This document shows positions 1-64,000 of a stretch of 64,000 bases of DNA, one piece after another (the first letter of the stretch is position 1; every line of letters begins with the position of its first letter). Under the pieces are notes generated by a model. The model was not told the origin of the DNA and ran no database searches. It saw only the letters and a list, made by a program, of their open reading frames with translations. The position numbers and the translations under genes were made by a program. The stretch is from Jiella sonneratiae. Lineage in GTDB: Bacteria; Pseudomonadota; Alphaproteobacteria; Rhizobiales; Rhizobiaceae. The stretch lies in contig NZ_JAFMPY010000001.1 in assembly GCF_017353515.1 (NCBI RefSeq), positions 1-64,000 on the forward strand, read 5' to 3'.

Positions 1-127
1 CCGCACGCAACGGCCTCGTCATCGCTCGCCTACGGCTACGCGATAACGAGGCCGTTGCGCATTCGGCACCCGAAGAGGGGGCCCGTTTGAACGCCGATGA
101 GGGGTCCCGTTCCGAAGCCGTTTGACA
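1..127. mobile_element. Right end of an insertion-sequence-like element (IS21-like architecture), rest outside window
   Basis: The sequence up to base 127 does not continue the recombinase frame: a TGA lies in that frame at 98-100. It ends in TTTGACA, so the outermost bases are CA. It contains two imperfect copies of a GAGGGG-CCCGTT motif (about 74-87 and 98-111), resembling the repeated transposase-binding sites at IS21-family ends. From base 128 the sequence reads as the canonical NTTTSMGRL of large serine recombinases, so the element boundary falls inside that gene. No transposase is visible, so the IS21 assignment rests only on end structure. Confidence 0.4.
6..59. repeat. Inverted repeat / strong hairpin inside the element end
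   Basis: Bases 6-25 and 40-59 form complementary 20-bp arms with one mismatch (20 against 45), around a 14-base loop. The outer 14 bp (CGCAACGGCCTCGT at 6-19 against 46-59) pair perfectly. No U-tract follows on either strand, so it is not an obvious intrinsic terminator. It may be a transcription-blocking or structural element at the IS end. Confidence 0.6.
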
Positions 128-1081
128 AACACCACCACGTCCATGGGGCGCCTGACGCTCAATATCCTGCTCAGCTTCGCGCAGTTCGAGCGCGAGGTCA
201 CGGCTGAGCGCATCCGCGACAAGGTCCGCGCCTCCCGCATGAAGGGGATGTGGATGGGCGGCTATGTCCCGCTCGGGTACGATGTGAAGGACCGCAAACT
301 CGTGGTGAACGAGGAAGAGGCCGCCACCGTGCGGGGCATCTTCGAACGGTTCGTCGAGGTCGGCTCAGCGACCGTGCTGGCGCGCGAAATGCGCCGCAAA
401 GGGCTCCGCAACAAGCAGGGCACATTGGTCGACAAGGGATATCTCTACAGGGTGCTGGTGAACCGCGTCTATCGCGGCGACGCCGTCCACAAGGGAAAGG
501 CCTACCCAGGCGAGCATCAGGCCATCATCGACGAGCAGCTGTGGGATCAGGTCCATGCCATCTTGCGGCAGAACCCGCGAAAGCGCGCCAACAACACCCG
601 CGCGCAAGCGCCTGCCTTGCTCAAGGGGCTGATCTTCACGGCCACCGGCGCCGCCATGACCCCGAGCAGCACGAAGAAGGGCGCGCGGCGATACCGGTAT
701 TACGTCTCGATGGACGTCATCAAGAATCGCGAACCCAGCGATGAGGGCATCCCGCGCCGTCTTCCTGCCGACCTCGTGGAAGCGGCCGTGGTGACCGAGT
801 TGCGGCGGGTGATGCGCACACCCTCGATCACGGCGCAGGTCGTCGCCCACTTGGCGCGCGAGGGTCACGCCTTCGCCAAGGCCGACGTGATCTCCGCGCT
901 GCAGACGTTCGATGACGTCTGGGGCCAGCTTTTCCCTGCGGAGCAGACGCGGATCGTGCAGTTGCTGGTGCGCCGGGTCACCGTGACGTCCGAGGGGCTG
1001 GTGATCGATGTCCGGACCGACGGTGTCTCGGGCGCCATGCGCGACATGATGGCGCCACGAAAGAAGGTGGCGGCGGAATGA
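128..1081 (+). pseudogene. Serine recombinase (large resolvase family), N-terminal catalytic domain missing
   Basis: The translation starts within the conserved NTTTSMGRLTLN segment and continues with LLSFAQFEREV and ERIRDKVRASRMKGMW. This is the end of the resolvase catalytic domain and the long E-helix. After it come the Recombinase domain (roughly residues 45-140 of the fragment) and a degenerate zinc-ribbon-like region (LLKGLIF to RYRYYVS) without zinc cysteines. The catalytic serine and arginines, which belong upstream of NTTTS, are absent because foreign sequence begins at base 127. A TTG at 122 could start a 319-aa product, but it would lack catalysis. Such recombinases integrate prophages and genomic islands, so this is probably a dead integrase remnant. 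Its stop overlaps the next gene start. Confidence 0.8.
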
Positions 1082-1461
1082 TGAAACCCGACGAGTCCAT
1101 CCAGATCTTCGTGCCGCTCAAGGTCCGCAAGCAGAACGGGCGGCCGAAGATCATGCCGCCCGCAACCTATCTGCCGAGCGAAGACCGGACGCAGGATCCG
1201 CATATCCTGCGCGCCATTGGCCGGGCGTGGGGCTGGCGGCGGCGCATGGAGGCTGGCGAATTCAACACGGTGACCGATCTGGCGAAAGCCGTGGGGCTCG
1301 CCGAACGCCATGTCAGCCGACAGCTGCGGCTAGCCTATCTCGCGCCGGGTGTCCTCAAGCGACTGGTCTACAAGCGCGAGGTGCCCGCCGTGACCCTGTT
1401 GAAACTGACCGACGTCGCGGCCCTGCCATGGCACGAACAGCCCGAGAGGGTGTTCGACTGA
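1078..1461 (+). CDS. Small HTH protein translationally coupled to the recombinase
   Basis: This 127-residue protein starts at an ATG overlapping the recombinase stop (ATGATGA at 1078-1084). The N-terminal part is basic and proline-rich (KVRKQNGRPKIMPP). Residues about 62-95 (VTDLAKAVGLAERHVSRQL) look like a helix-turn-helix of the kind found in small DNA-binding proteins encoded behind large serine recombinases in Alphaproteobacteria. By context it may be a recombination-directionality or regulatory partner of the recombinase, but this is inference. The gene itself looks intact although its partner is truncated. No better family assignment can be made from the sequence. Confidence 0.7.
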   Translation: MMKPDESIQIFVPLKVRKQNGRPKIMPPATYLPSEDRTQDPHILRAIGRAWGWRRRMEAGEFNTVTDLAKAVGLAERHVSRQLRLAYLAPGVLKRLVYKREVPAVTLLKLTDVAALPWHEQPERVFD

Positions 1462-1464
1462 GGC

Positions 1465-2301
1465 TCAGTGAAAGCTCGCCTGAAACGTCGTCGCGGTCAG
1501 CGAGACATGCGCGTCCAGTGGCGGGTGCAGTTCGAACGCCTTCGGCTCGCGTGAGAAATTCCACAGCCGGAACAGACGCCATTCCGACCGACGCTCCTCG
1601 GCCACGGCCAGTTCGTTGCGGGTGATGTGGAAGGGCGTGCGCTCCCATCCGTTCGTCGTCTTGACCTCGATCAGCCGTGCCCGGCCGTCCAGCCCGAAAC
1701 TCGCGATGTCGTAGCCCGCGCCGTCGCCATCCTCCTCCGACACCCAGCGCACCTTGCGCGCCAGATCGTCTCGTCCCGCAGTCCGCAAGGCCGCGCGCTC
1801 ATGCGCCAGCACGCACTCCTCGCCCGCGCGGCCGAGGGCCCGGTTGCGGTCGTCCCGGCCCGCCACGTCGAACTTGCGGGCGATGTGCAGCATCTGCTCC
1901 AATTCCTGCGGAGGCGGCTGGTTTGACAGCGTGGGCGGTGGCCCGATCCAGATCTGCGCTGCCTCGCGCAAACCGCCTGCGGATTGCAGGCCAGGTTGGC
2001 GCCCGAGCCAGGCCGGGTTCAGCGCCAACCACCGTACCACGGCATCCACCAGGGTCATCTGGAAGTTGAACGCGGGCTTGTAACCGGGGATCCAGTCCTC
2101 GCCGAGCCCCTTCAGCACCGCGCTGATGTTCTGGTGCTTGAACTCGACGGACCCTTCGGACCGGTCGTTCAGCAGCGGGAGGAGTGCGCGGCGATGCTCG
2201 GCCTTGCTGTAGCGGCGCCCGGAAATGTCGTCGGCCAGCATCGCGAAGTAATCCGCGACGATCAGGTCGTTCTCTTCATCCGTCCAGGGCCCGTTCGACA
2301 T
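1465..2301 (-). CDS. DUF3883 domain protein, predicted PD-(D/E)XK-like nuclease fold
   Basis: This 278-aa protein has an N-terminal region (about 1-100) with SVEFKHQNISAVLKGLG. The C-terminal half carries LGRAGEECV at 156-164, GYDIAS at 196-201 and IEVKTT at 211-216. That gives an E161, D198, E212-x-K214 arrangement typical of the restriction-endonuclease-like core described for DUF3883. The family is often found in restriction and other defence contexts, usually as an accessory nuclease or DNA-binding module. It converges on the upstream HTH gene, with only three bases between the stop codons, and lies in the accessory segment beside tRNA-Ser. A defence role is plausible but unproven, and no methylase or helicase partner is in view. 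Confidence 0.75.
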   Translation of the reverse strand: MSNGPWTDEENDLIVADYFAMLADDISGRRYSKAEHRRALLPLLNDRSEGSVEFKHQNISAVLKGLGEDWIPGYKPAFNFQMTLVDAVVRWLALNPAWLGRQPGLQSAGGLREAAQIWIGPPPTLSNQPPPQELEQMLHIARKFDVAGRDDRNRALGRAGEECVLAHERAALRTAGRDDLARKVRWVSEEDGDGAGYDIASFGLDGRARLIEVKTTNGWERTPFHITRNELAVAEERRSEWRLFRLWNFSREPKAFELHPPLDAHVSLTATTFQASFH

Positions 2302-2631
2302 TCCGCCAGGCTACGGGCGCGAAGTCTGTTTGTCATCAGAGACTTCCGGCAGGCTCCAGGCTAGCTTCGAACGCTGCCGGCGGACTTGGGGATCGGCCTC
2401 CACGGAGCCGTCCTTCTGACCGTCCTGCGCCTTCGTGTCGGTCTCCGTCACCGGATTATTTCGCGAACGGGGCGAACCCATGAACGCGGCAACCCATTGG
2501 AAATACAAGACTGTTTTACGCCGTCCCGTGGCCGTCGAGGGGCGCTCGAAGAGAGACACGGGCCATTCGGAGACCCATTCTGCGTCAACCGCTGGGTCTC
2601 CGAAGGGCGGATGGCCCTGCCAACGCCCTTT
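2302..2631. other. Intergenic segment without a convincing gene
   Basis: Two overlapping opposite-strand reading frames of about 80 codons (around 2311-2559 minus and 2435-2686 plus) show no recognisable domain, no convincing ribosome-binding site and low-complexity basic composition, so neither is annotated. The segment lies between the DUF3883 gene and the tRNA-Ser terminator. It probably contains the tRNA-distal junction of the accessory segment, but no repeat of the tRNA 3' end is visible. Confidence 0.5.
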
Positions 2632-2666
2632 AAAACAAAAAGAAAAAAGGCCCCAATTGGGGCCCT
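2632..2666 (-). terminator. Intrinsic terminator of tRNA-Ser
   Basis: Read on the minus strand, a GGGCCCC-AATT-GGGGCC hairpin (2649-2665) is followed directly by TTTTTTCTTTTTG (2636-2648). It lies 25 bases downstream of the tRNA 3' end. This is a textbook Rho-independent terminator. Confidence 0.9.
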
Positions 2667-2689
2667 TGGACGGATTCAGTATCTGAATG

Positions 2690-2779
2690 TGGCGGATGGG
2701 GTGGGATTCGAACCCACGAGACGGTCTCCCGCCTGCCGGTTTTCAAGACCGGTGCCTTCAACCGCTCGGCCACCCATCC
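2690..2779 (-). tRNA. tRNA-Ser (anticodon TGA)
   Basis: The minus strand gives GGATGGGTGGCCGAG at the 5' end and CCCATCC-G-CCA at the 3' end, so the acceptor stem is complete and CCA is encoded. The anticodon loop CTTGAAA presents TGA between ACCGG and CCGGT stem arms. A long variable arm (GCAGGCGGGAGACCGTC region) and the T-loop GGTTCGAATCC are present, as expected for serine tRNA. The length is 90 nt. The 3' end points toward the accessory genes at 0-2.3 kb, the orientation expected if this tRNA served as an integration site. Confidence 0.97.
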
Positions 2780-2908
2780 TTGCCGTGAGATCGTCAGCTT
2801 TTTCGGATCTCGGCAAAGGCCGGAAACGGCTCTTGCCACCGAATTGCTGCCGAACGGCGACGCGGCAGGCTTTAGCGCCCGCCGGATCGCGGCGTCAACT
2901 CTCGGGCG

Positions 2909-4261
2909 TCAGCGCCGGCGGGCGAGGCGTTTCATGACGGTCCTGACCCGTTCGGACGCGCGCGCGCGAATGCCGCTCAAGGCCGGGCGCGGGGCGGCTC
3001 GAGGCTCCCCCTCGTCGCTGTGCAGGAGGGAGAGGAGCGCCACGAGCTCCGCCTTGATTTCCCGATGCTGGCGTTCGTCGACCAGCGCCGGGCCCTTGCT
3101 CTCCAGCGTCTTGCGGAAGGCCCGCATCTGCCCAAGCACCCGGATCGCGCCGAGGAGTTCCGTCTCATTGCTCTTCAGCGTGTCGATCAGCGCGATCACG
3201 TGGCGGGCGACGTCCTTCGCATTCGCCGGATCGGCCAGGATCGGCCGCAGGCGGCCTGCGATTTCCTTCGAGACGGGTTCGTTGTTCCCGGGCGACTGCG
3301 GATCCGCGACGCCCCGGTCGGCGGCGAAGCTGCGCAGGACCCAGCTGCTGGTCGCATGCGGCTTGGGCGCAGTGAAGGGATAATAGTGGTCGACCGGCCG
3401 ATCCAGCGCCTCGCGCGTCGCAAGCATGGCAAAGCCCGCGAGCGTCCACAGATCCCGCAGATGCGCGACCTGCAGCACCTGCAGCTCGGCGTGAAAGTTC
3501 AGGAAATATTCTTCAAGCTCGACGACGCGAGAAAATTCCCCGGGGGCGCCGAGATAGGCGAGATAGGATTCCGCCAGGGCCAGTTCCGCCAGTTCGGTGT
3601 CGATCTCGCCGGCATCCTTCAGCCGGTAGGCGTCGACGATGAGGTCGCGCGGCAGGTCGGCGGCGTGCTCGCGCAGCTTCAGGCGACGGTTGATCCAGCT
3701 GTAGCCGAGCTTCAGATCCGGCGCCATCTGCAGATTGGCTTCGATGAACTCGATGGTCTCATGCGAGAAGCTGTCGGGCATGACGGCGCAGGCGACCGTC
3801 TTGAAGCCGGCATATTTCTCCGGGTCGCGCGCCAGAAGTTCGCGCATGCTGGCAAGCCGCCGGTTGCCGTTCACCACCAGTCCCCGGCGGGTGACCAGGA
3901 GCGGCTCCGTCTGCAAAGCATGCTGTTCCAGCTCGGCGAAGATCGGAGAGTTCTCGTCCATCGCCTTTTCGAGCAGCAGGCGGTGGAGGATGGACTGGAC
4001 GCGGCGGTCGCCTTCGACGATACGTCCCTCTGCGTCCGTCGCGCCTTCTGCCCGGCACGCGAGCCGCACTTCCGAGAGGATGCGGCCGTTGTCTGCCCTG
4101 TAGATCAGTCGCGCGGCGTCGACCGCGACGATCGGCAGTTTCACATATCCATCCTGCGTGCGCACATACTGGGTGGCCTGGGGATTGCCGGTGTCCAGCC
4201 CGTCGGCCAGATCTTCCGCGGACGCTGCGGCCCGTACGACGCCGTCGGGGGAGGTCAACAT
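2909..4261 (-). CDS. Solitary ParB/Srx-fold-like protein
   Basis: This 450-aa protein begins at an ATG with an AAAGGAC ribosome-binding site seven bases upstream. Residues about 115-175 contain LLVTRRGLVVNGNRRLASM (GNRR at 132-135) followed by FIEANLQ. These resemble the ParB N-terminal nuclease-like fold, including its G-x-R-R motif and downstream E-x-N-x-Q element. No classical ParB helix-turn-helix or parA neighbour is seen, so a chromosome-partition role is unlikely. ParB-like domains in stand-alone proteins act as NTP-binding clamps or in phage and defence contexts. The rest is mostly helical with a basic C-terminus. It sits between tRNA-Ser and the rlpA housekeeping region. Function unknown. 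Confidence 0.7.
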   Translation of the reverse strand: MLTSPDGVVRAAASAEDLADGLDTGNPQATQYVRTQDGYVKLPIVAVDAARLIYRADNGRILSEVRLACRAEGATDAEGRIVEGDRRVQSILHRLLLEKAMDENSPIFAELEQHALQTEPLLVTRRGLVVNGNRRLASMRELLARDPEKYAGFKTVACAVMPDSFSHETIEFIEANLQMAPDLKLGYSWINRRLKLREHAADLPRDLIVDAYRLKDAGEIDTELAELALAESYLAYLGAPGEFSRVVELEEYFLNFHAELQVLQVAHLRDLWTLAGFAMLATREALDRPVDHYYPFTAPKPHATSSWVLRSFAADRGVADPQSPGNNEPVSKEIAGRLRPILADPANAKDVARHVIALIDTLKSNETELLGAIRVLGQMRAFRKTLESKGPALVDERQHREIKAELVALLSLLHSDEGEPRAAPRPALSGIRARASERVRTVMKRLARRR

Positions 4262-4806
4262 GGCGATGTCCTTTCACTGCAGTCGGTTCGGCCAGCCCTC
4301 GGGGCGGCCGGCATCGAGGGGCAAACGGCCGAGGCGGCGAGGCGATCCCGCAAAGGTTCGCCAGGCGAACAGGCGACGGGTGCTTTGTAACAATTCGTGA
4401 TGACAGCTTCGGTCAAGTTCGGGGCGCGCCTGATTGAGGCAAAAACATGGCAATCGCCTCTTTCACGCCATTTTTTGCGGGGGCCCGGGGACGGCCGGGA
4501 ATGATCCGCTGCGGCGTCCCGCCGGCGCCGGTGTTCCGAAAATCAATATGTTGTGCGTGAACGATCAAGCCGCCCCGCCGGGCCCGGGGAATCTTAGGCC
4601 AGAACCGTCACTGTCACCGGCACGCCACAGTCAATATGGGACGCCCATGCGGCGCATCAAAGGGTTAACGGCGCCGAGATTGCCTGCGGCGAGGTTCTGT
4701 TACATCTTCGTTTCGCAATGGTGACGGGGCCGGGACGATGGCGTGGGGACGCCACGATCCGGCCGCGAAGAAAACAAAACAAAGAACGAAAAATGGCGGG
4801 GGTGTC
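4262..4806. other. Divergent intergenic region upstream of rlpA
   Basis: These 545 bases separate the ParB-like gene from rlpA and should contain both promoters. A potential hairpin (GAGGC, 4436-4440, with GCCTC, about 4456-4460) is seen. The short frames in it lack family similarity and plausible ribosome-binding sites. No confident -35/-10 pair can be named by eye. Confidence 0.4.
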
Positions 4807-5961
4807 ATGGTCAGGAGAGGGGGCGTCGGCCGACAATCGGCCGGCAGGGTGATCGGCGTGATCGGCGTCGTCGCTGGAATGCTGTCGTTTGCGGGTTGCC
4901 AGGGAACGGATTCCGATGCCGGCTCGCCGCTCGAGCAGCTCGCCGATCTGTCAACGACGGTGAAGTTCGACAGCCGCACCTACGGCGTGCCGGCAAGTCC
5001 CCGCGTCACCGCGCTGAAGCGCGTGCCGAAGGGCGGCGGCCGCGACCAGATCGGCAAGCCCTACAAGGTCCGGGGCAAGTGGTACTATCCCAAGGACCAG
5101 CCCGGCTACGTCAGGACAGGCAAGGCCTCCTGGTACGGGCCGAACTTCCACGGGCGGCTGACCGCCAACGGCGAAGTCTACGACATGCACGGCCTGTCGG
5201 CGGCCCACAAGACCTTCCCGCTGCCGTCCTATGCGATGGTCACCAATCTGAAGAACGGCAGCAAGGTGATGGTCCGGGTCAACGACCGGGGACCCTTCGC
5301 CGCCGGCCGCGAGATCGACGTCTCGGCCGAGACCGCCGAACTCCTCGGCTTCAAGTCGGCCGGAACCGCCGACGTCAAGGTCGAATATGTCGGCCGCGCG
5401 CCGCTCGACGGCGACGACACCAAGATGCTGATGGCGAGCTTTAGGCCGGGCGACGGCGGCGCCGTGCCGCAGGCGACGCCGGACAGCGTCATGGTGGCAG
5501 CGGCCGAGACCCGGCGACCGGCGACCGCCGGCGGCGTCGCGGCTGCCGCCTATGGCGAGGACCTTTCCGACGCCGGCCTGCCGGGCGTCCGGGCGCCGGG
5601 CGCGCCGGTTCCGGGGGCACGGCCCGCGACGGCCGGGCAGAGCTTCGCCGCCTCGCTGTTCCGCAACTCCTTCGCCGAAGAGACCGCCGCAGGTGGCGCC
5701 GCGGCGGCGTTGCGGGGGCTGGCCGGATCTGCCGGGCCGGGCGCGTCGGCTGCCGCCGAGACCATCGCGCTCGGCGAGATCGACCCGCGGATTCTCGAAC
5801 GGGTCAGGGCCGTCGCGACGGGCGAGGGGGCGCTCAGCGTCGAGAGGGACGGCGGCATCGAGACGGCGCGGATCGCCGTGTCGCGCGGCGCCGATGCCGA
5901 CCGGCTGCTGAAGCGGCTCTGGCAGGTCGGCGCGACCGACGCCTTCGTCGTCCGCGACTGA
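4807..5961 (+). CDS. rlpA: RlpA-like septal lytic transglycosylase (lipoprotein)
   Basis: RlpA cleaves naked peptidoglycan strands lacking stem peptides, typically at the septum. I prefer the ATG at 4807 over one at 4738 because it gives a compact signal peptide (MVRRGG, then a hydrophobic VIGVIGVVAGML stretch) ending in a lipobox-like FAGC. The double-psi beta-barrel core is clear: GKASWYGPNFHGRLTANGE, then LPSYAMVTN and VRVNDRGPF, about 100-200 residues in. An alanine/glycine/proline-rich linker follows. The C-terminal 60 residues (RILERVRAV to WQVGATDAFVV) resemble a SPOR domain that binds septal glycan. The product is 384 aa. It lies upstream of a D,D-carboxypeptidase gene, consistent with a small cell-wall cluster. 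Confidence 0.9.
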   Translation: MVRRGGVGRQSAGRVIGVIGVVAGMLSFAGCQGTDSDAGSPLEQLADLSTTVKFDSRTYGVPASPRVTALKRVPKGGGRDQIGKPYKVRGKWYYPKDQPGYVRTGKASWYGPNFHGRLTANGEVYDMHGLSAAHKTFPLPSYAMVTNLKNGSKVMVRVNDRGPFAAGREIDVSAETAELLGFKSAGTADVKVEYVGRAPLDGDDTKMLMASFRPGDGGAVPQATPDSVMVAAAETRRPATAGGVAAAAYGEDLSDAGLPGVRAPGAPVPGARPATAGQSFAASLFRNSFAEETAAGGAAAALRGLAGSAGPGASAAAETIALGEIDPRILERVRAVATGEGALSVERDGGIETARIAVSRGADADRLLKRLWQVGATDAFVVRD

Positions 5962-6068
5962 GCGCATGGCCGGCGCGCGGCGCGGATCCCCGCGCCCGCG
6001 GCATCGCGTTCGCGTGAGACGATGTCGCACCGCTTGCGGGTCGCGGCCATGAGACGATAACTGGGGCC

Positions 6069-7313
6069 ATGACGAAGCGCGACGTTGCCAGCCCCGAAAG
6101 TTGCGGCCGCGCCCCGGCCCGCCCGCCGCTCGGCGCGTGGCGCGGCGGGGCGCTGGCCTTTGCCGCCATTTCGGTTCTTTTCGCCGCGCCGCATTTCGCC
6201 GCGGCCGAGGACGTGGCGCCGCCGACGATCGAGACGAAGGCGAGGGAGGCGCTTCTCGTCGACGGCGAGACCGGCACGATCCTCCTCCAGAAGAACCCCG
6301 ACAAGCCGTTTCCGCCGGCCTCGCTCGCCAAGATGATGACCATGGAGGTGGTCTTCGAGGCGATCGATTCCGGCCAGCTGGCGCGCGACACGGAATTTCC
6401 GATCTCCGTCCATGCGTGGCGGACGGGCGGGGCGCCCTCGGGCACCTCGACGATGTTCGCCGACGTGAAGTCCTCCGTCTCGGTCGAAAACCTCGTGCGC
6501 GGCGCCATCATCGATTCCGCCAACGACGCCTGCATCGCGCTCGCCGAAGGCATGGCAGGATCGGACGAGGCTTTCGCCGAGACGATGAACCGGCGGGCGG
6601 AGGAGCTCGGCCTCACCGGTTCGCACTTCGTCAATCCGACCGGCCTTCCCGCCGAGGGCCAGCACGTCACGGCGCGCGACCTCGTCACCCTGGCACGGCA
6701 CATCCGTACGGAACATCCGGAACTCTACAAGGTCTATGCCGAGCCGGACTTCAAGTGGAACAACATCTTCCAGCGCAACCGCAACCCGCTGCTGAAGATC
6801 GACGTCGGGGCCGACGGGATGGAGACCGGCTACACCGAGGCCTCGGGCTATGCGCTGCTCGGCGTGACGGATCGCGGCGGCCGCGTCACCTACCTCGCCA
6901 TGAGCGGCCTCGCCACCGCGAAGGAGCGCTCGGAGGAGGCGCGCCGGCTGCTCGACTGGTCGAACGACAGCTTCGAACTGCGGCCGCTCTTCGCCGAGGG
7001 GGCCGTCGTCGGCGCGGCCGACGTGTTCGGCGGCGAGACGGGCAGCGTTCCCCTGGTCGCGCCGAAGGCCATCGCCGCGCTGCTGCCGCGCGATGCCGAC
7101 GAGCGCGTCTCGGCGGCGATCCGCTACGACGGCCCGCTCGCCGCGCCGGTCGCAGCCGGGGCGAATGTCGCGCATCTCGACATCATGGTCGACGGCGCAA
7201 GGGTGCTGAGCGAACCGCTGGCGGCCGCAAGGAGCGTCGGCAACGGCAGCTTTTCCGACCGGGCGATGGGCGCCGTGAGCGAACTCGCCTTCGGCTGGCT
7301 GCGGCAATTCTGA
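6069..7313 (+). CDS. D-alanyl-D-alanine carboxypeptidase (PBP5/6 family, serine type) with altered KTG motif
   Basis: PBP5-family enzymes trim the terminal D-Ala of peptidoglycan pentapeptides in the periplasm. A signal sequence is visible at residues about 27-46 (GGALAFAAISVLFAAPHFAAA). The SxxK motif is SLAK (S85, K88) and the SxN motif is SAN (150-152). The expected KTG motif reads ETG (252-254) within DGMETGYTEASGY, so the lysine is replaced by glutamate (codon GAG at 6822). The C-terminal beta domain is present and the length (414 aa) is normal. It follows rlpA by about 100 bp and precedes tmk by 20 bp, in the gene order commonly seen in Hyphomicrobiales. Whether it is catalytically competent is open. 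Confidence 0.9.
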   Translation: MTKRDVASPESCGRAPARPPLGAWRGGALAFAAISVLFAAPHFAAAEDVAPPTIETKAREALLVDGETGTILLQKNPDKPFPPASLAKMMTMEVVFEAIDSGQLARDTEFPISVHAWRTGGAPSGTSTMFADVKSSVSVENLVRGAIIDSANDACIALAEGMAGSDEAFAETMNRRAEELGLTGSHFVNPTGLPAEGQHVTARDLVTLARHIRTEHPELYKVYAEPDFKWNNIFQRNRNPLLKIDVGADGMETGYTEASGYALLGVTDRGGRVTYLAMSGLATAKERSEEARRLLDWSNDSFELRPLFAEGAVVGAADVFGGETGSVPLVAPKAIAALLPRDADERVSAAIRYDGPLAAPVAAGANVAHLDIMVDGARVLSEPLAAARSVGNGSFSDRAMGAVSELAFGWLRQF

Positions 7314-7333
7314 CGAGAGGATCCGGGAAAGGC

Positions 7334-8014
7334 GTGACGGGATATCTGGTGACGTTCGAAGGCGGGGAGGGCAGCGGCAAGTCCACCCAGATCGCCCGCC
7401 TCGCCGCCCATCTGCGCGAGGCCGGCCGCGACGTGGTGATCACCCGCGAGCCGGGCGGCTCGCCCGGCGCCGAGGCGGTGCGCCACATCATCCTGTCGGG
7501 CATGGCCGAGGGTCTCGGTCCCGACTGGGAGGCGGTGCTCTTCGCCGCCGCCCGGGCCGACCACGTTTCCGAGCTGATCCGCCCGGCGCTCGAGCGTGGC
7601 GACGTCGTCCTGTGCGACCGGTTCCACGATTCGACCAGGGTCTACCAGTTCGCCGGGCGCGCCGGCGACCGCAGCCTGATGCAGCGGCTGGAGCGCGCGG
7701 CGCTCGCCGGCACCTATCCCGACCTCACCATCGTCCTCGACGTGCCGGCCGACATCGGCAGCGAGCGGGCCCGCCGGCGCCGCGGCAACGCCAGCGCGGA
7801 CCGCTTCGAGAAGGACGACGCCCGCATCCAGGACGAACGGCGCCGGGCCTTCCTCGCCATCGCCGCCGAAGAGCCGGAACGCTGCGTCGTCGTCGATGGC
7901 GACCGGCCCGTCGACACCGTCGCCGCCGAGATCCGCGGCCTCGTCGACGACCGGCTCGAGGCCCGGCGGTTCGAGACGATCGAACGCTCGCTGAAGCTCG
8001 GAAAGGGACGATGA
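7334..8014 (+). CDS. tmk: Thymidylate kinase
   Basis: Thymidylate kinase phosphorylates dTMP to dTDP with ATP. The start is a GTG at 7334, preceded by GGGAAAGG and giving MTGYLVTFEGGEGSGKST, with the P-loop GGEGSGKST near the N-terminus. Other markers are the DRF motif (CDRFHDSTRVYQ), the REPGG motif (TREPGGSPGAE) and the LID region RARRRRGNASADRFE. The length of 226 aa is typical. The gene is 20 bp after the carboxypeptidase gene, and its stop overlaps the holB start by four bases (ATGA at 8011), a standard coupling of tmk and holB. Confidence 0.97.
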   Translation: MTGYLVTFEGGEGSGKSTQIARLAAHLREAGRDVVITREPGGSPGAEAVRHIILSGMAEGLGPDWEAVLFAAARADHVSELIRPALERGDVVLCDRFHDSTRVYQFAGRAGDRSLMQRLERAALAGTYPDLTIVLDVPADIGSERARRRRGNASADRFEKDDARIQDERRRAFLAIAAEEPERCVVVDGDRPVDTVAAEIRGLVDDRLEARRFETIERSLKLGKGR

Positions 8015-9117
8015 GCGCGGCCCCGGGGGCGGCGTCGATCGAGGCCTACGCGACCCACGACGAAATCGACGGCGTGCCGCAGCCCTTCGTCACGCCGCAG
8101 CTCTTCGGTCACGGCCAAGCCTTCGGCGAGATGCTGGAGGCGCGGCGCTCCGGGCGGATGCACCACGCCTGGCTGCTGCAGGGCCCGGCGGGGATCGGCA
8201 AGGCGACTGCCGCCTTCTGCTTCGCGCGGCTGCTTTCCGGGGCGGCGACGCGGGAAGAGCCGGAAGCGACGATCGGCTTTCGCAGCGACGATCCGGTGTT
8301 CCGCCAGATCGCCATCGGCTCGCTGCCGGGGCTGATCCACGTCACCCGGCCGCCGGTCGAGCGCGGCACCGGCTTTCGCACCCAGATCACCGTCGAGGAG
8401 GTGCGCCGGCTCGGCCGCTTCTTCCACGCGACGGCGTCCGGCGAGGGCTGGCGGATCGCCATCGTCGATCCGGCCGACGACCTCAACCGCTCGGCCGCCA
8501 ACGCGCTTCTGAAGCTTCTCGAAGAGCCGCCGGCGCGCTCGCTCTTCCTCCTCGTCAACCACACGCCGGGCAGGCTCCTGCCGACCATCCGCTCGCGCTG
8601 CCGGCTCGCCCGTTTCGAAGAGCTCTCCGGCGACGAGCTGACGCGGGTGCTCGCCGCCTTCGGCCATCCGCTCGACCCGGACGATGCGGGAACCATCGTC
8701 CGCGCCGCCGAGGGCAGCGTGCGCCGCGCGCTGATGCTCGCCGCCAATGGCGGCGTCGAGATCGGCCGGACGCTGGAAACGCTGCTGTCCGCCGGCGAAC
8801 TCGACGTCAACGGCCTGCAGGCGCTGCTCGACCAGCTGACGGGGCGGGGGCGCGAAGCCTCCTTCGAGCTGTTCCTGTCGCTGCTGCTCGACCGCGTCGC
8901 CAGGGAGAGCCATCGCCGGCTCGAGGGGGCCGACATCGGCGCGGCAGCCGCCTTCGCCGAACTCTGGCAGGCCGAGAGCCGGCGCCTCGGCGAGGGAGCC
9001 GCCTTCAACCTCGACCGCAAGCAGATGGCGATGACGACGGCGAGCCGGTATTTCGCCCTGAAGGCGGCGCTGGAGCGCCGCCGCAGCCGCGACGAGGCAC
9101 TGGCGCTCGGCGATTGA
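8011..9117 (+). CDS. holB: DNA polymerase III delta' subunit
   Basis: Delta' is a stator subunit of the clamp loader. This 368-aa protein starts at the ATG overlapping the tmk stop. It has a Walker-A-like GPAGIGKATAA near residues 59-69. The adaptor segment VDPADDLNRSAANALLKLLEEPP is characteristic of DnaX/HolB proteins, and the SRC sensor motif is in TIRSRCRLARF. The four-cysteine zinc module of the E. coli protein is not evident. The C-terminal helical collar region follows. It is translationally coupled to tmk and lies about 110 bp upstream of metG, the usual alphaproteobacterial tmk-holB-metG-tatD arrangement. Confidence 0.95.
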   Translation: MSAAPGAASIEAYATHDEIDGVPQPFVTPQLFGHGQAFGEMLEARRSGRMHHAWLLQGPAGIGKATAAFCFARLLSGAATREEPEATIGFRSDDPVFRQIAIGSLPGLIHVTRPPVERGTGFRTQITVEEVRRLGRFFHATASGEGWRIAIVDPADDLNRSAANALLKLLEEPPARSLFLLVNHTPGRLLPTIRSRCRLARFEELSGDELTRVLAAFGHPLDPDDAGTIVRAAEGSVRRALMLAANGGVEIGRTLETLLSAGELDVNGLQALLDQLTGRGREASFELFLSLLLDRVARESHRRLEGADIGAAAAFAELWQAESRRLGEGAAFNLDRKQMAMTTASRYFALKAALERRRSRDEALALGD

Positions 9118-9229
9118 TTGAGCCGTCCGGGCAAATGCACTATCTGCCTCCAAGACAGACGACGTCTCGCCCCGCCCGGCGAGCGGAGCGCCGCGCACCC
9201 CTCAAGCAACCGATATCTGCGAAAGCACC

Positions 9230-10807
9230 ATGGCCGAACGCTATTACCTGACCACCGCGATCTCCTATCCGAATGGTCGTCCGCACATCGGCCACGCCTA
9301 CGAGTTCATCGCCACCGACGCGCTGGCACGGTTCAAGCGGCTCGACGGCTACGACGTGTTCTTCCTGACCGGCACGGACGAACACGGCATCAAGATGCTG
9401 CAGACCGCCCGCAGGGAGGGTCTCGAACCGCGCGCCTTCGCGGATGCCAACTCGGCCGAGTTCAAAAGGATGACGGCGGCGCTCGGCGGCTCGAACGACG
9501 ACTTCATCCGCACCTCCGAAGAGCGGCACTACGAGTCCTGCCGGGCGATCTGGCAGCGCATGGCCGAAGCCGGGGACATCTACAAGGACAGCTATTCCGG
9601 CTGGTACTCGGTGCGCGACGAAGCCTATTACGGCGAGGACGAGATCACCCTGAAGGAGGACGGCCAGCGCTACGGCCCGCAGGGGACGCCCGTCGAATGG
9701 GTCGAGGAGGAGAGCTACTTCTTCAGGCTCTCCGCCTATCAGGACCGGCTCCTCGAACTCTACGAGCAGAACCCCGACTTCATCGGCCCGGCCGAGCGGC
9801 GCAACGAGGTGGTCTCCTTCGTCAGGTCCGGCCTGCGCGATCTCTCCGTCTCGCGCACCACCTTCGACTGGGGCATTCCGGTCCCCGGCGACGAAAAGCA
9901 CGTGATGTATGTCTGGGTCGACGCGCTCACCAACTATCTGACCGCGACCGGCTTTCCGGGCGAGGGGGACCGCTCGGCCTTCTGGCCGGCGGACCTCCAC
10001 GTCATCGGCAAGGACATCGTGCGCTTCCACACGGTCTACTGGCCGGCCTTCCTGATGTCGGCGGGGCTGCCGCTGCCGAAGCGCGTCTTCGCCCACGGCT
10101 TCCTGTTCAATCGCGGGGAGAAGATGTCGAAGTCGGTCGGCAACGTCATCGACCCCTTTGCGCTGATCGACGCCTACGGCCTTGACCGGCTGCGCTATTT
10201 CCTGATGCGCGAGGTGCCGTTCGGCCAGGACGGCAACTACTCGCACGACGCCATCGTCAACCGCACGAATTCCGAGCTCGCCAACGACATCGGCAATCTC
10301 GCCCAGCGGTCGCTGTCGATGATCGCCAAGCATTGCAATGCCAAGGTTCCGACGCCAGGCGCGCTGACCAATGCCGACGAGGCGATCCTCGCCGAGGCGC
10401 GACGCCTCCTCGTCGGCGCGCGGGAGGCGATCGACCGGCAGGAGATCCATGCCGTGCTCGCCGCGATCGTCGCCCTCGTCTCGGCGACCAACCGCTATTT
10501 CGCCGGCGAGGAGCCCTGGGCGCTGAGGAAGACCGATCCCGAGCGCATGGGAACGGTGCTCTACGTGACCGCCGAGGTGGTGCGGCGCGTGGCGATCCTG
10601 CTGCAGCCCTTCGTGCCGGAGAGCGCGGGCAAGCTTCTCGACGTCCTCGGCGTCGCCCCGGACCGGCGCAGCTTCTCGGAACTTGCGCCGGAGCGGGCGC
10701 TGGCGCCCGGCAGCGACCTCCCGGCGCCGCAGCCCGTGTTCCCGCGCTTCGTCGATCCGCTCGCCGAAGAAGGCGCGAAGGGCGGTGCGAAGGGCGGCGG
10801 CCGATGA
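9230..10807 (+). CDS. metG: Methionyl-tRNA synthetase
   Basis: MetG charges tRNA-Met in the cytoplasm. The class I signature PHIGH is at residues 18-22 and KMSKS at about 298-302. The stem-contact fold and anticodon-binding helical domain follow. At 525 residues it is the short form without a C-terminal EMAP/Trbp111-like dimerisation domain; the C-terminus ends in a lysine/glycine-rich tail ([13 protein letters not shown]). Its stop region overlaps the start of the TatD gene (ATGA at 10804), so the two are translationally coupled. Confidence 0.97.
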
Positions 10808-11604
10808 GCCTTTTCCTCGTCGACAGCCACTGCCACCTCGATTTTCCGGATTTCGAGGGCGAGCGGGCGGATCTCGTCGCCCGCGCCAGGGAACAGGGGG
10901 TCCGGCGCTTTGTGACGATCTCGACCTTCGTTTCGAAGTTCGAGCGGCTGATGGCGATCACCCGGGAGTTCGACGAGGTCTATGCCTCGGTCGGCACGCA
11001 TCCGCACAATGCAGCGGAGGAGCCTGACGTGACGGTGGCACAGCTCGTCGACCTCTCCGGCCGCGACAAGGTGGTCGCGATCGGCGAGGCCGGGCTCGAC
11101 TATCATTACGACAAGAGCCCCCGCGACGTTCAGGCCAAGGTTTTTCGCACCCATATCGAAGCGGCGCGCGAGACGCAGCTGCCGCTGGTCATCCATGCGC
11201 GGCAGGCCGACGAGGACGTGATCCGGATCCTCGAAGAGGAGAGCGGGAAGGGGGCCTTCCCCTTCATTCTCCACTGCTTCTCGTCGGGCCGCGCGCTGGC
11301 GGAGGCCGGCCTCGCACTCGGCGGTTACGTGTCGTTCTCCGGCATCCTGACCTTCAGGAATTCGGCCGACATCCGCGAGATCGCCGCCGAGGTTCCGATG
11401 GATCGCCTGCTCGTCGAGACCGACGCGCCCTATCTCGCGCCGCCGCCGCACCGGGGAAAACGCAACGAGCCGGCCTTCGTGCGCCACACCGCCGCGGTGC
11501 TGGCCGAGGTCAAGGGCGTCGACCTCGACAGCATCGCGCGCCAGACCACGGACAATTTCTTCCGGTTGTTCGGGCGCATCGCCGATCCGCGCCCGGCCGG
11601 CTGA
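10804..11604 (+). CDS. TatD family metal-dependent deoxyribonuclease
   Basis: TatD-family proteins are Mg-dependent DNases of the amidohydrolase-like TIM-barrel fold. This one has DSHCHLD at residues 7-13 (metal-binding HxH), [10 protein letters not shown] in the middle and the conserved [20 protein letters not shown] near the C-terminus, in a typical length of 266 aa. It starts in the ATGA overlap with metG. Genome context (tmk-holB-metG) matches the YcfH branch, so a role in DNA repair or turnover is likely, but the substrate is not determined here. Confidence 0.93.
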
Positions 11605-11655
11605 CCGCCGCCCCGGACCACGTCGCAAGAGCTCATCCCGGAAGACTGTGAAGAC

Positions 11656-12462
11656 ATGACAGACCGGCTGCGCCTCACCATCCTCGGCTGCTCGTCGTCT
11701 CCGGGCGTGCCGCGCATCAACGGCGACTGGGGCGCCTGCGACCCGGCAAATCCGAGGAACCGTCGGCTGCGCGCCGCGGCGCTCATCGAGCGCCTCGGCC
11801 CGGACGGCGTGACCACCGTTGCGATCGACTGCGGCCCGGATTTTCGCGAGCAGATGCTGGCCGCGAAGGTGACGCGGCTCGACGCGGTGCTGCTCACCCA
11901 TCCGCATGCCGACCATTTTCACGGCGTCGACGACCTGCGCGGCTTCATGCTCGCCCAGAAGACGCGGATCGCCGTCTATTCCGACGACGCCACCCATGAG
12001 CGGGTCCACGAGGCGTTCCGCTACTGCTTCGAGACCCCGCGGGGCAGCAACTATCCGCCGATCATCCGCCGCCTCGCGATCGAGCCCGGCCGGGGCTTCG
12101 CGGTCGACGGACCGGGCGGCCCGATCGACGTCGAGCCGTTCCTGCAGATCCACGGATCGATCCATTCGCTCGGCTTCCGCTTCGGCCCGATGGTCTATGC
12201 GACGGATGTCTCGGACTTTCCCGACGCGGCCGTCGCGGCGATCCGCGGCGCCGAGCACATCGTCATCGACTGCCTGCAATACCGGCCGCATCCGAGCCAT
12301 CTCAGCGTCGAACAGGCGCTCGCATGGATCGAGCGGCTCGGCGTGCCGCAGGCGACGTTCACCCACATGCACACGCCGCTCGACTACGCGACGCTCTGCC
12401 GCGAGCTGCCGCAGAACGTCCGGCCGGGTTACGACGGCCTCGTCGTCGAACTGCCGCTGTGA
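11656..12462 (+). CDS. Metallo-beta-lactamase-fold hydrolase (PhnP-like)
   Basis: This 268-aa protein carries the HxHxDH metal motif (HPHADH at 82-87) with later histidine and aspartate ligands, and begins with TILGCSSSPGVPRINGDWG, typical of the PhnP/phosphodiesterase-like branch. PhnP-type enzymes hydrolyse cyclic phosphates, but no phosphonate genes are nearby. Conservation downstream of metG-tatD in Alphaproteobacteria suggests a general RNA or nucleotide role rather than phosphonate use. Its stop overlaps the GTG start of the next gene (GTGA at 12459). Confidence 0.88.
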   Translation: MTDRLRLTILGCSSSPGVPRINGDWGACDPANPRNRRLRAAALIERLGPDGVTTVAIDCGPDFREQMLAAKVTRLDAVLLTHPHADHFHGVDDLRGFMLAQKTRIAVYSDDATHERVHEAFRYCFETPRGSNYPPIIRRLAIEPGRGFAVDGPGGPIDVEPFLQIHGSIHSLGFRFGPMVYATDVSDFPDAAVAAIRGAEHIVIDCLQYRPHPSHLSVEQALAWIERLGVPQATFTHMHTPLDYATLCRELPQNVRPGYDGLVVELPL

Positions 12463-12935
12463 CCGGGCCTGCGCGCGAGCCGGAACCGGAGGCCCCGCCA
12501 TCCGGCACCGCCGAGGCTCCGATCGCGCGTGAAAACCCGTTGAGACGGATGAAGCGCGCCGCGCGGCGGCTCCGGCGCGACGTGCTGGTCCTCTGGCTCG
12601 CCGCGCGCGACCCGCAGACGCCGGTCTTCGCCAAACTCGTCGCCGGAGCCGTCGCCGCCTATGCGCTGTCGCCGATCGATCTCGTGCCGGACTTCGTGCC
12701 GGTGCTCGGTCTTCTCGACGATCTGCTGATCGTGCCGCTCGGCATCATGCTCGCGGTCAGGCTGATCCCGCCCGACCGGCTCGAAGCGCTGCGGCGCGCG
12801 GCCGACCGCCGTCTCGACCGGCCGACGAGCGTCGCGGGCGCCGTCATCGTCGCGGCGATCTGGCTCGGCCTCAGCGGACTTGCCGCCGCGCTCGTCCTCG
12901 ACCGGCCGGGCGTCGGCTGGCCCGGTATGGACTGA
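12459..12935 (+). CDS. DUF1232 (YkvA-like) membrane protein
   Basis: I start it at the GTG (12459) overlapping the upstream stop, which gives 158 aa. The N-terminus is proline-rich and then strongly basic (RRMKRAARRLRRD). The DUF1232 core is AYALSPIDLVPDFVPVLGLLDD, which forms a hydrophobic hairpin, followed by another hydrophobic segment near the C-terminus (GAVIVAAIWLGLSGLAAALV). The family is widespread in bacteria and has no firmly established function. The final codons and stop are the first unit of a 15-bp tandem repeat. Confidence 0.85.
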   Translation: MTGPAREPEPEAPPSGTAEAPIARENPLRRMKRAARRLRRDVLVLWLAARDPQTPVFAKLVAGAVAAYALSPIDLVPDFVPVLGLLDDLLIVPLGIMLAVRLIPPDRLEALRRAADRRLDRPTSVAGAVIVAAIWLGLSGLAAALVLDRPGVGWPGMD

Positions 12936-12970
12936 CTCGACATGGACTGACTCGACATGGACCGGCTCGG
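12927..12970. repeat. 15-bp tandem repeat spanning a stop codon
   Basis: ATGGACTGACTCGAC occurs at 12927-12941 and again at 12942-12956, followed by a diverged third copy (ATGGACCGGCTCGG). The first unit contains the last two codons and the stop of the DUF1232 gene, so each intact unit repeats Met-Asp-stop. Slipped-strand duplication is the simplest origin. Confidence 0.85.
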
Positions 12971-13357
12971 CAGAGGTTCTGGCCGGCAGCGGCGCCGGGA
13001 CGTTGGGGCGTTGAGGCCTGGTTGACCATGTCGCGAAGTCGGCGTCGCAAATCGCCGCTCGGTCTGGCACGGTCCGGGTTTCGTCGCCAGGATGAACCGT
13101 CCGGTGAAAGCACGCGCCGTCGCGCTGGTGTCGCGTTGCACTGGGGCCGCGGTCGCTCGCATCGTCGTGCGCTCGAACGACGCCGGGATCGGGCCACGGG
13201 CTTGCCGTACGGCTCTGACATTTCAGTTCCATAATCTATCTTATGCCACTTGGCTGTCGTGGTGATCGTGACGTCATGCGCTGCCGTGCGGCTGAGGCTT
13301 CGTCCTCAGCCCTCCTGAGACGGCTCTCCCCGCCGCGCGGAGCGCCGGCTGTCCCGC
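12971..13357. other. Intergenic region with one hairpin
   Basis: No credible gene is seen. A perfect 8-bp hairpin (GGCTGAGG at 13290-13297 and CCTCAGCC at 13304-13311, loop CTTCGT) lies 47 bases beyond the end of the minus-strand GFA gene. It lacks a U-tract. A more AT-rich patch lies around 13225-13245. Confidence 0.45.
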
Positions 13358-13750
13358 TCAGGACCGAAAATCGGCCGCGTCCTCCCGGTCGCGCAAATAG
13401 CGGCGCAGATGCGGAAACGGCGGAAGCCAGGTTTCCCGGCGGATCGTCCACAGTTCGTAGCTCGGCGCGAACTGGTCCGGCGCGTCCAGCGCGCCGAGAT
13501 GCACCTCGATCTCGCCCGGGCTGGTCGAGAACACCGACGAGCCGCAACGCGGACAGAAATGCCGCCCGGCATAGGCCGCCGTCTCACCTTCGATCGCGAC
13601 CGCGCTCTCGGCGAAAATGGCGGAGGCGTGAAACGGCGCGCCGTGATGCTTGCGGCAGTCGAGGCAGTGGCAGAGGCCGACGCGGTCGGGCCGGCCCGAC
13701 GCCACCAGCCGCACGGCACCGCAGAGACATCCGCCGGTGAAATGGTCCAT
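13358..13750 (-). CDS. GFA/CENP-V-fold zinc protein
   Basis: This 130-aa protein has the three zinc-cysteine clusters of the GFA family: CLCGA at residues 8-12, CHCLDCRKHHG at about 27-37 and CPRCGS at about 66-71. The family is named after a glutathione-dependent formaldehyde-activating protein, but most members, including short single-domain ones like this, have no proven substrate. I start at the ATG giving MDHFTGGCLCG; longer upstream translation would be arginine-rich and unlike the family. It stands alone in an otherwise repeat-rich region. Confidence 0.88.
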   Translation of the reverse strand: MDHFTGGCLCGAVRLVASGRPDRVGLCHCLDCRKHHGAPFHASAIFAESAVAIEGETAAYAGRHFCPRCGSSVFSTSPGEIEVHLGALDAPDQFAPSYELWTIRRETWLPPFPHLRRYLRDREDAADFRS

Positions 13751-13968
13751 GGCTCGGCTCCCTGGCGATTTCGTCGCAGAACGTCGTCGGTCGGCATGCA
13801 TCGGGCGGTGATGCGCCCCGGTCCGCCGCCCTGCGACGCAGATTGCGGCAGAATGCCGGAACCGTGCGTCGCCGCGAAGCCTCACGCCGATCGACGGCGC
13901 GGTTTTTCCCGTCGTCGAACGCTGGAGCGTGCGGGCGGACGAAGACGGACACCGCCCGACGTCCCGCA
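13751..13968. other. Intergenic region upstream of the GFA gene
   Basis: No gene or motif can be supported here. Together with the adjacent repeat tract and palindromic element, it forms a 395-bp gene-free stretch before mazG. Confidence 0.4.
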
Positions 13969-14020
13969 CTCTCCCTCTCCCTCTCCCTCTCTCTCTCTCT
14001 CTCTGTCTCTGTCTGTTTTC
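13969..14020. repeat. Polypyrimidine CT/CTCTCC microsatellite
   Basis: Bases 13969-14004 are an uninterrupted pyrimidine run made of CTCTCC units followed by CT dinucleotides. It continues as GTCTCTGTCTG to 14020. Such homopurine-homopyrimidine tracts are length-variable and can adopt triplex structures. It is unusual in this otherwise GC-rich, mixed-sequence chromosome. Confidence 0.9.
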
Positions 14021-14026
14021 GCGTGC

Positions 14027-14072
14027 GCATAATCCGTTGCGAAAACCGGTTCGCACGTCTGAAGATCATGCT
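14027..14072. repeat. Dispersed palindromic repeat, copy 1
   Basis: It runs from GCATAATCC through the core GAAAACCGGTTCG to GATCATGCT. It matches the reverse complement of 33992-34037 along nearly its whole 46-bp length. The ends are inversely related (GCAT-ATCC and GATCATGC). This belongs to the short palindromic intergenic repeats common in Hyphomicrobiales. Confidence 0.8.
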
Positions 14073-14145
14073 CTAGAAGCCGCATCGGACCATCCATGTT
14101 CACCGCGCCGGTCCGCCCGCGTCTCATCCGTCTGGAGCATGCCCC

Positions 14146-15078
14146 ATGGAACACTCCCGTGACATCGCCCGTCTCGTCGAGATCATGGCCGCGCTGCGCC
14201 ATCCCGAGACCGGCTGCCCGTGGGACGTCGAACAGGATTTTTCGACGATCGCGCCATACACCGTCGAGGAGGCTTACGAGGTCGCCGACGCCATCGAGCG
14301 CGACGACGCGGTCGACCTCAAGGAGGAACTCGGCGACCTCTTGCTGCAGGTCGTCTATCACGCGCGGATCGCCGAGGAGCGCGGCCTCTTCGGCTTCGGC
14401 GACGTCGTCGAGGCGATCACCCGGAAGATGATCCGCCGCCATCCGCACGTCTTCGGCGACGCCGAGGCCCGCTCGGCGCGAAGCGCCAAGGGACAGTGGG
14501 AGCGGATCAAGGCCGAGGAGAAGGCCGAGCGCCGGGCGGCGCGCGCAACCGCTCCGACGGTGCGGCTTTCGGAGGCGGCCTCGCCGGCGCGGCTCGCAGA
14601 GTCGGCTTCACCGGCGCGCGTCTCGCAGGCGGCTTCGCCGGCCGGGGCGACCGTCGCCGAGGACGATCTGCCCGGCCATCTCGACACGGTGCCGGCCGCC
14701 CTGCCCGCTCTGACGCTGGCCTTCAAGGTTCAGGCGCGGGCCGCCGCCGTCGGCTTCGACTGGGACCGGCCGGAGCCGATCCTCGCAAAGCTCGACGAGG
14801 AGATCGGCGAACTCGCGGAGGTGGTCGCAGCAAGCGACACCGACGCCGTCGAAGCGGAGATGGGCGACGTGATCTTCTCGGTCGTCAATCTGGCGCGCTG
14901 CCACGGCGTCGACCCGGAAAAGGCGCTGCGGCGCTGCGTCCGCAAGTTCCGCGACCGCTTCGGCTTCATCGAGCGGGGGCTTGCGGCGTCGGGCCGGACG
15001 CTCGACGAGGCGAGCCTCGACGAGATGGAAGCGCTGTGGGTCGCGGCCAAGGCAAACGGCGTCGGGGCGCAAGGCTGA
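14146..15078 (+). CDS. mazG: Nucleoside triphosphate pyrophosphohydrolase MazG
   Basis: MazG hydrolyses (d)NTPs to NMP and pyrophosphate. Both tandem MazG domains are present. The first (residues about 1-120) has CPWDVEQDF, the EEAYEV helix and EELGDLLLQVVYH. The second (about 190-300) has LDEEIGELAEV and EAEMGDVIFSVVNLAR, with the E-E-x-x-E and E-x-x-D metal motifs. Between them lies an unusual low-complexity linker with three near-identical 9-residue units (residues 141-167). The total length is 310 aa, longer than the usual 260-280 because of the linker. It converges on kduD. Confidence 0.95.
   Translation: MEHSRDIARLVEIMAALRHPETGCPWDVEQDFSTIAPYTVEEAYEVADAIERDDAVDLKEELGDLLLQVVYHARIAEERGLFGFGDVVEAITRKMIRRHPHVFGDAEARSARSAKGQWERIKAEEKAERRAARATAPTVRLSEAASPARLAESASPARVSQAASPAGATVAEDDLPGHLDTVPAALPALTLAFKVQARAAAVGFDWDRPEPILAKLDEEIGELAEVVAASDTDAVEAEMGDVIFSVVNLARCHGVDPEKALRRCVRKFRDRFGFIERGLAASGRTLDEASLDEMEALWVAAKANGVGAQG
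14566..14646 (+). repeat. Three 27-bp in-frame repeats in the MazG linker
   Basis: Units at 14566-14592, 14593-14619 and 14620-14646 encode LSEAASPAR, LAESASPAR and VSQAASPAG. The DNA units are diverged but alignable. The reading frame is kept, and the units extend the flexible linker between the two MazG domains. Confidence 0.85.
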
Positions 15079-15178
15079 GCGGCATGCCGCGGGTCGGGCC
15101 GGGCCGGCGGATCGAGCCCCGGCGGAAAGGATCACGGCAGCCCATCGAAAGCGGATTTCCGCAAGAAACCGCTGCGGC

Positions 15179-15937
15179 TCAGCGGGCCAGCCAGCCGCCG
15201 TCGACCGGCAGGATCGCCCCGTGGACGTAGCGGGCCGCGTCCGAGGCGAGAAACACCGCCGCGCCGCCGATGTCCGACGGCGCGCCCCAGCGCCCGGCCG
15301 GAATGCGGCCGAGAATCGCCGCCGACCGGTCCTCGTCGGCCCGCAGCGCCGCCGTGTTGTTGGTGACGATGTAGCCCGGAGCGATGGCGTTGACGTTGAC
15401 GTCCTTGGCCGCCCATTCGCAGGCGAGCAGCCTGGTGATGCCGGCCATGCCGTGCTTCGACGCGGTGTAGCTCGCCACCCGGATGCCGCCCTGAAAGGTC
15501 AGGACCGAGGCGATGTTGACGATGGCGCCGTGGCGGTCGTCGGCGATCGCCGCGCTGCCGAAGGCCTTGGACAGGAAGAACGCCGTCTTGAGGTTGACGT
15601 CGATGACGTCGTCCCAGTCGGATTCGGAAAAGTCGACGGCGTCGGCGCGGCGGATGATGCCGGCATTGTTGACGAGGATGTCGAACGGGCCCTTGTCCTT
15701 CGCTGCCGCCTCGAACGCCGCGACGGCCGCGTCCATGTCCGCAAGGTCGACGCGGTGCTCGCTGGACACCCCGCCCGATCCGGCGATCATCGCCCGCGTC
15801 GCCGCCATGGAGGAGCGGCCGACGCAGGCGACCTGCGCCCCGGCCTCGGCGAGCGCCACGGCGATCCCCTGCCCGATGCCGGTGTTGGCGCCGGTGACGA
15901 AGGCGCGCTTGCCCGAAAGGTCGAAGGGCGAGGTCAC
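15179..15937 (-). CDS. kduD: 2-deoxy-D-gluconate 3-dehydrogenase / DKI reductase (SDR family)
   Basis: KduD reduces 2,5-diketo-3-deoxygluconate to KDG with NAD(P)H in uronate breakdown. The 252-aa protein is a classical short-chain dehydrogenase: TGANTGIGQG cofactor motif near residue 15, NNAGI, and the catalytic S-Y-K set (NIASV, then SYTASKHG). It ends with LPVDGGWLAR, typical of KduD. Its start overlaps the kduI stop by four bases (15934-15937), so they are co-translated. Context with kduI, kdgF and uxaC supports this specific role over a generic SDR. Confidence 0.9.
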   Translation of the reverse strand: MTSPFDLSGKRAFVTGANTGIGQGIAVALAEAGAQVACVGRSSMAATRAMIAGSGGVSSEHRVDLADMDAAVAAFEAAAKDKGPFDILVNNAGIIRRADAVDFSESDWDDVIDVNLKTAFFLSKAFGSAAIADDRHGAIVNIASVLTFQGGIRVASYTASKHGMAGITRLLACEWAAKDVNVNAIAPGYIVTNNTAALRADEDRSAAILGRIPAGRWGAPSDIGGAAVFLASDAARYVHGAILPVDGGWLAR

Positions 15938-16758
15938 TTGAGGTCTCCCATCTGCACCATGTCGACGTCCTTGTAGTCGACGTTGTCGCCGGCCATCGCC
16001 CAGATGAAGGTGTAGGAGGCGGTGCCGGCGCCGCAGTGGATCGACCAGGGGGGCGACAGGATGCCCTCCTCGTTCTTCACGACGAGATGCCGCGTCTCCC
16101 CCGGCTCGCCCATCATGTGGAAGACCCGGGCATCCTCCGGCAGGCCGATATAGAGATAGGCCTCCGAGCGGCGATCGTGGACATGCGCCGGCATCGTGTT
16201 CCAGACCGAGCCGCCGTGCAGCGTCGTCATGCCGACGACGAGTTGGCAGCTCTCCATCACGTCGGGATGCACGAACTGGAAGATCGAGCGGTCGTTGGAG
16301 GTCTCGGCGGCGCCGAGGTCGACCCGCTTGGCGGCGTCGATCGTCACCAGCCGCGTCTCGAGGCTGCGATGGGCGGGCGCCGACAGGACGTAGAACTTCG
16401 CACCGGTTCCGGAAAAGCCGAGCGGCCCGTCGCCCATGCCGACATAAAGCATGTCGCGGTGGCCGAGCGCGTGGCTGCCCGAGCCGGTGGTGACCGTTCC
16501 GGCCTCGCCGATATTGACGACCACCGCCTCGCGCCGGTCGAGGAAGCCCGGCGTCCCGGTCTCCTTGGCCGAGGCGAGTTCGAGCGTGCCTGCCGCAGGC
16601 ACCGCGCCGCCGACGATCAGGCGGTCATAATGGCTGTAGACGAGGCTGACCTCGCCGGGACGGAACAGGCCCTCCATCAGGAACTCGGCCCTCAGGGCCG
16701 CGGTGTCGAAGGTCTTGGCATGGCGCGGGTCGATCGCCTGGCGGGTTTCGATTGTCAT
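15934..16758 (-). CDS. kduI: 5-dehydro-4-deoxy-D-glucuronate isomerase
   Basis: KduI isomerises 5-keto-4-deoxyuronate, the product of unsaturated uronate ring opening, to 2,5-diketo-3-deoxygluconate. The 274-aa length matches the family (about 278 in E. coli). The cupin metal site is visible in PAHVHDRRSEAYLY, with a late histidine in the PPWSIHCGAGT segment. The start ATG is preceded by AAGGGGA at a good distance. It is the first gene of the kduID pair and lies 113 bp downstream of the kdgF-like cupin gene. Confidence 0.95.
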   Translation of the reverse strand: MTIETRQAIDPRHAKTFDTAALRAEFLMEGLFRPGEVSLVYSHYDRLIVGGAVPAAGTLELASAKETGTPGFLDRREAVVVNIGEAGTVTTGSGSHALGHRDMLYVGMGDGPLGFSGTGAKFYVLSAPAHRSLETRLVTIDAAKRVDLGAAETSNDRSIFQFVHPDVMESCQLVVGMTTLHGGSVWNTMPAHVHDRRSEAYLYIGLPEDARVFHMMGEPGETRHLVVKNEEGILSPPWSIHCGAGTASYTFIWAMAGDNVDYKDVDMVQMGDLK

Positions 16759-16871
16759 CGCTTCGGTCCCCTTGTTTCGATGTCGTCGGTTTCTGTGTCG
16801 TCTCGGGCCATGGCTTCGCCGACCGGCCGATGGCGGCCTGCGGGTCGGCTTCGGACCGGTGAGGCGGCCGG

Positions 16872-17201
16872 TCAGGCCGGCAGGAAGTCCTCGCGGGCCG
16901 GGGTGAACACGTCGATCAGGCTGCCGCCGGTCGCCGTCTCGGCGGAATGGCAGGCATTCGAGGGCACCACGACCCCCTCGCCTTCGCTGATCGTCCTGGC
17001 GACGCCGGCGATGGTGTAGGTGAAGCTGCCGGACTTCACGTAGGAAGACTGAAGATGCGGATGCGCATGTTCGGCGCCCACCCCGCCCGGCTGGAACTCC
17101 ACCTCGACGACCATCATCTCGGGCGTATGGGCGAGGATGCGCCGACGCGTCGAGGCGTCGACGGTCACCCATGCGCCCGCGGTGTCGGCATCGCTCGCCA
17201 T
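16872..17201 (-). CDS. kdgF: KdgF-like cupin, unsaturated uronate ring-opening
   Basis: KdgF catalyses linearisation of 4,5-unsaturated monouronates from pectin and alginate lyases. This 109-aa single-domain cupin has the metal motif GVGAEHAHPHLQSSYV and the second cupin motif GVVVPSNACHSAE, ending VFTPAREDFLPA as in KdgF proteins. I chose the ATG giving MASDADTAG. It lies between the fructuronate-reductase-type gene and kduI on the same strand, so the order of reactions KdgF then KduI then KduD is encoded side by side. Confidence 0.85.
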   Translation of the reverse strand: MASDADTAGAWVTVDASTRRRILAHTPEMMVVEVEFQPGGVGAEHAHPHLQSSYVKSGSFTYTIAGVARTISEGEGVVVPSNACHSAETATGGSLIDVFTPAREDFLPA

Positions 17202-17281
17202 GGCGTCTTCCTTTCGTTCCTGATCGTTCCGCGCCTTTCCGGCGCCATGCGAATGCTGCGAATGCCGGCCGGGTCGCTGGC

Positions 17282-18757
17282 TCACCCGGCAAACGCTTCG
17301 ACGCTGCGCGCCGCGCCGGCTTCGTAGAGGGCTTCGAGCGCCCGGGTCACCGGGCCGGCAAAGGCCGGGTCGTTTCCGAGATCCCGGCCGAACACCTCGC
17401 CGACGCCGAGATAGGCTTCTGCCAGGCGGCCGGGATCGCGGCCGGCCGCGTCGGCGATCGCCTTCAGACGCCCGGCGAGCGGGTCCTTCACCTCGATGGG
17501 CGCGCCCTTCTCGTCGGTGCCGGTGACGTAGCGCATCCAGCCGGCGATCCCGAGGGCCAGCCGATCGATCGGGGCGCCGGCGGCGAGCCTGTCGCGCACC
17601 GTGCCGAGGAAGCGCTGCGGCAGCTTCTGGGAGCCGTCCATGGCGATCTGCCAGGTGCGGTGCCGCAGCGCCGGATTGTGGAAGCGGGCGATCAGCGCGT
17701 CGCGGTATCCGGTAAGGTCGGTCCCCGGCATCTTCAGCGTCGGCATGATCTCGTCCGTCATCATGCGGCGGACGAGGCGCTCGAAGGCGGGATCGGCCAT
17801 TGTCTCGGATACCGTCTGGTATCCGGCAAGATAGCCGAGATAGGCCAGCGTCGAATGCGAGCCGTTGAGCATCCTCAGCTTCATGCGCTCGAAGGGCTCG
17901 ACGTCGGCGACCATCTCGGCGCCGACCGTCTCGAAGGCGGGGCGCCCGGTCGGAAACCGGTCCTCGATCACCCATTGGGTGAAGGGCTCGGTGACCACCG
18001 GCCAGGCGTCCGACAGCCCGAGCGCCGCGGTGATTTCCGCCGTGTCGGCGTCGGTCGTCGCCGGCACGATGCGGTCGACCATGGTGCCGGCGACGGCGAC
18101 GTCCCGTTCGACGAAGCGGGCGAGATCTCCGTCGAGGAGCCCGGCATACTGCGTCATGATCCGGTGCACCGTCGGCCCGTTGGCCGGCAGGTTGTCGCAG
18201 GGCATCACCGTGAACGGCACGACGTTCGCCGCCCGCCGGCGGCGCAGCGCCTCGACGAGGAGGCCGGGCGCCGAGGTGGGCGCCTGCGGGTTATCGAGAT
18301 CGGCCTTTACGTCGGGATGGTCCGGATTGAGGTCGCCGGTCGCCGGATCGTGGCAGTAGCCCTTCTCGGTGACGGTCAGCGAGACGATGCGGATCGCCGG
18401 GTCGCACATCGCGGCGAGCAGCGCTTGCGGATCCTCCGGCGCGACGAGGATCTGGCGGATCGAGCCGACGACGCGCAGCGACGTGCCCTCGCCCGAGCGG
18501 ACCGCGACGGTGAAGAGGTCGTCCTGCGGCTGCAGCGCGTCGCGCATGTCGGCCCGCCGCAGCGAGGCGCCGACGATGCCCCATTGCGGATCGCCGGCCA
18601 GGAGGTCGTCGAGATAGACCGCCTGATGCGCCCGGTGGAAGGCGCCGACGCCGAGATGGACGATGCCGGGCGTCACCCGCCGCGGGTCGTAGGCCGGCCT
18701 CGCGGCGGTGGCGGGAAGCGCGTCGAGGGTCTGAAGGGACAGGCGTCTGTCGGTCAT
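17282..18757 (-). CDS. Mannitol dehydrogenase family protein, probable D-fructuronate reductase (UxuB-like)
   Basis: UxuB reduces D-fructuronate to D-mannonate with NADH. The 491-aa protein shows the long-chain polyol dehydrogenase features: GIVHLGVGAFHRAHQAVY near the N-terminus, TLTVTEKGY-like SLTVTEKGYCH, and the C-terminal KLRMLNGSHSTLAYLGYLAG catalytic segment. The start ATG overlaps the TRAP permease stop (ATGA, 18754-18757). With uxaC in the same locus, fructuronate is the most likely substrate. Mannitol or tagaturonate cannot be excluded from sequence alone, so I leave the symbol empty. Confidence 0.85.
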   Translation of the reverse strand: MTDRRLSLQTLDALPATAARPAYDPRRVTPGIVHLGVGAFHRAHQAVYLDDLLAGDPQWGIVGASLRRADMRDALQPQDDLFTVAVRSGEGTSLRVVGSIRQILVAPEDPQALLAAMCDPAIRIVSLTVTEKGYCHDPATGDLNPDHPDVKADLDNPQAPTSAPGLLVEALRRRRAANVVPFTVMPCDNLPANGPTVHRIMTQYAGLLDGDLARFVERDVAVAGTMVDRIVPATTDADTAEITAALGLSDAWPVVTEPFTQWVIEDRFPTGRPAFETVGAEMVADVEPFERMKLRMLNGSHSTLAYLGYLAGYQTVSETMADPAFERLVRRMMTDEIMPTLKMPGTDLTGYRDALIARFHNPALRHRTWQIAMDGSQKLPQRFLGTVRDRLAAGAPIDRLALGIAGWMRYVTGTDEKGAPIEVKDPLAGRLKAIADAAGRDPGRLAEAYLGVGEVFGRDLGNDPAFAGPVTRALEALYEAGAARSVEAFAG

Positions 18758-20034
18758 TTGAACACGCTCGGCAGCCAGAGGGAGATCGCCGGAACGTAGG
18801 TCACCAGCATCAGCACGACGAAGGCGGCGAAGTAGAACGGCCAGATCGTCCGGATCGCCTGCACCACCCTGATCCGTGCCACGGCGCAGCCGACGAACAG
18901 CACCGCCCCGACCGGCGGCGTGCACAGGCCGATGCCGAGATTGAGGACGAGGATGACGCCGAAATGCACCGGGTCCATGCCGAACGCCTTGACCACCGGC
19001 AGGAAGATCGGCGTCGTGATGATGATCAGCGGCGACATGTCCATGAAGGTGCCGAGGAAGAGCAGCAACACGTTGAGCAGCAGGAAGATCACCACCGGCG
19101 AATCGGTCAGCGACTGCATGAAGGCGATCATCTGGGCGGGGACGCGCAGATAGGCGAGCAGCCAGCCGAAGGCCGCCGCCGCGCCGATGATCAGAAGCAC
19201 CATCGCCGTCGTCCTGACGGCGCCGAGCGTCGCGGCGACGAAGTCGCTCCAGCCCATCGACTTGTAGACGAAGACGGTGACGAGCAGCGCGTAGACGATG
19301 GCGATGCACGAGCTTTCCGTCGCCGTGAAGACGCCGGACCGCACGCCGCCGAAGATGATGCCGATGAGGATGATGCCGGGAATGGCGTTCAGAGCCCTGC
19401 GCCCGATGTTGCCCCAGCCCTCGAAGGCGGTGACCGGATAGCCGCGGCTGTTGGCGACGTACCAGGCGGCCGCGGCGAGGCCCATGGCCAGCAGGAAGCC
19501 CGGCAGGATGCCGGCGGTGAAGAGGTCGGCGATCGAGATCTGGCCGCCGCCTGAGATCGAATAGATGATCATGTTGTGGGACGGCGGGATCATCAGGGCG
19601 ATGATCGACGAGGTGACCGTGACGTTGACCGCGTAGTCGACGTCGTAGCCGCGCTCCTTCATCTGCGGGATCATCAGGCCGCCGATCGCCGAGGCGTCGG
19701 CGACGGCCGAGCCGGAGATGCCGCCGAACAGCGTAGAGGCGGCGATGTTGACCTGGCCGAGGCCGCCGCGGAAGTGGCCGACGAGGCTCGCGGCGAGCGC
19801 CACCAGCCGGGCGGCGATGTCGCCGCGCACCATCAGGTCGCCGGCATAGATGAAGAACGGGATCGCCATCAGCGCGAAGACCGAGATGCCGGCATTCATC
19901 TGCTGGAACACGATCAGCGGCGGAATGCCGAGATAGGCGACCGTCAGGAAGGAGGCGATGCCGAGGCAGAAGGCGATCGGCGTGCCGATGAGCAGCAGCA
20001 CGACGAAGCTGCCGAAGAGAATGGAAAGAGCCAT
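18754..20034 (-). CDS. TRAP transporter large permease (DctM family)
   Basis: This 426-aa, very hydrophobic protein has about 12 transmembrane segments and DctM landmarks such as GGISGSAVADASAIGGLMIPQM and IMIPPSHNMIIY, ending TYVPAISLWLP. It forms the sodium-dependent membrane pore of a TRAP transporter with the adjacent small permease and binding protein. It overlaps the downstream dehydrogenase by four bases and follows the small permease gene by one base. The expected substrate from context is a uronate or a small unsaturated uronide. Confidence 0.93.
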   Translation of the reverse strand: MALSILFGSFVVLLLIGTPIAFCLGIASFLTVAYLGIPPLIVFQQMNAGISVFALMAIPFFIYAGDLMVRGDIAARLVALAASLVGHFRGGLGQVNIAASTLFGGISGSAVADASAIGGLMIPQMKERGYDVDYAVNVTVTSSIIALMIPPSHNMIIYSISGGGQISIADLFTAGILPGFLLAMGLAAAAWYVANSRGYPVTAFEGWGNIGRRALNAIPGIILIGIIFGGVRSGVFTATESSCIAIVYALLVTVFVYKSMGWSDFVAATLGAVRTTAMVLLIIGAAAAFGWLLAYLRVPAQMIAFMQSLTDSPVVIFLLLNVLLLFLGTFMDMSPLIIITTPIFLPVVKAFGMDPVHFGVILVLNLGIGLCTPPVGAVLFVGCAVARIRVVQAIRTIWPFYFAAFVVLMLVTYVPAISLWLPSVFK

Positions 20035-20035
20035 G

Positions 20036-20551
20036 TCAGGCGACCGAATCCGCAGGTTCCGCTTCGAGATGCGGCTCTTCCAGCCCGGCGAGCCGGCGCA
20101 GGATCCGCTCGAGCGAGAACAGGACGATGAGGATGCCGCCGACGATCAGCGGCGTGTAGCTGATCCCGACCGGGATCTTCAGTGCCGGCGAGATGTTGTT
20201 CCAGGTGCCCGCGGCGAGCAGGAAGCCGTACCAGGCCATCGCCGCGCCGAAACCGGTGACGGCGACGTCGCTGATCGTCACCAGGACCTTGCGCGGCCCC
20301 TCGGGCAGGACGACGATCAGGATGTCGAAGCCGAGGTGATAGCCCTCGCGCACGCCGACCGCGGAACCGAGCAGGATGAACCAGCCCATCATCAGGACCG
20401 AGCCCGGCTCCGTCCAGCTCGGCGAATCGTTGAGGACGAAGCGGCCCCAGACCTGCCAGGCGGTGAAGGCGGTCATCAGCACGAGGCCGACGCCCGAGAG
20501 CCAGAGAGCGCCGGTCGCCAGGCGGCCGAACCAGATCGCGACGGTGCGCAC
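20036..20551 (-). CDS. TRAP transporter small permease (DctQ family)
   Basis: The 171-aa protein has four hydrophobic segments, with the conserved WQVWGRFVLNDSPSWTEP and REGYHLGFD motifs of DctQ subunits. I start it at the GTG (20551), preceded by GGGAAGGGAA, because longer translation upstream reads through the adjacent substrate-binding gene in another frame. It forms the four-TM partner of the large permease immediately downstream. Confidence 0.9.
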   Translation of the reverse strand: MRTVAIWFGRLATGALWLSGVGLVLMTAFTAWQVWGRFVLNDSPSWTEPGSVLMMGWFILLGSAVGVREGYHLGFDILIVVLPEGPRKVLVTISDVAVTGFGAAMAWYGFLLAAGTWNNISPALKIPVGISYTPLIVGGILIVLFSLERILRRLAGLEEPHLEAEPADSVA

Positions 20552-20634
20552 GAAATTCCCTTCCCGTAGAAGAGCGTCGAAAGGCGGCCCGCCCGCCGCA
20601 CGAGGCGCGGGCGGGCCGCCGCGGCTAAAGCCGG

Positions 20635-21624
20635 TTACTTCTGCGTGTCGCGGACGCGCTTGACGAGCTCCTTCAGCTCCGGCGTGTCGGCGTATTTCTC
20701 GTAGATCGGGTCCATCGCCTTGATGAACGGCTTGACGTCGACCTCGTTGATCTCGACGCCGGCATCCTCGACGATCTTGCGGGACTTCGCCTCCTGGGCG
20801 TCCCAGAGCTCGCGCATCTTGGTGACCGACTTCTTGGCCGCCTCGCGCACCGCCTTCTGGTCTTCCGGCGACAGCTTGTCCCAGGAGATCTTCGACATCA
20901 TCAAGACCTCGGGGCACTGCGAGTGCTGGTCGAGCGAATAGTATTTCGCGACCTCGTAGTGCTTGGAGGATTCGTAGCTCGGCCAGTTGTTCTCGGCGCC
21001 GTCGATCAGCCCGGTCTGCAGGCCGGAATAGACCTCGCCATAGGCCATCGGCGTGGCGTTGGCGCCGAGCGCGTTGACCATGTCGACGAAGAGGTCCGAC
21101 TGGATGACGCGGAACTTCAGGCCCTTCAGGTCGTCCAGCGTCTTGATCGGATGCTTGGAATTATAGAAGGACCGCGCGCCGGAATCATAGACCGCGAGGC
21201 CGACATAGCCCGCCGGTTCGAACGCCTTCAGGATGTCCTCGCCGATCGGTCCGTCCATCACCTCGCGCATGTTTTCCTTCGAGGTGAAGATGTAGGGCAT
21301 GCAGGGGACGATCGTCGCCGGCACGATGCCGTTCATCGGCGCGAAGTTGACGCGGTCGAGGTCGATGACGCCGAACTTGGTCTGCTCGATCGTCTCCTTC
21401 TCCTCGCCGAGCTGGTGGGAATCGAACACCTGGATGGAGATCCGGCCGTCGGTCGACTGCTTCAGGACGTCGCTCATGTACTTGACCGCCTCGACGGTCG
21501 GATAGCCGTCCGGATGGGTGTCGGCGGATCGCAGCACGATCTCCTGGGCCGCCGCCGCGAGCGTTCCGCCCGCGAGCGCGGTGGCGACGGCGAGCGCCGT
21601 GGCAAATGCTTTCGTCATACGCAT
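20635..21624 (-). CDS. TRAP transporter solute-binding protein (DctP family)
   Basis: This periplasmic receptor of the TRAP system has a clear signal peptide (MRMTKAFATALAVATALAGG, cleavage after AAAAQ) and 329 residues. The family core includes GGAENNWPSYESSKHY-like GLIDGAENNWPSYESSKHY and GLKFRVIQSDLFVDMVNALG, the latter with the arginine that binds the ligand carboxylate. A strong GGGAGGA ribosome-binding site precedes the start, consistent with higher expression than the permeases. The sequence resembles binding proteins for glucuronate/galacturonate, in keeping with the operon. Confidence 0.92.
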   Translation of the reverse strand: MRMTKAFATALAVATALAGGTLAAAAQEIVLRSADTHPDGYPTVEAVKYMSDVLKQSTDGRISIQVFDSHQLGEEKETIEQTKFGVIDLDRVNFAPMNGIVPATIVPCMPYIFTSKENMREVMDGPIGEDILKAFEPAGYVGLAVYDSGARSFYNSKHPIKTLDDLKGLKFRVIQSDLFVDMVNALGANATPMAYGEVYSGLQTGLIDGAENNWPSYESSKHYEVAKYYSLDQHSQCPEVLMMSKISWDKLSPEDQKAVREAAKKSVTKMRELWDAQEAKSRKIVEDAGVEINEVDVKPFIKAMDPIYEKYADTPELKELVKRVRDTQK

Positions 21625-21659
21625 GTCTTCCTCCCAGAAAATGGCGGCGATGCCGCCGG

Positions 21660-23066
21660 TCAGAGCCTGTAGGCCTCTTTGGCCAGGCGGTAGGTGAGGT
21701 CGTGGGCCACCTCGAAGGCCTCGTCCTCGTCGAGGCGGCCGGTCGTCACCAGCCCGGCGAGATAGGCGCAGTCCACCCGCCGCGCGACGTCGTGGCGGGC
21801 GGGGATCGAACAGAAGGCGCGGGTGTCGTCGTTGAAGCCGACGGTGTTGTAGAAGCCGGCGGTCTCGGTCGCGGTCTGGCGAAAGCGCATCATCCCCTCG
21901 GCGCTGTCGAAGAACCACCAGGGCGGGCCGAGCCTCAGGCACGGATAGACGCCGGCGAGCGGCGCGAGCTCGCGCGAATAGACAGTCTCGTCCAGCGTGA
22001 AGAGAATGAGCGTGAAGCCCTTCTCCAGCCCGGCAACGTCGAGCAGCGGCTTCAGCGCCGCGACGTAGTTGGTCGGCTGCGGGATGTCGAAGCCCTTGTC
22101 GCGGCCGAAGCGCGCGAAGATGCCGTCCGAATGATTGCGGAACGAGCCGGCATGGATCTGCATGACCATGCCGTCCTCGACGGAGAGCTTCGCCATTTCC
22201 GTCAGCATCTGGGCGCGGAACAGCTCGCGATCCTCGGGAGAGGCGCCGCCCGCCTTCACCCTGTCGTAGAGCGCCGCGGCCTCTGCCGGCGCAAGATTCG
22301 CCGTGCGGGCGGTCGGATGTCCGTGGTCGGTCGCCGTCGCGCCGTGCTCGCGGAAGAAGGCGCGGCGCCTGCGATGGGCCTCGATGTAGCCGGCAAAGCC
22401 TAAGGTGTCGCAGCCGGTGATCTCGCCCAGCTTCCGCAGATTGTCGGTGAAACCGGCGAAGTCGGGATCGACCACCGCGTCCGGCCGGTAGGTGGTGACC
22501 ACCCTCCCCGACCAGCCGCTGTCGCGGATCGCCCGGTGATGTTTCAGGTCGTCGAGCGCGCTCTCCGTCGTCGCGATCACCTCGACGCCGAACCGCTCGT
22601 AGAGCGCCCGCGGGCGGAATTCGTCGCGGGAGAGCTTCTCGGCGATATGGTCGTAGGAGCGGTCCGCCGTCTCGGCCGACAGCCGGACGTCGAGCCCGAA
22701 CAGCTTCTCGAAGGTGTGGTCGAGCCAGAGCCGGGTCGGCGTGCCGCGGAACAGGTGATAGTGCTCGGCAAAGCGCCGCCAGATCTTGCGGCCGTCGGTC
22801 TCGACCGGCGACCCGTCGACCGACGGCACGCCCAGTTCGGCGAGCCCCACCCCCTGCGAAACCAGCATGCGGAAGATGTAATGGTCCGGCACGACGATGA
22901 GATGCGCCGGGTCGGGAAACGGCTCGTTCTGTGCGAACCAGCGCGGCTCGGTGTGACCGTGGGGCGAGACGATCGGCAGCGCCTTCACCGTTTCGTAGAG
23001 CGCCGCTGCGACCTTTCGTCCCGCCTCGTCCGCTGGAAACAGCCGGTCTTCTCTGAGAAGCGCCAC
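21660..23066 (-). CDS. uxaC: Glucuronate isomerase
   Basis: UxaC interconverts D-glucuronate with D-fructuronate and D-galacturonate with D-tagaturonate. The 468-aa product starts at a GTG preceded by GGGAGGA and has PIVSPHGHTEPRWFA (metal-binding HGH), DHYIFRMLVSQGV and the C-terminal DTRAFCSIPARHDVARR segment typical of the family. It is the first gene of the minus-strand uronate operon, directly downstream of the shared promoter region with the GntR regulator. UxuA (mannonate dehydratase) is not in the window. Confidence 0.95.
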   Translation of the reverse strand: MALLREDRLFPADEAGRKVAAALYETVKALPIVSPHGHTEPRWFAQNEPFPDPAHLIVVPDHYIFRMLVSQGVGLAELGVPSVDGSPVETDGRKIWRRFAEHYHLFRGTPTRLWLDHTFEKLFGLDVRLSAETADRSYDHIAEKLSRDEFRPRALYERFGVEVIATTESALDDLKHHRAIRDSGWSGRVVTTYRPDAVVDPDFAGFTDNLRKLGEITGCDTLGFAGYIEAHRRRRAFFREHGATATDHGHPTARTANLAPAEAAALYDRVKAGGASPEDRELFRAQMLTEMAKLSVEDGMVMQIHAGSFRNHSDGIFARFGRDKGFDIPQPTNYVAALKPLLDVAGLEKGFTLILFTLDETVYSRELAPLAGVYPCLRLGPPWWFFDSAEGMMRFRQTATETAGFYNTVGFNDDTRAFCSIPARHDVARRVDCAYLAGLVTTGRLDEDEAFEVAHDLTYRLAKEAYRL

Positions 23067-23135
23067 GATCGTCCTCCCGCCTCGTTGCCAAAGGTCTGGT
23101 ATGGTAGTATCCGAAAGCTGTCAAGAGGAGCGCCC
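23067..23135. promoter_or_regulatory. Divergent uxaC/gntR control region with an operator candidate
   Basis: Only 69 bases separate uxaC from the regulator, so both promoters and the operator must overlap. The AT-richer TGGTATGGTAGTATCC (23097-23112) is the best operator candidate by position and resembles GGTAT-type FadR/UxuR-family sites. Its symmetry is imperfect and no experimental support exists. AGAGGAG at about 23124-23130 is the ribosome-binding site of gntR. Confidence 0.4.
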
Positions 23136-23852
23136 ATGAGCGTCGAGATGGCCCTGTCGCCGCCCCCCGCCCCGGTCCGCGCCACCATGGCGGACGCCGT
23201 CTATCAGGATCTGCGCCGCGCGATCCTCGAGCTGCGGCTGAAGCCCGGCATGCGGATCTCCGAGGCGGAGATCGCCCGCCAGATGGGGGTGTCGCGCCAG
23301 CCGGTGCGCGAGGCCTTCATCCGCCTCGCCCGCATCGGCTACCTCAACGTCCAGCCGCAGCGCCGCACCGAGATCGTCAAGATCTCGGTCGAAGAGGTGC
23401 TGCATGCCAGGTTCATCCGCGAGGCGCTCGAGGTCGCGGTGGTGCGTCAGGCCTGCGGGGCCGGCAACGCCGCCCTCATCGACGAGCTGACCGACAATCT
23501 CGCCCGCCAGCGCGCCGCGCAGGAGGCGGACGACCGGCGCGAGTTCCACCGGCTCGACGACATGTTCCACCGGCTGATCGCCGAGGGCGCGGGCTGCGGC
23601 TTCGCCTGGGCGCTGATCGACGATCAGAAGGCGCAGCTCGACCGGATGCGCTTCCTCACCCTCTCCTACGGACAGCCGGCGGTCTACGACGACCACTTCG
23701 CAATCTTCGAGGCGCTGCGCCTTGGCGACGCGGCCGGCGCCGAAGCGGCGATGCGGCTGCATCTCGGCCGCATCATCAAGCATCTGGAGAGGCTGAAGAG
23801 CGAATTCGCGGAATATTTCGAGGACGGCGACCGGGCTGCCGAGAAGCCATGA
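23136..23852 (+). CDS. GntR family transcriptional regulator, FCD (FadR-C) domain
   Basis: The 238-aa protein has an N-terminal winged HTH (ISEAEIARQMGVSRQPVREAF, residues about 46-66) and a helical FCD ligand-binding domain. The FCD domain has the metal-binding pattern D-x-x-x-H (DDMFHRLI) and later histidines (DDHFAIFEALR, MRLHLGRIIKHL). It is divergent from uxaC and probably controls the uronate operon, being released by a uronate or KDG-type intermediate. This is inference from orientation and family. AGAGGAG precedes the chosen ATG. Confidence 0.9.
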   Translation: MSVEMALSPPPAPVRATMADAVYQDLRRAILELRLKPGMRISEAEIARQMGVSRQPVREAFIRLARIGYLNVQPQRRTEIVKISVEEVLHARFIREALEVAVVRQACGAGNAALIDELTDNLARQRAAQEADDRREFHRLDDMFHRLIAEGAGCGFAWALIDDQKAQLDRMRFLTLSYGQPAVYDDHFAIFEALRLGDAAGAEAAMRLHLGRIIKHLERLKSEFAEYFEDGDRAAEKP

Positions 23853-23958
23853 CGCGGCTTCTCATGCGCCGATTCGCGCGACGGCGCGCCGCCGGTCGGG
23901 CGCGACGCCTCGGGGCAAGTGTGCCCGTCGCCCGCGGCGGCCGCGGGTCTCGCTTCGG

Positions 23959-25119
23959 TCAGCGGCCGGCGGCGCTGCGCATCCGGCCGAGCGCATCGCG
24001 CAGCGCCGCATGGCCGCAGGCGTAGGAGATGCGCACGAAGCCTTCGCCGCGATCGAGGTCGAAGTCGATGCCCGGCGTCATCGCGACGTGGCACTCGGCG
24101 AGGATCCTGCGGCAGAACTCCGAGGCGCTCGCCTCGCCCTCCGGGATCCCGGCATAGGCGTAGAAGGCGCCGTCGATCGGCGCGATGTCGCGAAAGCCGA
24201 GGGTCGGCAGTTCGTGCATCAGGAGGTCGCGGTTGCGGACATAGGTCTCGCGCACCCGGTCGAGCTCCTCGGTCGCGTCGAAGACCGCCGCGGCCGCGAC
24301 CTGCGAGAGTTCCGGCGGCGAGATGTAGAGGCTCTGGGCGATCCGCTCGGCGACCCGCACCATCTCCGGCGGCAGCACGATCCAGCCGACCCGCCAGCCG
24401 GTCATGCAGTAGTATTTCGAGAAGGAGTTCACCACGAAGGGCGCGTCGGAGAAGGACAGCGCCGTCGCTTCGCCGCCGGCATAGGCGAGGCGGTGATAGA
24501 TCTCGTCGGAGATGAAGCGGATCTTCGCGTCCTCGCAGAAGCCGATCAGCCGCTGCAGCTCCGCCGGCGGCGTCACCGTCCCGGTCGGATTGGCCGGGCT
24601 CGCGACGAGGACGCCGTCGACCGGCGCCTGCCGGTGCGCCGCTGCGAGGCGCTCCGCCGTCAGGAGGTAGCCGGTCGAGACGTCGACGGGGATTTCGACG
24701 GGCACGAGCCCGAGCACCCGCAGGATGTTGCGATAGGCCGGATAGCCGGGGGCCGCGAGCGCGATCCGCGCGCCGGGGTCGAAGGCGGCGAGGAAGGCGA
24801 GGTTGAAGCCGGCGGACGAGCCGGTGGTGACGACGATGCGCGACGCTTCGACCTCGACGCCGTAGGCCTCGCCGTAATGGCGGGCGATTCGCCGCCGCAG
24901 CCCGGAAAGCCCCGAGGCGTCGGTATAGGCGATGCGGCCGCGTTCGAGATGCCGGCGCGCCGCCTCGAGAGCCGCGGCCGGCGTCGGCGCGTCCGGCTGG
25001 CCGACGGCGAGCGAGATCACCGGTTCGCCGCGGGCGAGACGGAGATTGGCCTCGGCGAGGACGTCCATCGCCCGGAACGGCAGGACGTCGGAGCGGCGGG
25101 AGGCGAAGGCTTCGGTCAT
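23959..25119 (-). CDS. Class I/II PLP-dependent aminotransferase
   Basis: This 386-aa fold-type I enzyme has ANPTGTVTPP, the DEIYHRLAY aspartate segment, the PLP lysine in SFSKYYCMTGWRVGW, and an FVRISYA arginine near the C-terminus that binds the substrate carboxylate. It resembles the aspartate/alanine-type aminotransferases of Hyphomicrobiales, but the amino-acid substrate cannot be read from the sequence. It stands alone, divergent from the M48 protease gene, with a 153-bp shared upstream region. Confidence 0.9.
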   Translation of the reverse strand: MTEAFASRRSDVLPFRAMDVLAEANLRLARGEPVISLAVGQPDAPTPAAALEAARRHLERGRIAYTDASGLSGLRRRIARHYGEAYGVEVEASRIVVTTGSSAGFNLAFLAAFDPGARIALAAPGYPAYRNILRVLGLVPVEIPVDVSTGYLLTAERLAAAHRQAPVDGVLVASPANPTGTVTPPAELQRLIGFCEDAKIRFISDEIYHRLAYAGGEATALSFSDAPFVVNSFSKYYCMTGWRVGWIVLPPEMVRVAERIAQSLYISPPELSQVAAAAVFDATEELDRVRETYVRNRDLLMHELPTLGFRDIAPIDGAFYAYAGIPEGEASASEFCRRILAECHVAMTPGIDFDLDRGEGFVRISYACGHAALRDALGRMRSAAGR

Positions 25120-25272
25120 GAACGGTTCGTCGGCAGCTGGCGTTGGAAACGGATCGTGTCGGAACGTCCACGCCGCGGAAACGATGCGGCGGCGCTGACG
25201 AAAGAGTGAAGCGGTGCGCTTGATACACGCCCGCGTTCGGGTCCACTAGCGCAGGTGGACAAGGGACGGAAC

Positions 25273-26667
25273 ATGCGACGTTTTCTCGACCAGATCGCCG
25301 GCCGGATGACCAGCCTCGTCGTCGCCGCGAGCCTCGTGGCGACCAGCCTCGGCTTCGCGCCGTCCGCCGCCGCGGCCGGGCGTGACAAGTCGAACCTGCC
25401 GGTGACCCGCGACGCCGAGATCGAGAGCCTGATCTCCGACTATGCGACGCCGCTCCTCAAGGCGGCGGGCCTGTCGCGCTCGGGGATCGAGATCGTGCTG
25501 GTCAACTCCCGCGACTTCAACGCCTTCGTGCTCGGGCGGCGGATCTTCGTCAACACCGGCGCGGTGGCCTTCGCCGAGACGCCGAACCAGCTGATCGGCA
25601 TCCTCGCCCACGAGATCGGGCATCTCGCCGGCGGCCACCAGCATCGGCTGCGCGAGCGGCTGGAGGGGGCGAAGGTGATGGCCGTCGTCGCCGCGCTGCT
25701 CGGCGCCGGCGTTGCCGTCGGCGGCACGGCGGCCGGCGCCAACGGCGCGGTCAGCGCCGGCGCCGGCATCTTCGCCAGCGGCGGCGCCGCGGCGCAGCGC
25801 TCGGTGCTCACCTACATGCAGGGCGAGGAGACGATCGCCGACCGTTCCGCGATCGGCTATCTCGCCAAGACCGGCCAGTCCGGCAAGGGCCTCGTCGAGA
25901 CCTTCGAACGGCTGGAGCGGGGCAGCCTGTTCGACACCTCTCCCGGCCGCAACTATCTCTCCTCGCACCCGGCCCCGCGCGACCGGATCGCCGCGATCAC
26001 CGACGCGGCCGAGCGGCTGACCCCCTACGGCAGGGCCGACCCCGCCGCGCTCGCCGAGCGGCACGATCTCGCCCGGGCGAAGATCGCCGCCTATGCCGGC
26101 GGAATGAGCGACGTCAGGCGGCTGTTCGCCAAGGATCCGCGCGGCATCGCGGCGCGCTATGGCGACGCCATCGCCACGTTTCTCACCGGCTACACCGACA
26201 GCGCCCTGACCAAGATGGACGCGCTGATCGCCGAGCGGCCGAAGAATCCCTGGTTCCAGGAGATGCGCGGCGAGATCCTCCTCGAGGCGGGCCGCGGCCA
26301 GGAGGCGTCGGCGGCCTTCGCGCGGGCGGCCAAGCTCGACCGCTCCGGCTCCGGGCTGCTGCAGGCCGAGATCGGCCAGGCGATGGTCGTCTCCGGCAGG
26401 CCTGCCGATCTGCCGCGCGCCGTCCAGCTGATCCAGGCCGGCCTGCAGAGCGATCCGATGAACGCCGCCGGCTACCGCTATCTCGCCATGGCCTACAGCC
26501 GCATGGGCGACGTCGGGCGGGCGGAACTCGCGACGGCGGAAGGCTACTGGAACATGGGTTCGCTGACCGAGGCGAAGGTCTTCGCCGCGCGGGCGCAGGG
26601 CAAGCTCCAGCCCGGAACGCCCGCCTGGCGCCGCGCCAAGGACATCATCGAGGTCAAGTCCCGATGA
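25273..26667 (+). CDS. M48 family periplasmic metalloprotease with TPR-like C-terminus (BepA-like)
   Basis: BepA-type proteases survey outer-membrane protein assembly. I start at the ATG (25273) with GGGACGG upstream; a GTG six codons earlier is possible. An N-terminal signal sequence (SLVVAASLVATSLGFAPSAAAA) is followed by the zinc motif HEIGH (113-117) and the third ligand in GEETIADRSAIGYL. The C-terminal 180 residues form helix pairs consistent with TPR repeats (AALIAERPKNPWF and similar). It lies just upstream of a DsbA-like gene in the order common to Hyphomicrobiales. Confidence 0.9.
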   Translation: MRRFLDQIAGRMTSLVVAASLVATSLGFAPSAAAAGRDKSNLPVTRDAEIESLISDYATPLLKAAGLSRSGIEIVLVNSRDFNAFVLGRRIFVNTGAVAFAETPNQLIGILAHEIGHLAGGHQHRLRERLEGAKVMAVVAALLGAGVAVGGTAAGANGAVSAGAGIFASGGAAAQRSVLTYMQGEETIADRSAIGYLAKTGQSGKGLVETFERLERGSLFDTSPGRNYLSSHPAPRDRIAAITDAAERLTPYGRADPAALAERHDLARAKIAAYAGGMSDVRRLFAKDPRGIAARYGDAIATFLTGYTDSALTKMDALIAERPKNPWFQEMRGEILLEAGRGQEASAAFARAAKLDRSGSGLLQAEIGQAMVVSGRPADLPRAVQLIQAGLQSDPMNAAGYRYLAMAYSRMGDVGRAELATAEGYWNMGSLTEAKVFAARAQGKLQPGTPAWRRAKDIIEVKSR

Positions 26668-26775
26668 GCGGCCGTGGACGAGGATGCGCGGGGCCCGCCA
26701 AAATGCCACAATCGACCCCGCTCCTGCCCGCGGTTTCCACTTGCCGCTGAACGACCACGCGAAGGATCTTCCCCG

Positions 26776-27552
26776 ATGGCCCCAAGACGCCCCGCTCGCG
26801 CCACGCTCGCGGCCCTGATGATCACCGGGGCCCTCGCCGCCCCTGCCGCGGCGGCGGACGCGACGAGCTTCGACGCAGGCCAGACGAAGGAGATCGAGAC
26901 GATCGTCCGGAACTATCTGGTCTCGCACCCCGAGGTCCTGGTCGAGGCGATCAACGCCCTCGAGGCCAAGCGCACGGCCGAGGCGAGCGCCTCGCAGAAG
27001 AAGGCGATTTCCGAAAACTCCGCCGCGATCTTCGCGACGCCCGAAGGCACGGCCCTCGGCAACCCGTCGGGCGACGTCACCGTCGTCGAGTTCTTCGACT
27101 ACAATTGCGGCTACTGCAAGCATGCGCTGTCGGACATGGACGCGCTGCTGAAGGACGATCCGAAGCTGCGATTCGTCCTCAAGGAGATCCCGGTGCTAGG
27201 GCCGCAATCGATCGAGGCGTCGCGGGTCAGCCTCGCCTTCCGCCAGCTGAAGCCTGAGGCCTATGCGGAGTTTCATCGCAAGCTCCTCGCCTCGCGCGGC
27301 GTTGCCGACGAGAAGCGGGCACTCGCCGTCGCGGCGGAATTCGGCGTCGACGGCGAAGCGCTCGAAGCGGCGATGGCCTCGCCGCAGATCGAGGCGGACA
27401 TCGCCCGGGACAAGCAGGTCGCCGAGGCCCTCGGCGTCAACGGCACGCCGAGCTACGTCATCAAGGACGAGGTGCTGCCGGGCGCCGTCGGGCTCGACAA
27501 TCTGAAGACCGCCATCGCCAACGTCCGGTCCTGCGGCAGCGCCTCCTGCTGA
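26776..27552 (+). CDS. DsbA family thiol:disulfide protein (periplasmic thioredoxin fold)
   Basis: The 258-aa protein has a signal peptide (LAALMITGALAAPAAAA) and an N-terminal helical extension (ETIVRNYLVSHPEVLVEAI) typical of DsbA/ScsC-like proteins. The active site is CGYC at 111-114 and the cis-proline loop is NGTPSYV. A second pair of cysteines sits at the extreme C-terminus (SCGSASC). It probably introduces or shuffles disulfides in exported proteins. I use the ATG at 26776; an in-frame start about 100 bp earlier would place a charged segment before the signal peptide. Confidence 0.88.
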   Translation: MAPRRPARATLAALMITGALAAPAAAADATSFDAGQTKEIETIVRNYLVSHPEVLVEAINALEAKRTAEASASQKKAISENSAAIFATPEGTALGNPSGDVTVVEFFDYNCGYCKHALSDMDALLKDDPKLRFVLKEIPVLGPQSIEASRVSLAFRQLKPEAYAEFHRKLLASRGVADEKRALAVAAEFGVDGEALEAAMASPQIEADIARDKQVAEALGVNGTPSYVIKDEVLPGAVGLDNLKTAIANVRSCGSASC

Positions 27553-27901
27553 CGGGCGTATTTCCGCGTCCCGGACGCCGTTGGCGAGATTTAGCGCTTT
27601 GCGAATAGAGCGTGACGCCTTATACGGCGTCGTCAACATCGACGGCCGCATGCCGGGATGTCCCGCAGCGTGAGCGCAGAGCCAACATGCCGATCGCTGC
27701 CGACAGCACGTCCTTTCTGCTGCAACCGGGGCATTCGCCATCGCCGTCGCATAGTGGCGGCGGGCCGGATCGGATGTGCGTGCCCGTGCGTCGAGAGACT
27801 GAACACCGCGGGAGAGCGCCGGTTTCGTGCCGATCGCCGCGCGGCGGCCCTGAAAGACGCCGCGCAGCTCCCCGCGAATCCGCAACGGTGCAAGGAATCC
27901 C
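27553..27901 (+). other. accB leader region with a GC-rich hairpin
   Basis: This 349-bp gap lies where many Hyphomicrobiales carry aroQ between dsbA-like and accB, but no AroQ-like frame is present. A perfect hairpin (GCGCGGCG, 27839-27846, with CGCCGCGC, 27858-27865, loop GCCCTGAAAGA) is enclosed by outer arms CGCGGG (27807-27812) and CCCGCG (27871-27876). It ends 25 bases before the accB start, so it lies in the accB leader and may influence translation. No known riboswitch consensus is complete here. Confidence 0.45.
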
Positions 27902-28381
27902 ATGCCCAAGGAAGACATGACGGTCGATCCGCGTTTCGTGCGTGAAATCGCGGCGATCCTGAAAGAGACCGACCTGACCGAGATCGAGGTCGAGAACGGC
28001 TCGATGAAGGTCCGAGTGACGCGCAAGGTCGAACAGGCGCCGCAGCCGGCGCCGGTCTACTACCAGCAGCAGGGCCCGGTGGCCCATGCGGCGCCGGGCG
28101 CCGCCGCGACCCCCGCCCCGGCGACGGCTGCGGCGAGCGGTCCGGAGCCCGGCAGCGTGCCGTCGCCGATGGTCGGCACCGTCTATCTCGCCGCCGCCCC
28201 CGGCGCCAAGCCCTTCATCGAGATCGGCCAGAGCGTCGCCGAAGGCGAGACGCTTTTGATCATCGAGGCGATGAAGACGATGAACCAGATCCCGGCCCCG
28301 CGCGCCGGCAAGGTCACCAAGATCCTGGTCGAGAACGCCCAACCGGTCGAGTACGGCGAAGCCCTCGTCGTCATCGCGTAA
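27902..28381 (+). CDS. accB: Biotin carboxyl carrier protein of acetyl-CoA carboxylase
   Basis: AccB carries the biotin that AccC carboxylates, providing malonyl-CoA for fatty acid synthesis. The 159-aa protein has a dimerisation-type N-terminus ([19 protein letters not shown]), an Ala/Pro-rich linker and the biotinyl domain with EAMKTMN, the biotin being attached to K125. The accC gene follows 13 bp after the stop, so the two form an operon. Confidence 0.97.
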
Positions 28382-28394
28382 AGAGGCGGGCTTC

Positions 28395-29741
28395 ATGGTC
28401 AAGAAGGTCCTCATCGCCAATCGCGGCGAGATCGCGCTGCGGGTGCTGCGCGCCTGCAAGGAACTCGGCATCTCCACCGTCGCGGTCCATTCCACCGCCG
28501 ACAATGCGGCGATGCACGTGCGCCTCGCCGACGAGAGCGTCTGCATCGGCCCGCCGCCCTCGCGCGAGAGCTATCTCAACATTCCCTCGATCGTCGCGGC
28601 CTGCGAGATCTCCGGTGCCGACGCGGTCCATCCGGGCTACGGCTTCCTGTCGGAGAACGCCCGCTTCGCCGAGATCCTCGACGCTCACGGCATCACCTTC
28701 ATCGGTCCGCGGGCCGAGCACATCCGGGTGATGGGCGACAAGATCGAGGCCAAGCGGACGGCGAAACGGCTCGGCATCCCGGTGGTCCCCGGTTCGGCCG
28801 GCGCGGTGACGGACGACGGCGAGGCGCTGAAGATCGCCGACGAGATCGGCTTTCCGGTTCTCGTCAAGGCGTCCGCCGGCGGCGGCGGCCGCGGCATGAA
28901 GGTGGCGCGGTCGCGGGACGACCTCTCCGTCGCGCTGCAGACCGCCCGGGCCGAGGCGGGCGCCGCCTTCGGCGACGACGCGGTCTATATCGAGAAATAT
29001 CTCGAAAAGCCGCGGCACATCGAGGTCCAGGTGTTCGGCGACGGCGAGGGCAACGCCATCCATCTCGGCGAACGCGACTGTTCGCTGCAGCGCCGGCACC
29101 AGAAGGTCTGGGAGGAGGCGAACTCCCCGGCGCTCTCGCAGGAGCAGCGCGACCGCATCGGCAGGATCTGCGCCGAAGCCATGTCGGACCTGCGCTATCG
29201 CGGCGCCGGCACGATCGAGTTTCTCTACGAGAACGGCGAGTTCTACTTCATCGAAATGAACACCCGCCTGCAGGTCGAGCACCCGGTGACCGAGGCGATC
29301 ACCGGCATGGACCTCGTCCACGAGCAGATCCGCGTCGCTAGCGGCGAGGGTCTCTCGGTCACCCAGGACGAGGTCGTCTTCGCCGGCCATGCGATCGAGT
29401 GCCGGATCAACGCCGAGGACGCGCGCACCTTCGCCCCCTCGCCCGGCACGATCACCTACTATCATGCCCCGGGCGGTCTCGGCGTGCGCGTCGATTCCGG
29501 CGTCTATCAGGGCTATGCCATCCCGCCCTTCTACGATAGCCTGATCGGCAAGCTCATCGTGCACGGCCGCAACCGCACCGAATGCATGATGCGTCTGCGG
29601 CGCGCGCTGGACGAGATCGTCGTCGACGGCGTCAAGACGACGCTGCCTCTGTTCCGGGATCTCGTCGACAATGCCGACATCGGCGCCGGCAACTACGACA
29701 TTCACTGGCTGGAGAAGTATCTCGCCGGCGGCAAGGCCTGA
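28395..29741 (+). CDS. accC: Acetyl-CoA carboxylase, biotin carboxylase subunit
   Basis: AccC carboxylates AccB-bound biotin with bicarbonate and ATP. It has the ATP-grasp architecture: [14 protein letters not shown] at the N-terminus, the glycine-rich [13 protein letters not shown] loop, HIEVQVFGD, and the catalytic [14 protein letters not shown] segment. The length of 448 aa is standard. It is co-transcribed with accB and lies 120 bp upstream of aat, a conserved association in this order. Confidence 0.98.
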
Positions 29742-29860
29742 CTGCCGCCGCTGCGATTCCGGCCGCCCGGCGGCCGGCGTGACGTCGCGGGGATTGCGCC
29801 GATCGTCTCCCCGCGGGGGCGACCGGTGCGGCACCCGTCGGCCGGGACGCTGAGGCGAAG

Positions 29861-30529
29861 ATGGCGGGACGCGGCGCAAGGACCCCCGGAATCACGCCGG
29901 AGCTTCTCCTCAAGGCCTATGCCGCGGGCATCTTCCCGATGGCGGAAGCCGCCGACGACCCGCAGATCTTCTGGGTGGATCCGACCGAGCGGGGCATCCT
30001 GCCGCTCGACGGTCTGCACCTGCCACGCAGCCTGAAGAAGGCGATCCGCAGGCAGCGTTTTTCGGTGACGGTCGACAGCGCCTTCGTCGCCGTCGTCGAC
30101 GGCTGCGCCGAGCCTGCTCCGGGGCGCGAGAAGACCTGGATCAACCGGCAGATCCGCGACCTCTATCTCGCGCTGCATCGGGAAGGCTTCGCGCATTCCG
30201 TCGAATGCTGGGAAGACGGGCGCCTCGTCGGGGGCCTCTACGGCGTCTCGATCAACGGCGCCTTCTTCGGCGAGAGCATGTTCTCGCGGGCGACCGACGC
30301 CTCGAAGGTCGCCCTCGCCTTCCTGTGCGAACGGCTGGTGCGTGGCGGCTACCTGCTCCTCGACACGCAGTTCCTCACCGCCCATCTCGAGCGCTTCGGC
30401 GCGGTGGAAATCGACCGCGACGCCTATCAGGCGATGCTGCAGGACGCGCTGTCGGTCGGCGCCACCTTCTATCCGGCCGGGGCGGGAACGTCCGATTCGG
30501 TTTTGCAGCTCTTCAGCCAGACGTCGTAG
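29861..30529 (+). CDS. aat: Leucyl/phenylalanyl-tRNA-protein transferase
   Basis: Aat adds Leu or Phe to proteins with N-terminal Arg or Lys, creating ClpS/ClpAP degradation signals. The 222-aa protein has the family motifs [46 protein letters not shown] and [16 protein letters not shown]. Its 3' end overlaps, on the opposite strand, the last 61 bases of the DUF2155 gene. The overlap covers only the weakly conserved C-terminal tail of each protein. Confidence 0.95.
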
Positions 30530-30954
30530 ACCGGATGCTCGACGGCGTTGAGGCCGGGCGAATCGGCGAACATCCAGCCGGAGAAGATCCGCTGGATCTT
30601 GCGGTCGAGGGTGATCTCGTCGACCTGGACGAAGGCGTCGGTCTTCTCCGCCTCGCCCTCCGCACTGGTGAGGCACACCCGCGGCGTCACCTGCAGGGCG
30701 CCGAACTGCACGGTCTCGTCGATATAGACGTCGAAGGTGGTGATCCGGCCGGTGATCTTGTCGAGGCCGGAAAAAACCGCGACGGGATTCTTGATGCGCG
30801 CCTTCGGCTTGGCGAATTCCGCCGGCGGGCTGTCGTCCTCGGCCTGGGCATTGGCCGGGGAAACGCCCGGCAGGACAAGCGCCGCCAGGATGGCGGCCAG
30901 GGCGTGTGCCATGAACATCCGGGAAAGTCTCGGGCGGGCTGGGATCTGGATCAT
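30469..30954 (-). CDS. DUF2155 exported protein
   Basis: This protein of about 161 aa has a signal peptide ([22 protein letters not shown]); an internal ATG 12 codons in (30918) is an alternative start. The conserved core is the DUF2155 pattern: [31 protein letters not shown] and the near-C-terminal [20 protein letters not shown], ending with a conserved WLKSCK. The function is unknown. In Hyphomicrobiales it regularly lies beside the NDUFA12-type gene and aat, as here. The antisense overlap with aat is 61 bp. Confidence 0.9.
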
Positions 30955-31188
30955 GCTCGAATCGAAAGCCGGAAGGTCGCGTTGGCGGGGATGAGCCCGG
31001 CCTGCGGCGTCGGGGCGACGGGCTCAAGGTCGGCAGTCCCGCGCCTGCCCGCACCCGCCCGACTGTGCTCTAGGCCGAGAGGCGACCGTCGAGGGTCGGG
31101 AGCCTGCCGCCGCGCGCCGGAGAGATCGCCCGGCGAACCGGCATGGAGGCGGTAGTCTTCCCGCCGCCCGATCCCGCCCGGCAGCCGC

Positions 31189-31572
31189 TCACGGGGTCCA
31201 GGCGTCGTATTCGCCGGTGACGCGCGGCCGCTCCATGCCCGGCCGCAGCAGCGAGCCGGACGGGCGATAGGCCTTGGCCGTGCCGGTATGGTTCGGCTCG
31301 AAGGCCTTCTGCCATTCCCGCGGTTCGTAGGTCTCCTCGCTCGGCGCGGCGTCCACCCGGTGGTGCATCCAGCCGTGCCAGCCGCTCGGGATCCGGGAAG
31401 CCTCGGCCGGGCCGTTGTAGATCACCCAGCGGCGCGAGCCGTCGGCATTGGTGTAGTAGACGTTGCCGAACTCGTCCTCGCCGACCTTCTTGCCGAAGCG
31501 CCAGGTGTGGAAGCGGGTGCCGACCGTCTGGCCCTGCCACCAGGTGAAGATCTCTAGAAGCCATTCCTTCAT
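31189..31572 (-). CDS. NADH:ubiquinone oxidoreductase NDUFA12-type accessory subunit
   Basis: This 127-aa protein resembles the 17.2-kDa supernumerary subunit of complex I (NDUFA12/B17.2), which is shared by alphaproteobacteria and mitochondria and sits at the peripheral arm. Recognisable parts are VGTRFHTWRFGKKVGEDEFGN, VYYTNADGSRRWVIYNGPAE and GWHGWMHHRVDAAP. It is encoded far from the main nuo operon, as usual. About 230 bp of non-coding DNA separates it from the DUF2155 gene. Confidence 0.93.
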   Translation of the reverse strand: MKEWLLEIFTWWQGQTVGTRFHTWRFGKKVGEDEFGNVYYTNADGSRRWVIYNGPAEASRIPSGWHGWMHHRVDAAPSEETYEPREWQKAFEPNHTGTAKAYRPSGSLLRPGMERPRVTGEYDAWTP

Positions 31573-31661
31573 GGGGATTCCGATCCGTCGAAGTTCGGCC
31601 CCTTATGCGGCGGGTGGCACCAAATGTCCACCCGATCGGGCGGCGGGCCCGGCCTCGCCGG

Positions 31662-32132
31662 TCAGTCCGCCTCCCGCCGGCCCGGCTCGCCGGTGATCGT
31701 CGCGGCCTTGCCCTGCTGCTCGCGCCTGTCGACGAAATGCACCATGACGAGCAGCAGGCCGAGCGCCACCATCACACCGGCAAGGCCGGCGAGGAAGGCG
31801 CCGGAGGTGTTGTTCACCTCGAGCAGGATCAGCTTGCGCACCACGGCGAGGACGCCGATGACGATCACCGTCTTCACCTGTGCGAGACGGTGGTCGCCGA
31901 TCGCCATCTGATGGATCGAATGGGCGAGTTCCAGCGCGATGACGACCGCCAGGACCCGGTCGAACAGGGTCTGGAAGGCGTCGTATTCCAGCGGATGGCC
32001 GAGATCGAAGAGTGCGAGGCCGGTCGCCCGCAGAAAGCTCCAAAGCGACAGGAGGACGACTCCGACCATGCCGACGAGCAGCATGTGGGCGACGATGCGC
32101 TCGAAGCGGAAGTAAAGTTTGACCAGATGCAT
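31662..32132 (-). CDS. PsiE-like phosphate-starvation-inducible membrane protein
   Basis: The 156-aa protein has four predicted transmembrane helices, among them HMLLVGMVGVVLLSLWSFL, LFDRVLAVVIALELAHSI and AFLAGLAGVMVALGLLLVMV. The conserved ELAHSIHQMAIGDHRLAQVKTVIVIGVLAVVRKLI segment is typical of PsiE. The family is named for induction by phosphate starvation in E. coli but its biochemical role is unknown. I start it at the ATG giving MHLVKLYFRFE. No phosphate regulon genes are adjacent. Confidence 0.8.
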   Translation of the reverse strand: MHLVKLYFRFERIVAHMLLVGMVGVVLLSLWSFLRATGLALFDLGHPLEYDAFQTLFDRVLAVVIALELAHSIHQMAIGDHRLAQVKTVIVIGVLAVVRKLILLEVNNTSGAFLAGLAGVMVALGLLLVMVHFVDRREQQGKAATITGEPGRREAD

Positions 32133-32343
32133 GGTCGCGCTCCCCCGGGGGGCCGCATGGTGCGGGCGGTCCTCGCGAAGGGCAGTTGGCGCCTTGCGGC
32201 GAAACGTCCATCCTGCAGCGCAAACCGGCGGCGTACGCGAAGGATTGGTGTCGGCCGCCTCGGGCGCCTCAGGCGCTTCGAAAAGGCCTCCGCGATTGAC
32301 GGACGTCGCGCCGGCGCGGCCTTCGGGGCGTAAAGAGCCCGTC

Positions 32344-32847
32344 TCAGCCGGGCAGCGGCTTTTCGTAGACCGCGGCGGGAATGCCGCTGTCGTCCTTGCC
32401 GCAATTGTCGGTGCGGCCGATCTCGGCAAAACCGTGCTTTTCGTAGAAGCGCAGCGCCTTCTCGTTCGCCGTCTCGACCTCGATGCGCATCGTCGACGCA
32501 TCCGGGAAGGCGTCGACGATCTCCTGCAGGAGATCGCTGCCGATCCCCTGCCCCTGGCATTCCGGGCGGACGTAGAGCTGATGCAGCATCACCAGCTTCT
32601 TCTGCGGATCGGAGGAGGCGGCGAAGGCCATGCCGCCGATGGTCTCGCCGTCGTCGGCGACGATGAACTCCGATTCCGGCCGGGTCAGCCGCAGCTCCAG
32701 CGCCGCGACCGAGTGCCAGGAGGCGGTGATTTCCGCCACCTTCCGAGGCCCGTAGATGCCGTCATAGGTGTCGTGCCAGGTCTCGCGGAGGAGGATCGAG
32801 ATCGCCTCGAGATCGTTGCGGCCCGCCGTTCGCACGAAGAAGGTCAT
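32344..32847 (-). CDS. GNAT family N-acetyltransferase
   Basis: The 167-aa protein shows the acetyl-CoA-binding motif QLYVRPECQGQGIGSDLL (R/Q-x-x-G-x-G/A type) and the downstream ALRFYEKHGFAEIGR of the GNAT fold. The acceptor is unknown. Start is taken at the ATG giving MTFFVRTAG; a GTG two codons earlier is equally possible. It lies 33 bp downstream of a secreted-protein gene on the same strand. Confidence 0.88.
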   Translation of the reverse strand: MTFFVRTAGRNDLEAISILLRETWHDTYDGIYGPRKVAEITASWHSVAALELRLTRPESEFIVADDGETIGGMAFAASSDPQKKLVMLHQLYVRPECQGQGIGSDLLQEIVDAFPDASTMRIEVETANEKALRFYEKHGFAEIGRTDNCGKDDSGIPAAVYEKPLPG

Positions 32848-32880
32848 TCTCACCCGGTTCCGTTTCTTCCCGCCCGCCCC

Positions 32881-33765
32881 TCAGTCGCGGCAGTCGAACA
32901 CCGCCTTCAGCGCCGCATTGCTGCCGGCGAGCGAAAAGCTCTCGACATGGTCCTGTCCGTCGACGACATAGGCGTAGTGGACGACATTGGAATTCATGAC
33001 GCTGTCGGCGCTGCCCGGTTCGTCGTTGGTCTCGAACAGCATCCGCCAGTCGAAGCCCTCCGGATCGCGGTCCACCGTCATGGCCGTCTGATAATGCACC
33101 GGGCGCGGATCGTTGTCGAACCACCAGGCGACGGCGAGCGGCGCGGGCGAGGCGGCCGTTGCGTAGCCGCTGAAGCCGTATGCGGTGTTCTCGAGGTTCG
33201 AAACGACGCGCAGGCCCTCTTCGCTGCCGGTCATCTTGATGGCGGAACAATGATCGAGCTTCCGCCCGGCAGGATCGAAGGTGTAGCGGGCCACCTCCCA
33301 TTCGCCGAGCCTGGCATAGGGAAACCTGTAGCGCTCGCCCACCCTTTCGCCCGCCTGGCGGACAGGCGTCGCTCGCACCGGGTCTGCAGCCCGACGACCG
33401 CCCTGTCCCGGACGGGTGCCGAGCGTCCAGGCGCAGATGCGGCCATACTGGTTCTTCCAGCAGGCGCCGTCGCGGTCGACGTCCCCGAGCCGCCACGAGC
33501 CGTTCTTGCCGCGGCCGGTCCGGTTCTCGTAGAAGGCAATGCCGGTCGCGGCGCCCGGATCCACCATCACGCTGCCGGTGAGGCCTGCCCCGGAGATTTC
33601 GAAGGATCCGTCCTTGTCGGTGCCCTTGAAGTCGCAGCGACCGTCGAAGATCGTCTGGCCCTCCGCCTCGACGAGGCACTCGGCCGGACCGGCGCTCGCG
33701 GCAGCCGGCACGAGGAGAGCGGCGCCGCAGAAAAGCGCGAACGAAAGTGACTGCATCGTTTTCAA
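32881..33765 (-). CDS. Secreted protein of unknown function
   Basis: The 294-aa product has a signal peptide (MKTMQSLSFALFCGAALLVPAAASA, cleavage near ASA-GPA) and paired cysteines spread through the chain (ECLVEAEGQTIFDGRCDF, GACWKNQYGRICAW and a C-terminal DCRD), which suggests periplasmic disulfides. No named domain is recognised. A proline- and arginine-rich stretch near residues 118-140 looks like a linker between an N-terminal beta-rich part and a C-terminal part. It is probably co-transcribed with the GNAT gene. Confidence 0.75.
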   Translation of the reverse strand: MKTMQSLSFALFCGAALLVPAAASAGPAECLVEAEGQTIFDGRCDFKGTDKDGSFEISGAGLTGSVMVDPGAATGIAFYENRTGRGKNGSWRLGDVDRDGACWKNQYGRICAWTLGTRPGQGGRRAADPVRATPVRQAGERVGERYRFPYARLGEWEVARYTFDPAGRKLDHCSAIKMTGSEEGLRVVSNLENTAYGFSGYATAASPAPLAVAWWFDNDPRPVHYQTAMTVDRDPEGFDWRMLFETNDEPGSADSVMNSNVVHYAYVVDGQDHVESFSLAGSNAALKAVFDCRD

Positions 33766-34124
33766 GATTTCCCCCTTTGGGCCGAAGCCCGATGCAACGC
33801 CGGCCGATCCCCCGCGCCGCTTCGTCGGTCGCGAAAGACATGACGCAAAGCCCCCGATCGGCCGACCGGATCGGCGGCGCGGGGCCCTGCGTTCATCTGC
33901 CTAACGTAACGTAAGGAAATTGAAAAGAGGGATCGCCGCCCGCCGTCTCACTCCGACATTCGGCATCGTCTCGTGAAGACCGCCCGGCTGCAGCATGATC
34001 CCGAAACGTCCGAACCGGTTTTCGGAAAGGATCATGCGGAAACGGGAAGATGGAGCGGGAGGATGAGCGACGCTCATGTCATCCCGCTCCAGTGCCCTCC
34101 AGTGCCGGAGGAGCCGCGCCGGCG
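33766..34124. other. Intergenic region containing a dispersed palindrome
   Basis: No gene is supported. The region holds copy 2 of the 46-bp palindromic repeat. It separates the 3' end of gatB from the start of the secreted-protein gene. Confidence 0.5.
33992..34037. repeat. Dispersed palindromic repeat, copy 2
   Basis: It runs from AGCATGATCC through CGAACCGGTTTTCGG to GGATCATGC, and is the reverse complement of the 14027-14072 element with a handful of differences. The termini are inverted (GCATGATCC and GGATCATGC), so it can fold into a cruciform or RNA hairpin. Confidence 0.85.
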
Positions 34125-35624
34125 TCATTCGACGCCGAGCTTCTCCTTCACCAGCGCGTTGACCGCCTGGGGGTTGGCCTTGCCGCCGGTCGCCTTCATC
34201 ACCTGGCCGACGAACCAGCCGGCCATCGACGGCTTGGCTTTCGCCTGCTCGACCTTGTCCGGGTTGGCGGCGATGACGTCGTCCACGGCCTTCTCGATGG
34301 CGCCGGTGTCGGTCACCTGCTTCATGCCGCGGGCCTCGACGAGCTGCTTCGGGTCGCCGCCCTCCGCCCAGACGATCTCGAAGAGATCCTTGGCGATCTT
34401 GCCGGAGATCGTGCCCTCGCGGATCAGGTCGAGGATCGCGCCGAGCTGTTCGGCGGAGACCGGCGTCTCGGCGATGTCCTTGCCGGACTTGTTGAGCGCG
34501 CCGAGAAGATCGTTGATCACCCAGTTCGCCGCCTGCTTGGCGTCGCGGCCTTTCGCGACCTTCTCGAAATAGTCGGCGATCGCCTTGTCGGAGACGAGGA
34601 TCGAGGCGTCGTAGGCCGACAGGCCCGCCTCCCCGACGAGCCGCGCCTTCTTGTCGTCCGGCAGCTCCGGCAGCTCCTTCAGGAGCGCGTCGACATAGGC
34701 CTGGTCGAATTCGAGCGGCAGGAGATCGGGATCGGGAAAATAGCGGTAGTCGTGCGCGTCCTCCTTGCTGCGCATCGCCCGGGTCTCGCCCTTCACCGGG
34801 TCGAACAGCCGCGTCTCCTGGTCGATGACGCCGCCGTCCTCGATGATTGCGATCTGGCGGCGCGCCTCCGATTCGATCGCCTGGCCGACGAAGCGGATGG
34901 AATTGACGTTCTTGATCTCGCAGCGCGTGCCGAAGGGCCCGCCCGGCCGGCGCACCGAGACGTTGACGTCGGCGCGCATCGAGCCCTCGTCCATGTTGCC
35001 GTCGCAGGTGCCGAGATAGCGCAGGATGGTGCGCAGCTTGGTGAGATAGGCCTTGGCCTCCTCGGAGGAGCGCATGTCGGGCTTCGAGACGATCTCCATC
35101 AGCGCGACGCCGGAGCGGTTGAGATCGACGAACGACATGGTCGGATGCTGGTCGTGCATCGACTTGCCGGCATCCTGTTCGAGATGCAGGCGCTCGATGC
35201 CGACGGCGATGTCCTCGAATTCGCCCTTCTTGTCCGGGCCGACCGAGACGACCACCGTGCCCTCGCCGACGATCGGGTCCTTGTACTGGGAGATCTGGTA
35301 GCCCTGGGGCAGGTCGGGATAGAAGTAGTTCTTGCGGTCGAAGACCGAGCGGTGATTGATCGCCGCCTTGAGGCCGAGCCCGGTGCGGATCGCCTGCTTG
35401 ACGCATGCCTCGTTGATCACCGGCAACATGCCGGGCATCGCCGCGTCGACCAGGCTGACATGCGAGTTCGGCTCGGCGCCGAAGCCGGTCGAGGCGCCGG
35501 AGAACAGCTTCGCCTCGGACTTCACCTGGGCGTGCACCTCCATGCCGATGATCACCTCCCAGTCGCCGGAGGCGCCGGATATGAAGGACTTCGGGTCTGG
35601 CGTGCGGGTGTCGACGAGGGTCAT
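34125..35624 (-). CDS. gatB: Aspartyl/glutamyl-tRNA amidotransferase subunit B
   Basis: GatB is the kinase/transamidation subunit of GatCAB, converting Glu-tRNA-Gln and Asp-tRNA-Asn to their amidated forms. Family signatures include [40 protein letters not shown] and [13 protein letters not shown], and the C-terminal YqeY-like tail contains [15 protein letters not shown] start at the second ATG, giving [11 protein letters not shown] (499 aa); an ATG three codons earlier exists. gatA and gatC are not adjacent. A 207-bp region separates it from the divergent Uma2 gene. Confidence 0.96.
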
Positions 35625-35831
35625 GGATCGCATCCGGGTGTTCGGTAGGGTCTCGAAGGGTTTGGCTAGAACAAAGGCTGTGGGCGTTCAAGCGCCCCGC
35701 CGCTTCGGCGGGCGATCGCCCGAAGCCCTGCGCGGCCGGTCCGGCTCGCAGACGTGACGCTTCGATCGCCCACGCGCCACCTCAAATATGCTAGTTTAGG
35801 CATCGCCTCACCATCAGCGAGGGACGTCGTG

Positions 35832-36416
35832 ATGAGCTCGCTTGCAGAACAGAGGTCGCGTGGCGACCTTCCGACGAACATGTCGGTCGACGAATTCTTC
35901 GACTGGCTCGAGACCCACGAGGATCGCTATGAGCTCGACGACGGGACGCCGGTCATGATGCCCTTCGTCAAGCGCGCCCATGCGCGTGTCGTGAGCAATT
36001 TCGATCGGTTGTTGCACGCAGCGCTCGATCCTGACGATTACATGGTCACGCAGGGCGACTTCGCGGTCCAGACGGGCCCACGCTCGATCCGCTTCGCCGA
36101 CGTTCTGGTCGAACCCGCGAGCGACGACCTCGACGGGCGGATCGCCAATGCGATCCTCATCGTCGAGGTCCTGTCGGAATCGACGGCGAAGATCGATTTC
36201 GGCGCCAAACGTCTCGAATATCTCGGCCTCGACCATCTTCAGGCCTATGTGATCGCCGCACAGGACGAGGCGCATCTGTGGGTCTGGCAGCGCGCCGGGG
36301 CCGGATGGCCGGAAGCGCCGCAGGAGCTCACCAGTGGCGAAGTCGCCATCGCCGCGCTGGGCGTGACCCTGCCGCTGTCGGAACTCTACCGCGGCGTCCG
36401 GCGGACCGAGCCCTGA
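35832..36416 (+). CDS. Uma2/DUF820 family PD-(D/E)XK-like protein
   Basis: The 194-aa protein has the Uma2 pattern: MSVDEFFDWLETHEDRYELDDG at the N-terminus, PDV-type FADVLVEPAS, ILIVEVLSEST (E of the nuclease-like core) and AKRLEYLGLDHLQAYVIA. Uma2 proteins have a restriction-endonuclease-like fold and an unclear role; many cyanobacterial and alphaproteobacterial genomes have several copies. I start at the ATG giving MSSLAEQRSRGDL. It is isolated between gatB and a secreted-protein gene that converges on it. Confidence 0.85.
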   Translation: MSSLAEQRSRGDLPTNMSVDEFFDWLETHEDRYELDDGTPVMMPFVKRAHARVVSNFDRLLHAALDPDDYMVTQGDFAVQTGPRSIRFADVLVEPASDDLDGRIANAILIVEVLSESTAKIDFGAKRLEYLGLDHLQAYVIAAQDEAHLWVWQRAGAGWPEAPQELTSGEVAIAALGVTLPLSELYRGVRRTEP

Positions 36417-36467
36417 GTCGTCGGCTCTTGTTCGGGCGCGGCCCCGCCGCTGCGGATGCCTCTCCCC

Positions 36468-37493
36468 TCACCGCAACCGATAACCCATCGCCCCCTCGTA
36501 GAGATCGAGGAGCAGGTGGTCGCCGGCGCCGACGAGGAAGTCCGCGGCGGTCGGCAGCAGGTTGCGGCCGGTGATCGTGCCGCTCGCCGCGTCGAGCTCG
36601 TAGAGATAGTCCTTCTCGCAGCTGCCGCCGCTCGCCGCATAGACCCGGTCGCCGTTGATCACGACGTTGGTGTCCGAGACGTTGAACGGGCTCACCCAGA
36701 CGGCGCTCGCGACGTCGGCGTCGGTCTTGACGAGAAGGCCCGCCCGACGCGGCCGGTCGCCGCAGCGCGACGGCGTGTCGACGGTGAGATACACCGCGCC
36801 GAGATCGTCCTGGGACGCCGCGAGCACCGCGAGGTTCGCCGATTCGTCGCCGGTTTCGAGTCCCTGGGCGGAGCGCGTCAGCGGCAGCGCGACGGTCGTC
36901 TCGATGTTACCGTCGCGGTCGGCGAGGGCGAAGACCAGCGTGAAGTCGCCGTCGCCGAAGCGCGCCGTCCGCGAGACGAGGAGCCGCTCGGCCGGGCCGA
37001 AGCGCGAGACGTAGTAATAGGGCTCCGAATGCTCCGCGGGCTCGGCCCCCGCGTCCCGGAGCTTGGCCTTCAGATCCGCCGCCAGCGCCTCGGACAGCCA
37101 GCCGCAACGCTCGCTCCAGTCGATCCGGCAGGGCTCGCCGACGCTCCGGTCGTACCAGCCGAGGTCCGGCAGCTGGCCGGCGACCGCCGCAAGATCGGGA
37201 CCGCTGGCGCGTTTGGCGACGGCGATGTCCCGCTGCGGGCCCGGATTGTTCGCCGGCCGCGGCAGCGTCATGACGGCAATCCCGGCCGCATCGCCCGGCA
37301 GGGCGCCGTCGCGGCCCGCCTCGACGAGCAGGCGGTAGCCGTCCGGCCCGCGGCTCGAAGCGGCGCCGCTCGGGGCGGAACGCGGAGCGGAGACGGCCGG
37401 GCTGGCCGCCGGCGTCGACTGGGCCTCGACCGCGGTCGCCGCGAAGGCGGTTCCGGCAATCGACGCGAGAAGGGCGAGGATCGGGCGTTGCAC
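36468..37493 (-). CDS. Secreted hypothetical protein
   Basis: The 341-aa product carries a signal peptide (MQRPILALLASIAGTAFAA) and an Ala/Ser/Pro-rich segment after it. Cysteines at PCRIDWSERCGW and SRCGDRP, plus GSCEKDY, suggest disulfides in the periplasm. Repeated short hydrophobic strands ending in VYLTVDT, VVINGDRVYAASGG and LLLDLYEGAMGYRL suggest a beta-propeller or sandwich, but no domain can be named. The 3' end faces Uma2 with 51 bp between the stop codons. Confidence 0.7.
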   Translation of the reverse strand: MQRPILALLASIAGTAFAATAVEAQSTPAASPAVSAPRSAPSGAASSRGPDGYRLLVEAGRDGALPGDAAGIAVMTLPRPANNPGPQRDIAVAKRASGPDLAAVAGQLPDLGWYDRSVGEPCRIDWSERCGWLSEALAADLKAKLRDAGAEPAEHSEPYYYVSRFGPAERLLVSRTARFGDGDFTLVFALADRDGNIETTVALPLTRSAQGLETGDESANLAVLAASQDDLGAVYLTVDTPSRCGDRPRRAGLLVKTDADVASAVWVSPFNVSDTNVVINGDRVYAASGGSCEKDYLYELDAASGTITGRNLLPTAADFLVGAGDHLLLDLYEGAMGYRLR

Positions 37494-37569
37494 GGCAGTA
37501 TCCCTTGTCTGCGGCCCCGCCTTTTCCTAGCGAAAATGCGCGGCGACCGAAAGGTCGGGTCAAAGAGCG

Positions 37570-38988
37570 TCAGGCGACGCTGACATAGGAGATGCTGCCG
37601 CTGTCGAGCAGGCCTTTCAGGACGGCGAGCGCGCCCGCCAGCGTGTCGCGTTCCTTGACCGCCGAGAGTCCGATCCGCACGCAGTGGTGCTGCCGGTCCG
37701 CCCGCACGCTCTGATACTCGTCCTCGCCGTCGATCCGGATCGCGTGGTTGCGCGCGGCGAGCAGGAAGGCCGGCGAGGTCCAGGGCGCCGGCAGCGGCAG
37801 CCAGCGATAGGGCACCGCCGCCGCCTGCCCGCCGGTGCGCACCCCGAAGGCCGCGTCGAAGATGGCGCTGCGGGCGGCGATCTCGGCCATCACCTCGGCG
37901 CGGATCGCTTCCGCCTCGCCCGACAGGACGAGCCGCGCCGCGACCTCCATGTTGAGATAGGGCCGGCCGCCGGTCATCTGGTTGTGCGCCACCGTGACCC
38001 GCACCGCCTGGCCGCGCGGACAGGCCGCCCAGCCCGCCCGGATGCCGGCGGCGACGCTCTTCGACAGGCCGCCGACGAAGAACGTCCGCTCCGGCGCCAG
38101 GGAGGCGATCGGCGGAATGGTGGTCGGGGTGATCTTGCCGTAGATATTGTCTTCGATAATCAGCAGATTGTATCGACGCGCAATAGACACAATTTGCTCG
38201 CGCCGCTTCAATGACATGCAGGCGCCGGTCGGATTGTTCACCGCCGGCATCAGGAAAATCATCCTCGGATGCTGGCGCGCGGCGCAGCGTTCGAGCTCCT
38301 CGGGCAGCATCCCTTCCTCGTCCATGCCGACGGTGAGGGGCAGGCGGCCGATCATCGTCGCGGCGCGGGCGACGGCGGCATAGGACAATTCCTCGAAGAC
38401 GATCCGGTCGCCCGGATGGGTGGCCGCGGCAATGATCCCCTGGATCGCCGCATTGACGCCGAGCGTCGGCACGACGCTGGCGGGGTCGGGCGTCCAGCCG
38501 CCGGTGGCGAGCCAGCGGGCCCCAGCCTCCAGCCAGCCGCCCGGCACGCCGCGGACATAGTCGAGCGCAGCGTCGCCGGCCTCCGCCAGCACCGCCGCGA
38601 AAGTGGCGGAAACCACCTTGCCCTGGCCGACATTCGGCGCCGCGGTGGAATCGAGCAGCGCCTCGCCCGGCTCCCGCCCGCCGCTCTCCACCCTCGGCAT
38701 GTCTTTCGAGAAGGGCTGCGGCATGTCCTGGCGCTTTTCGCTCTCGATCCGGCGGACATAGGTGCCGCGGCCGACCTCGCCGGTCGTCAGGCCGCGCTCG
38801 CGGGCGATCTGATAGGCCCGGCCGATGGTGCCGACCGTCACCTTGAGGTCGAAGGCGATGTCGCGCTGGGGGGGCAATTTGTCACCCGGCTGCAGCACGC
38901 CGTCGACGATCGCCCGCTCGATGGCATCGGCGAGCCGCAGGTAGAAGGGCGTCGTCTCGTCGGTCGAGATGGCAAATTGTATTGTCAC
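37570..38988 (-). CDS. MocR-type regulator: GntR HTH fused to a PLP-dependent aminotransferase-like domain
   Basis: MocR proteins sense a PLP-linked ligand and often regulate a neighbouring gene. Residues about 1-75 form a GntR winged HTH (ERAIVDGVLQPGDKLPPQRD and TVGTIGRAYQIARERGLTTGE). Residues about 110-470 form the aminotransferase-like part, with NNPTGACMS, IIEDNIYG and GGLSKSVAAGIRAGW (PLP lysine in SKS). The start is a GTG preceded by AGAGAGG. It is divergent from a DUF1127 gene, and TTGTCAC direct repeats lie between them, one overlapping this start codon. The length is 472 aa. The regulated pathway is not identifiable. Confidence 0.85.
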   Translation of the reverse strand: MTIQFAISTDETTPFYLRLADAIERAIVDGVLQPGDKLPPQRDIAFDLKVTVGTIGRAYQIARERGLTTGEVGRGTYVRRIESEKRQDMPQPFSKDMPRVESGGREPGEALLDSTAAPNVGQGKVVSATFAAVLAEAGDAALDYVRGVPGGWLEAGARWLATGGWTPDPASVVPTLGVNAAIQGIIAAATHPGDRIVFEELSYAAVARAATMIGRLPLTVGMDEEGMLPEELERCAARQHPRMIFLMPAVNNPTGACMSLKRREQIVSIARRYNLLIIEDNIYGKITPTTIPPIASLAPERTFFVGGLSKSVAAGIRAGWAACPRGQAVRVTVAHNQMTGGRPYLNMEVAARLVLSGEAEAIRAEVMAEIAARSAIFDAAFGVRTGGQAAAVPYRWLPLPAPWTSPAFLLAARNHAIRIDGEDEYQSVRADRQHHCVRIGLSAVKERDTLAGALAVLKGLLDSGSISYVSVA

Positions 38989-39070
38989 CCTAACACCTCT
39001 CTTTGTCACCCGGATGCCTTTGTCATTGTACTGCTTCAACATTGGAATACAAGGGGGCAATACATATTGC
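38982..39070. promoter_or_regulatory. Direct repeats and a palindrome between the MocR and DUF1127 genes
   Basis: TTGTCACCC occurs at 38982-38990 and at 39003-39011, and TTGTCAT at 39020-39026, with 21 and 17 bp between successive starts. A perfect palindrome, GCAATA-CA-TATTGC, lies at 39057-39070, 23 bases before the DUF1127 ATG. Direct repeats about two helical turns apart are typical for MocR/PdxR operators. The first repeat overlaps the regulator's start codon, which suggests autoregulation. Confidence 0.5.
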
Positions 39071-39093
39071 GCCGATTTGAAGGAGATGTCACC

Positions 39094-39372
39094 ATGACGA
39101 CGATCCACGCACGCTTTGCCTCGCGCGACCGGTCCGGACGGACCCCGGCTGCTTCGTGGAACGGCGGCGCCGGTGTCCGCACGGCGCTGGCGACGGCGTT
39201 CCGCCGTCTGATCGAAGGGCTTTTCGCACGCTCGGCAGCCGCCCGCGGCCGCAGCCGGATGCGGCGCGACATCGTCTCGCTCGGTCCGGATCAGCTGCGG
39301 GACGTCGGGCTGACGCGCGACGAGGCGCTGAGGGCTGCCGACCGGATCAGGTGGCGCAGCGACTGGTCCTGA
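39094..39372 (+). CDS. DUF1127 small basic protein
   Basis: The 92-aa protein has the DUF1127 pattern in its C-terminal half: RRDIVSLGPDQLRDVGLTRDEA, ending RIRWRSDW. AAGGAG precedes the ATG at a good distance. Small DUF1127 proteins in Alphaproteobacteria take part in RNA- or phosphate-related regulation and are often stress-induced, but this member has a longer N-terminus than the classical 45-70 aa type. The divergent MocR-type regulator is its likely controller. Confidence 0.8.
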   Translation: MTTIHARFASRDRSGRTPAASWNGGAGVRTALATAFRRLIEGLFARSAAARGRSRMRRDIVSLGPDQLRDVGLTRDEALRAADRIRWRSDWS

Positions 39373-39711
39373 TCGCCGGCCAAGCGGCCCGCCGCCCCGG
39401 GCGGAGGGGCGGACGGGCAGGGTCCGATCCTCAGATCCCGGCGCTCCTCCTCGGCGGCGGGATCGTCGCAGCAAAGGCCTTCCCGAACGACGCCCGAACG
39501 ACGCCCGAGCGATGGTGTCCGGGCGACATCACATGGGCGACGCCACTCCGGCGACACAGGCGCGGCCGAGGCCGGCGTCGCCCGTCAGCAGTCGAGGGAA
39601 GACAAAGGAGAGGGGCGACGCTTCGACCCTTTCCCTCTGCGGAGATGATCGGGGGCGACGCCGGAAAGTGCCGCATCGAGACACGCCATGGCCGGGCCGC
39701 AGCGCCCAGGG
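39373..39711. other. Intergenic region without a recognisable gene
   Basis: Overlapping frames on both strands here are low-complexity and lack family features. Short direct repeats are visible (CGAACGACGCC twice, near 39484-39505). No promoter or terminator is convincing, apart from GC-rich inverted stretches after the DUF1127 stop. Confidence 0.4.
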
Positions 39712-40104
39712 TCAGGCCGCCGGCTTGGCCGGTTTTGCAGGCCGCTTCGCCTTGGCGCCCCTGCCGCCGGCCCGCGGCTTCTGCGCCAGTGCCGCACGGC
39801 GCGCGGCGGCATCGGCGACGGCGATCCAGCGTTCGGCCTCTTCGGGATCGTCGAAGGCGGCCTCGGGAAACCGCCAATAGGGCATCGCCACCGGCGCCCT
39901 GCCCGGCCGCGCATAGCACCAGCGTTCGAGGCCGGCGGCCGTGTAGGTCGCTTCGCTTTCGCCGTCGCCCTTGAGGTGGAGGACGCCGCCGATTACCAGC
40001 GCGACGATGCGGCCCTCGCTGTAGATGCCCTGGCCGCCGAACATGCGCCGGACGGCGACGCCGCCGAGCGAGCCGAAGAGGTCCTGAAGAAACGCCTCGT
40101 CCAT
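39712..40104 (-). CDS. TfoX/Sxy N-terminal domain protein
   Basis: The 130-aa protein matches the N-terminal TfoX domain: FGSLGGVAVRRMFGGQGIYSEG and the DDPEEAERWIAVADAAARRA helix, with a basic, lysine/alanine-rich C-terminal tail (AKAKRPAKPAKPAA). TfoX controls competence in some gammaproteobacteria; single-domain alphaproteobacterial members have unknown function. It stands alone downstream of sufA on the same strand, 85 bp away. Confidence 0.85.
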   Translation of the reverse strand: MDEAFLQDLFGSLGGVAVRRMFGGQGIYSEGRIVALVIGGVLHLKGDGESEATYTAAGLERWCYARPGRAPVAMPYWRFPEAAFDDPEEAERWIAVADAAARRAALAQKPRAGGRGAKAKRPAKPAKPAA

Positions 40105-40189
40105 CCCCTGCCCGTCCGTTCCGTGTCGCGGCGCTCCCGTCTTGTCCGCTCGCCGTCTCGCCCGCCTTGCGGAGTGACGATCGCCGGCG

Positions 40190-40570
40190 TCAGGCGCCCT
40201 GGGCCGCGGCCATCGCCGCGAGATCGGCCTGCTTCAGCTCGACCGATTCGCCGCAGCCGCAGGCCGACGTCTGGTTGGGATTGCGGAAGACGAAGCCGGA
40301 GCGCAGCACCGTCGTCTCGTAGTCCATCTCGGTGCCGAGCAGGAACAGCACGGCTTCGGGGGCGACGAACACCCGCGCCCCGTCGCGTTCGACGACGTCC
40401 TCGCTGGTCCTGGGCGCGTCGGCGAGGTCGACGGTGTATTCCATGCCGGCGCAGCCGCCCTTCTTGATGCCGACGCGGATGCCGTCGGCGGCGCTCTCGC
40501 TGGCGTCGACGATCGACTTGATGCGCTCTGCGGCGGCGCTGGTCATGGTCATCACGGCGAAACGGCTCAT
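40190..40570 (-). CDS. sufA: A-type iron-sulfur carrier SufA/IscA family
   Basis: A-type carriers bind iron or Fe-S clusters and pass them to apo-proteins. The three conserved cysteines are present: C40 in GGCAG, and C104 and C106 in ACGCGE. The ATG giving MSRFAVMTMTSAAAERI is chosen over an upstream in-frame start that adds a basic tail. The length is 126 aa. It is the last gene of the suf cluster, separated from sufT by a VOC gene. The symbol reflects context; ErpA or IscA naming would also fit. Confidence 0.9.
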   Translation of the reverse strand: MSRFAVMTMTSAAAERIKSIVDASESAADGIRVGIKKGGCAGMEYTVDLADAPRTSEDVVERDGARVFVAPEAVLFLLGTEMDYETTVLRSGFVFRNPNQTSACGCGESVELKQADLAAMAAAQGA

Positions 40571-40678
40571 CGCGGTTTCCTCTCGTCTGTCTGCCCTTGC
40601 GAAATCTCTTTGAAAGATGGGCGTTTTGCGAAGCTTGCGCAAGCCGCAGCGGGGCCGGCGGGGCGGCGGCGGGCGACC

Positions 40679-41098
40679 TCAGGAGCGCGCCCAGAGCCCG
40701 CGCGTCGCCAGTTCGCCGGCATGGCCGTCCGGATCCCTGAAATAGAGGCTGTGACCGCGGCCGTTCGACCAGGCGACCTCGCTCTCGATCGCGATGCCGC
40801 AGGCCATGAGATGCGCCCGCCAGGCGTCGAGCGCATCCTCCGCGAGGCCGAGCGCGAAGTGCGCCGGGCCGCTGCCGTCATGCGGCGGGATGGTGCCGCC
40901 GGGCGTTTCGACCGGTTCCAGCGTCTCGCCGCGGGCAAAGAGGATCAGCACGCTGGCGTCCGGGAGGCGGAACACGGTGATCCGCTCCTCGCAAAACATC
41001 GGCTCGAAGCCCAGCAGGCGCCGATAGAAGCCGCGCGAGCGCGCCATGTCGTCGACATAGAGGCAGGTCTCCAGGAGACCGGTCAGCGGCGGCGCCAT
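40679..41098 (-). CDS. VOC (glyoxalase/bleomycin-resistance fold) protein inside the suf cluster
   Basis: The 139-aa protein has the paired beta-alpha-beta-beta-beta units of the VOC superfamily: YVDDMARSRGFYRRLLGFEP in the first half, HFALGLAEDALDAWRAHL and SLYFRDPDGHAGELATRG in the second, with a metal-type glutamate near the end. The substrate is unknown. It lies 10 bp downstream of the sufT gene and about 110 bp upstream of sufA, on the same strand, so it is likely part of the suf transcript. Confidence 0.85.
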   Translation of the reverse strand: MAPPLTGLLETCLYVDDMARSRGFYRRLLGFEPMFCEERITVFRLPDASVLILFARGETLEPVETPGGTIPPHDGSGPAHFALGLAEDALDAWRAHLMACGIAIESEVAWSNGRGHSLYFRDPDGHAGELATRGLWARS

Positions 41099-41108
41099 CG
41101 CCTCGGGC

Positions 41109-41579
41109 TCAGAACCAGCCGACCGCGACCTGGGCCTCTTCGCTCATGCGTTCCGGCGTCCAGGGCGGATCGAAGACGATGTCGACCTTCACCTGGCCGA
41201 CGCCGTCGACCGAGCCGACGGCGTTTTCGACCCAGATCGGCATCTCGCCGGCGACCGGGCATCCCGGTGCCGTCAGCGTCATCTCGACGTCGACGTTGCG
41301 TTCGTCGTCGATGTCGATCTTGTAGATCAGGCCGAGCTCGTAGATGTCGGCCGGGATCTCGGGATCGTAGACGGTCTTCAGCGCCCCGATGATGTCGTCG
41401 GTCAGGCGCGAAAGCTCCTCGGCGGGAATCGCGGAGGCGGCGTCGCCGCCGCCCGCCATGGCGATGTTGGCGGCTGCCGTGTCGTCGGTGGCCGGCCCGC
41501 CCCCGCCCGTCCCGGCCGGGGCCGATGCGGACGGGTCAGCGCCGGCGTCGATGGTCTTGATGTCGACTTCCTCGGTCAT
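41109..41579 (-). CDS. sufT: SufT-like Fe-S assembly protein (DUF59/MIP18 family)
   Basis: MIP18-family proteins help mature Fe-S proteins. The 156-aa product has an acidic, Ala/Gly-rich N-terminal extension of about 50 residues, then the DUF59 core: IGALKTVYDPEIPADIYELGLIYKIDI, VEMTLTAPGCPVAGEMP and VDIVFDPPWTPERMSEEAQVAVGWF, where the DPE motif and the single cysteine of the CPV turn are preserved. The gene is 44 bp downstream of sufS and belongs to the same operon. Confidence 0.92.
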   Translation of the reverse strand: MTEEVDIKTIDAGADPSASAPAGTGGGGPATDDTAAANIAMAGGGDAASAIPAEELSRLTDDIIGALKTVYDPEIPADIYELGLIYKIDIDDERNVDVEMTLTAPGCPVAGEMPIWVENAVGSVDGVGQVKVDIVFDPPWTPERMSEEAQVAVGWF

Positions 41580-41623
41580 GTCCGTCGTCTTGTTCGCAAG
41601 GTTGCAGGCGCGGCCCCTCGGCC

Positions 41624-42874
41624 TCAGGCGAAGAACCGCCGCGCCTTTTCGAGGGCGTCCGCCAGACGGTCGACCTCGGCTCGTGTGTTATACATAGCAA
41701 AGGACGCCCGGCATGTGGAGGTCGTGCCGAAACGCTTCAAGAGCGGCTGGGCGCAATGGGTGCCGGCCCTGACGGCGACGCCCTCGCGGTCGATGACCAG
41801 CGAGACGTCGTGGGCGTGGATGCCCTTCAGGTCGAAGGAGACGATGGCTCCCTTGCCCGGCGCCTCGCCGTAGATCTTCAGCGAATTGATCGCCGTCAGC
41901 CGCTCGTGGGCATAGGCGCGGAGTTCTTCCTCGTGGGCGGCGATCGCCTCGCGGCCGACCTGCCTCATGTAGTCGAGCGCCGCGCCGAGGCCGATCGCCT
42001 GGACGATCGGCGGGGTTCCGGCCTCGAAGCGGTGCGGCGGGGCGTTGTAGGTGACGCTCTCTTCGGTGACCTCGGCGATCATCTCGCCGCCGCCGTTGAA
42101 CGGCCGCGTCGCCTCCAGCATCGCCTGCCGGCCGTAGAGGACGCCGATTCCCGTCGGCCCGTAGACCTTGTGGCCGGTGAGGACGTAGAAGTCGCAGCCG
42201 ATGTCCTGAACGTCGACCGGCAGGTGCACGGCGCCCTGGCTGCCGTCGACGAGCGTCGGAATGCCCCGCGACCTTGCGAGCGCGCAGACCGCCTTGACGT
42301 CGACCACAGTGCCGAGGACGTTCGACATGTGGGTGGTCGCGATGAGTCTGGTTCGGGGCGTGATCGCCCGCTCGAAGGCCTCGACGCTGACCGAGCCGTC
42401 GTCTTCGACCGGCACGAAGACGAGCTTGGCGCCCTTCCTCTCCCGGATGAAGTGCCAGGGCACGATGTTGGAGTGGTGCTCCATCTGGGTGACGACGATC
42501 TCGTCGCCCTCCCCGATCGTTTCCATGCCGAAACCGTAGGCGACGAGATTGATCGCCTCGGTCGCCGAGCGGGTGAAGACGATCTCCTCGGCCGAACCGG
42601 CATTGAGGAAGGTCGCGACCTTGGTGCGGGCATCCTCGTAGGCCTCGGTCGAGCGGTTCGACAGATAATGCAGGCCGCGATGGACGTTGGCGTAGTCCTC
42701 GGCATAGGCGCGCATGATGGTGTCGAGCACCGGCTTCGGCTTCTGTGCCGAGGCGCCATTGTCGAGATAGGTCAGCGGCTTGCCGTAGATTTCCTTGGCA
42801 AGGATCGGAAAGTCGGCGCGGATCCTCTCGACGTCGTAGGCCTGCGCCGGGTGCTGCGTCGCGTCAGCCGTCAT
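41624..42874 (-). CDS. sufS: Cysteine desulfurase SufS
   Basis: SufS releases sulfur from cysteine as a persulfide for cluster assembly. It is a class V aminotransferase-fold enzyme with GASAQKPKPV near the N-terminus, the PLP lysine in TGHKVYGPTG, and the catalytic cysteine C374 in RAGTHCAQP, the group II arrangement. The length is 416 aa. The start overlaps the end of the upstream VOC gene by 11 bases, so they are coupled. A sufE gene is not in the window, so its sulfur acceptor (SufE or SufU) is elsewhere or replaced. Confidence 0.97.
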   Translation of the reverse strand: MTADATQHPAQAYDVERIRADFPILAKEIYGKPLTYLDNGASAQKPKPVLDTIMRAYAEDYANVHRGLHYLSNRSTEAYEDARTKVATFLNAGSAEEIVFTRSATEAINLVAYGFGMETIGEGDEIVVTQMEHHSNIVPWHFIRERKGAKLVFVPVEDDGSVSVEAFERAITPRTRLIATTHMSNVLGTVVDVKAVCALARSRGIPTLVDGSQGAVHLPVDVQDIGCDFYVLTGHKVYGPTGIGVLYGRQAMLEATRPFNGGGEMIAEVTEESVTYNAPPHRFEAGTPPIVQAIGLGAALDYMRQVGREAIAAHEEELRAYAHERLTAINSLKIYGEAPGKGAIVSFDLKGIHAHDVSLVIDREGVAVRAGTHCAQPLLKRFGTTSTCRASFAMYNTRAEVDRLADALEKARRFFA

Positions 42875-43250
42875 AGGATATGAACTCCATCAGCGATCCG
42901 TCGGGATCGCGGAAATAGACGCTGCGTCCCTCGCCCAGGGCGCCGAAACGCGCGACCGGCCCGAGTTCGACCGCGATCCGGTGGGCATTCAGATGCGCCA
43001 CCGCGCCTTCGATCGGGCCGTCCCACCGAAAGCAGAGATCGCTGTTGCCCGGCATCACGGGCGTGAGGGCCACGGGCTCGGCATCGACGCCGGGCCCGTG
43101 GCAATTCAGTTGCCGGTCGCCGAAGCGGATGGCGAAGCCGGGCGGCCTGGGGACGATCTCGCCGCCCATCACGTCGCGATAGAACGTCTCGGACCGGTTC
43201 CAGTCCGAGACGTGGATCACGCAGTGATCGAAGGACACCCGCGCGGCCAT
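42864..43250 (-). CDS. VOC family protein between sufD and sufS
   Basis: The 128-aa protein has the VOC pattern: MAARVSFDHCVIHVSDWNRS, ETFYRDVMGGE and a C-terminal GEGRSVYFRDPDGSLMEFISY with the metal glutamate. It lies 11 bp downstream of sufD and overlaps the sufS start by 11 bases, so it is almost certainly co-translated. Gene order sufC-sufD-sufS without this insertion is usual, so the coupling suggests a role linked to Fe-S assembly or simply a tolerated insertion. Substrate unknown. Confidence 0.88.
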   Translation of the reverse strand: MAARVSFDHCVIHVSDWNRSETFYRDVMGGEIVPRPPGFAIRFGDRQLNCHGPGVDAEPVALTPVMPGNSDLCFRWDGPIEGAVAHLNAHRIAVELGPVARFGALGEGRSVYFRDPDGSLMEFISYDG

Positions 43251-43261
43251 CGGCTCGTCCC

Positions 43262-44527
43262 TCAGCGGTTCTTCTCCAGCCAGGCGTCGATCTTGCCGGT
43301 CAGGGCATCGGCGATCGCCTCGTCGGTCTCGAGCTGCTCGACCATCTCGTCGACGAACGCCTTGACCAGCAGCGCCTTTGCCTGGGGCGCCGGGATGCCG
43401 CGCGACATCAGGTAGAACAGGTGGTCGGCATTGATCTCGCCGGCGGTCGCGCCGTGGCCGCACTGGACGTCGTCGGCGAAAATCTCGAGCTCCGGCTTGG
43501 CCGAAAAGTCGCCCTCCTCGGACAGGAGCAGCGTGTTGCAGGCCATCTTCGCGTCGGTCTTCTGGGCCTCGCGCGCGACCTTGATCATCCCCTGGAAGAC
43601 GCCGTGGCCGCCCATCACCACGTTGCGGAAGGTCTCCGTCGCCGTGGTATTGGCATAGGTGTGGCGGAGCGTCGTGGTGACGTCGAGATGCTGGTCGTTC
43701 TCGAGGAGATTGACCCCGCGCATGCGGATCTCCGATCCCTCGCCGGTCGTCGTGGCATGCACTTCCTGGCGCACCAGCGCGCCGCCGGCATTGAGGACGA
43801 ACAGCCGGAAGCTGGCATTCGCCCCAACCGTGACGTTGAGCTGGCCGAGATGGGCGGCGCCCGGCTCCTTCGCCTGGTCGACGATCCACAGGACGTCGGC
43901 CTCGTCGCCGATGACGAGATGCGAGACGAGGCTCGACGGGGCCGGCGAACCGCCGCCCTCGACACGCTCGACGAAGACCGCGCGGGCGCCGTCGCCGACC
44001 GCGACCTTGGCCGCGGCATGCGACTGGGCGCCGATCCCGCTGCGCAGCTCGATCGGCGCGGCGAGCGCCCTGCCGGCTTCCACCGAAATGGTCGCGGCGC
44101 GCGCCCCGAAGGCGGCGTTGACAAGGCGGACGGTGTCGACGCTCCGGTCGAGGTGGTTCGGCGCCTCGTGCCAGTCCGACAGCTCGTCGGTCGCGGCGAC
44201 GGTGACGCCGGCGGGTGCCGCCGCATGCTCCGGCGTGTCGAGATCGACGACGGTCGATCCGGCGACGAGCGGCGCGAGAACCGTCTCGGCAGGCCCGGCC
44301 TTCCTGGCGGCGGCCGCCTCGATCGCCTGGCCCTGGCCGAGCCGGCGGCCCATCAGATTGCGCAGGTCCGTATAGTGCCAAGCCTCGATGCGGCGATGCG
44401 GCAGGCCTTCCCGGCGCAGCGCCTCGATGGCGGCGCGCCGCGCGTCCTCGTCGCGGCCGATGGCTTCGGCCAGCGAGACGAGCGCCGTCTCGGCCGGCGT
44501 GCGGGGTCTGAGTTCGGTGACGCCCAT
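43262..44527 (-). CDS. sufD: Fe-S cluster assembly scaffold subunit SufD
   Basis: SufD pairs with SufB and SufC in the scaffold complex. The 421-aa protein has the usual features: RIEAWHYTDLRNLMGRR in the N-terminal part and, in the C-terminal beta-helix, HLGQLNVTVGANASFRLF, NTLLLSEEGDFSAKPELEIFADDVQCGHGATAGEI with the conserved cysteine-histidine segment, and LVKAFVDEMVEQL. I choose the ATG (44527) because a GTG two codons earlier lies too close to the ribosome-binding site. The sufC stop overlaps the GTG region, so translation is coupled. Confidence 0.93.
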   Translation of the reverse strand: MGVTELRPRTPAETALVSLAEAIGRDEDARRAAIEALRREGLPHRRIEAWHYTDLRNLMGRRLGQGQAIEAAAARKAGPAETVLAPLVAGSTVVDLDTPEHAAAPAGVTVAATDELSDWHEAPNHLDRSVDTVRLVNAAFGARAATISVEAGRALAAPIELRSGIGAQSHAAAKVAVGDGARAVFVERVEGGGSPAPSSLVSHLVIGDEADVLWIVDQAKEPGAAHLGQLNVTVGANASFRLFVLNAGGALVRQEVHATTTGEGSEIRMRGVNLLENDQHLDVTTTLRHTYANTTATETFRNVVMGGHGVFQGMIKVAREAQKTDAKMACNTLLLSEEGDFSAKPELEIFADDVQCGHGATAGEINADHLFYLMSRGIPAPQAKALLVKAFVDEMVEQLETDEAIADALTGKIDAWLEKNR

Positions 44528-44529
44528 GA

Positions 44530-45285
44530 TCACGCCGCCTCGCCGATGATCTGGCCGTAGCCCTCGTTCTCGAGCTGGAGCGCGAGGTCCTTGTCGCCGG
44601 ACTTGATGATCCGGCCCTTGTAGAGGACGTGGACGGTGTCCGGCACGATGTAGTCGAGCAGCCGCTGGTAGTGGGTGATGACCAGGAAGGAACGCTCCGG
44701 CGACCTGAGCGCGTTGACGCCGTCGGCGACGATCTTCAACGCGTCGATGTCGAGGCCGGAATCGGTCTCGTCCATGATGCAGAGCTTCGGCTCGAGCAGC
44801 GCCATCTGCAGGATCTCGGCGCGCTTCTTCTCGCCGCCGGAAAAGCCGACGTTCAGGGGACGCTTCAGCATCTCGGCGTCGATCTTCAGTTCGCCCGCGG
44901 CCGCCTTCACCTTGCGCATGAAGTCCGGCGTCATCAGCTCGGCCTCGCCGCGCGCCTTGCGCTGGGCGTTCAGCGCCGTCTTGAGGAAGGTCATGGTGGC
45001 GACGCCGGGGATCTCCAGCGGATACTGGAAGGCGAGGAACAGGCCGGAGGCGGCGCGCTCGTCAGGCTCCATCTCGAGGATCGACTCGCCGTTGTAGAGG
45101 ATGTCGCCCTCGGTCACCTCGTAGTCGTCGCGACCGGCGAGGATGTAGGAGAGCGTCGACTTGCCGGAGCCGTTCGGCCCCATGATCGCCGCGACCTCGC
45201 CGTCCTTCACCGTCAGGTCGACGCCCTTAAGGATCTCGGTGCCCTCGTCGGCGACCCGGGCGTGGAGGTTCTTGATTTCCAGCAT
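44530..45285 (-). CDS. sufC: Fe-S cluster assembly ATPase SufC
   Basis: SufC is the ABC-type ATPase driving the SufBCD scaffold. Walker A is GPNGSGKST, the signature is LNVGFSGGEKKRAEIL and Walker B is LCIMDETDSGLD, followed by the H-loop VITHYQRLL. The length is 251 aa. It lies between a small coiled-coil gene and sufD on the minus strand. No sufB lies directly upstream; about 1.2 kb with a GIY-YIG gene and repeats separates them. Confidence 0.97.
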   Translation of the reverse strand: MLEIKNLHARVADEGTEILKGVDLTVKDGEVAAIMGPNGSGKSTLSYILAGRDDYEVTEGDILYNGESILEMEPDERAASGLFLAFQYPLEIPGVATMTFLKTALNAQRKARGEAELMTPDFMRKVKAAAGELKIDAEMLKRPLNVGFSGGEKKRAEILQMALLEPKLCIMDETDSGLDIDALKIVADGVNALRSPERSFLVITHYQRLLDYIVPDTVHVLYKGRIIKSGDKDLALQLENEGYGQIIGEAA

Positions 45286-45299
45286 GGTTCTTATCGTCT

Positions 45300-45527
45300 C
45301 TAGCTTCGTTCGTGTCGTCGTCGGGCCGTGCCGGGATCGGCGGCCTCTGCGGTCTCAATCTCTTCGAGGAGCCTCTGGCGTTCGGCCTGCAGCGCCTCGA
45401 TCTCGTCGGCGACAACCGGATCGGTCATCGAACCCTCGGCCGTCGCCACCGCCTCGCGGGCCTGTTCGATCCGGTCCTCGATCTCGCGAAGGCGGGCTTG
45501 GCGGGGGTCCCAAAGGTCGTTCGTCAT
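45300..45527 (-). CDS. Small predicted coiled-coil protein upstream of sufC
   Basis: The 75-residue frame lies 14 bp upstream of sufC on the same strand. It is charged and helical: RLREIEDRIEQAREAVATAE and VADEIEALQAERQRLLEEIE have the heptad spacing of a coiled coil, with few aromatic residues. GGGGTT precedes the ATG at a modest distance. The opposite-strand frame at this place is less regular. It is either a small suf-linked protein or a frame maintained by chance. No family is recognised. Confidence 0.45.
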   Translation of the reverse strand: MTNDLWDPRQARLREIEDRIEQAREAVATAEGSMTDPVVADEIEALQAERQRLLEEIETAEAADPGTARRRHERS

Positions 45528-45661
45528 CGGTAACCCCAGAAGCCGTCGTGCGTGAACATCTCTTTACGGTCTACCGCTCCATGCTCCCGAATTGTCATTC
45601 CCTCGCCATGCTCCCCCAGGCTGCAGCAATCCAGACACGCTGGTCGGACAGATTTTTCGGC

Positions 45662-45695
45662 GGCAGTAGATCCTCGGGACAAGCCCGAGGATGAC
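45662..45695. repeat. REP-like hairpin a (forward)
   Basis: The motif is GGCAGTAGAT followed by CCTCGGG-ACAAG-CCCGAGG and ATGAC. The stem is seven base pairs and the loop ACAAG. It is inverted relative to the copy at 45831-45864. Confidence 0.85.
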
Positions 45696-45830
45696 GACAC
45701 GAATTTTGACCGATGCGTCCCTTCGGGCTCAATGCCTCAACTGAAAATCGCGGCCTCAACTGCAAATCTGAGCCTCATCTCCCAATCTGGTCGCCGCCTC
45801 GAACGTCGTGGGCAGCTGCCTGAATGGGCC

Positions 45831-45864
45831 GTCATCCTCGCCCTCGTGGCGAGGATCTACTGCC
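45831..45864. repeat. REP-like hairpin b (reverse)
   Basis: The reverse complement reads GGCAGTAGAT, stem CCTCGCC with GGCGAGG, loop ACGAG, then ATGAC. The stem differs from hairpin a at paired positions, keeping base pairing. It lies just beyond the stop codon of the GIY-YIG gene. Confidence 0.85.
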
Positions 45865-45867
45865 GTC

Positions 45868-46230
45868 TCAATTGTAGTCGTCCCATGCCCGCGTGTTCGG
45901 ATGCGGACGATAGGCATTGTCGTTCTCGTCAATCCGCTCGAACAGGTCCAACCAGCTCGGATTGAACTCCTCGATCAGATTTTCCTTCCACTGGCGGCGG
46001 TAACGTTTCAACGATTTTTCCCGTCGGATCGCCAGGACGATGTTCGGATGCCATTCGTACCAGACGAGATTCTTCAGATTGTATTTCGACGTGAAGCCCT
46101 TGGTCGTCTGGTTGCGATGCTCCCACGCGCGGTCCTTCAGATCGCTCGTCACGCCGATGTAGATCACGCCCCGCGGCTTGTCCGACATCATGTAGACGAA
46201 GCCGGTCACCTCGACGCGCCGTCGCCGCAA
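45868..46230 (-). CDS. GIY-YIG nuclease domain protein (small, YhbQ-like)
   Basis: The 120-aa protein has the GIY-YIG fold markers: FVYMMSDKPRGVIYIGVTSD in place of the GIY-YIG pair, the conserved arginine in LKDRAWEHRN, the YEWHPNIVLAIRREKSLKRY core and a metal glutamate in ENLIEEFNPSWLDL. Stand-alone copies of this type act on DNA and are often multicopy in Alphaproteobacteria. Here it interrupts the suf operon between sufB and the coiled-coil/sufC pair, and REP-like hairpins lie at both ends. The start may be the ATG or an internal one nearer TGFVYMM. Confidence 0.9.
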   Translation of the reverse strand: MRRRRVEVTGFVYMMSDKPRGVIYIGVTSDLKDRAWEHRNQTTKGFTSKYNLKNLVWYEWHPNIVLAIRREKSLKRYRRQWKENLIEEFNPSWLDLFERIDENDNAYRPHPNTRAWDDYN

Positions 46231-46280
46231 GCATGATGGCAGGTCGACGTCGGAACCACCTTTTCCTTCCGTTCCAGGCC

Positions 46281-46314
46281 GTCATCCTCGGGCCTGTCCC
46301 GGGGATCGGCTGCC
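46281..46314. repeat. REP-like hairpin c (reverse)
   Basis: On the reverse strand it reads GGCAGCCGAT, stem CCCCGGG with CCCGAGG, loop ACAGG, then ATGAC. One stem position is a non-Watson-Crick pair, so this copy is somewhat decayed. Confidence 0.75.
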
Positions 46315-46375
46315 GCTGCGGCGATGGACCGTTTCAGGAGCACCTCCTTCGGCGACGCTTCTGGCACACCGGCCT

Positions 46376-46407
46376 CAGTAGATCCTCGCCACAAGGGCGA
46401 GGATGAC
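46376..46407. repeat. REP-like hairpin d (forward)
   Basis: It reads AGTAGAT, stem CCTCGCC with GGCGAGG, loop ACAAG, then ATGAC. It combines the stem of hairpin b with the loop of hairpin a. Confidence 0.85.
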
Positions 46408-46466
46408 GAAACCGAGCGGCCCGCGCCTTTCGTCAGCGACACAGCGACGTCATCCCCGTCATTGCC

Positions 46467-46500
46467 GTCATCCTCGGGCCTGTCCCGAGGATCTACTGCC
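46467..46500. repeat. REP-like hairpin e (reverse)
   Basis: The reverse complement reads GGCAGTAGAT, stem CCTCGGG with CCCGAGG, loop ACAGG, then ATGAC. Together with hairpin d it forms an inverted pair about 60 bp apart, just downstream of the sufB stop. Confidence 0.85.
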
Positions 46501-46542
46501 ATCTCAACGCAGAAGCATTTTTATCCCGGCCTGCATCCGTCA

Positions 46543-48063
<1,521 letters not shown>

Positions 48064-48165
48064 GCGTCTCGCTCCATACTCGCCGGATTCAAGGTCCGGT
48101 GGTCGGGTGGTACGATCTGGAAAACTTGCTCCCGACCGTCAAGATAAGTCTCGGATGGCCGCGTT

Positions 48166-48182
48166 TTTAGTGCCATTCCAAA
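48166..48182 (-). promoter_or_regulatory. Candidate iron-control element (Irr box) upstream of sufB
   Basis: On the minus strand the 17-base site reads TTTGGAAT-GGCA-CTAAA. It resembles the ICE motif bound by Irr in Rhizobiales (TTTAGAAT-N-TTCTAAA type), with TTT, GAAT and CTAAA conserved and 12 of 15 informative positions matching. It lies 103 bases upstream of the sufB start and 14 bases beyond the IscS-like stop. A TTGACG that could be a -35 element follows at about 48141-48146. Confidence 0.45.
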
Positions 48183-48195
48183 TAATCGCAAGCGC

Positions 48196-49413
48196 TCAGG
48201 CGGCGATCGTCGCGCCGACCCTGCTCGCTGCGCGCAGCGCGAGTTTTTCATACTCGCAAACGAAGCGCTCGAAAGCCCCTTCCTTGGTTTCGGCTCCGAA
48301 ACTGACGCGGATCGCGCCGAGGCCCGGATCGACGGCAAGCCCGGCCCCCGCCATGGCGGCGACGACATGGCTCGGACCGACCTTGCCGGAGGCGCAGGCC
48401 GAGCCCGCCGAAACTGCGATGCCGGCGAGATCGAGGGCGATCTGCGCCGTCTCCGCCTTGACGCCCGGATGGGCGACGGCGACGGTGTTGGGCAGGCGCT
48501 CGGCGGCGCCGCCGAGGATCAGCGCCTGCGGCAGCCGCGCGGTCAGCGCGGCTTCGAGGCCGCGCCGCATCGCCGCCAGCCGGTCGCACCTTACTGCAAC
48601 GTCGGGGGCCAGCGCCGCCGCGGCGGCGCCGAAGCTCGCGATCGCCGGCAGCGCCTCCGTTCCCGCGCGCATGCCGCGCTCCTGGCCGCCGCCGCGCAGC
48701 AGGGCGAAGGGCCGTGTCGAGACGTCCTTGAGGGCGATGGCGCCGACGCCCTTCGCCGCCCCCATCTTGTGGCCGGAGAGGATGAGCGCGTCGGCGCCCG
48801 TCGCCACGAGGTCGACGGCGAGCCGCCCGGCGACCTGCGCGGCATCGAGGACGAGGAGGATCCGGCCCGCGCCGCGCCGTGCGTCCAGAATCGCGCGGAT
48901 CGCCTCCAGCGGCTGCAGGACGCCGGTCTCGGAATTCGCCCAGGACAGCGCCAGCATCGCCGTTCCGCCGGCGCCGGCGCGCTCGGCCCAGGCTGCGAGC
49001 GCGCCCTCGTCGACGACGCCGTGCCGGTCGACGGGCAGCCGCGTCAGGAAGGCGGGATCGAAGCGGCCGCCCTCGCGGGTCGCCGGATGGTCGGTCTCGA
49101 GCACCGCGAGGGCGCCGATCGTCGCGGCCTGACCGCCGAGCAGCCATCGGGGAGAAAGAAGCTGCGTCGCCGCCTCGGTGGCGCCGCTGGTGAAGACGAC
49201 GTTTTCCGCCGGAACGTTCCCCTCCGCGCCGCCGACGAGGCGCGCCACGCCAGCCCGGGCGGCTTCGACCGCCGCCCGCGCGGCGCGGCCTTCGCGATGG
49301 GTCGAGGACGGATTGGCGAGGTCGAGCGCCGCCATCGCGGCGTCGCGCGCTTCATCCAGCAGCGGCGCCGTGGCGTTGTGGTCCAGATAGATCCGCTCGT
49401 TGCGACCGCTCAT
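48196..49413 (-). CDS. Cysteine desulfurase (IscS/NifS-like)
   Basis: The 405-aa class V PLP enzyme has the group I desulfurase arrangement: YLDHNATAPLL at the N-terminus, the PLP lysine in SGHKMGAAKGVGA, and the catalytic cysteine C340 in SAGSACASGKVGPSHV. It begins the minus-strand block before sufB and is separated from it by 132 bp with an iron-box candidate, so it may be a separate transcription unit. With sufS it gives two desulfurases in this locus. It probably supplies sulfur for Fe-S clusters or tRNA thiolation. Confidence 0.9.
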   Translation of the reverse strand: MSGRNERIYLDHNATAPLLDEARDAAMAALDLANPSSTHREGRAARAAVEAARAGVARLVGGAEGNVPAENVVFTSGATEAATQLLSPRWLLGGQAATIGALAVLETDHPATREGGRFDPAFLTRLPVDRHGVVDEGALAAWAERAGAGGTAMLALSWANSETGVLQPLEAIRAILDARRGAGRILLVLDAAQVAGRLAVDLVATGADALILSGHKMGAAKGVGAIALKDVSTRPFALLRGGGQERGMRAGTEALPAIASFGAAAAALAPDVAVRCDRLAAMRRGLEAALTARLPQALILGGAAERLPNTVAVAHPGVKAETAQIALDLAGIAVSAGSACASGKVGPSHVVAAMAGAGLAVDPGLGAIRVSFGAETKEGAFERFVCEYEKLALRAASRVGATIAA

Positions 49414-49603
49414 GTCACCTCGGAGAGACTGTCTCGGATCGCCGACGCAAATTCCTTGAATTTTCGCCTGCGAAGGGACTAGAAAGCGCGCTCAAGCCGC
49501 AGAGCTAGTTTTGAATTCTTCCAAACTGGAACTTACGGAGCCGACCCGGCTTCGTCAACCGTCGCCAAGGCGGCGGCTCCGCCCGCGATGAGAGAGTATC
49601 CAC

Positions 49604-50278
49604 ATGCCCGAAGTGATCTTCAATGGCCCGGCCGGCCGTCTCGAAGGCCGATACCAGGCGGCCAAGGAGAAGAACGCGCCGATCGCCATCGTGCTGCACC
49701 CGCATCCGCGCTTCGGCGGCACGATGAACAACCAGATCGTCTACCAGCTGTTCTACATGTTCGTGGAACGGGGCTTCACGACGCTGAGGTTCAATTTCCG
49801 CGGCATCGGTCGCAGCCAGGGCGAGTTCGACCACGGCACCGGCGAGCTCTCCGATGCGGCATCGGCGCTCGACTGGGTGCAGAGCCTGCATCCCGATTCC
49901 AAGCAGACCTGGGTCGCCGGCTATTCCTTCGGCTCGTGGATCGGCATGCAGCTCCTGATGCGCCGGCCCGAGATCGAGGGCTTCCTGTCGATCGCGCCGC
50001 AGCCGAATTCCTACGACTTCTCCTTCCTCGCCCCCTGCCCCTCTTCCGGCCTGATCATCCATGGCGGGCGCGACAAGGTGGCCCCGCCGCGGGAAGTCCA
50101 GGGCCTGGTGGACAAGCTGAAGGCCCAGAAGGGCATCGTCATCACCCAGAAGACGATGGATGAGGCCAACCACTTCTTCACCGACCGCACCGACGAGCTG
50201 ATCGGCGAATGCGCCGACTATCTCGACCGCCGGCTCGCCGGCGAGCTCTCCGACCCGCGCCCGAAGCGGCTGCGCTGA
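49604..50278 (+). CDS. Alpha/beta hydrolase
   Basis: The 224-aa protein has HPHPRFGGTMNNQIVY near the N-terminus, the nucleophile elbow GYSFGSW (Ser in the middle), a later aspartate in IIHGGRDKVAPP and the catalytic histidine in EANHFF. This belongs to the family with the LHPHP-x-x-GG motif, close to dienelactone-hydrolase-like proteins. The substrate is unknown. It is divergent from the IscS-like gene with a 190-bp gap, and a PMT-family gene converges on it. Confidence 0.88.
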   Translation: MPEVIFNGPAGRLEGRYQAAKEKNAPIAIVLHPHPRFGGTMNNQIVYQLFYMFVERGFTTLRFNFRGIGRSQGEFDHGTGELSDAASALDWVQSLHPDSKQTWVAGYSFGSWIGMQLLMRRPEIEGFLSIAPQPNSYDFSFLAPCPSSGLIIHGGRDKVAPPREVQGLVDKLKAQKGIVITQKTMDEANHFFTDRTDELIGECADYLDRRLAGELSDPRPKRLR

Positions 50279-50317
50279 CGGGGCCGGCGAGGCGGGCGGC
50301 ACCGCGCGGCAGGACGC

Positions 50318-52024
50318 TCAGCGCCGCGCCTCGATCACTGCGAGGTCGACGCGGCCGCCGCCGCCGAGTGCCAGCCCGTGCACCGCGCCGAGGTCGCGGA
50401 CCGTCAGTCCGGCAGCCCGGGCTCGGTCCTGCGCTTGCGCGACGTCCCTCGCCAGCAGGACGGCGATGGCGCAGGGGGCGGCTGCCAGCAGATGGTCGAG
50501 CGCGCCGCGAAGGTCGGTGAGCTGCGTCTTTCGGCCGAGGGCGAAGACGAGGCTCGGCTCGTGATAGCCCGCCGCCGCCACGGCGTCGTCCCGGCAGCCG
50601 GCGTCGGCCGCGACGAGCGCGGCGATCGACCGGCTCGGCCACAGCGGCGTCAGCGCCGGGGCGTACCATCCGAAGAAGAGACCGAAGGCGAGAGCCGCGG
50701 CGAGGGCCGCTCCGCCGACACGCCGGAGCTGCGGGCGAAGGCCCGTCGACAGGCCGCAAGCGCCGGCGACGAGGACCAGCGCCGCGATCGCCACGGCGAC
50801 GGCCGGAAACGGCACGCCGAGATAGAACGGTGCGCCGAGCACGGCGCCGGCGAGGGCGAGGCTGACGAGGCCACTGCCGCAGGCCGCGAGCCGCCACAGC
50901 CAGCGCTGCCAGCCGGCGAGCGCGTCGAAACGCGGCACGTCGCCGGCGCCCGCCGCCCAGCCGAGCAGCAGCGCCAGCCCCGGATAGGCCGGCAGGACAT
51001 AATGCGGCAGCTTGGTGGCGATCGCCTCGAAGACCAGCCAGAACGGCAGATACCAGGCGAGGCAGAAGCGCAGGGACGGCGAACTGCGCCAGCTCCGGAT
51101 CGCCGCGAGGCCGGCGCCGGTGGCCATCGCCCCGAACGGCCAGAAGAACAGACTGAAGGTGAGGACGTAATAGCCGGGCGGCGCGCCGTGGGACTCCTGC
51201 CCGGCGGATACCTTGCCGACGAGATCGTGGCCGAGGGCCTCGCGGAAGAAGGAAAGGCCCGTCCGCTCGAGGATCATGATCGGCCAGGGCAGCACGGCGA
51301 GGAGCAGGAGCGGCAGGCCGAGCGCCGGCCGCAGCCCCCGCGTCCAGCGCCAGTCGCGCTCGACGAAGGACAGCGTGCCGATGGTCAGAAGGCTCGCGAG
51401 CGGCGCGATCGGCCCCTTGACGAGGATCGCCGCCGCCTGCGCCAGCCAGAACGTCAGGGCGGGCGCGAGGTGCGGCGCACGGCCGGCCCGCTGGGCGCGG
51501 TGGATCACCCCGAGCGCTCCCTGCGCGAGCACCGTCATCGCCAGAAGCGTCGCGTCGGTCTTGCCGATGTGTCCCTCGAAGCCGACGGCGACGATCGACG
51601 CGAGGACGAGGCCGGCGACGAAGCCGGCCTCGGCGCCGAAGAAAAGCGTTCCGACGACGGAGAGCCCGAGCACGGCGACCAGCACCGCGGCCACCGAGAC
51701 GGCGCGGTAGGCAGCGATCGGCGCCTCGGGCCCCGCGCCGCTCGCGACGAGCGCGAGGTTCTGCAGCCAGTAGATCCCGACCGGCTTGGCGTAGCGGTGT
51801 TCCTCCTGGAAGCGGATGTCGACATAGTCGCCGGTCTCGGCCATCTGCCGCGAGGCGACGAGGAAGCGGGCCTCGTCGCGATCGAGCGCCGGCAGGGCGG
51901 CAAGGCCCGGAAGCAGCGCGGCGAGCGTCACGAAGACGAGGACGGCGGCGCGCACGAGCTGGCCCGCCATCACCGCCGGGAGGGCCCACCGGCCCCGATC
52001 GCCGGTCGCCTCTTCGCTGGTCAT
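50318..52024 (-). CDS. PMT/ArnT-like glycosyltransferase (GT39/83-type membrane protein)
   Basis: The 568-aa protein has about 12 transmembrane segments. The N-terminal loop has the family motif DRDEARFLVASRQMAETGDY followed by DIRFQEEHRYAKPVGIYWLQ, typical of enzymes that transfer a lipid-linked sugar to lipid A or another acceptor on the periplasmic face. The ATG (52024) giving MTSEEATGDRGRW avoids an arginine-rich upstream extension. A short periplasmic C-terminal domain follows. The acceptor cannot be told from sequence. It is divergent from tyrS. Confidence 0.9.
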   Translation of the reverse strand: MTSEEATGDRGRWALPAVMAGQLVRAAVLVFVTLAALLPGLAALPALDRDEARFLVASRQMAETGDYVDIRFQEEHRYAKPVGIYWLQNLALVASGAGPEAPIAAYRAVSVAAVLVAVLGLSVVGTLFFGAEAGFVAGLVLASIVAVGFEGHIGKTDATLLAMTVLAQGALGVIHRAQRAGRAPHLAPALTFWLAQAAAILVKGPIAPLASLLTIGTLSFVERDWRWTRGLRPALGLPLLLLAVLPWPIMILERTGLSFFREALGHDLVGKVSAGQESHGAPPGYYVLTFSLFFWPFGAMATGAGLAAIRSWRSSPSLRFCLAWYLPFWLVFEAIATKLPHYVLPAYPGLALLLGWAAGAGDVPRFDALAGWQRWLWRLAACGSGLVSLALAGAVLGAPFYLGVPFPAVAVAIAALVLVAGACGLSTGLRPQLRRVGGAALAAALAFGLFFGWYAPALTPLWPSRSIAALVAADAGCRDDAVAAAGYHEPSLVFALGRKTQLTDLRGALDHLLAAAPCAIAVLLARDVAQAQDRARAAGLTVRDLGAVHGLALGGGGRVDLAVIEARR

Positions 52025-52211
52025 GGGACGCCCGCTCCCGACACGCCTTTCGCCACAGTCGGCCGCGTCATGCGCCCGAGCGGCGCATCTGTCGAGGCGC
52101 GGCCCCGGCAAAATGCGGCCGATCTCTGGAATTCCTCGCCGACGCTGCTAAACAGCCGCGATCACGCGATGGCGGCGGCGCGCCCCGCCGGAACCTTGCA
52201 GGACTCCTCCC

Positions 52212-53462
52212 ATGACCGGTTTCAAGTCCGAGTTCCTCAACATCCTTTCCGAGCGTGGCTTCATCCACCAGGTCTCGGACGAGACGGGCCTCGACGCGTT
52301 GTTCTCGACGGAAACGGTGACCGCCTATGTCGGCTACGACGCCACCGCGACGAGCCTCCACATCGGCAACCTGATCTCCGCCACCATGCTCTACTGGCTG
52401 CAGGAGACCGGTCACCGGCCGATCGCGCTGATGGGCGGCGGCACCTCGATGGTCGGCGATCCGTCTTTCCGAGACGATCAGCGCAAGCTGCTGACGCGCG
52501 AGACGATCGCGGAGAACATCGCGGGCATCAAGAAGATCTTCGCGCGGATCCTGCGCTTCGGCGACGGGCCGAGCGACGCCTTCATGGTCGACAATGCCGA
52601 CTGGCTGCTGAAGCTGAACTATGTCGAGTTCCTGCGCGACGTCGGCCGGCACTTCTCGGTCAACCGCATGCTGTCCTTCGATTCGGTGAAGCTCAGGCTC
52701 GACCGGGAGCAGTCGCTGTCCTTCCTCGAATTCAACTACATGATCATGCAGGGCTACGACTTCGTCGAGCTCAGCCGGCGCTACGGCTGCCGGCTGCAGA
52801 TGGGCGGCTCCGACCAGTGGGGCAACATCATCAACGGCGTCGATCTCGGCCACCGGATGGGCACGCCGCAGCTCTACGCCCTGACGACGCCGCTGCTCAC
52901 CACCTCGTCCGGCGCCAAGATGGGCAAGACGGCGTCGGGCGCCGTCTGGCTCAACGAGGACGTCTTCAGCGCCTACGACTTCTGGCAATACTGGCGCAAC
53001 ACCGAGGACGCCGACGTCGGCCGCTTCCTGAGGATCTTCACCCGCCTGCCGCTCGCCGAGATCGCGAGGCTCGAAGCGCTCGGCGGCTCGGAGATCAACG
53101 AGGCGAAGAAGATCCTCGCCACCGAGGCGACGGCGATCGTGCACGGGCGCGAGGCGGCCGAGGCGGCGGCGGAGACCGCCCGCAAGACCTTCGAGGAGGG
53201 CGCCCTCGCCGACACGCTGCCGACGATCGCCATCGCGCGCTCCGACCTTTCCGGCGGCGCCGGCCTCCTCAACCTCCTCGTCGCGGCGGGACTTGCCGCC
53301 TCGAACGGCGAAGCCCGCCGGCACGTCCAGGGCGGCGCCGTGCGGGTCAACGACGAGCCGGTGTCCGACCCGCGGGCCAGCGTTTCCGATGCCGATCTCA
53401 GGGAGGGCGTCGTCAAGCTGTCGGTTGGCCGCAAGAAGCACGTGCTGGTGCGCCCCGAATAG
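52212..53462 (+). CDS. tyrS: Tyrosyl-tRNA synthetase
   Basis: TyrS charges tRNA-Tyr. The class I signature is HIGN in the [13 protein letters not shown] segment near residue 55, and the KMSKS equivalent is KMGKT in [11 protein letters not shown]. The C-terminal S4-type RNA-binding domain is at about 350-416 ([18 protein letters not shown]). The length of 416 aa is usual. It follows the divergent PMT gene, and repeats begin 58 bases beyond its stop. Confidence 0.97.
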
Positions 53463-53540
53463 GCGTCGACCGCGCGGGCGGCGCCCTGCGCCTGACGTCG
53501 CAGACGACGTCGAACGGTCGGACGCTCACGGCCCAGCCTC

Positions 53541-53566
53541 GTCATCCCGGCCCCCGAGCCGGGATC
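53541..53566. repeat. REP hairpin in duplication unit 1
   Basis: It reads GTCATCCCGGC, loop CCCCGA, GCCGGGATC: stem CCCGGC with GCCGGG. It belongs to the same superfamily as the hairpins near 45.7-46.5 kb. Confidence 0.85.
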
Positions 53567-53669
53567 ATTCCTCTGTGCTGGATTTCACCCTCGACGGCGG
53601 CGGCCACATCGTCTTGCAACGCTGTCGCAGCTTCGGCGATTTGGAATGCGACGCTCACGGCCCAGCCTC

Positions 53670-53695
53670 GTCATCCCGGCCCCCGAGCCGGGATC
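53670..53695. repeat. REP hairpin in duplication unit 2
   Basis: Identical to the unit 1 hairpin, as expected of the tandem duplication. Confidence 0.85.
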
Positions 53696-53777
53696 CATTC
53701 CTCTGTGCTGGATTTCACCCTCGACGGCGGCGGCCACATGCTCTTGCAACGCTGTCGCAGCTTCGGCGATTTGGAAT

Positions 53778-53803
53778 GGATCCCGGGTCAAGCCCGGGAT
53801 GAC
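53778..53803. repeat. REP hairpin closing the duplication
   Basis: It reads GGATCCCGGG, loop TCAAG, CCCGGGATGAC. It is inverted relative to the unit hairpins and shares loop and flanks with hairpins a and d near 46 kb (loop ACAAG, tail GATGAC). The pair of inverted hairpins forms a BIME-like unit. Confidence 0.85.
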
Positions 53804-53895
53804 GAAACTTCCATCGCCGCGCTTGTTCTGATCCGAGAGCGTCGACGTCCGGCTCAGCTCGAAATCTGCGCCGGGTCGGTCCGAGCCCACATCCC

Positions 53896-56800
53896 TCAAT
53901 ATTCGAAGATCCGGCGGAAGATGCCGGGCGCGATCAGCGAGATCGGATTGACGATCAGCGTCGGGTCGGCGAGCTTGCCCTCGAGCCGGTAGGTGATGCC
54001 GATCAGGCCGCCCTCGCCGCCATTGCCGAGGACCCCGCCGACGAAGGGCAGCGCGCCGAACAGCCGGTTGACGCCATAGGCCGGCATGAAGGAGCCGGCC
54101 ATGTCGACTGCGCCGGAGGGGTCGACCAGCGTGCCGGAAAAGCTCGACCCGAAGACCGGGCCGCGCACGATGCCGTTGTCGATCTCCAGCGTGCCGGACT
54201 GCCAGAGCAGCGTCGCCCGGGCGGTGTCGAAATAGGCGTTCGCGACCGGCAATTCCTTGCCGAGCCGCGCCGCGAGGCCATCGGCGTTCTGGCGGGCCGT
54301 GCCGACCAGCCGGCGCAGACGCTCCTCGTCGACCAGCGTGAAATCGGTGAGGAGGACGCGGCCGGCATAGGCGCCGCCGCGCGTGCCGAGGCTGACGCTG
54401 AGCCGCCCGTCCCGCATCTTGTCGTAGATCCCGGAAAACCGCAGCAGCGCCCCGGCGTCGCCGGCCTCCAGCCTGAGCGCCGGCGTCTCCCGCGCCGAAG
54501 GGGCGAAGTCCAGCGAAACCTGCTTGCCGCGGATCGTCGCGCCGAGCACGGCCTGCCGGACATGGCTGCCGGCGGCCTCGTAGCGCAGGCTCGCGGCTTC
54601 GAGCGTCTCGCCGCCGAAGCCGATCAGCCGGTCCGCCGCAAGCTCGACGACGAGCCGGTCCGCCGCCTCCGCCGCGCCGCTCTTGCCGGAGCCCTTGTCC
54701 TCGATCGCCGCGAGGATCGGACGGACGTCGATGCTGTTCGCCGCGACGCTGACGCCGAGGCCGCCCTCGATCCGCGTCACCCGCGCCGACACCGAATCGT
54801 CGCGGTTGAGCGCGAGCGAGGTGAGCACCATCGACTTCAGGCCCTTCTCGTCGAGCTCGGCCGATCCCGTCGCGGAAAACCCGTCGCCCTTCAGCACCGC
54901 GTCCCGGATCGTCGTCACCGCGCCGTTCTGGGCGAGCTTGAAGGTCAGCTGCCCGGGAATGCCGCCGCTCTTCGCCCAGCCGATCGCCGGCGCGCGCAGC
55001 GTCGCGGCGGAAAGGTCGAGCGATGCCGAAAAGCCGTTCGCCTCGCGGGTCAACTCGGCGTCGACCGGGCCTTTGACGAAGGTGGAGAGAGCCGGGGCGA
55101 GACGCGCGATCGCGGCATCGTCCAGCCTGGCCGAAATCTTCAGCGAGGATTCGCCGACGGGATGTTCTCCCATCGGCTGCGCGAAGGCTATCTTCGCCGG
55201 CAGGGCGTCGATCTTGCCGGCGAAGTCGCCCATCGCGCTGCCCTCGGCGATCAGCGCGGTCCCCGAGAGGTCGGTGAGCCGGCGCCCGTCGATCGGCTTC
55301 TTGACGTCGACGCCCTCGAGCTCGGCGACCACGGTCCATTTCACCTGGCCGATCTCGGGGGGCGTCGCGGCGTCGCGTCGATGGGCGATGTGAAACGCCA
55401 CCCCGACGCCGACGCGCGACGTGCCGGAGAGATCGCCCGGCGTGATGTCGTTCGCCGCGCCGGCCATCGCCTTCTGGCGCTCCGCGAGCGCCAGAAGGTC
55501 GCCCGCCGGCCCCTCGACATTCAGCGACACGGCGGCGTCGGTCCCGTCGCCGGCATGCTGGAAGTCCAGCGAGGACGGTTGGACGGCGATGTCCGCCATG
55601 CCGTCGACGGCGGCGGTCTCGAGCGCCACCGTCGCATGGTCGCCCTTGTGCCGGATCGTGCCGGACGCCCCCCGCAGCTCCGGCATGCCGTCGATCGTGC
55701 GGAACGCCCCGTCGGCGAAGGCGAGCTGCAGTTCGAATTCGTCGCCGCGCAGCGGGACGTCCGGCTCGACCACCTCGAGCAGCCGCGCCACCGTCAGGTC
55801 GATGCCAATCGTGCCGGAGGAGACGTTTCCAGCTTCGAGATTCTCCATCGCCCAGGCTCTCGGCCCGTCGGCGACGAAGGGCGGCCAGAAGGCGACGAGA
55901 TCCTCCGCGGCGATCGAGGTCGCCCGCACCGTCGCCTTCAGACGGTCGGTCGGGGCGAAACCGGAGAGCGAGGCGCTCGCCTCGAAGGCTCCGGTCGCGC
56001 CCTTCAGGCTGGCATCGACGAGGCGGATCGCGCCGGTGGAAAGATCGAGCGAGCCGGCGGCGGCGAAGCGGGCCGCGCGTTCGGCCGAGGCGGGGCGGCC
56101 GCTCGCCTGTGTCGAGAGGCTGGAGACGAGCTTCGTGGATTGAACCTCGAAGGGCAGGATTCCGGCCGCCGCGGCGCCGAGGTCGAGGCGGCCCTCAATG
56201 GCGGCGTCGAAGACCGATCCGTCGGAGAATTGTGCAGCAAGTGCCGCGGCTTCTCCGCCTTCCTTCACCTCGATCGCGAAGTCGCCGTCGACGCGCTCGC
56301 CGGATGGTGTCGGAAGCTGCGTGCGCGTCGAGGCGCGGAGCCGGCGCGCGCCCTCGGCGCCGTCGAGGGTCAGGGCGACGGCGACGGGCGGCATCGGCGC
56401 CTCGGCTTCGGACATGCCTGGGATGCTCGTCCGGCTGGCGATCTCGAGCCGCTGCATCGCCCCCTCGTCCGAAAGCTCGGCCGAGCCCTCGGCCTCGACC
56501 CTCGCCTTTTCGAGATCGGCCGCGATGGCGAGCGAAAAGCTATTCGTGCCGGTCCGGGCGACGTCGAGGCTGGCGACATGCGGCGCGCCGACCCTGCCGT
56601 CACCCGCCAGTGCGACGTCGCGGACCGCGAGCGCGTCGAGCGGCAGCCGCTTCAGGCTTTCGCCCGCCCGGTCGAGCGCCGCGAAGATCTCGCCGACGGT
56701 CGGCGCCGACAGGCTGCCGCCACCGAGGAGGCTCGGATCGAGGGAGACGTGCTCGGCGGTGATCGCGTCCGCCGCGAGCCCCCCGCCGAGGAGGCGCGGC

Positions 56801-57096
56801 AGGCTGAGCCCGACCGAGAGTTTTCCGATCGACGCCAAAGGCTGCCTGTCGCCCTGCCGCGTCAGGACCACGTCCTCGAAGCGCATCGCCACGGCGCCGG
56901 TCGGCGAGGCGCCGATGCTGCGGTTTCCGATCTGAAGGTCGATGCCGGGCGGCAAGGCGCTCGCGGCGAGCTGTTCGCTCTGGTCGAGGACGAGGCGATT
57001 GCCGAACGGGGTCGCGCAGAGCAGCGCGAGCGCGCCGGCGGCGAACACCAGTCCGCCGACGACGAGACCGCACAGGCATCGCCAGACGAAGCTCAT
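53896..57096 (-). CDS. DUF3971/AsmA-like giant envelope protein (YhdP/TamB class)
   Basis: The product of about 1066 aa starts at the ATG giving MSFVWRCLCGLVVGGL, with an N-terminal transmembrane anchor (LVVGGLVFAAGALALL) and a large periplasmic part. Repeated beta-strand-rich blocks (for example LKGDGFSATGSAELDEKGLK and FGSSFSGTLVDPSGAVDMAGSF) and the C-terminal GITYRLEGKLADPTLIVNP are typical of AsmA-like proteins, which form hydrophobic grooves for phospholipid transport between the membranes. The gene lies between tyrS and bcp, a conserved order in Hyphomicrobiales. Its exact cargo is unknown. Confidence 0.88.
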   Translation of the reverse strand: MSFVWRCLCGLVVGGLVFAAGALALLCATPFGNRLVLDQSEQLAASALPPGIDLQIGNRSIGASPTGAVAMRFEDVVLTRQGDRQPLASIGKLSVGLSLPRLLGGGLAADAITAEHVSLDPSLLGGGSLSAPTVGEIFAALDRAGESLKRLPLDALAVRDVALAGDGRVGAPHVASLDVARTGTNSFSLAIAADLEKARVEAEGSAELSDEGAMQRLEIASRTSIPGMSEAEAPMPPVAVALTLDGAEGARRLRASTRTQLPTPSGERVDGDFAIEVKEGGEAAALAAQFSDGSVFDAAIEGRLDLGAAAAGILPFEVQSTKLVSSLSTQASGRPASAERAARFAAAGSLDLSTGAIRLVDASLKGATGAFEASASLSGFAPTDRLKATVRATSIAAEDLVAFWPPFVADGPRAWAMENLEAGNVSSGTIGIDLTVARLLEVVEPDVPLRGDEFELQLAFADGAFRTIDGMPELRGASGTIRHKGDHATVALETAAVDGMADIAVQPSSLDFQHAGDGTDAAVSLNVEGPAGDLLALAERQKAMAGAANDITPGDLSGTSRVGVGVAFHIAHRRDAATPPEIGQVKWTVVAELEGVDVKKPIDGRRLTDLSGTALIAEGSAMGDFAGKIDALPAKIAFAQPMGEHPVGESSLKISARLDDAAIARLAPALSTFVKGPVDAELTREANGFSASLDLSAATLRAPAIGWAKSGGIPGQLTFKLAQNGAVTTIRDAVLKGDGFSATGSAELDEKGLKSMVLTSLALNRDDSVSARVTRIEGGLGVSVAANSIDVRPILAAIEDKGSGKSGAAEAADRLVVELAADRLIGFGGETLEAASLRYEAAGSHVRQAVLGATIRGKQVSLDFAPSARETPALRLEAGDAGALLRFSGIYDKMRDGRLSVSLGTRGGAYAGRVLLTDFTLVDEERLRRLVGTARQNADGLAARLGKELPVANAYFDTARATLLWQSGTLEIDNGIVRGPVFGSSFSGTLVDPSGAVDMAGSFMPAYGVNRLFGALPFVGGVLGNGGEGGLIGITYRLEGKLADPTLIVNPISLIAPGIFRRIFEY

Positions 57097-57341
57097 CGGC
57101 CGCGCTCCGGACGCTCCGGTGACGCAGGCGCGGCCCCATGCTCTCGCCCCGGCAAAGTGCCGAAGACGTCTGCCCCTCCTCGCGGCCTCTTGCGGCCCGC
57201 CCCCTTCCGCATCTATCCCTTTCCAGCTCCGTTCCGGCACGGCACCATGGTCGGCCCCCTCCGCTCCGCTGTCGGTCGCGACCCGGTTCCCGGTGCCCTT
57301 CGGATGCTCCTTCATGGTTCTCGCGTCGAAAGGATGACACG

Positions 57342-57818
57342 ATGACGATTTCCGTCGGCGATCCCTGCCCCGACTTCAGCCTGCCCGACGATCGTGGCGA
57401 AACGGTCTCGCTCGGACAGCTGCGCGGCACGCCCTTCGTCCTGTATTTCTATCCCAAGGACGATACATCCGGATGTACGCGCGAAGCTGTCGATTTCAGC
57501 GGGCTGGCCGGGGCCTTCGAAGCTGCCGGCGTGCGAGTCTTCGGCGTGTCGCCCGACCCGGTCAAGATGCACGCGAAGTTCCGCGACAAGCACGACCTCT
57601 CGGTGCGTCTCCTCTCCGACGAGGAGAAGGCGCTGCTGTCGGCCGTCGGCGTCTGGGTCGAGAAGTCGATGTACGGCCGCAAATACATGGGCGTCGAGCG
57701 CACGACGGCGCTCGTCGATGCCGGGGGCAGCGTCGCGCGGCTGTGGCCGAAGGTGAAGGTCCCCGGCCATGCCGAGGAGGTTCTCGAAGCGGCGAGGCAA
57801 CTGGCGAAGCCGGCATGA
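57342..57818 (+). CDS. bcp: Thioredoxin-dependent peroxiredoxin (BCP/PrxQ family), resolving cysteine absent
   Basis: BCP reduces peroxides with thioredoxin. The 158-aa protein has the peroxidatic site YPKDDTSGCTREAV with C45. The position five residues later, where E. coli BCP has its resolving cysteine, is valine (V50), and the only other cysteine is C9. It is therefore a candidate 1-Cys variant that would need an outside thiol. AAAGGA precedes the ATG. Its stop overlaps the DUF455 gene start by four bases (57815-57818). Confidence 0.93.
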   Translation: MTISVGDPCPDFSLPDDRGETVSLGQLRGTPFVLYFYPKDDTSGCTREAVDFSGLAGAFEAAGVRVFGVSPDPVKMHAKFRDKHDLSVRLLSDEEKALLSAVGVWVEKSMYGRKYMGVERTTALVDAGGSVARLWPKVKVPGHAEEVLEAARQLAKPA

Positions 57819-58654
57819 GCGGTACGTCGGACGACGCCGGGCGGCCGCCTGCGACGCTGCGGGCGGCGACGGTCGAGGCGCTCGCCGCCGCCGATCTCGG
57901 CGAGAAGGTGCGGCTGACGAACCTCGCCTGCCGGCTGTGGTTTGCCCGCCGGCTCGGCCTTCATGCCGCGACGGATCCGGCGCATCCCGGCCGCCCCGGC
58001 CGGCCGGACCGGCCCGAACTGGTCTCGCCGCGGCTCCTGCCGCGGCGCTCGGCCCACAGCGAGGAGGGCCGGATCACGCTGATCCACGCCCTCGCCCATA
58101 TAGAGCTCAACGCCATCGATCTCGCCCTCGACATCGTCGCCCGCTTCGCGCGCGAACCGATGCCGCGCAGCTTCTTCGACGGCTGGATGACGGTCGCCCT
58201 CGAAGAGGCGAAGCATTTCGGGCTTCTGTCCCGGCGGCTCGGCGAGCTCGGCTCGTTCTACGGGGCGCTGCCCGCCCATGACGGGCTGTGGCAGGCGGTC
58301 GAAGCGACGGCGCACGATCTGACCGCCCGGCTCGCCGTGGTGCCGCTGATCCTCGAGGCGCGCGGCCTCGACGTCACCCCGTCGATGATCGACAAGCTGA
58401 ACGGCGTCGGCGACGGCGACACCGCCAAGATCCTCGAGATCATCTACCGCGACGAGAAGAAGCACGTCGCCATCGGCGCCAAGTGGTTCCGCTTCCTCTG
58501 TGCCCGCCAGAACGTCAATGCCGCGGGGCGATTCGCCGAGCTGGTGCGCGAAAGCTTCCGCGGCGAGGTGAAGGCCCCCTTCAACGACCGCGCCAGGGCC
58601 GAGGCCGGGCTGACGCCGACCTTCTATCGCTCGCTGTCGCCGCGTTCGCGCTGA
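57815..58654 (+). CDS. DUF455 ferritin-like protein
   Basis: The 279-aa protein has the DUF455 pattern: AHIELNAIDLALDIVARFAREPMPRSFFDGWMTVALEEAKHF. E-x-x-H pairs in that helix (ALAHIELNAID and ALEEAKHFGLL) and in IYRDEKKHVAIG suggest a di-iron or other metal site in a ferritin-like bundle. The function is not established. It starts within the overlap with bcp, so it is translationally coupled, which supports a redox-stress link but does not prove one. Confidence 0.85.
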   Translation: MSGTSDDAGRPPATLRAATVEALAAADLGEKVRLTNLACRLWFARRLGLHAATDPAHPGRPGRPDRPELVSPRLLPRRSAHSEEGRITLIHALAHIELNAIDLALDIVARFAREPMPRSFFDGWMTVALEEAKHFGLLSRRLGELGSFYGALPAHDGLWQAVEATAHDLTARLAVVPLILEARGLDVTPSMIDKLNGVGDGDTAKILEIIYRDEKKHVAIGAKWFRFLCARQNVNAAGRFAELVRESFRGEVKAPFNDRARAEAGLTPTFYRSLSPRSR

Positions 58655-58745
58655 TTTCGCCGCGCCAAAGCCTCACTTGCCAAGGAAACGTTAACCTTAA
58701 CGATCTCTAATCGCCGTCGACAAAGGGCCCCGGCGCGGGCCGCCA

Positions 58746-60185
58746 ATGAAGCGATCGACGACGATGCAGGCGACGAAGCTGACCAGCACCTTTGGCCGAC
58801 GCAGGGATCCCCACACGGTCATCATCGCGAGGGGCGACCGGGTCCGGCATTTCACCGTCGGCCGGAGCTGGCTCGTCCTCGGATCGGCGGTGTCGCTGCT
58901 GCTCGTCGCCGGCGCCGCGGCGCTGCCGGCCCGCTATGTCTTCGCCCCCTCGGTGGAGCGCGAGGCCGCCGAGCAGCAGTGGCGGACCCGCAACGAATAC
59001 GAGCAGCGGATCGCGACGCTGAGGGCCGAGCTCGACCGCGCGACGAGCCGGCAGTTCCTCGCCCAGAAGATGGTCGAGAGCAAGGTCGACGTGCTTCTCG
59101 AACAGCAGGAGGAACTCGCCGCGCGCTACGAGAAGCTTCAGCCGCTGTTCGAGCGGGCGAAGTCGACCGGCCTTCTGACCAGCGCCGTCCCGGTGCCGAC
59201 GTCGCGGCCCGACGACGGCGGCGCCGAAGCGCCGGCAGAGGGCGCGGCCGCCGATTCCCTCGCTTCGGCGGATTCCCTCTCCCCGGACGAAGAGGACGGC
59301 AGCACGCCGGACGCGGCGTCCTCCGAGCCGACGATCCCCGCCGCGAGCGGCTTCGCGCCGGCCGACGCGGCCCCGACGGCCGACTGGCTCGGCCGGCTGC
59401 GCGCCGGCGCCGAGCCCGCCGAGCCCGCCGACCGACCGGCCTCGGCAGACGCCTCGCCGCAGCGGCCGGCACGAGCCGGCGCCGTCATCTCCGACGAAAG
59501 CCTGAAGCGCATCGGCGAGGCGATCAGCACCGCCGAACTCGGCCAGATCCGTCACCTCCAGGCGCTCGCCTCCAGCGCCCGCGGCCGCACCGTGCGGATC
59601 GCCTCGGCACTCGCTGCCGCCGGCATCCGGGTTCCGGACGAGGCGGGCGAGGACCGCGCGACCGGCGGCCCCTACGAGCCAGTGCCGGCCGAGGACGGCT
59701 TCGAAGCGACCGTCGCCGAACTCGACGCCGCGCTCGACGCGCTGCAGCGGGTCGACAGGGTCGCCAGGGACCTGCCGCTCGACCGGCCGATGCCGGTTGC
59801 GGCGATCTCCTCGACCTTCGGCGTCAGGGCCGACCCGTTCCTCGGGCGCAGCGCCTTCCATTCCGGCATCGACTTTGCCGAACCCCAGGGCACCGACATC
59901 CACGCGACGGCGCCCGGCACCGTCGTCAAGGCCGGTCCCTTCGGCGGCTACGGCAACATGGTCGAGATCGACCACGGCAACGGCGTCACCACGCGCTACG
60001 GCCACATGTCGAAGATCTTCGTCTCGGTCGGCCAGAAGGTCGGCAGGACCGATGCCATCGGCGCCGTCGGCTCGACCGGACGCAGCACCGGCCCGCACCT
60101 GCACTACGAGGTGCGGCTCGACGGCCGGGCGATCGACCCGGCGAGGTTCTTCCGCATCGGCGACCGGATCCGCGACATCGGCTGA
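58746..60185 (+). CDS. M23 family (LytM) peptidase, membrane-anchored with coiled coil
   Basis: M23 peptidases cleave peptidoglycan peptides or act as degenerate regulators. The 479-aa protein has one transmembrane segment (WLVLGSAVSLLLVAGAAALP, about 42-62), then an acidic coiled coil (EQRIATLRAELDRAT to EQQEELAARYEKL), an Ala/Pro-rich linker and the M23 domain. The domain's zinc-site residues HSGIDFA and HLHYEVRL (H-x-x-x-D and HxH) are intact, suggesting an active enzyme. The arrangement resembles envelope proteins with periplasmic M23 domains that act in division. A strong terminator follows 38 bases after the stop. Confidence 0.93.
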   Translation: MKRSTTMQATKLTSTFGRRRDPHTVIIARGDRVRHFTVGRSWLVLGSAVSLLLVAGAAALPARYVFAPSVEREAAEQQWRTRNEYEQRIATLRAELDRATSRQFLAQKMVESKVDVLLEQQEELAARYEKLQPLFERAKSTGLLTSAVPVPTSRPDDGGAEAPAEGAAADSLASADSLSPDEEDGSTPDAASSEPTIPAASGFAPADAAPTADWLGRLRAGAEPAEPADRPASADASPQRPARAGAVISDESLKRIGEAISTAELGQIRHLQALASSARGRTVRIASALAAAGIRVPDEAGEDRATGGPYEPVPAEDGFEATVAELDAALDALQRVDRVARDLPLDRPMPVAAISSTFGVRADPFLGRSAFHSGIDFAEPQGTDIHATAPGTVVKAGPFGGYGNMVEIDHGNGVTTRYGHMSKIFVSVGQKVGRTDAIGAVGSTGRSTGPHLHYEVRLDGRAIDPARFFRIGDRIRDIG

Positions 60186-60223
60186 GCCGGCCGCCTGCGC
60201 GAGTGGGCACCGCCGAATCGAAA

Positions 60224-60266
60224 CGGGCCGGGTCTCTAGGGAGACGCCGGCCCGCTCGCTTTTCTT
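60224..60266 (+). terminator. Intrinsic terminator of the M23 peptidase gene
   Basis: CGGGCCGG (60224-60231) pairs with CCGGCCCG (60247-60254), and GTCTC (60232-60236) pairs with GAGAC (60241-60245) around a TAGG loop, with a single bulged G. CTCGCTTTTCTT follows. This is a strong stem with a moderately U-rich tail. prfB ends 57 bases further on the other strand. Confidence 0.85.
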
Positions 60267-60322
60267 ATCCCGTCAGACGCCGGCCTGCGCGTCAGGCGCC
60301 GGGCCGCGCAAGGACGTCCCGG

Positions 60323-61451
60323 TCAGTCGACGTCCTCGACCTCGACCTTGCCGCCGTGGACGCGCTGGGCGAGCGCCGCTTCCATGAAGCCGTCGAGGTC
60401 GCCGTCCAGCACCTCCTGCGGCGTCGTGTGCTCGACGCCGGTCCGCAGGTCCTTCACCAGCTGATAGGGCTGCAGCACGTAGGAGCGGATCTGGTGGCCC
60501 CAGCCGATGTCGCTCTTCGAGGCGGCCTCGGCGTTCGCCGCCGCCTCGCGCTTTTCCAGCTCGGCCTCGTAGAGCCGCGCCTTCAGCATGTTCCAGGCGG
60601 TCGCCCGGTTTTTGTGCTGCGAGCGCTCCTGCTGGCACGCCACCACGATGCCGGTCGGCACGTGGGTGATGCGCACCGCCGAATCGGTGGTGTTGACGTG
60701 CTGGCCGCCCGCGCCGGAGGCGCGGTAGGTGTCGATCCGGCAATCCGATTCGTTGATCTGGATGTCGATCGTGTCGTCGACGACCGGATAGACCCAGACC
60801 GAGGCGAAGGAGGTGTGCCGCCGCGCCTGGCTGTCATAGGGCGAGATCCGCACCAGGCGGTGGACGCCCGATTCGGTCTTCGCCCAGCCATAGGCGTTGT
60901 GGCCCTTGATCAGCAGCGTCGCCGACTTGATGCCGGCCTCTTCGCCGGCATGCTCCTCCAGCACCTCCACCTTGAACCGGGCGCGTTCGGCCCAGCGCAT
61001 GTACATGCGCTCGAGCATCTCCGCCCAGTCCTGGCTCTCGGTGCCGCCGGCGCCGGAATGGACCTCGAGATAGGTGTCGTTAGAATCGGCCTCGCCGGAC
61101 AGCAGCGTCTCGATCTGGCGCTTGTCGACGTCAGCCTTGACCCCGCGGATCGCCTTCTCGGCCTCGGCGACGATCTCCCGATCGCCCTCTTCCTCGCCCA
61201 TTTCGATGAGTTCGATCGAATCGGCGAGCGTCTGTTCGAGGCCGCGGATCGCCGTGATGGAGGTCTCGAGATCCTGGCGCTCGCGCATCAGGCTCTGGCC
61301 TTCCATCGGGTCGTTCCAGATCGAGGGATCTTCCGCTTTCTGGTTCAGCTGGTCGAGCCGCTTGAGGGAGCGATCCCAGTCAAAGATGCCTCCTCAGCAG
61401 GCTTATGGCCTGCTTGATTTCGTCGACCAACGTCTCGATTTCGGCACGCAT
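60323..61451 (-). CDS. prfB: Peptide chain release factor 2, with a programmed +1 frameshift
   Basis: RF2 releases nascent chains at UGA and UAA. The zero-frame start ATG (61451) opens a 23-codon segment, [17 protein letters not shown] and so on, ending in CTT TGA at 61380-61385. Reading then shifts by +1 (the T at 61382 is skipped) into the main frame, which begins [14 protein letters not shown] and continues to the stop at 60323; the total is 375 aa. The SPF-equivalent codon-recognition tripeptide is SPY ([12 protein letters not shown]), as in related species, and GGQ is at about 248-250. It is autoregulated by RF2 level. Upstream lies the class A PBP gene. Confidence 0.97.
61379..61394 (-). 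promoter_or_regulatory. prfB programmed frameshift signal
   Basis: Read on the minus strand it is AGGAGG (61389-61394), spacer CAT, slippery CTT (61383-61385), in-frame TGA (61380-61382) and the next C (61379). The Shine-Dalgarno-like AGGAGG three bases before CUU-UGA-C is the classical arrangement of bacterial prfB genes and raises +1 shifting when RF2 is scarce. Confidence 0.95.
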
Positions 61452-61646
61452 GCCGCATTCTCCTTGCAATGGGTCCGGCCCGGCACCGCCGCTTCCGCGC
61501 GCCGCGCGAGGCGGCGCCCGGGCTCCGGTGGAGGACGGGTCTTAGAGTTTCGACCGCTCCCGCGTCAACATGCCGGGAGATGCCGCGGGCCATCGCGAGG
61601 CGCCGAGGGCGGAACGGCGGGCGGCGAGCCGCCCGCCCGCCCGCAG
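61452..61646. other. Intergenic region between prfB and the PBP1A gene
   Basis: These 195 bases contain the prfB promoter region and the PBP gene's 3' untranslated end. No terminator with a U-tract and no gene can be supported. Confidence 0.4.
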
Positions 61647-64000
61647 TCAGAACAGGCCGCCGGCGCCCTGGGTGATCGCCTGCTCGGCCTGCTTGGAGAC
61701 CTGCCCCGTCGAGCCCGGGCCGGAGGCGATCTCGTCGTCGCCGATCACCTGATAGCTGTCGGCAGGGCCGGTGCCCGGCTTGAACGCCTCCATGATGACG
61801 TCCGAGCCCTGGCCCGAGGCGCGCATGCCGGTCTTGCGGTTGACCGCGATCAGCTCCATGCCCTCCGGCACCTTGAAGTCCACCGGCTTCTTTCCCTTCA
61901 GCGCTTCCTTCATGAAGTCGACGAAGACCGGCGCCGAGGTGTTGCCGCCGACGACGCCGCGGCCGAGCGGCGCCGGATTGTCGTAGCCGATGTAGATGCC
62001 GCAGACGAGGTCGGGCGTGAAGCCGATGAACCAGACGTCCTTCTCGTCGTTGGTGGTGCCGGTCTTGCCGGCGATCGGCACGCCGAGCTGCTTGACCACG
62101 GTCGCCGTGCCGCGCTGCACGACGCCCTCCATCATCGAGGTGATCTGGTAGGCGGTCATCGGATCGAGCACCTGGTCGCGCTCGTCGACGAGCTGCGGCT
62201 CGGCCTGGCCGTCATAGGCGCGGCTGTTGCAGTCGGCGCAGAAGCGCTGGTCGTGCTTGTAGATCGTCCGGCCGTAGCGGTCCTGGACCCGGTCGATCAG
62301 CGACGGCTCGATCGACCGGCCGCCATTGGCGATCACCGAATAGGCGGTGACCATCCTCAGAACCGTCGTCTCGCCGGCGCCGAGGGCCATCGGCAGATAG
62401 GGCTTCAGGTGGTCGTAGATGCCGAAGCGCTCGGCATATTGCGCCACGAGGTCCATGCCCATGTCGTGGGCGAGGCGGACGGTCATCTGGTTGCGGCTCT
62501 GCTCGATGCCGCGCCGCAGCGTCGACGGACCGGCGCTGCCCTCGTTGCCGTAGTTCGAGGGAGACCAGGTGCCGCCATTGCCGTCCGGGAAGGAGATCGG
62601 CGCGTCCATGATCACCGAGGCCGGCGTGTAGCCGTTGTCGAGCGCCGTGGCGTAGACGAACGGCTTGAAGGACGAGCCCGGCTGGCGATAGGCTTGGCTG
62701 GCGCGGTTGAACTCCGACTGCCCGTAGGAGAAGCCGCCGACCATCGCCCGGACGCGGCCGGTCTCCGGCTCCATGGCGACGAGCGCGCCCTGCACCTTCG
62801 GCGGCTGGCGCAGCATGTAGCCCTCGGCGTCGCCCTCCCCGGACTTCTTCTCGACATAGACGACGTCGCCGCGCGACAGGACGTCGTCGGCGCCGCGCAC
62901 GCGGCCCTTCTTGTCCTTGGTGTTGAGGGTGAGCGCCCATTTCATGTCGGAAACGTCGATGGTGCCGATCTCGCGTTCGCTCTCCAGCGCGCCGGAGACG
63001 GCGCGGTGCGGCTGGAGGCCGATGCTGACGCGGTCGGCATTCGCCTCGAGTACCACGGCGAGCCGCCATTCCGGCACGTCGGAGAGGGCGTCGACCTTGC
63101 CGAGCTCGGCGCCCCAGTCGCTGCCGATGTCGATGCTGGTGACCGGGCCGCGATAGCCGCGCTGCTCGTCGTATTTGATGAGGCCGTGCTGCAGCGCCGC
63201 CCGCGCCTCGCGCTGCATGGCGGGATCGAGCGTCGTGCGCACCGACAGGCCGCCCTCGTAGAGCGTCTTCGAGCCGTAGCGCTGGACGATCTCGCGGCGC
63301 ACGTCCTCGGTGAAATATTCCGAGGAGGCGAGATAGGTGCCGGACGGCCGCGGCTTCACCTCGATCGGCTTGTCGCGGGCGGTCGTCGCCTCCTCCTCGG
63401 TGATGAAGCCGTTCGCCGCCATCTGCGCGATCACCCAGTTGCGGCGGTCGATGGCGCGGTCGTAGTCGCGGAACGGATTGTAGTTTTCCGGCGCCTTGGG
63501 AAGCGCGGCGAGATAGGCGGCCTCGGCGACGTTCAGCTCGGTCACCGACTTGTCGAAATAGGCGAGCGCCGCGGCGGCGATGCCGTAGGAGCCCATGCCG
63601 AGATAGATCTCGTTCAGATAGAGTTCGAGGATCTTGTCCTTCGAATAGGCCTGCTCGATCCGCAGCGACAGGATCGCCTCCTTGATCTTGCGGTCGAGGG
63701 TGCGTTCGTTGGTGAGGAGGAAGTTCTTCGCGACCTGCTGGGTGATGGTCGAGGCACCCTGCATCCGCCCGCCCTTGGCGAGAACCATGACGGCGCGGCC
63801 GACGCCTTCGAGGTCGATGCCGGGATGGGTGTAGAAGTTCTTGTCCTCGGCCGACAGGAAGGCGTTCTTGACGAGGTCCGGGATCGCCTGGATCGGCAGG
63901 AACAGCCGGCGCTGGGTGGCGTATTCGGCCATCAGCTGGCCGTCGGAGGCCTGGAAGCGCGTCGTCACCGGCGGCTCGTAGTCGGCCAGCACCTGATAGT
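61647..64000 (-). CDS. mrcA: Class A penicillin-binding protein 1A, N-terminus outside the window
   Basis: PBP1A polymerises and cross-links peptidoglycan. The frame is open to the window edge, so the N-terminal cytoplasmic/transmembrane part is missing. In the visible 784 residues are the glycosyltransferase motifs EDKNFYTHPGIDLEGVGRA and GASTITQQVAKN and the OB-like insert of alphaproteobacterial PBP1A. The transpeptidase motifs are SSFKPF (SxxK), SRN (SxN) and KTGTTNDEKD. The C-terminal tail is not otherwise notable. It lies 195 bp upstream of prfB on the same strand. Confidence 0.95.
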   Translation of the reverse strand, partial: YQVLADYEPPVTTRFQASDGQLMAEYATQRRLFLPIQAIPDLVKNAFLSAEDKNFYTHPGIDLEGVGRAVMVLAKGGRMQGASTITQQVAKNFLLTNERTLDRKIKEAILSLRIEQAYSKDKILELYLNEIYLGMGSYGIAAAALAYFDKSVTELNVAEAAYLAALPKAPENYNPFRDYDRAIDRRNWVIAQMAANGFITEEEATTARDKPIEVKPRPSGTYLASSEYFTEDVRREIVQRYGSKTLYEGGLSVRTTLDPAMQREARAALQHGLIKYDEQRGYRGPVTSIDIGSDWGAELGKVDALSDVPEWRLAVVLEANADRVSIGLQPHRAVSGALESEREIGTIDVSDMKWALTLNTKDKKGRVRGADDVLSRGDVVYVEKKSGEGDAEGYMLRQPPKVQGALVAMEPETGRVRAMVGGFSYGQSEFNRASQAYRQPGSSFKPFVYATALDNGYTPASVIMDAPISFPDGNGGTWSPSNYGNEGSAGPSTLRRGIEQSRNQMTVRLAHDMGMDLVAQYAERFGIYDHLKPYLPMALGAGETTVLRMVTAYSVIANGGRSIEPSLIDRVQDRYGRTIYKHDQRFCADCNSRAYDGQAEPQLVDERDQVLDPMTAYQITSMMEGVVQRGTATVVKQLGVPIAGKTGTTNDEKDVWFIGFTPDLVCGIYIGYDNPAPLGRGVVGGNTSAPVFVDFMKEALKGKKPVDFKVPEGMELIAVNRKTGMRASGQGSDVIMEAFKPGTGPADSYQVIGDDEIASGPGSTGQVSKQAEQAITQGAGGLF

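Follow-up and report, generated by a model that had tools for sequence, protein, structure and literature searches.

The window analysed here, the whole stretch of 64,000 nucleotides at positions 1 to 64,000 of contig NZ_JAFMPY010000001.1 of Jiella sonneratiae, carries a small gene for a GIY-YIG nuclease within its suf genes (Table 1). The first-pass annotation had stated that this gene parts sufB from sufC, with two hairpins past its stop and three past its start, and that the hairpins alternate in orientation; both statements hold, the second except for the choice of which strand is called forward. All five hairpins are CGTC-tagged REPs. Folded as single-stranded DNA, each has a 9-bp stem that opens with AT, a 5-nt loop (z from -3.35 to -5.89) and an unpaired CGTC tag at one end, the tag of the hairpin at 46280 being partly paired in the fold; an example of a second class in the window, class C, folds with an 8-bp stem and a 6-nt loop. 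At three mismatches or fewer the hairpin pattern is matched 12 times in the window (four of the matches being the same hairpins on the opposite strand and three located elsewhere) versus 0.67 expected, and none of 100 shuffles reaches 12. Searched against Rfam at gathering scores, the whole window yields tRNA only. The small ORF between the nuclease gene and sufC shows, among nine genus relatives, a weak match of 40% in one and none in two; its product has a weak likeness, below cut-off, to the ABC_tran_CTD domain.

Table 1. Features of the sufB-sufC region and the window, and the loci compared with them
Feature	Position or loci	Strand	Basis or remark
sufC	44530..45285	-	ORF; query for finding junctions in relatives
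Small ORF between GIY-YIG gene and sufC	45300..45527	-	70-85% identity in 6/9 genus relatives
CGTC-tagged REP hairpin, type A	45670..45696	-	Pattern match and fold
CGTC-tagged REP hairpin, type A	45830..45856	+	Pattern match and fold; CGTC end faces away from gene
GIY-YIG nuclease gene	45868..46209	-	PF01541; start GTG at 46209 (homology); ORF open to TTG at 46230
CGTC-tagged REP hairpin, type A	46280..46306	+	One pattern mismatch; left half of inverted pair
CGTC-tagged REP hairpin, type A	46382..46408	-	Right half of inverted pair 46280-46408 (129 bp)
CGTC-tagged REP hairpin, type A	46466..46492	+	Pattern match and fold
sufB	46543..48063	-	ORF; adjoins sufC in relatives
CGTC-tagged REP hairpin, type C	53540..53565	+	Part of partial tandem copy of neighbouring pair
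Inverted pair (REPIN-like) of type C hairpins	53669..53804	.	Class of another GIY-YIG paralogue of the same genome
Suf-resident loci	Window 45285-46543; L037, L118, L127, L196-L198, L200-L202, L204, L205, L285		
Second-subfamily loci with own hairpins on both sides	L013, L017, L021, L023, L277, L278, L279, L282		Exception: L280

The reverse-strand ORF at 45868-46230 matches the GIY-YIG profile (PF01541) at E 2.2e-12, and alignment with homologues suggests the GTG, rather than the TTG, as the start of the gene. In an alignment of 42 sequences including the window protein, Y13, Y24, G26, R34, H38, E71 and N90 are invariant, among them the residues of the GIY-YIG superfamily, i.e., the GIY and YIG tyrosines Y13 and Y24 together with R34 and E71; some of the invariant residues are taken to be catalytic. 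No domain besides GIY-YIG was found, and NCBIfam gave nothing above cut-off. By sequence, the best solved relatives are the UPF0213 proteins 1zg2 and 1ywl (E 1.4e-5 and 0.007, respectively), and UPF0213 proteins have been placed in the Slx1 family (PMC1564403). Like these proteins and the non-eukaryotic Slx1 cluster, the window protein is a stand-alone minimal GIY-YIG domain. Unlike that cluster, which is described in the same source as being without the C-terminal Asn, the family of the window protein (hereafter the first family) has a near-invariant GVTSDL motif across the 42 aligned sequences and an invariant C-terminal Asn, if, as we infer, N90 is the position meant there.

The genome holds four genes of the first family, the other three being 52-53% identical to the window gene, and all four have hairpins on both sides with a stem different for each: ATCCTCG in class A, ATTCTCGGG in class B, ATCCCGG in class C and an imperfect CGTCATCCTCGGCCCG...GGGGATCC in class D, the last identified by eye and not found by the perfect-stem detector. 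Classes B, C and (by eye) D also have the CGTC tag, and the tail is CCA in classes B and C and mostly CTACTG in the type A copies of this genome. Cognate REPs flank the gene as they do in the REPtrons of RAYT genes, with CGTC in place of GTAG.

The hairpins are by no means confined to the genes. Of the 29 strict type A copies in the 5.15-Mb genome, many of them in opposed pairs with a spacing of about 100 bp, four are at the sufB-sufC locus and 25 elsewhere. Close copies of class B number 15, and four of these lie within about 210 bp of their own gene. We fetched 13 opposed pairs of 128-131 bp from sites in this genome, having excluded three more detector pairs judged to be chance. Their ends are conserved, and their middles vary between sites and are common to tandem neighbours. 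Many hairpin pairs of the genome have no GIY-YIG gene nearby. By eye, no consistent target-site duplication was seen around the 13 pairs, a 6-base direct repeat lying outside the ends of one (L180), nor did an exact target site emerge from the sites compared. The four class B pairs L177-L180 are all asymmetric, continuing CCAGGGGC at one end and CCAGAGAT at the opposite end, which would fit a difference between left and right ends.

Like a REPIN, then, the inverted REP pair is dispersed in the genome, and at one junction it is present or absent across the genus. In the window, a class C pair lies between tyrS and an AsmA-like gene (both named by reading ORFs); the pair is also found in G002, degenerate in G006 and, by eye, as a remnant in G004, and G003, G005, G007, G008 and G009 have gaps of 46-136 bp without it, the unreadable G001 being left out of the comparison. 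Most genomes of the genus thus have only a decayed class C pair here or none. This pattern may reflect insertion or loss, which look alike by sequence among relatives too diverged to display an exact empty site.

The genes themselves tell a different story. Of the 10 genomes in the genus set, eight hold the first family, G008 has a distant subfamily only, and G003 has neither. Class D orthologues being left out of the scoring, orthologues keep both their place and their hairpin class in five genomes for B, four for C and three for A, and hairpin class thus tracks gene lineage rather than genome. Hairpin numbers go with the genes as well. Type A copies number 29, 62 and 49 where the cognate gene is present versus 15, 7, 14, 1, 2, 31 and 0 where it is absent; type B copies 15, 25, 27, 100 and 27 versus 0, 47, 12, 10 and 2; and type C copies 36, 31, 34 and 45 versus 0, 33, 20, 13, 19 and 12. 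Counts tend to be higher with the cognate gene in 20/21, 21/25 and 23/24 pairwise comparisons for A, B and C (exact one-sided p 0.017, 0.040 and 0.0095, respectively, with ancestry ignored). G003, the only genus genome without any GIY-YIG match, has zero hairpins of types A, B and C; the exceptions are G005, with 47 type B copies, and G009, with 31 type A copies, both without the cognate gene.

The first-pass annotation had proposed a REP-associated GIY-YIG element able to insert between operon genes. Its link of gene and hairpins stands, and the jumping of the gene itself is not supported as worded there. Since three lineages lie at orthologous sites and the first-family paralogues fetched within the eight genomes are only 44-73% identical, we see no sign that the gene has jumped recently; within the genus, jumping was not seen for lineages A, B and C. 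In the genus the genes are fixed in place, and the dispersing part is the 130-bp inverted hairpin pair. Nor does the gene behave like an insertion sequence, there being no recent near-identical gene copies in the first family (fetched paralogues at most 73% identical in the eight genomes). Carriage by plasmids is rare (31 of 72,556 plasmid records, several being as large as a chromosome), and none of 50,697 phage records gave a tblastn match at E 1e-5. A role in restriction-modification or phage defence, or a phage gene, was likewise rejected, three proteins giving zero PADLOC and zero PHROGs matches.

Turning to other genomes, we found the first family at E 1e-15 in 134 of 387 alphaproteobacterial genomes. 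From these a class set of 60 loci in 60 genomes was assembled, comprising the best match reported per genome, with at least 7 kb of left flank, and the first 60 by E-value, so that the set is biased to strong matches. Within 250 bp of the gene there were 97 tagged hairpins (3.25/kb) versus 43 at 3-7 kb (0.094/kb), a ratio of about 34. Control tags near the gene reached 0.10/kb for GCAG, 0.23/kb for CTGC and 0.10/kb for GTAG; CTGC is thereby slightly raised over about 0.09/kb, far less than CGTC. At least one CGTC hairpin lay within 1 kb in 48 of the 60 loci, with hairpins on both sides in 28, and 12 were without a perfect tagged hairpin in that range. Furthermore, in an intergenic control that relied on a crude ORF caller, a hairpin was present in 62 of 103 gene-adjacent segments versus 18 of 350 far ones (p 2e-32), still about a 12-fold density, and intergenic bias as the whole cause was rejected on these counts.

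The association also extends beyond the class. In a named set, the best 80 of 586 confirmed stretches, drawn from alpha-, beta- and gammaproteobacteria, 'Deltaproteobacteria', Nitrospirota, Campylobacterota, Binatota and FCPU426, a hairpin lay within 300 bp in 63 loci, on both sides in 37, and 17 had no perfect tagged hairpin in that range. Density in these best 80 of 586 was 3.26/kb near the gene versus 0.15-0.17/kb at 1-3 kb, and two control tags together gave 0.45/kb versus 0.11-0.16/kb. Hairpins with GTAG or other tags were rejected as the gene's partner, with no peak comparable to that of CGTC in either set. Further paralogues in multi-copy genomes show a weaker association, 10 of 20 having a tagged hairpin on neither side within 400 bp. 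Hairpins hence flank this GIY-YIG family generally, in the 60 class genomes and the 80 named loci (best of 586), and the suspected REP-GIY-YIG link proves real, general and class-specific on the combined evidence of density, intergenic control and matching stems (see below).

Several single loci deserve mention. In a Neisseria gonorrhoeae record (L283), 11 CGTC hairpins surround the GIY-YIG gene in a stretch of about 1.4 kb. On a Planktothrix plasmid (L286) the gene has an MmeI-like enzyme gene on one side and DISARM drmA on the other, and CGTC hairpins were not found. Two 50-kb stretches of S. meliloti carry too few hairpins to reveal insertion polymorphism between strains; for one GIY-YIG gene there (L289:14693), the surrounding 50 kb contain no perfect CGTCA-tagged hairpin.

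At the level of whole genomes, one hairpin pattern occurred in 43 of 134 gene-bearing versus 18 of 253 gene-less genomes among the 387 (p 7e-10, ancestry ignored). The 91 gene-bearing genomes without this pattern may have other hairpin classes. Of the 18 gene-less genomes with hairpins, 14 are without any GIY-YIG match at E 1e-5, and two hold about 50 copies; such genomes resemble those in which REPs are left after RAYT loss, but another enzyme could also act in them.

We also compared the sufB-sufC junction itself. Thirty suf junctions were examined and two unreadable ones left out; in the remaining 28, from this genome and its relatives, the gene is present in four, all four with hairpins. 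The gene-free junction expected in relatives was found in 24 of the 28, with a clear CGTC hairpin in one and a chance-like one in one more. Three of the 60 class loci, several Rhizobiaceae and Azospirillum lipoferum 4B also have the gene between sufB and sufC, making this junction a recurrent home of the family in distant alphaproteobacteria; at L205, one of the suf-resident loci, tagged hairpins are missing near the gene. On a protein tree, suf residence takes five changes, four of them forced by well-supported branches, and it therefore probably arose more than once; the tree has few columns, its bootstrap is not settled, proteins with stops or odd lengths were excluded, and the changes may be losses.

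The layout of the hairpins around the gene was analysed in a pooled set of 160 loci (the 60 class loci, 20 further paralogues and the 80 named loci, best of 586), in which at least one locus is doubled (L084 = L196). In the 64 two-sided loci, left and right stems agree at 0.935 versus 0.641 when shuffled, a value reached by none of 2000 shuffles. Additionally, CGTC faces outward in 127 of the 181 nearest hairpins of the 160 loci (p 6e-8), and both nearest hairpins face outward in 38 of the 64. The unit of gene plus flanking hairpins has a median length of 410 bp in 46 loci.

A distant GIY-YIG subfamily, made up of matches at E 1e-6 to 1e-15, has hairpins of its own. None of its nine loci has a CGTC hairpin within 1 kb, and eight carry on both sides a CTCATCC-type motif (CTCATCCTGAG...AGGATGAG type), which has no occurrence within 500 bp of a first-family gene at any of the 60 class loci. 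In G008, two contigs with a gene of this second subfamily (L013 and L018) share 3.2-kb stretches that are 99.97% identical, through either a recent duplication or an assembly artefact.

The hairpins of the window resemble a family of repeats already described. In the part available of their paper, Di Nocera et al. (2013) report a superfamily of REPs, apparently without a dedicated transposase, that have a CGTC tag, an 8-9 bp stem starting with AT, a loop of 4-5 nt, an arrangement in opposed pairs and a CCA tail, occur mostly in alphaproteobacteria, and include the Rickettsia repeats RPE-4 and RPE-6 and neisserial dRS3, the last being CGTC-1 of the Neisseriae (PMC3733652). The window hairpins share the tag, the AT-opening stem of 8-9 bp, the short loop and the opposed pairs; unlike the repeats as described, the type A tail is mostly CTACTG, not CCA, and an enzyme is proposed here. 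The string 'GIY' is absent from the available text of that paper, and no link between GIY-YIG and REPs appears, among the matches listed, in titles and abstracts of the open-access literature excluding preprints and subscription papers. As far as the available parts of the sources go, RAYT genes are vertically inherited, have not been seen on plasmids and are accompanied by more REPINs where the gene is present (PMC8049555, PMC8266576, PMC3733652).

What we observe directly is co-location, class matching, orientation bias, co-occurrence of gene and hairpins, dispersed near-identical pairs and, at one junction, a pair that some genomes have and others lack. From these observations we consider that nuclease and hairpins probably form a single system that would mobilise hairpin pairs and be the GIY-YIG equivalent of the REP/RAYT 'REPtrons'. 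The partnership between the nuclease and the CGTC REPs is well supported, because the pattern is RAYT-like (fixed sites, rarity on plasmids, zero phage records, more hairpins with the gene) and the key residues are invariant. As in REPIN-RAYT systems (REPtrons, TnpA-REP), tagged hairpins flank a small enzyme gene, each enzyme has its own hairpin class and inverted pairs disperse; unlike them, the enzyme is a GIY-YIG nuclease (PF01541 only), not an HUH/Y1 tyrosine transposase, and the tag is CGTC, not GTAG. That the nuclease cuts and mobilises the pairs is what we infer. The gene would encode a long-resident, vertically inherited enzyme, the CGTC-tagged hairpins would be its class-specific recognition sites, and the inverted pairs, some 130 bp long with CGTC facing outward, would be non-autonomous dispersing elements. 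The nuclease would bind the hairpin as a single strand or cruciform and cut beside either the CGTC tag or the tail; host replication or repair would then copy the released pair to another intergenic site. A covalent tyrosine-DNA link like that of a RAYT is not to be expected of a GIY-YIG enzyme, and therefore joining would need host enzymes.

Obviously, other relations between gene and hairpins have to be weighed. The gene might be a passenger or homing-like element settling in existing REP clusters, with the hairpins as targets spread by another enzyme. It does sit inside hairpin clusters, has occupied sufB-sufC in several tree branches, and leaves 25 of 29 strict copies elsewhere in the genome and 14 of 61 hairpin-bearing genomes without it. 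We nevertheless think this unlikely, given that three paralogues hold their own hairpin class at a fixed site across the genus, that hairpin number goes with gene presence, that CGTC faces outward, and that the describers of the repeats, in the available part of their text, found no dedicated transposase (PMC3733652). With GIY-YIG homing endonucleases the gene shares the catalytic fold and a link to mobility; unlike them, it has the GIY-YIG domain only, is hairpin-flanked and is vertical in the genus. Less probable still is a housekeeping, Slx1-like nuclease for hairpin or branched DNA, protecting replication at REP clusters and kept adjacent for local dosage or feedback control: the placement of its closest solved relatives in the Slx1 family (PMC1564403) and the vertical retention in the genus would suit it, but many hairpin pairs have no gene nearby, and the matching left and right stems, the outward layout and the dispersed pairs would go unexplained. 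Ordinary terminators or mRNA stabilisers, their link to the gene a by-product of intergenic bias, are already disfavoured and very improbable, for although the hairpins are intergenic, control tags are mildly raised near the gene and stabilisation of mRNA has been hypothesised for REPs (PMC3733652), the roughly 12-fold density persists in the intergenic control, control tags rise far less than CGTC, and the second subfamily has a different hairpin class.

The reading of nuclease and hairpins as one system bears on a question that Di Nocera et al. (2013), in the part available, left open, namely which enzyme, if any, spreads CGTC REPs (PMC3733652); with a specific small candidate enzyme, their spread becomes directly testable. 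We would give an even chance to the broader proposal that GIY-YIG nucleases form a second, independently evolved class of REP-mobilising enzymes, with at least two subfamilies, each with its own hairpin superfamily, acting by cut-and-repair without a covalent intermediate and explaining the CGTC REPs of several phyla, neisserial dRS3 among them. If true, REP systems would have arisen twice, with unrelated chemistries, and a gene common among alphaproteobacteria (134 of 387 genomes), often annotated just as 'GIY-YIG nuclease family protein', would gain a function.
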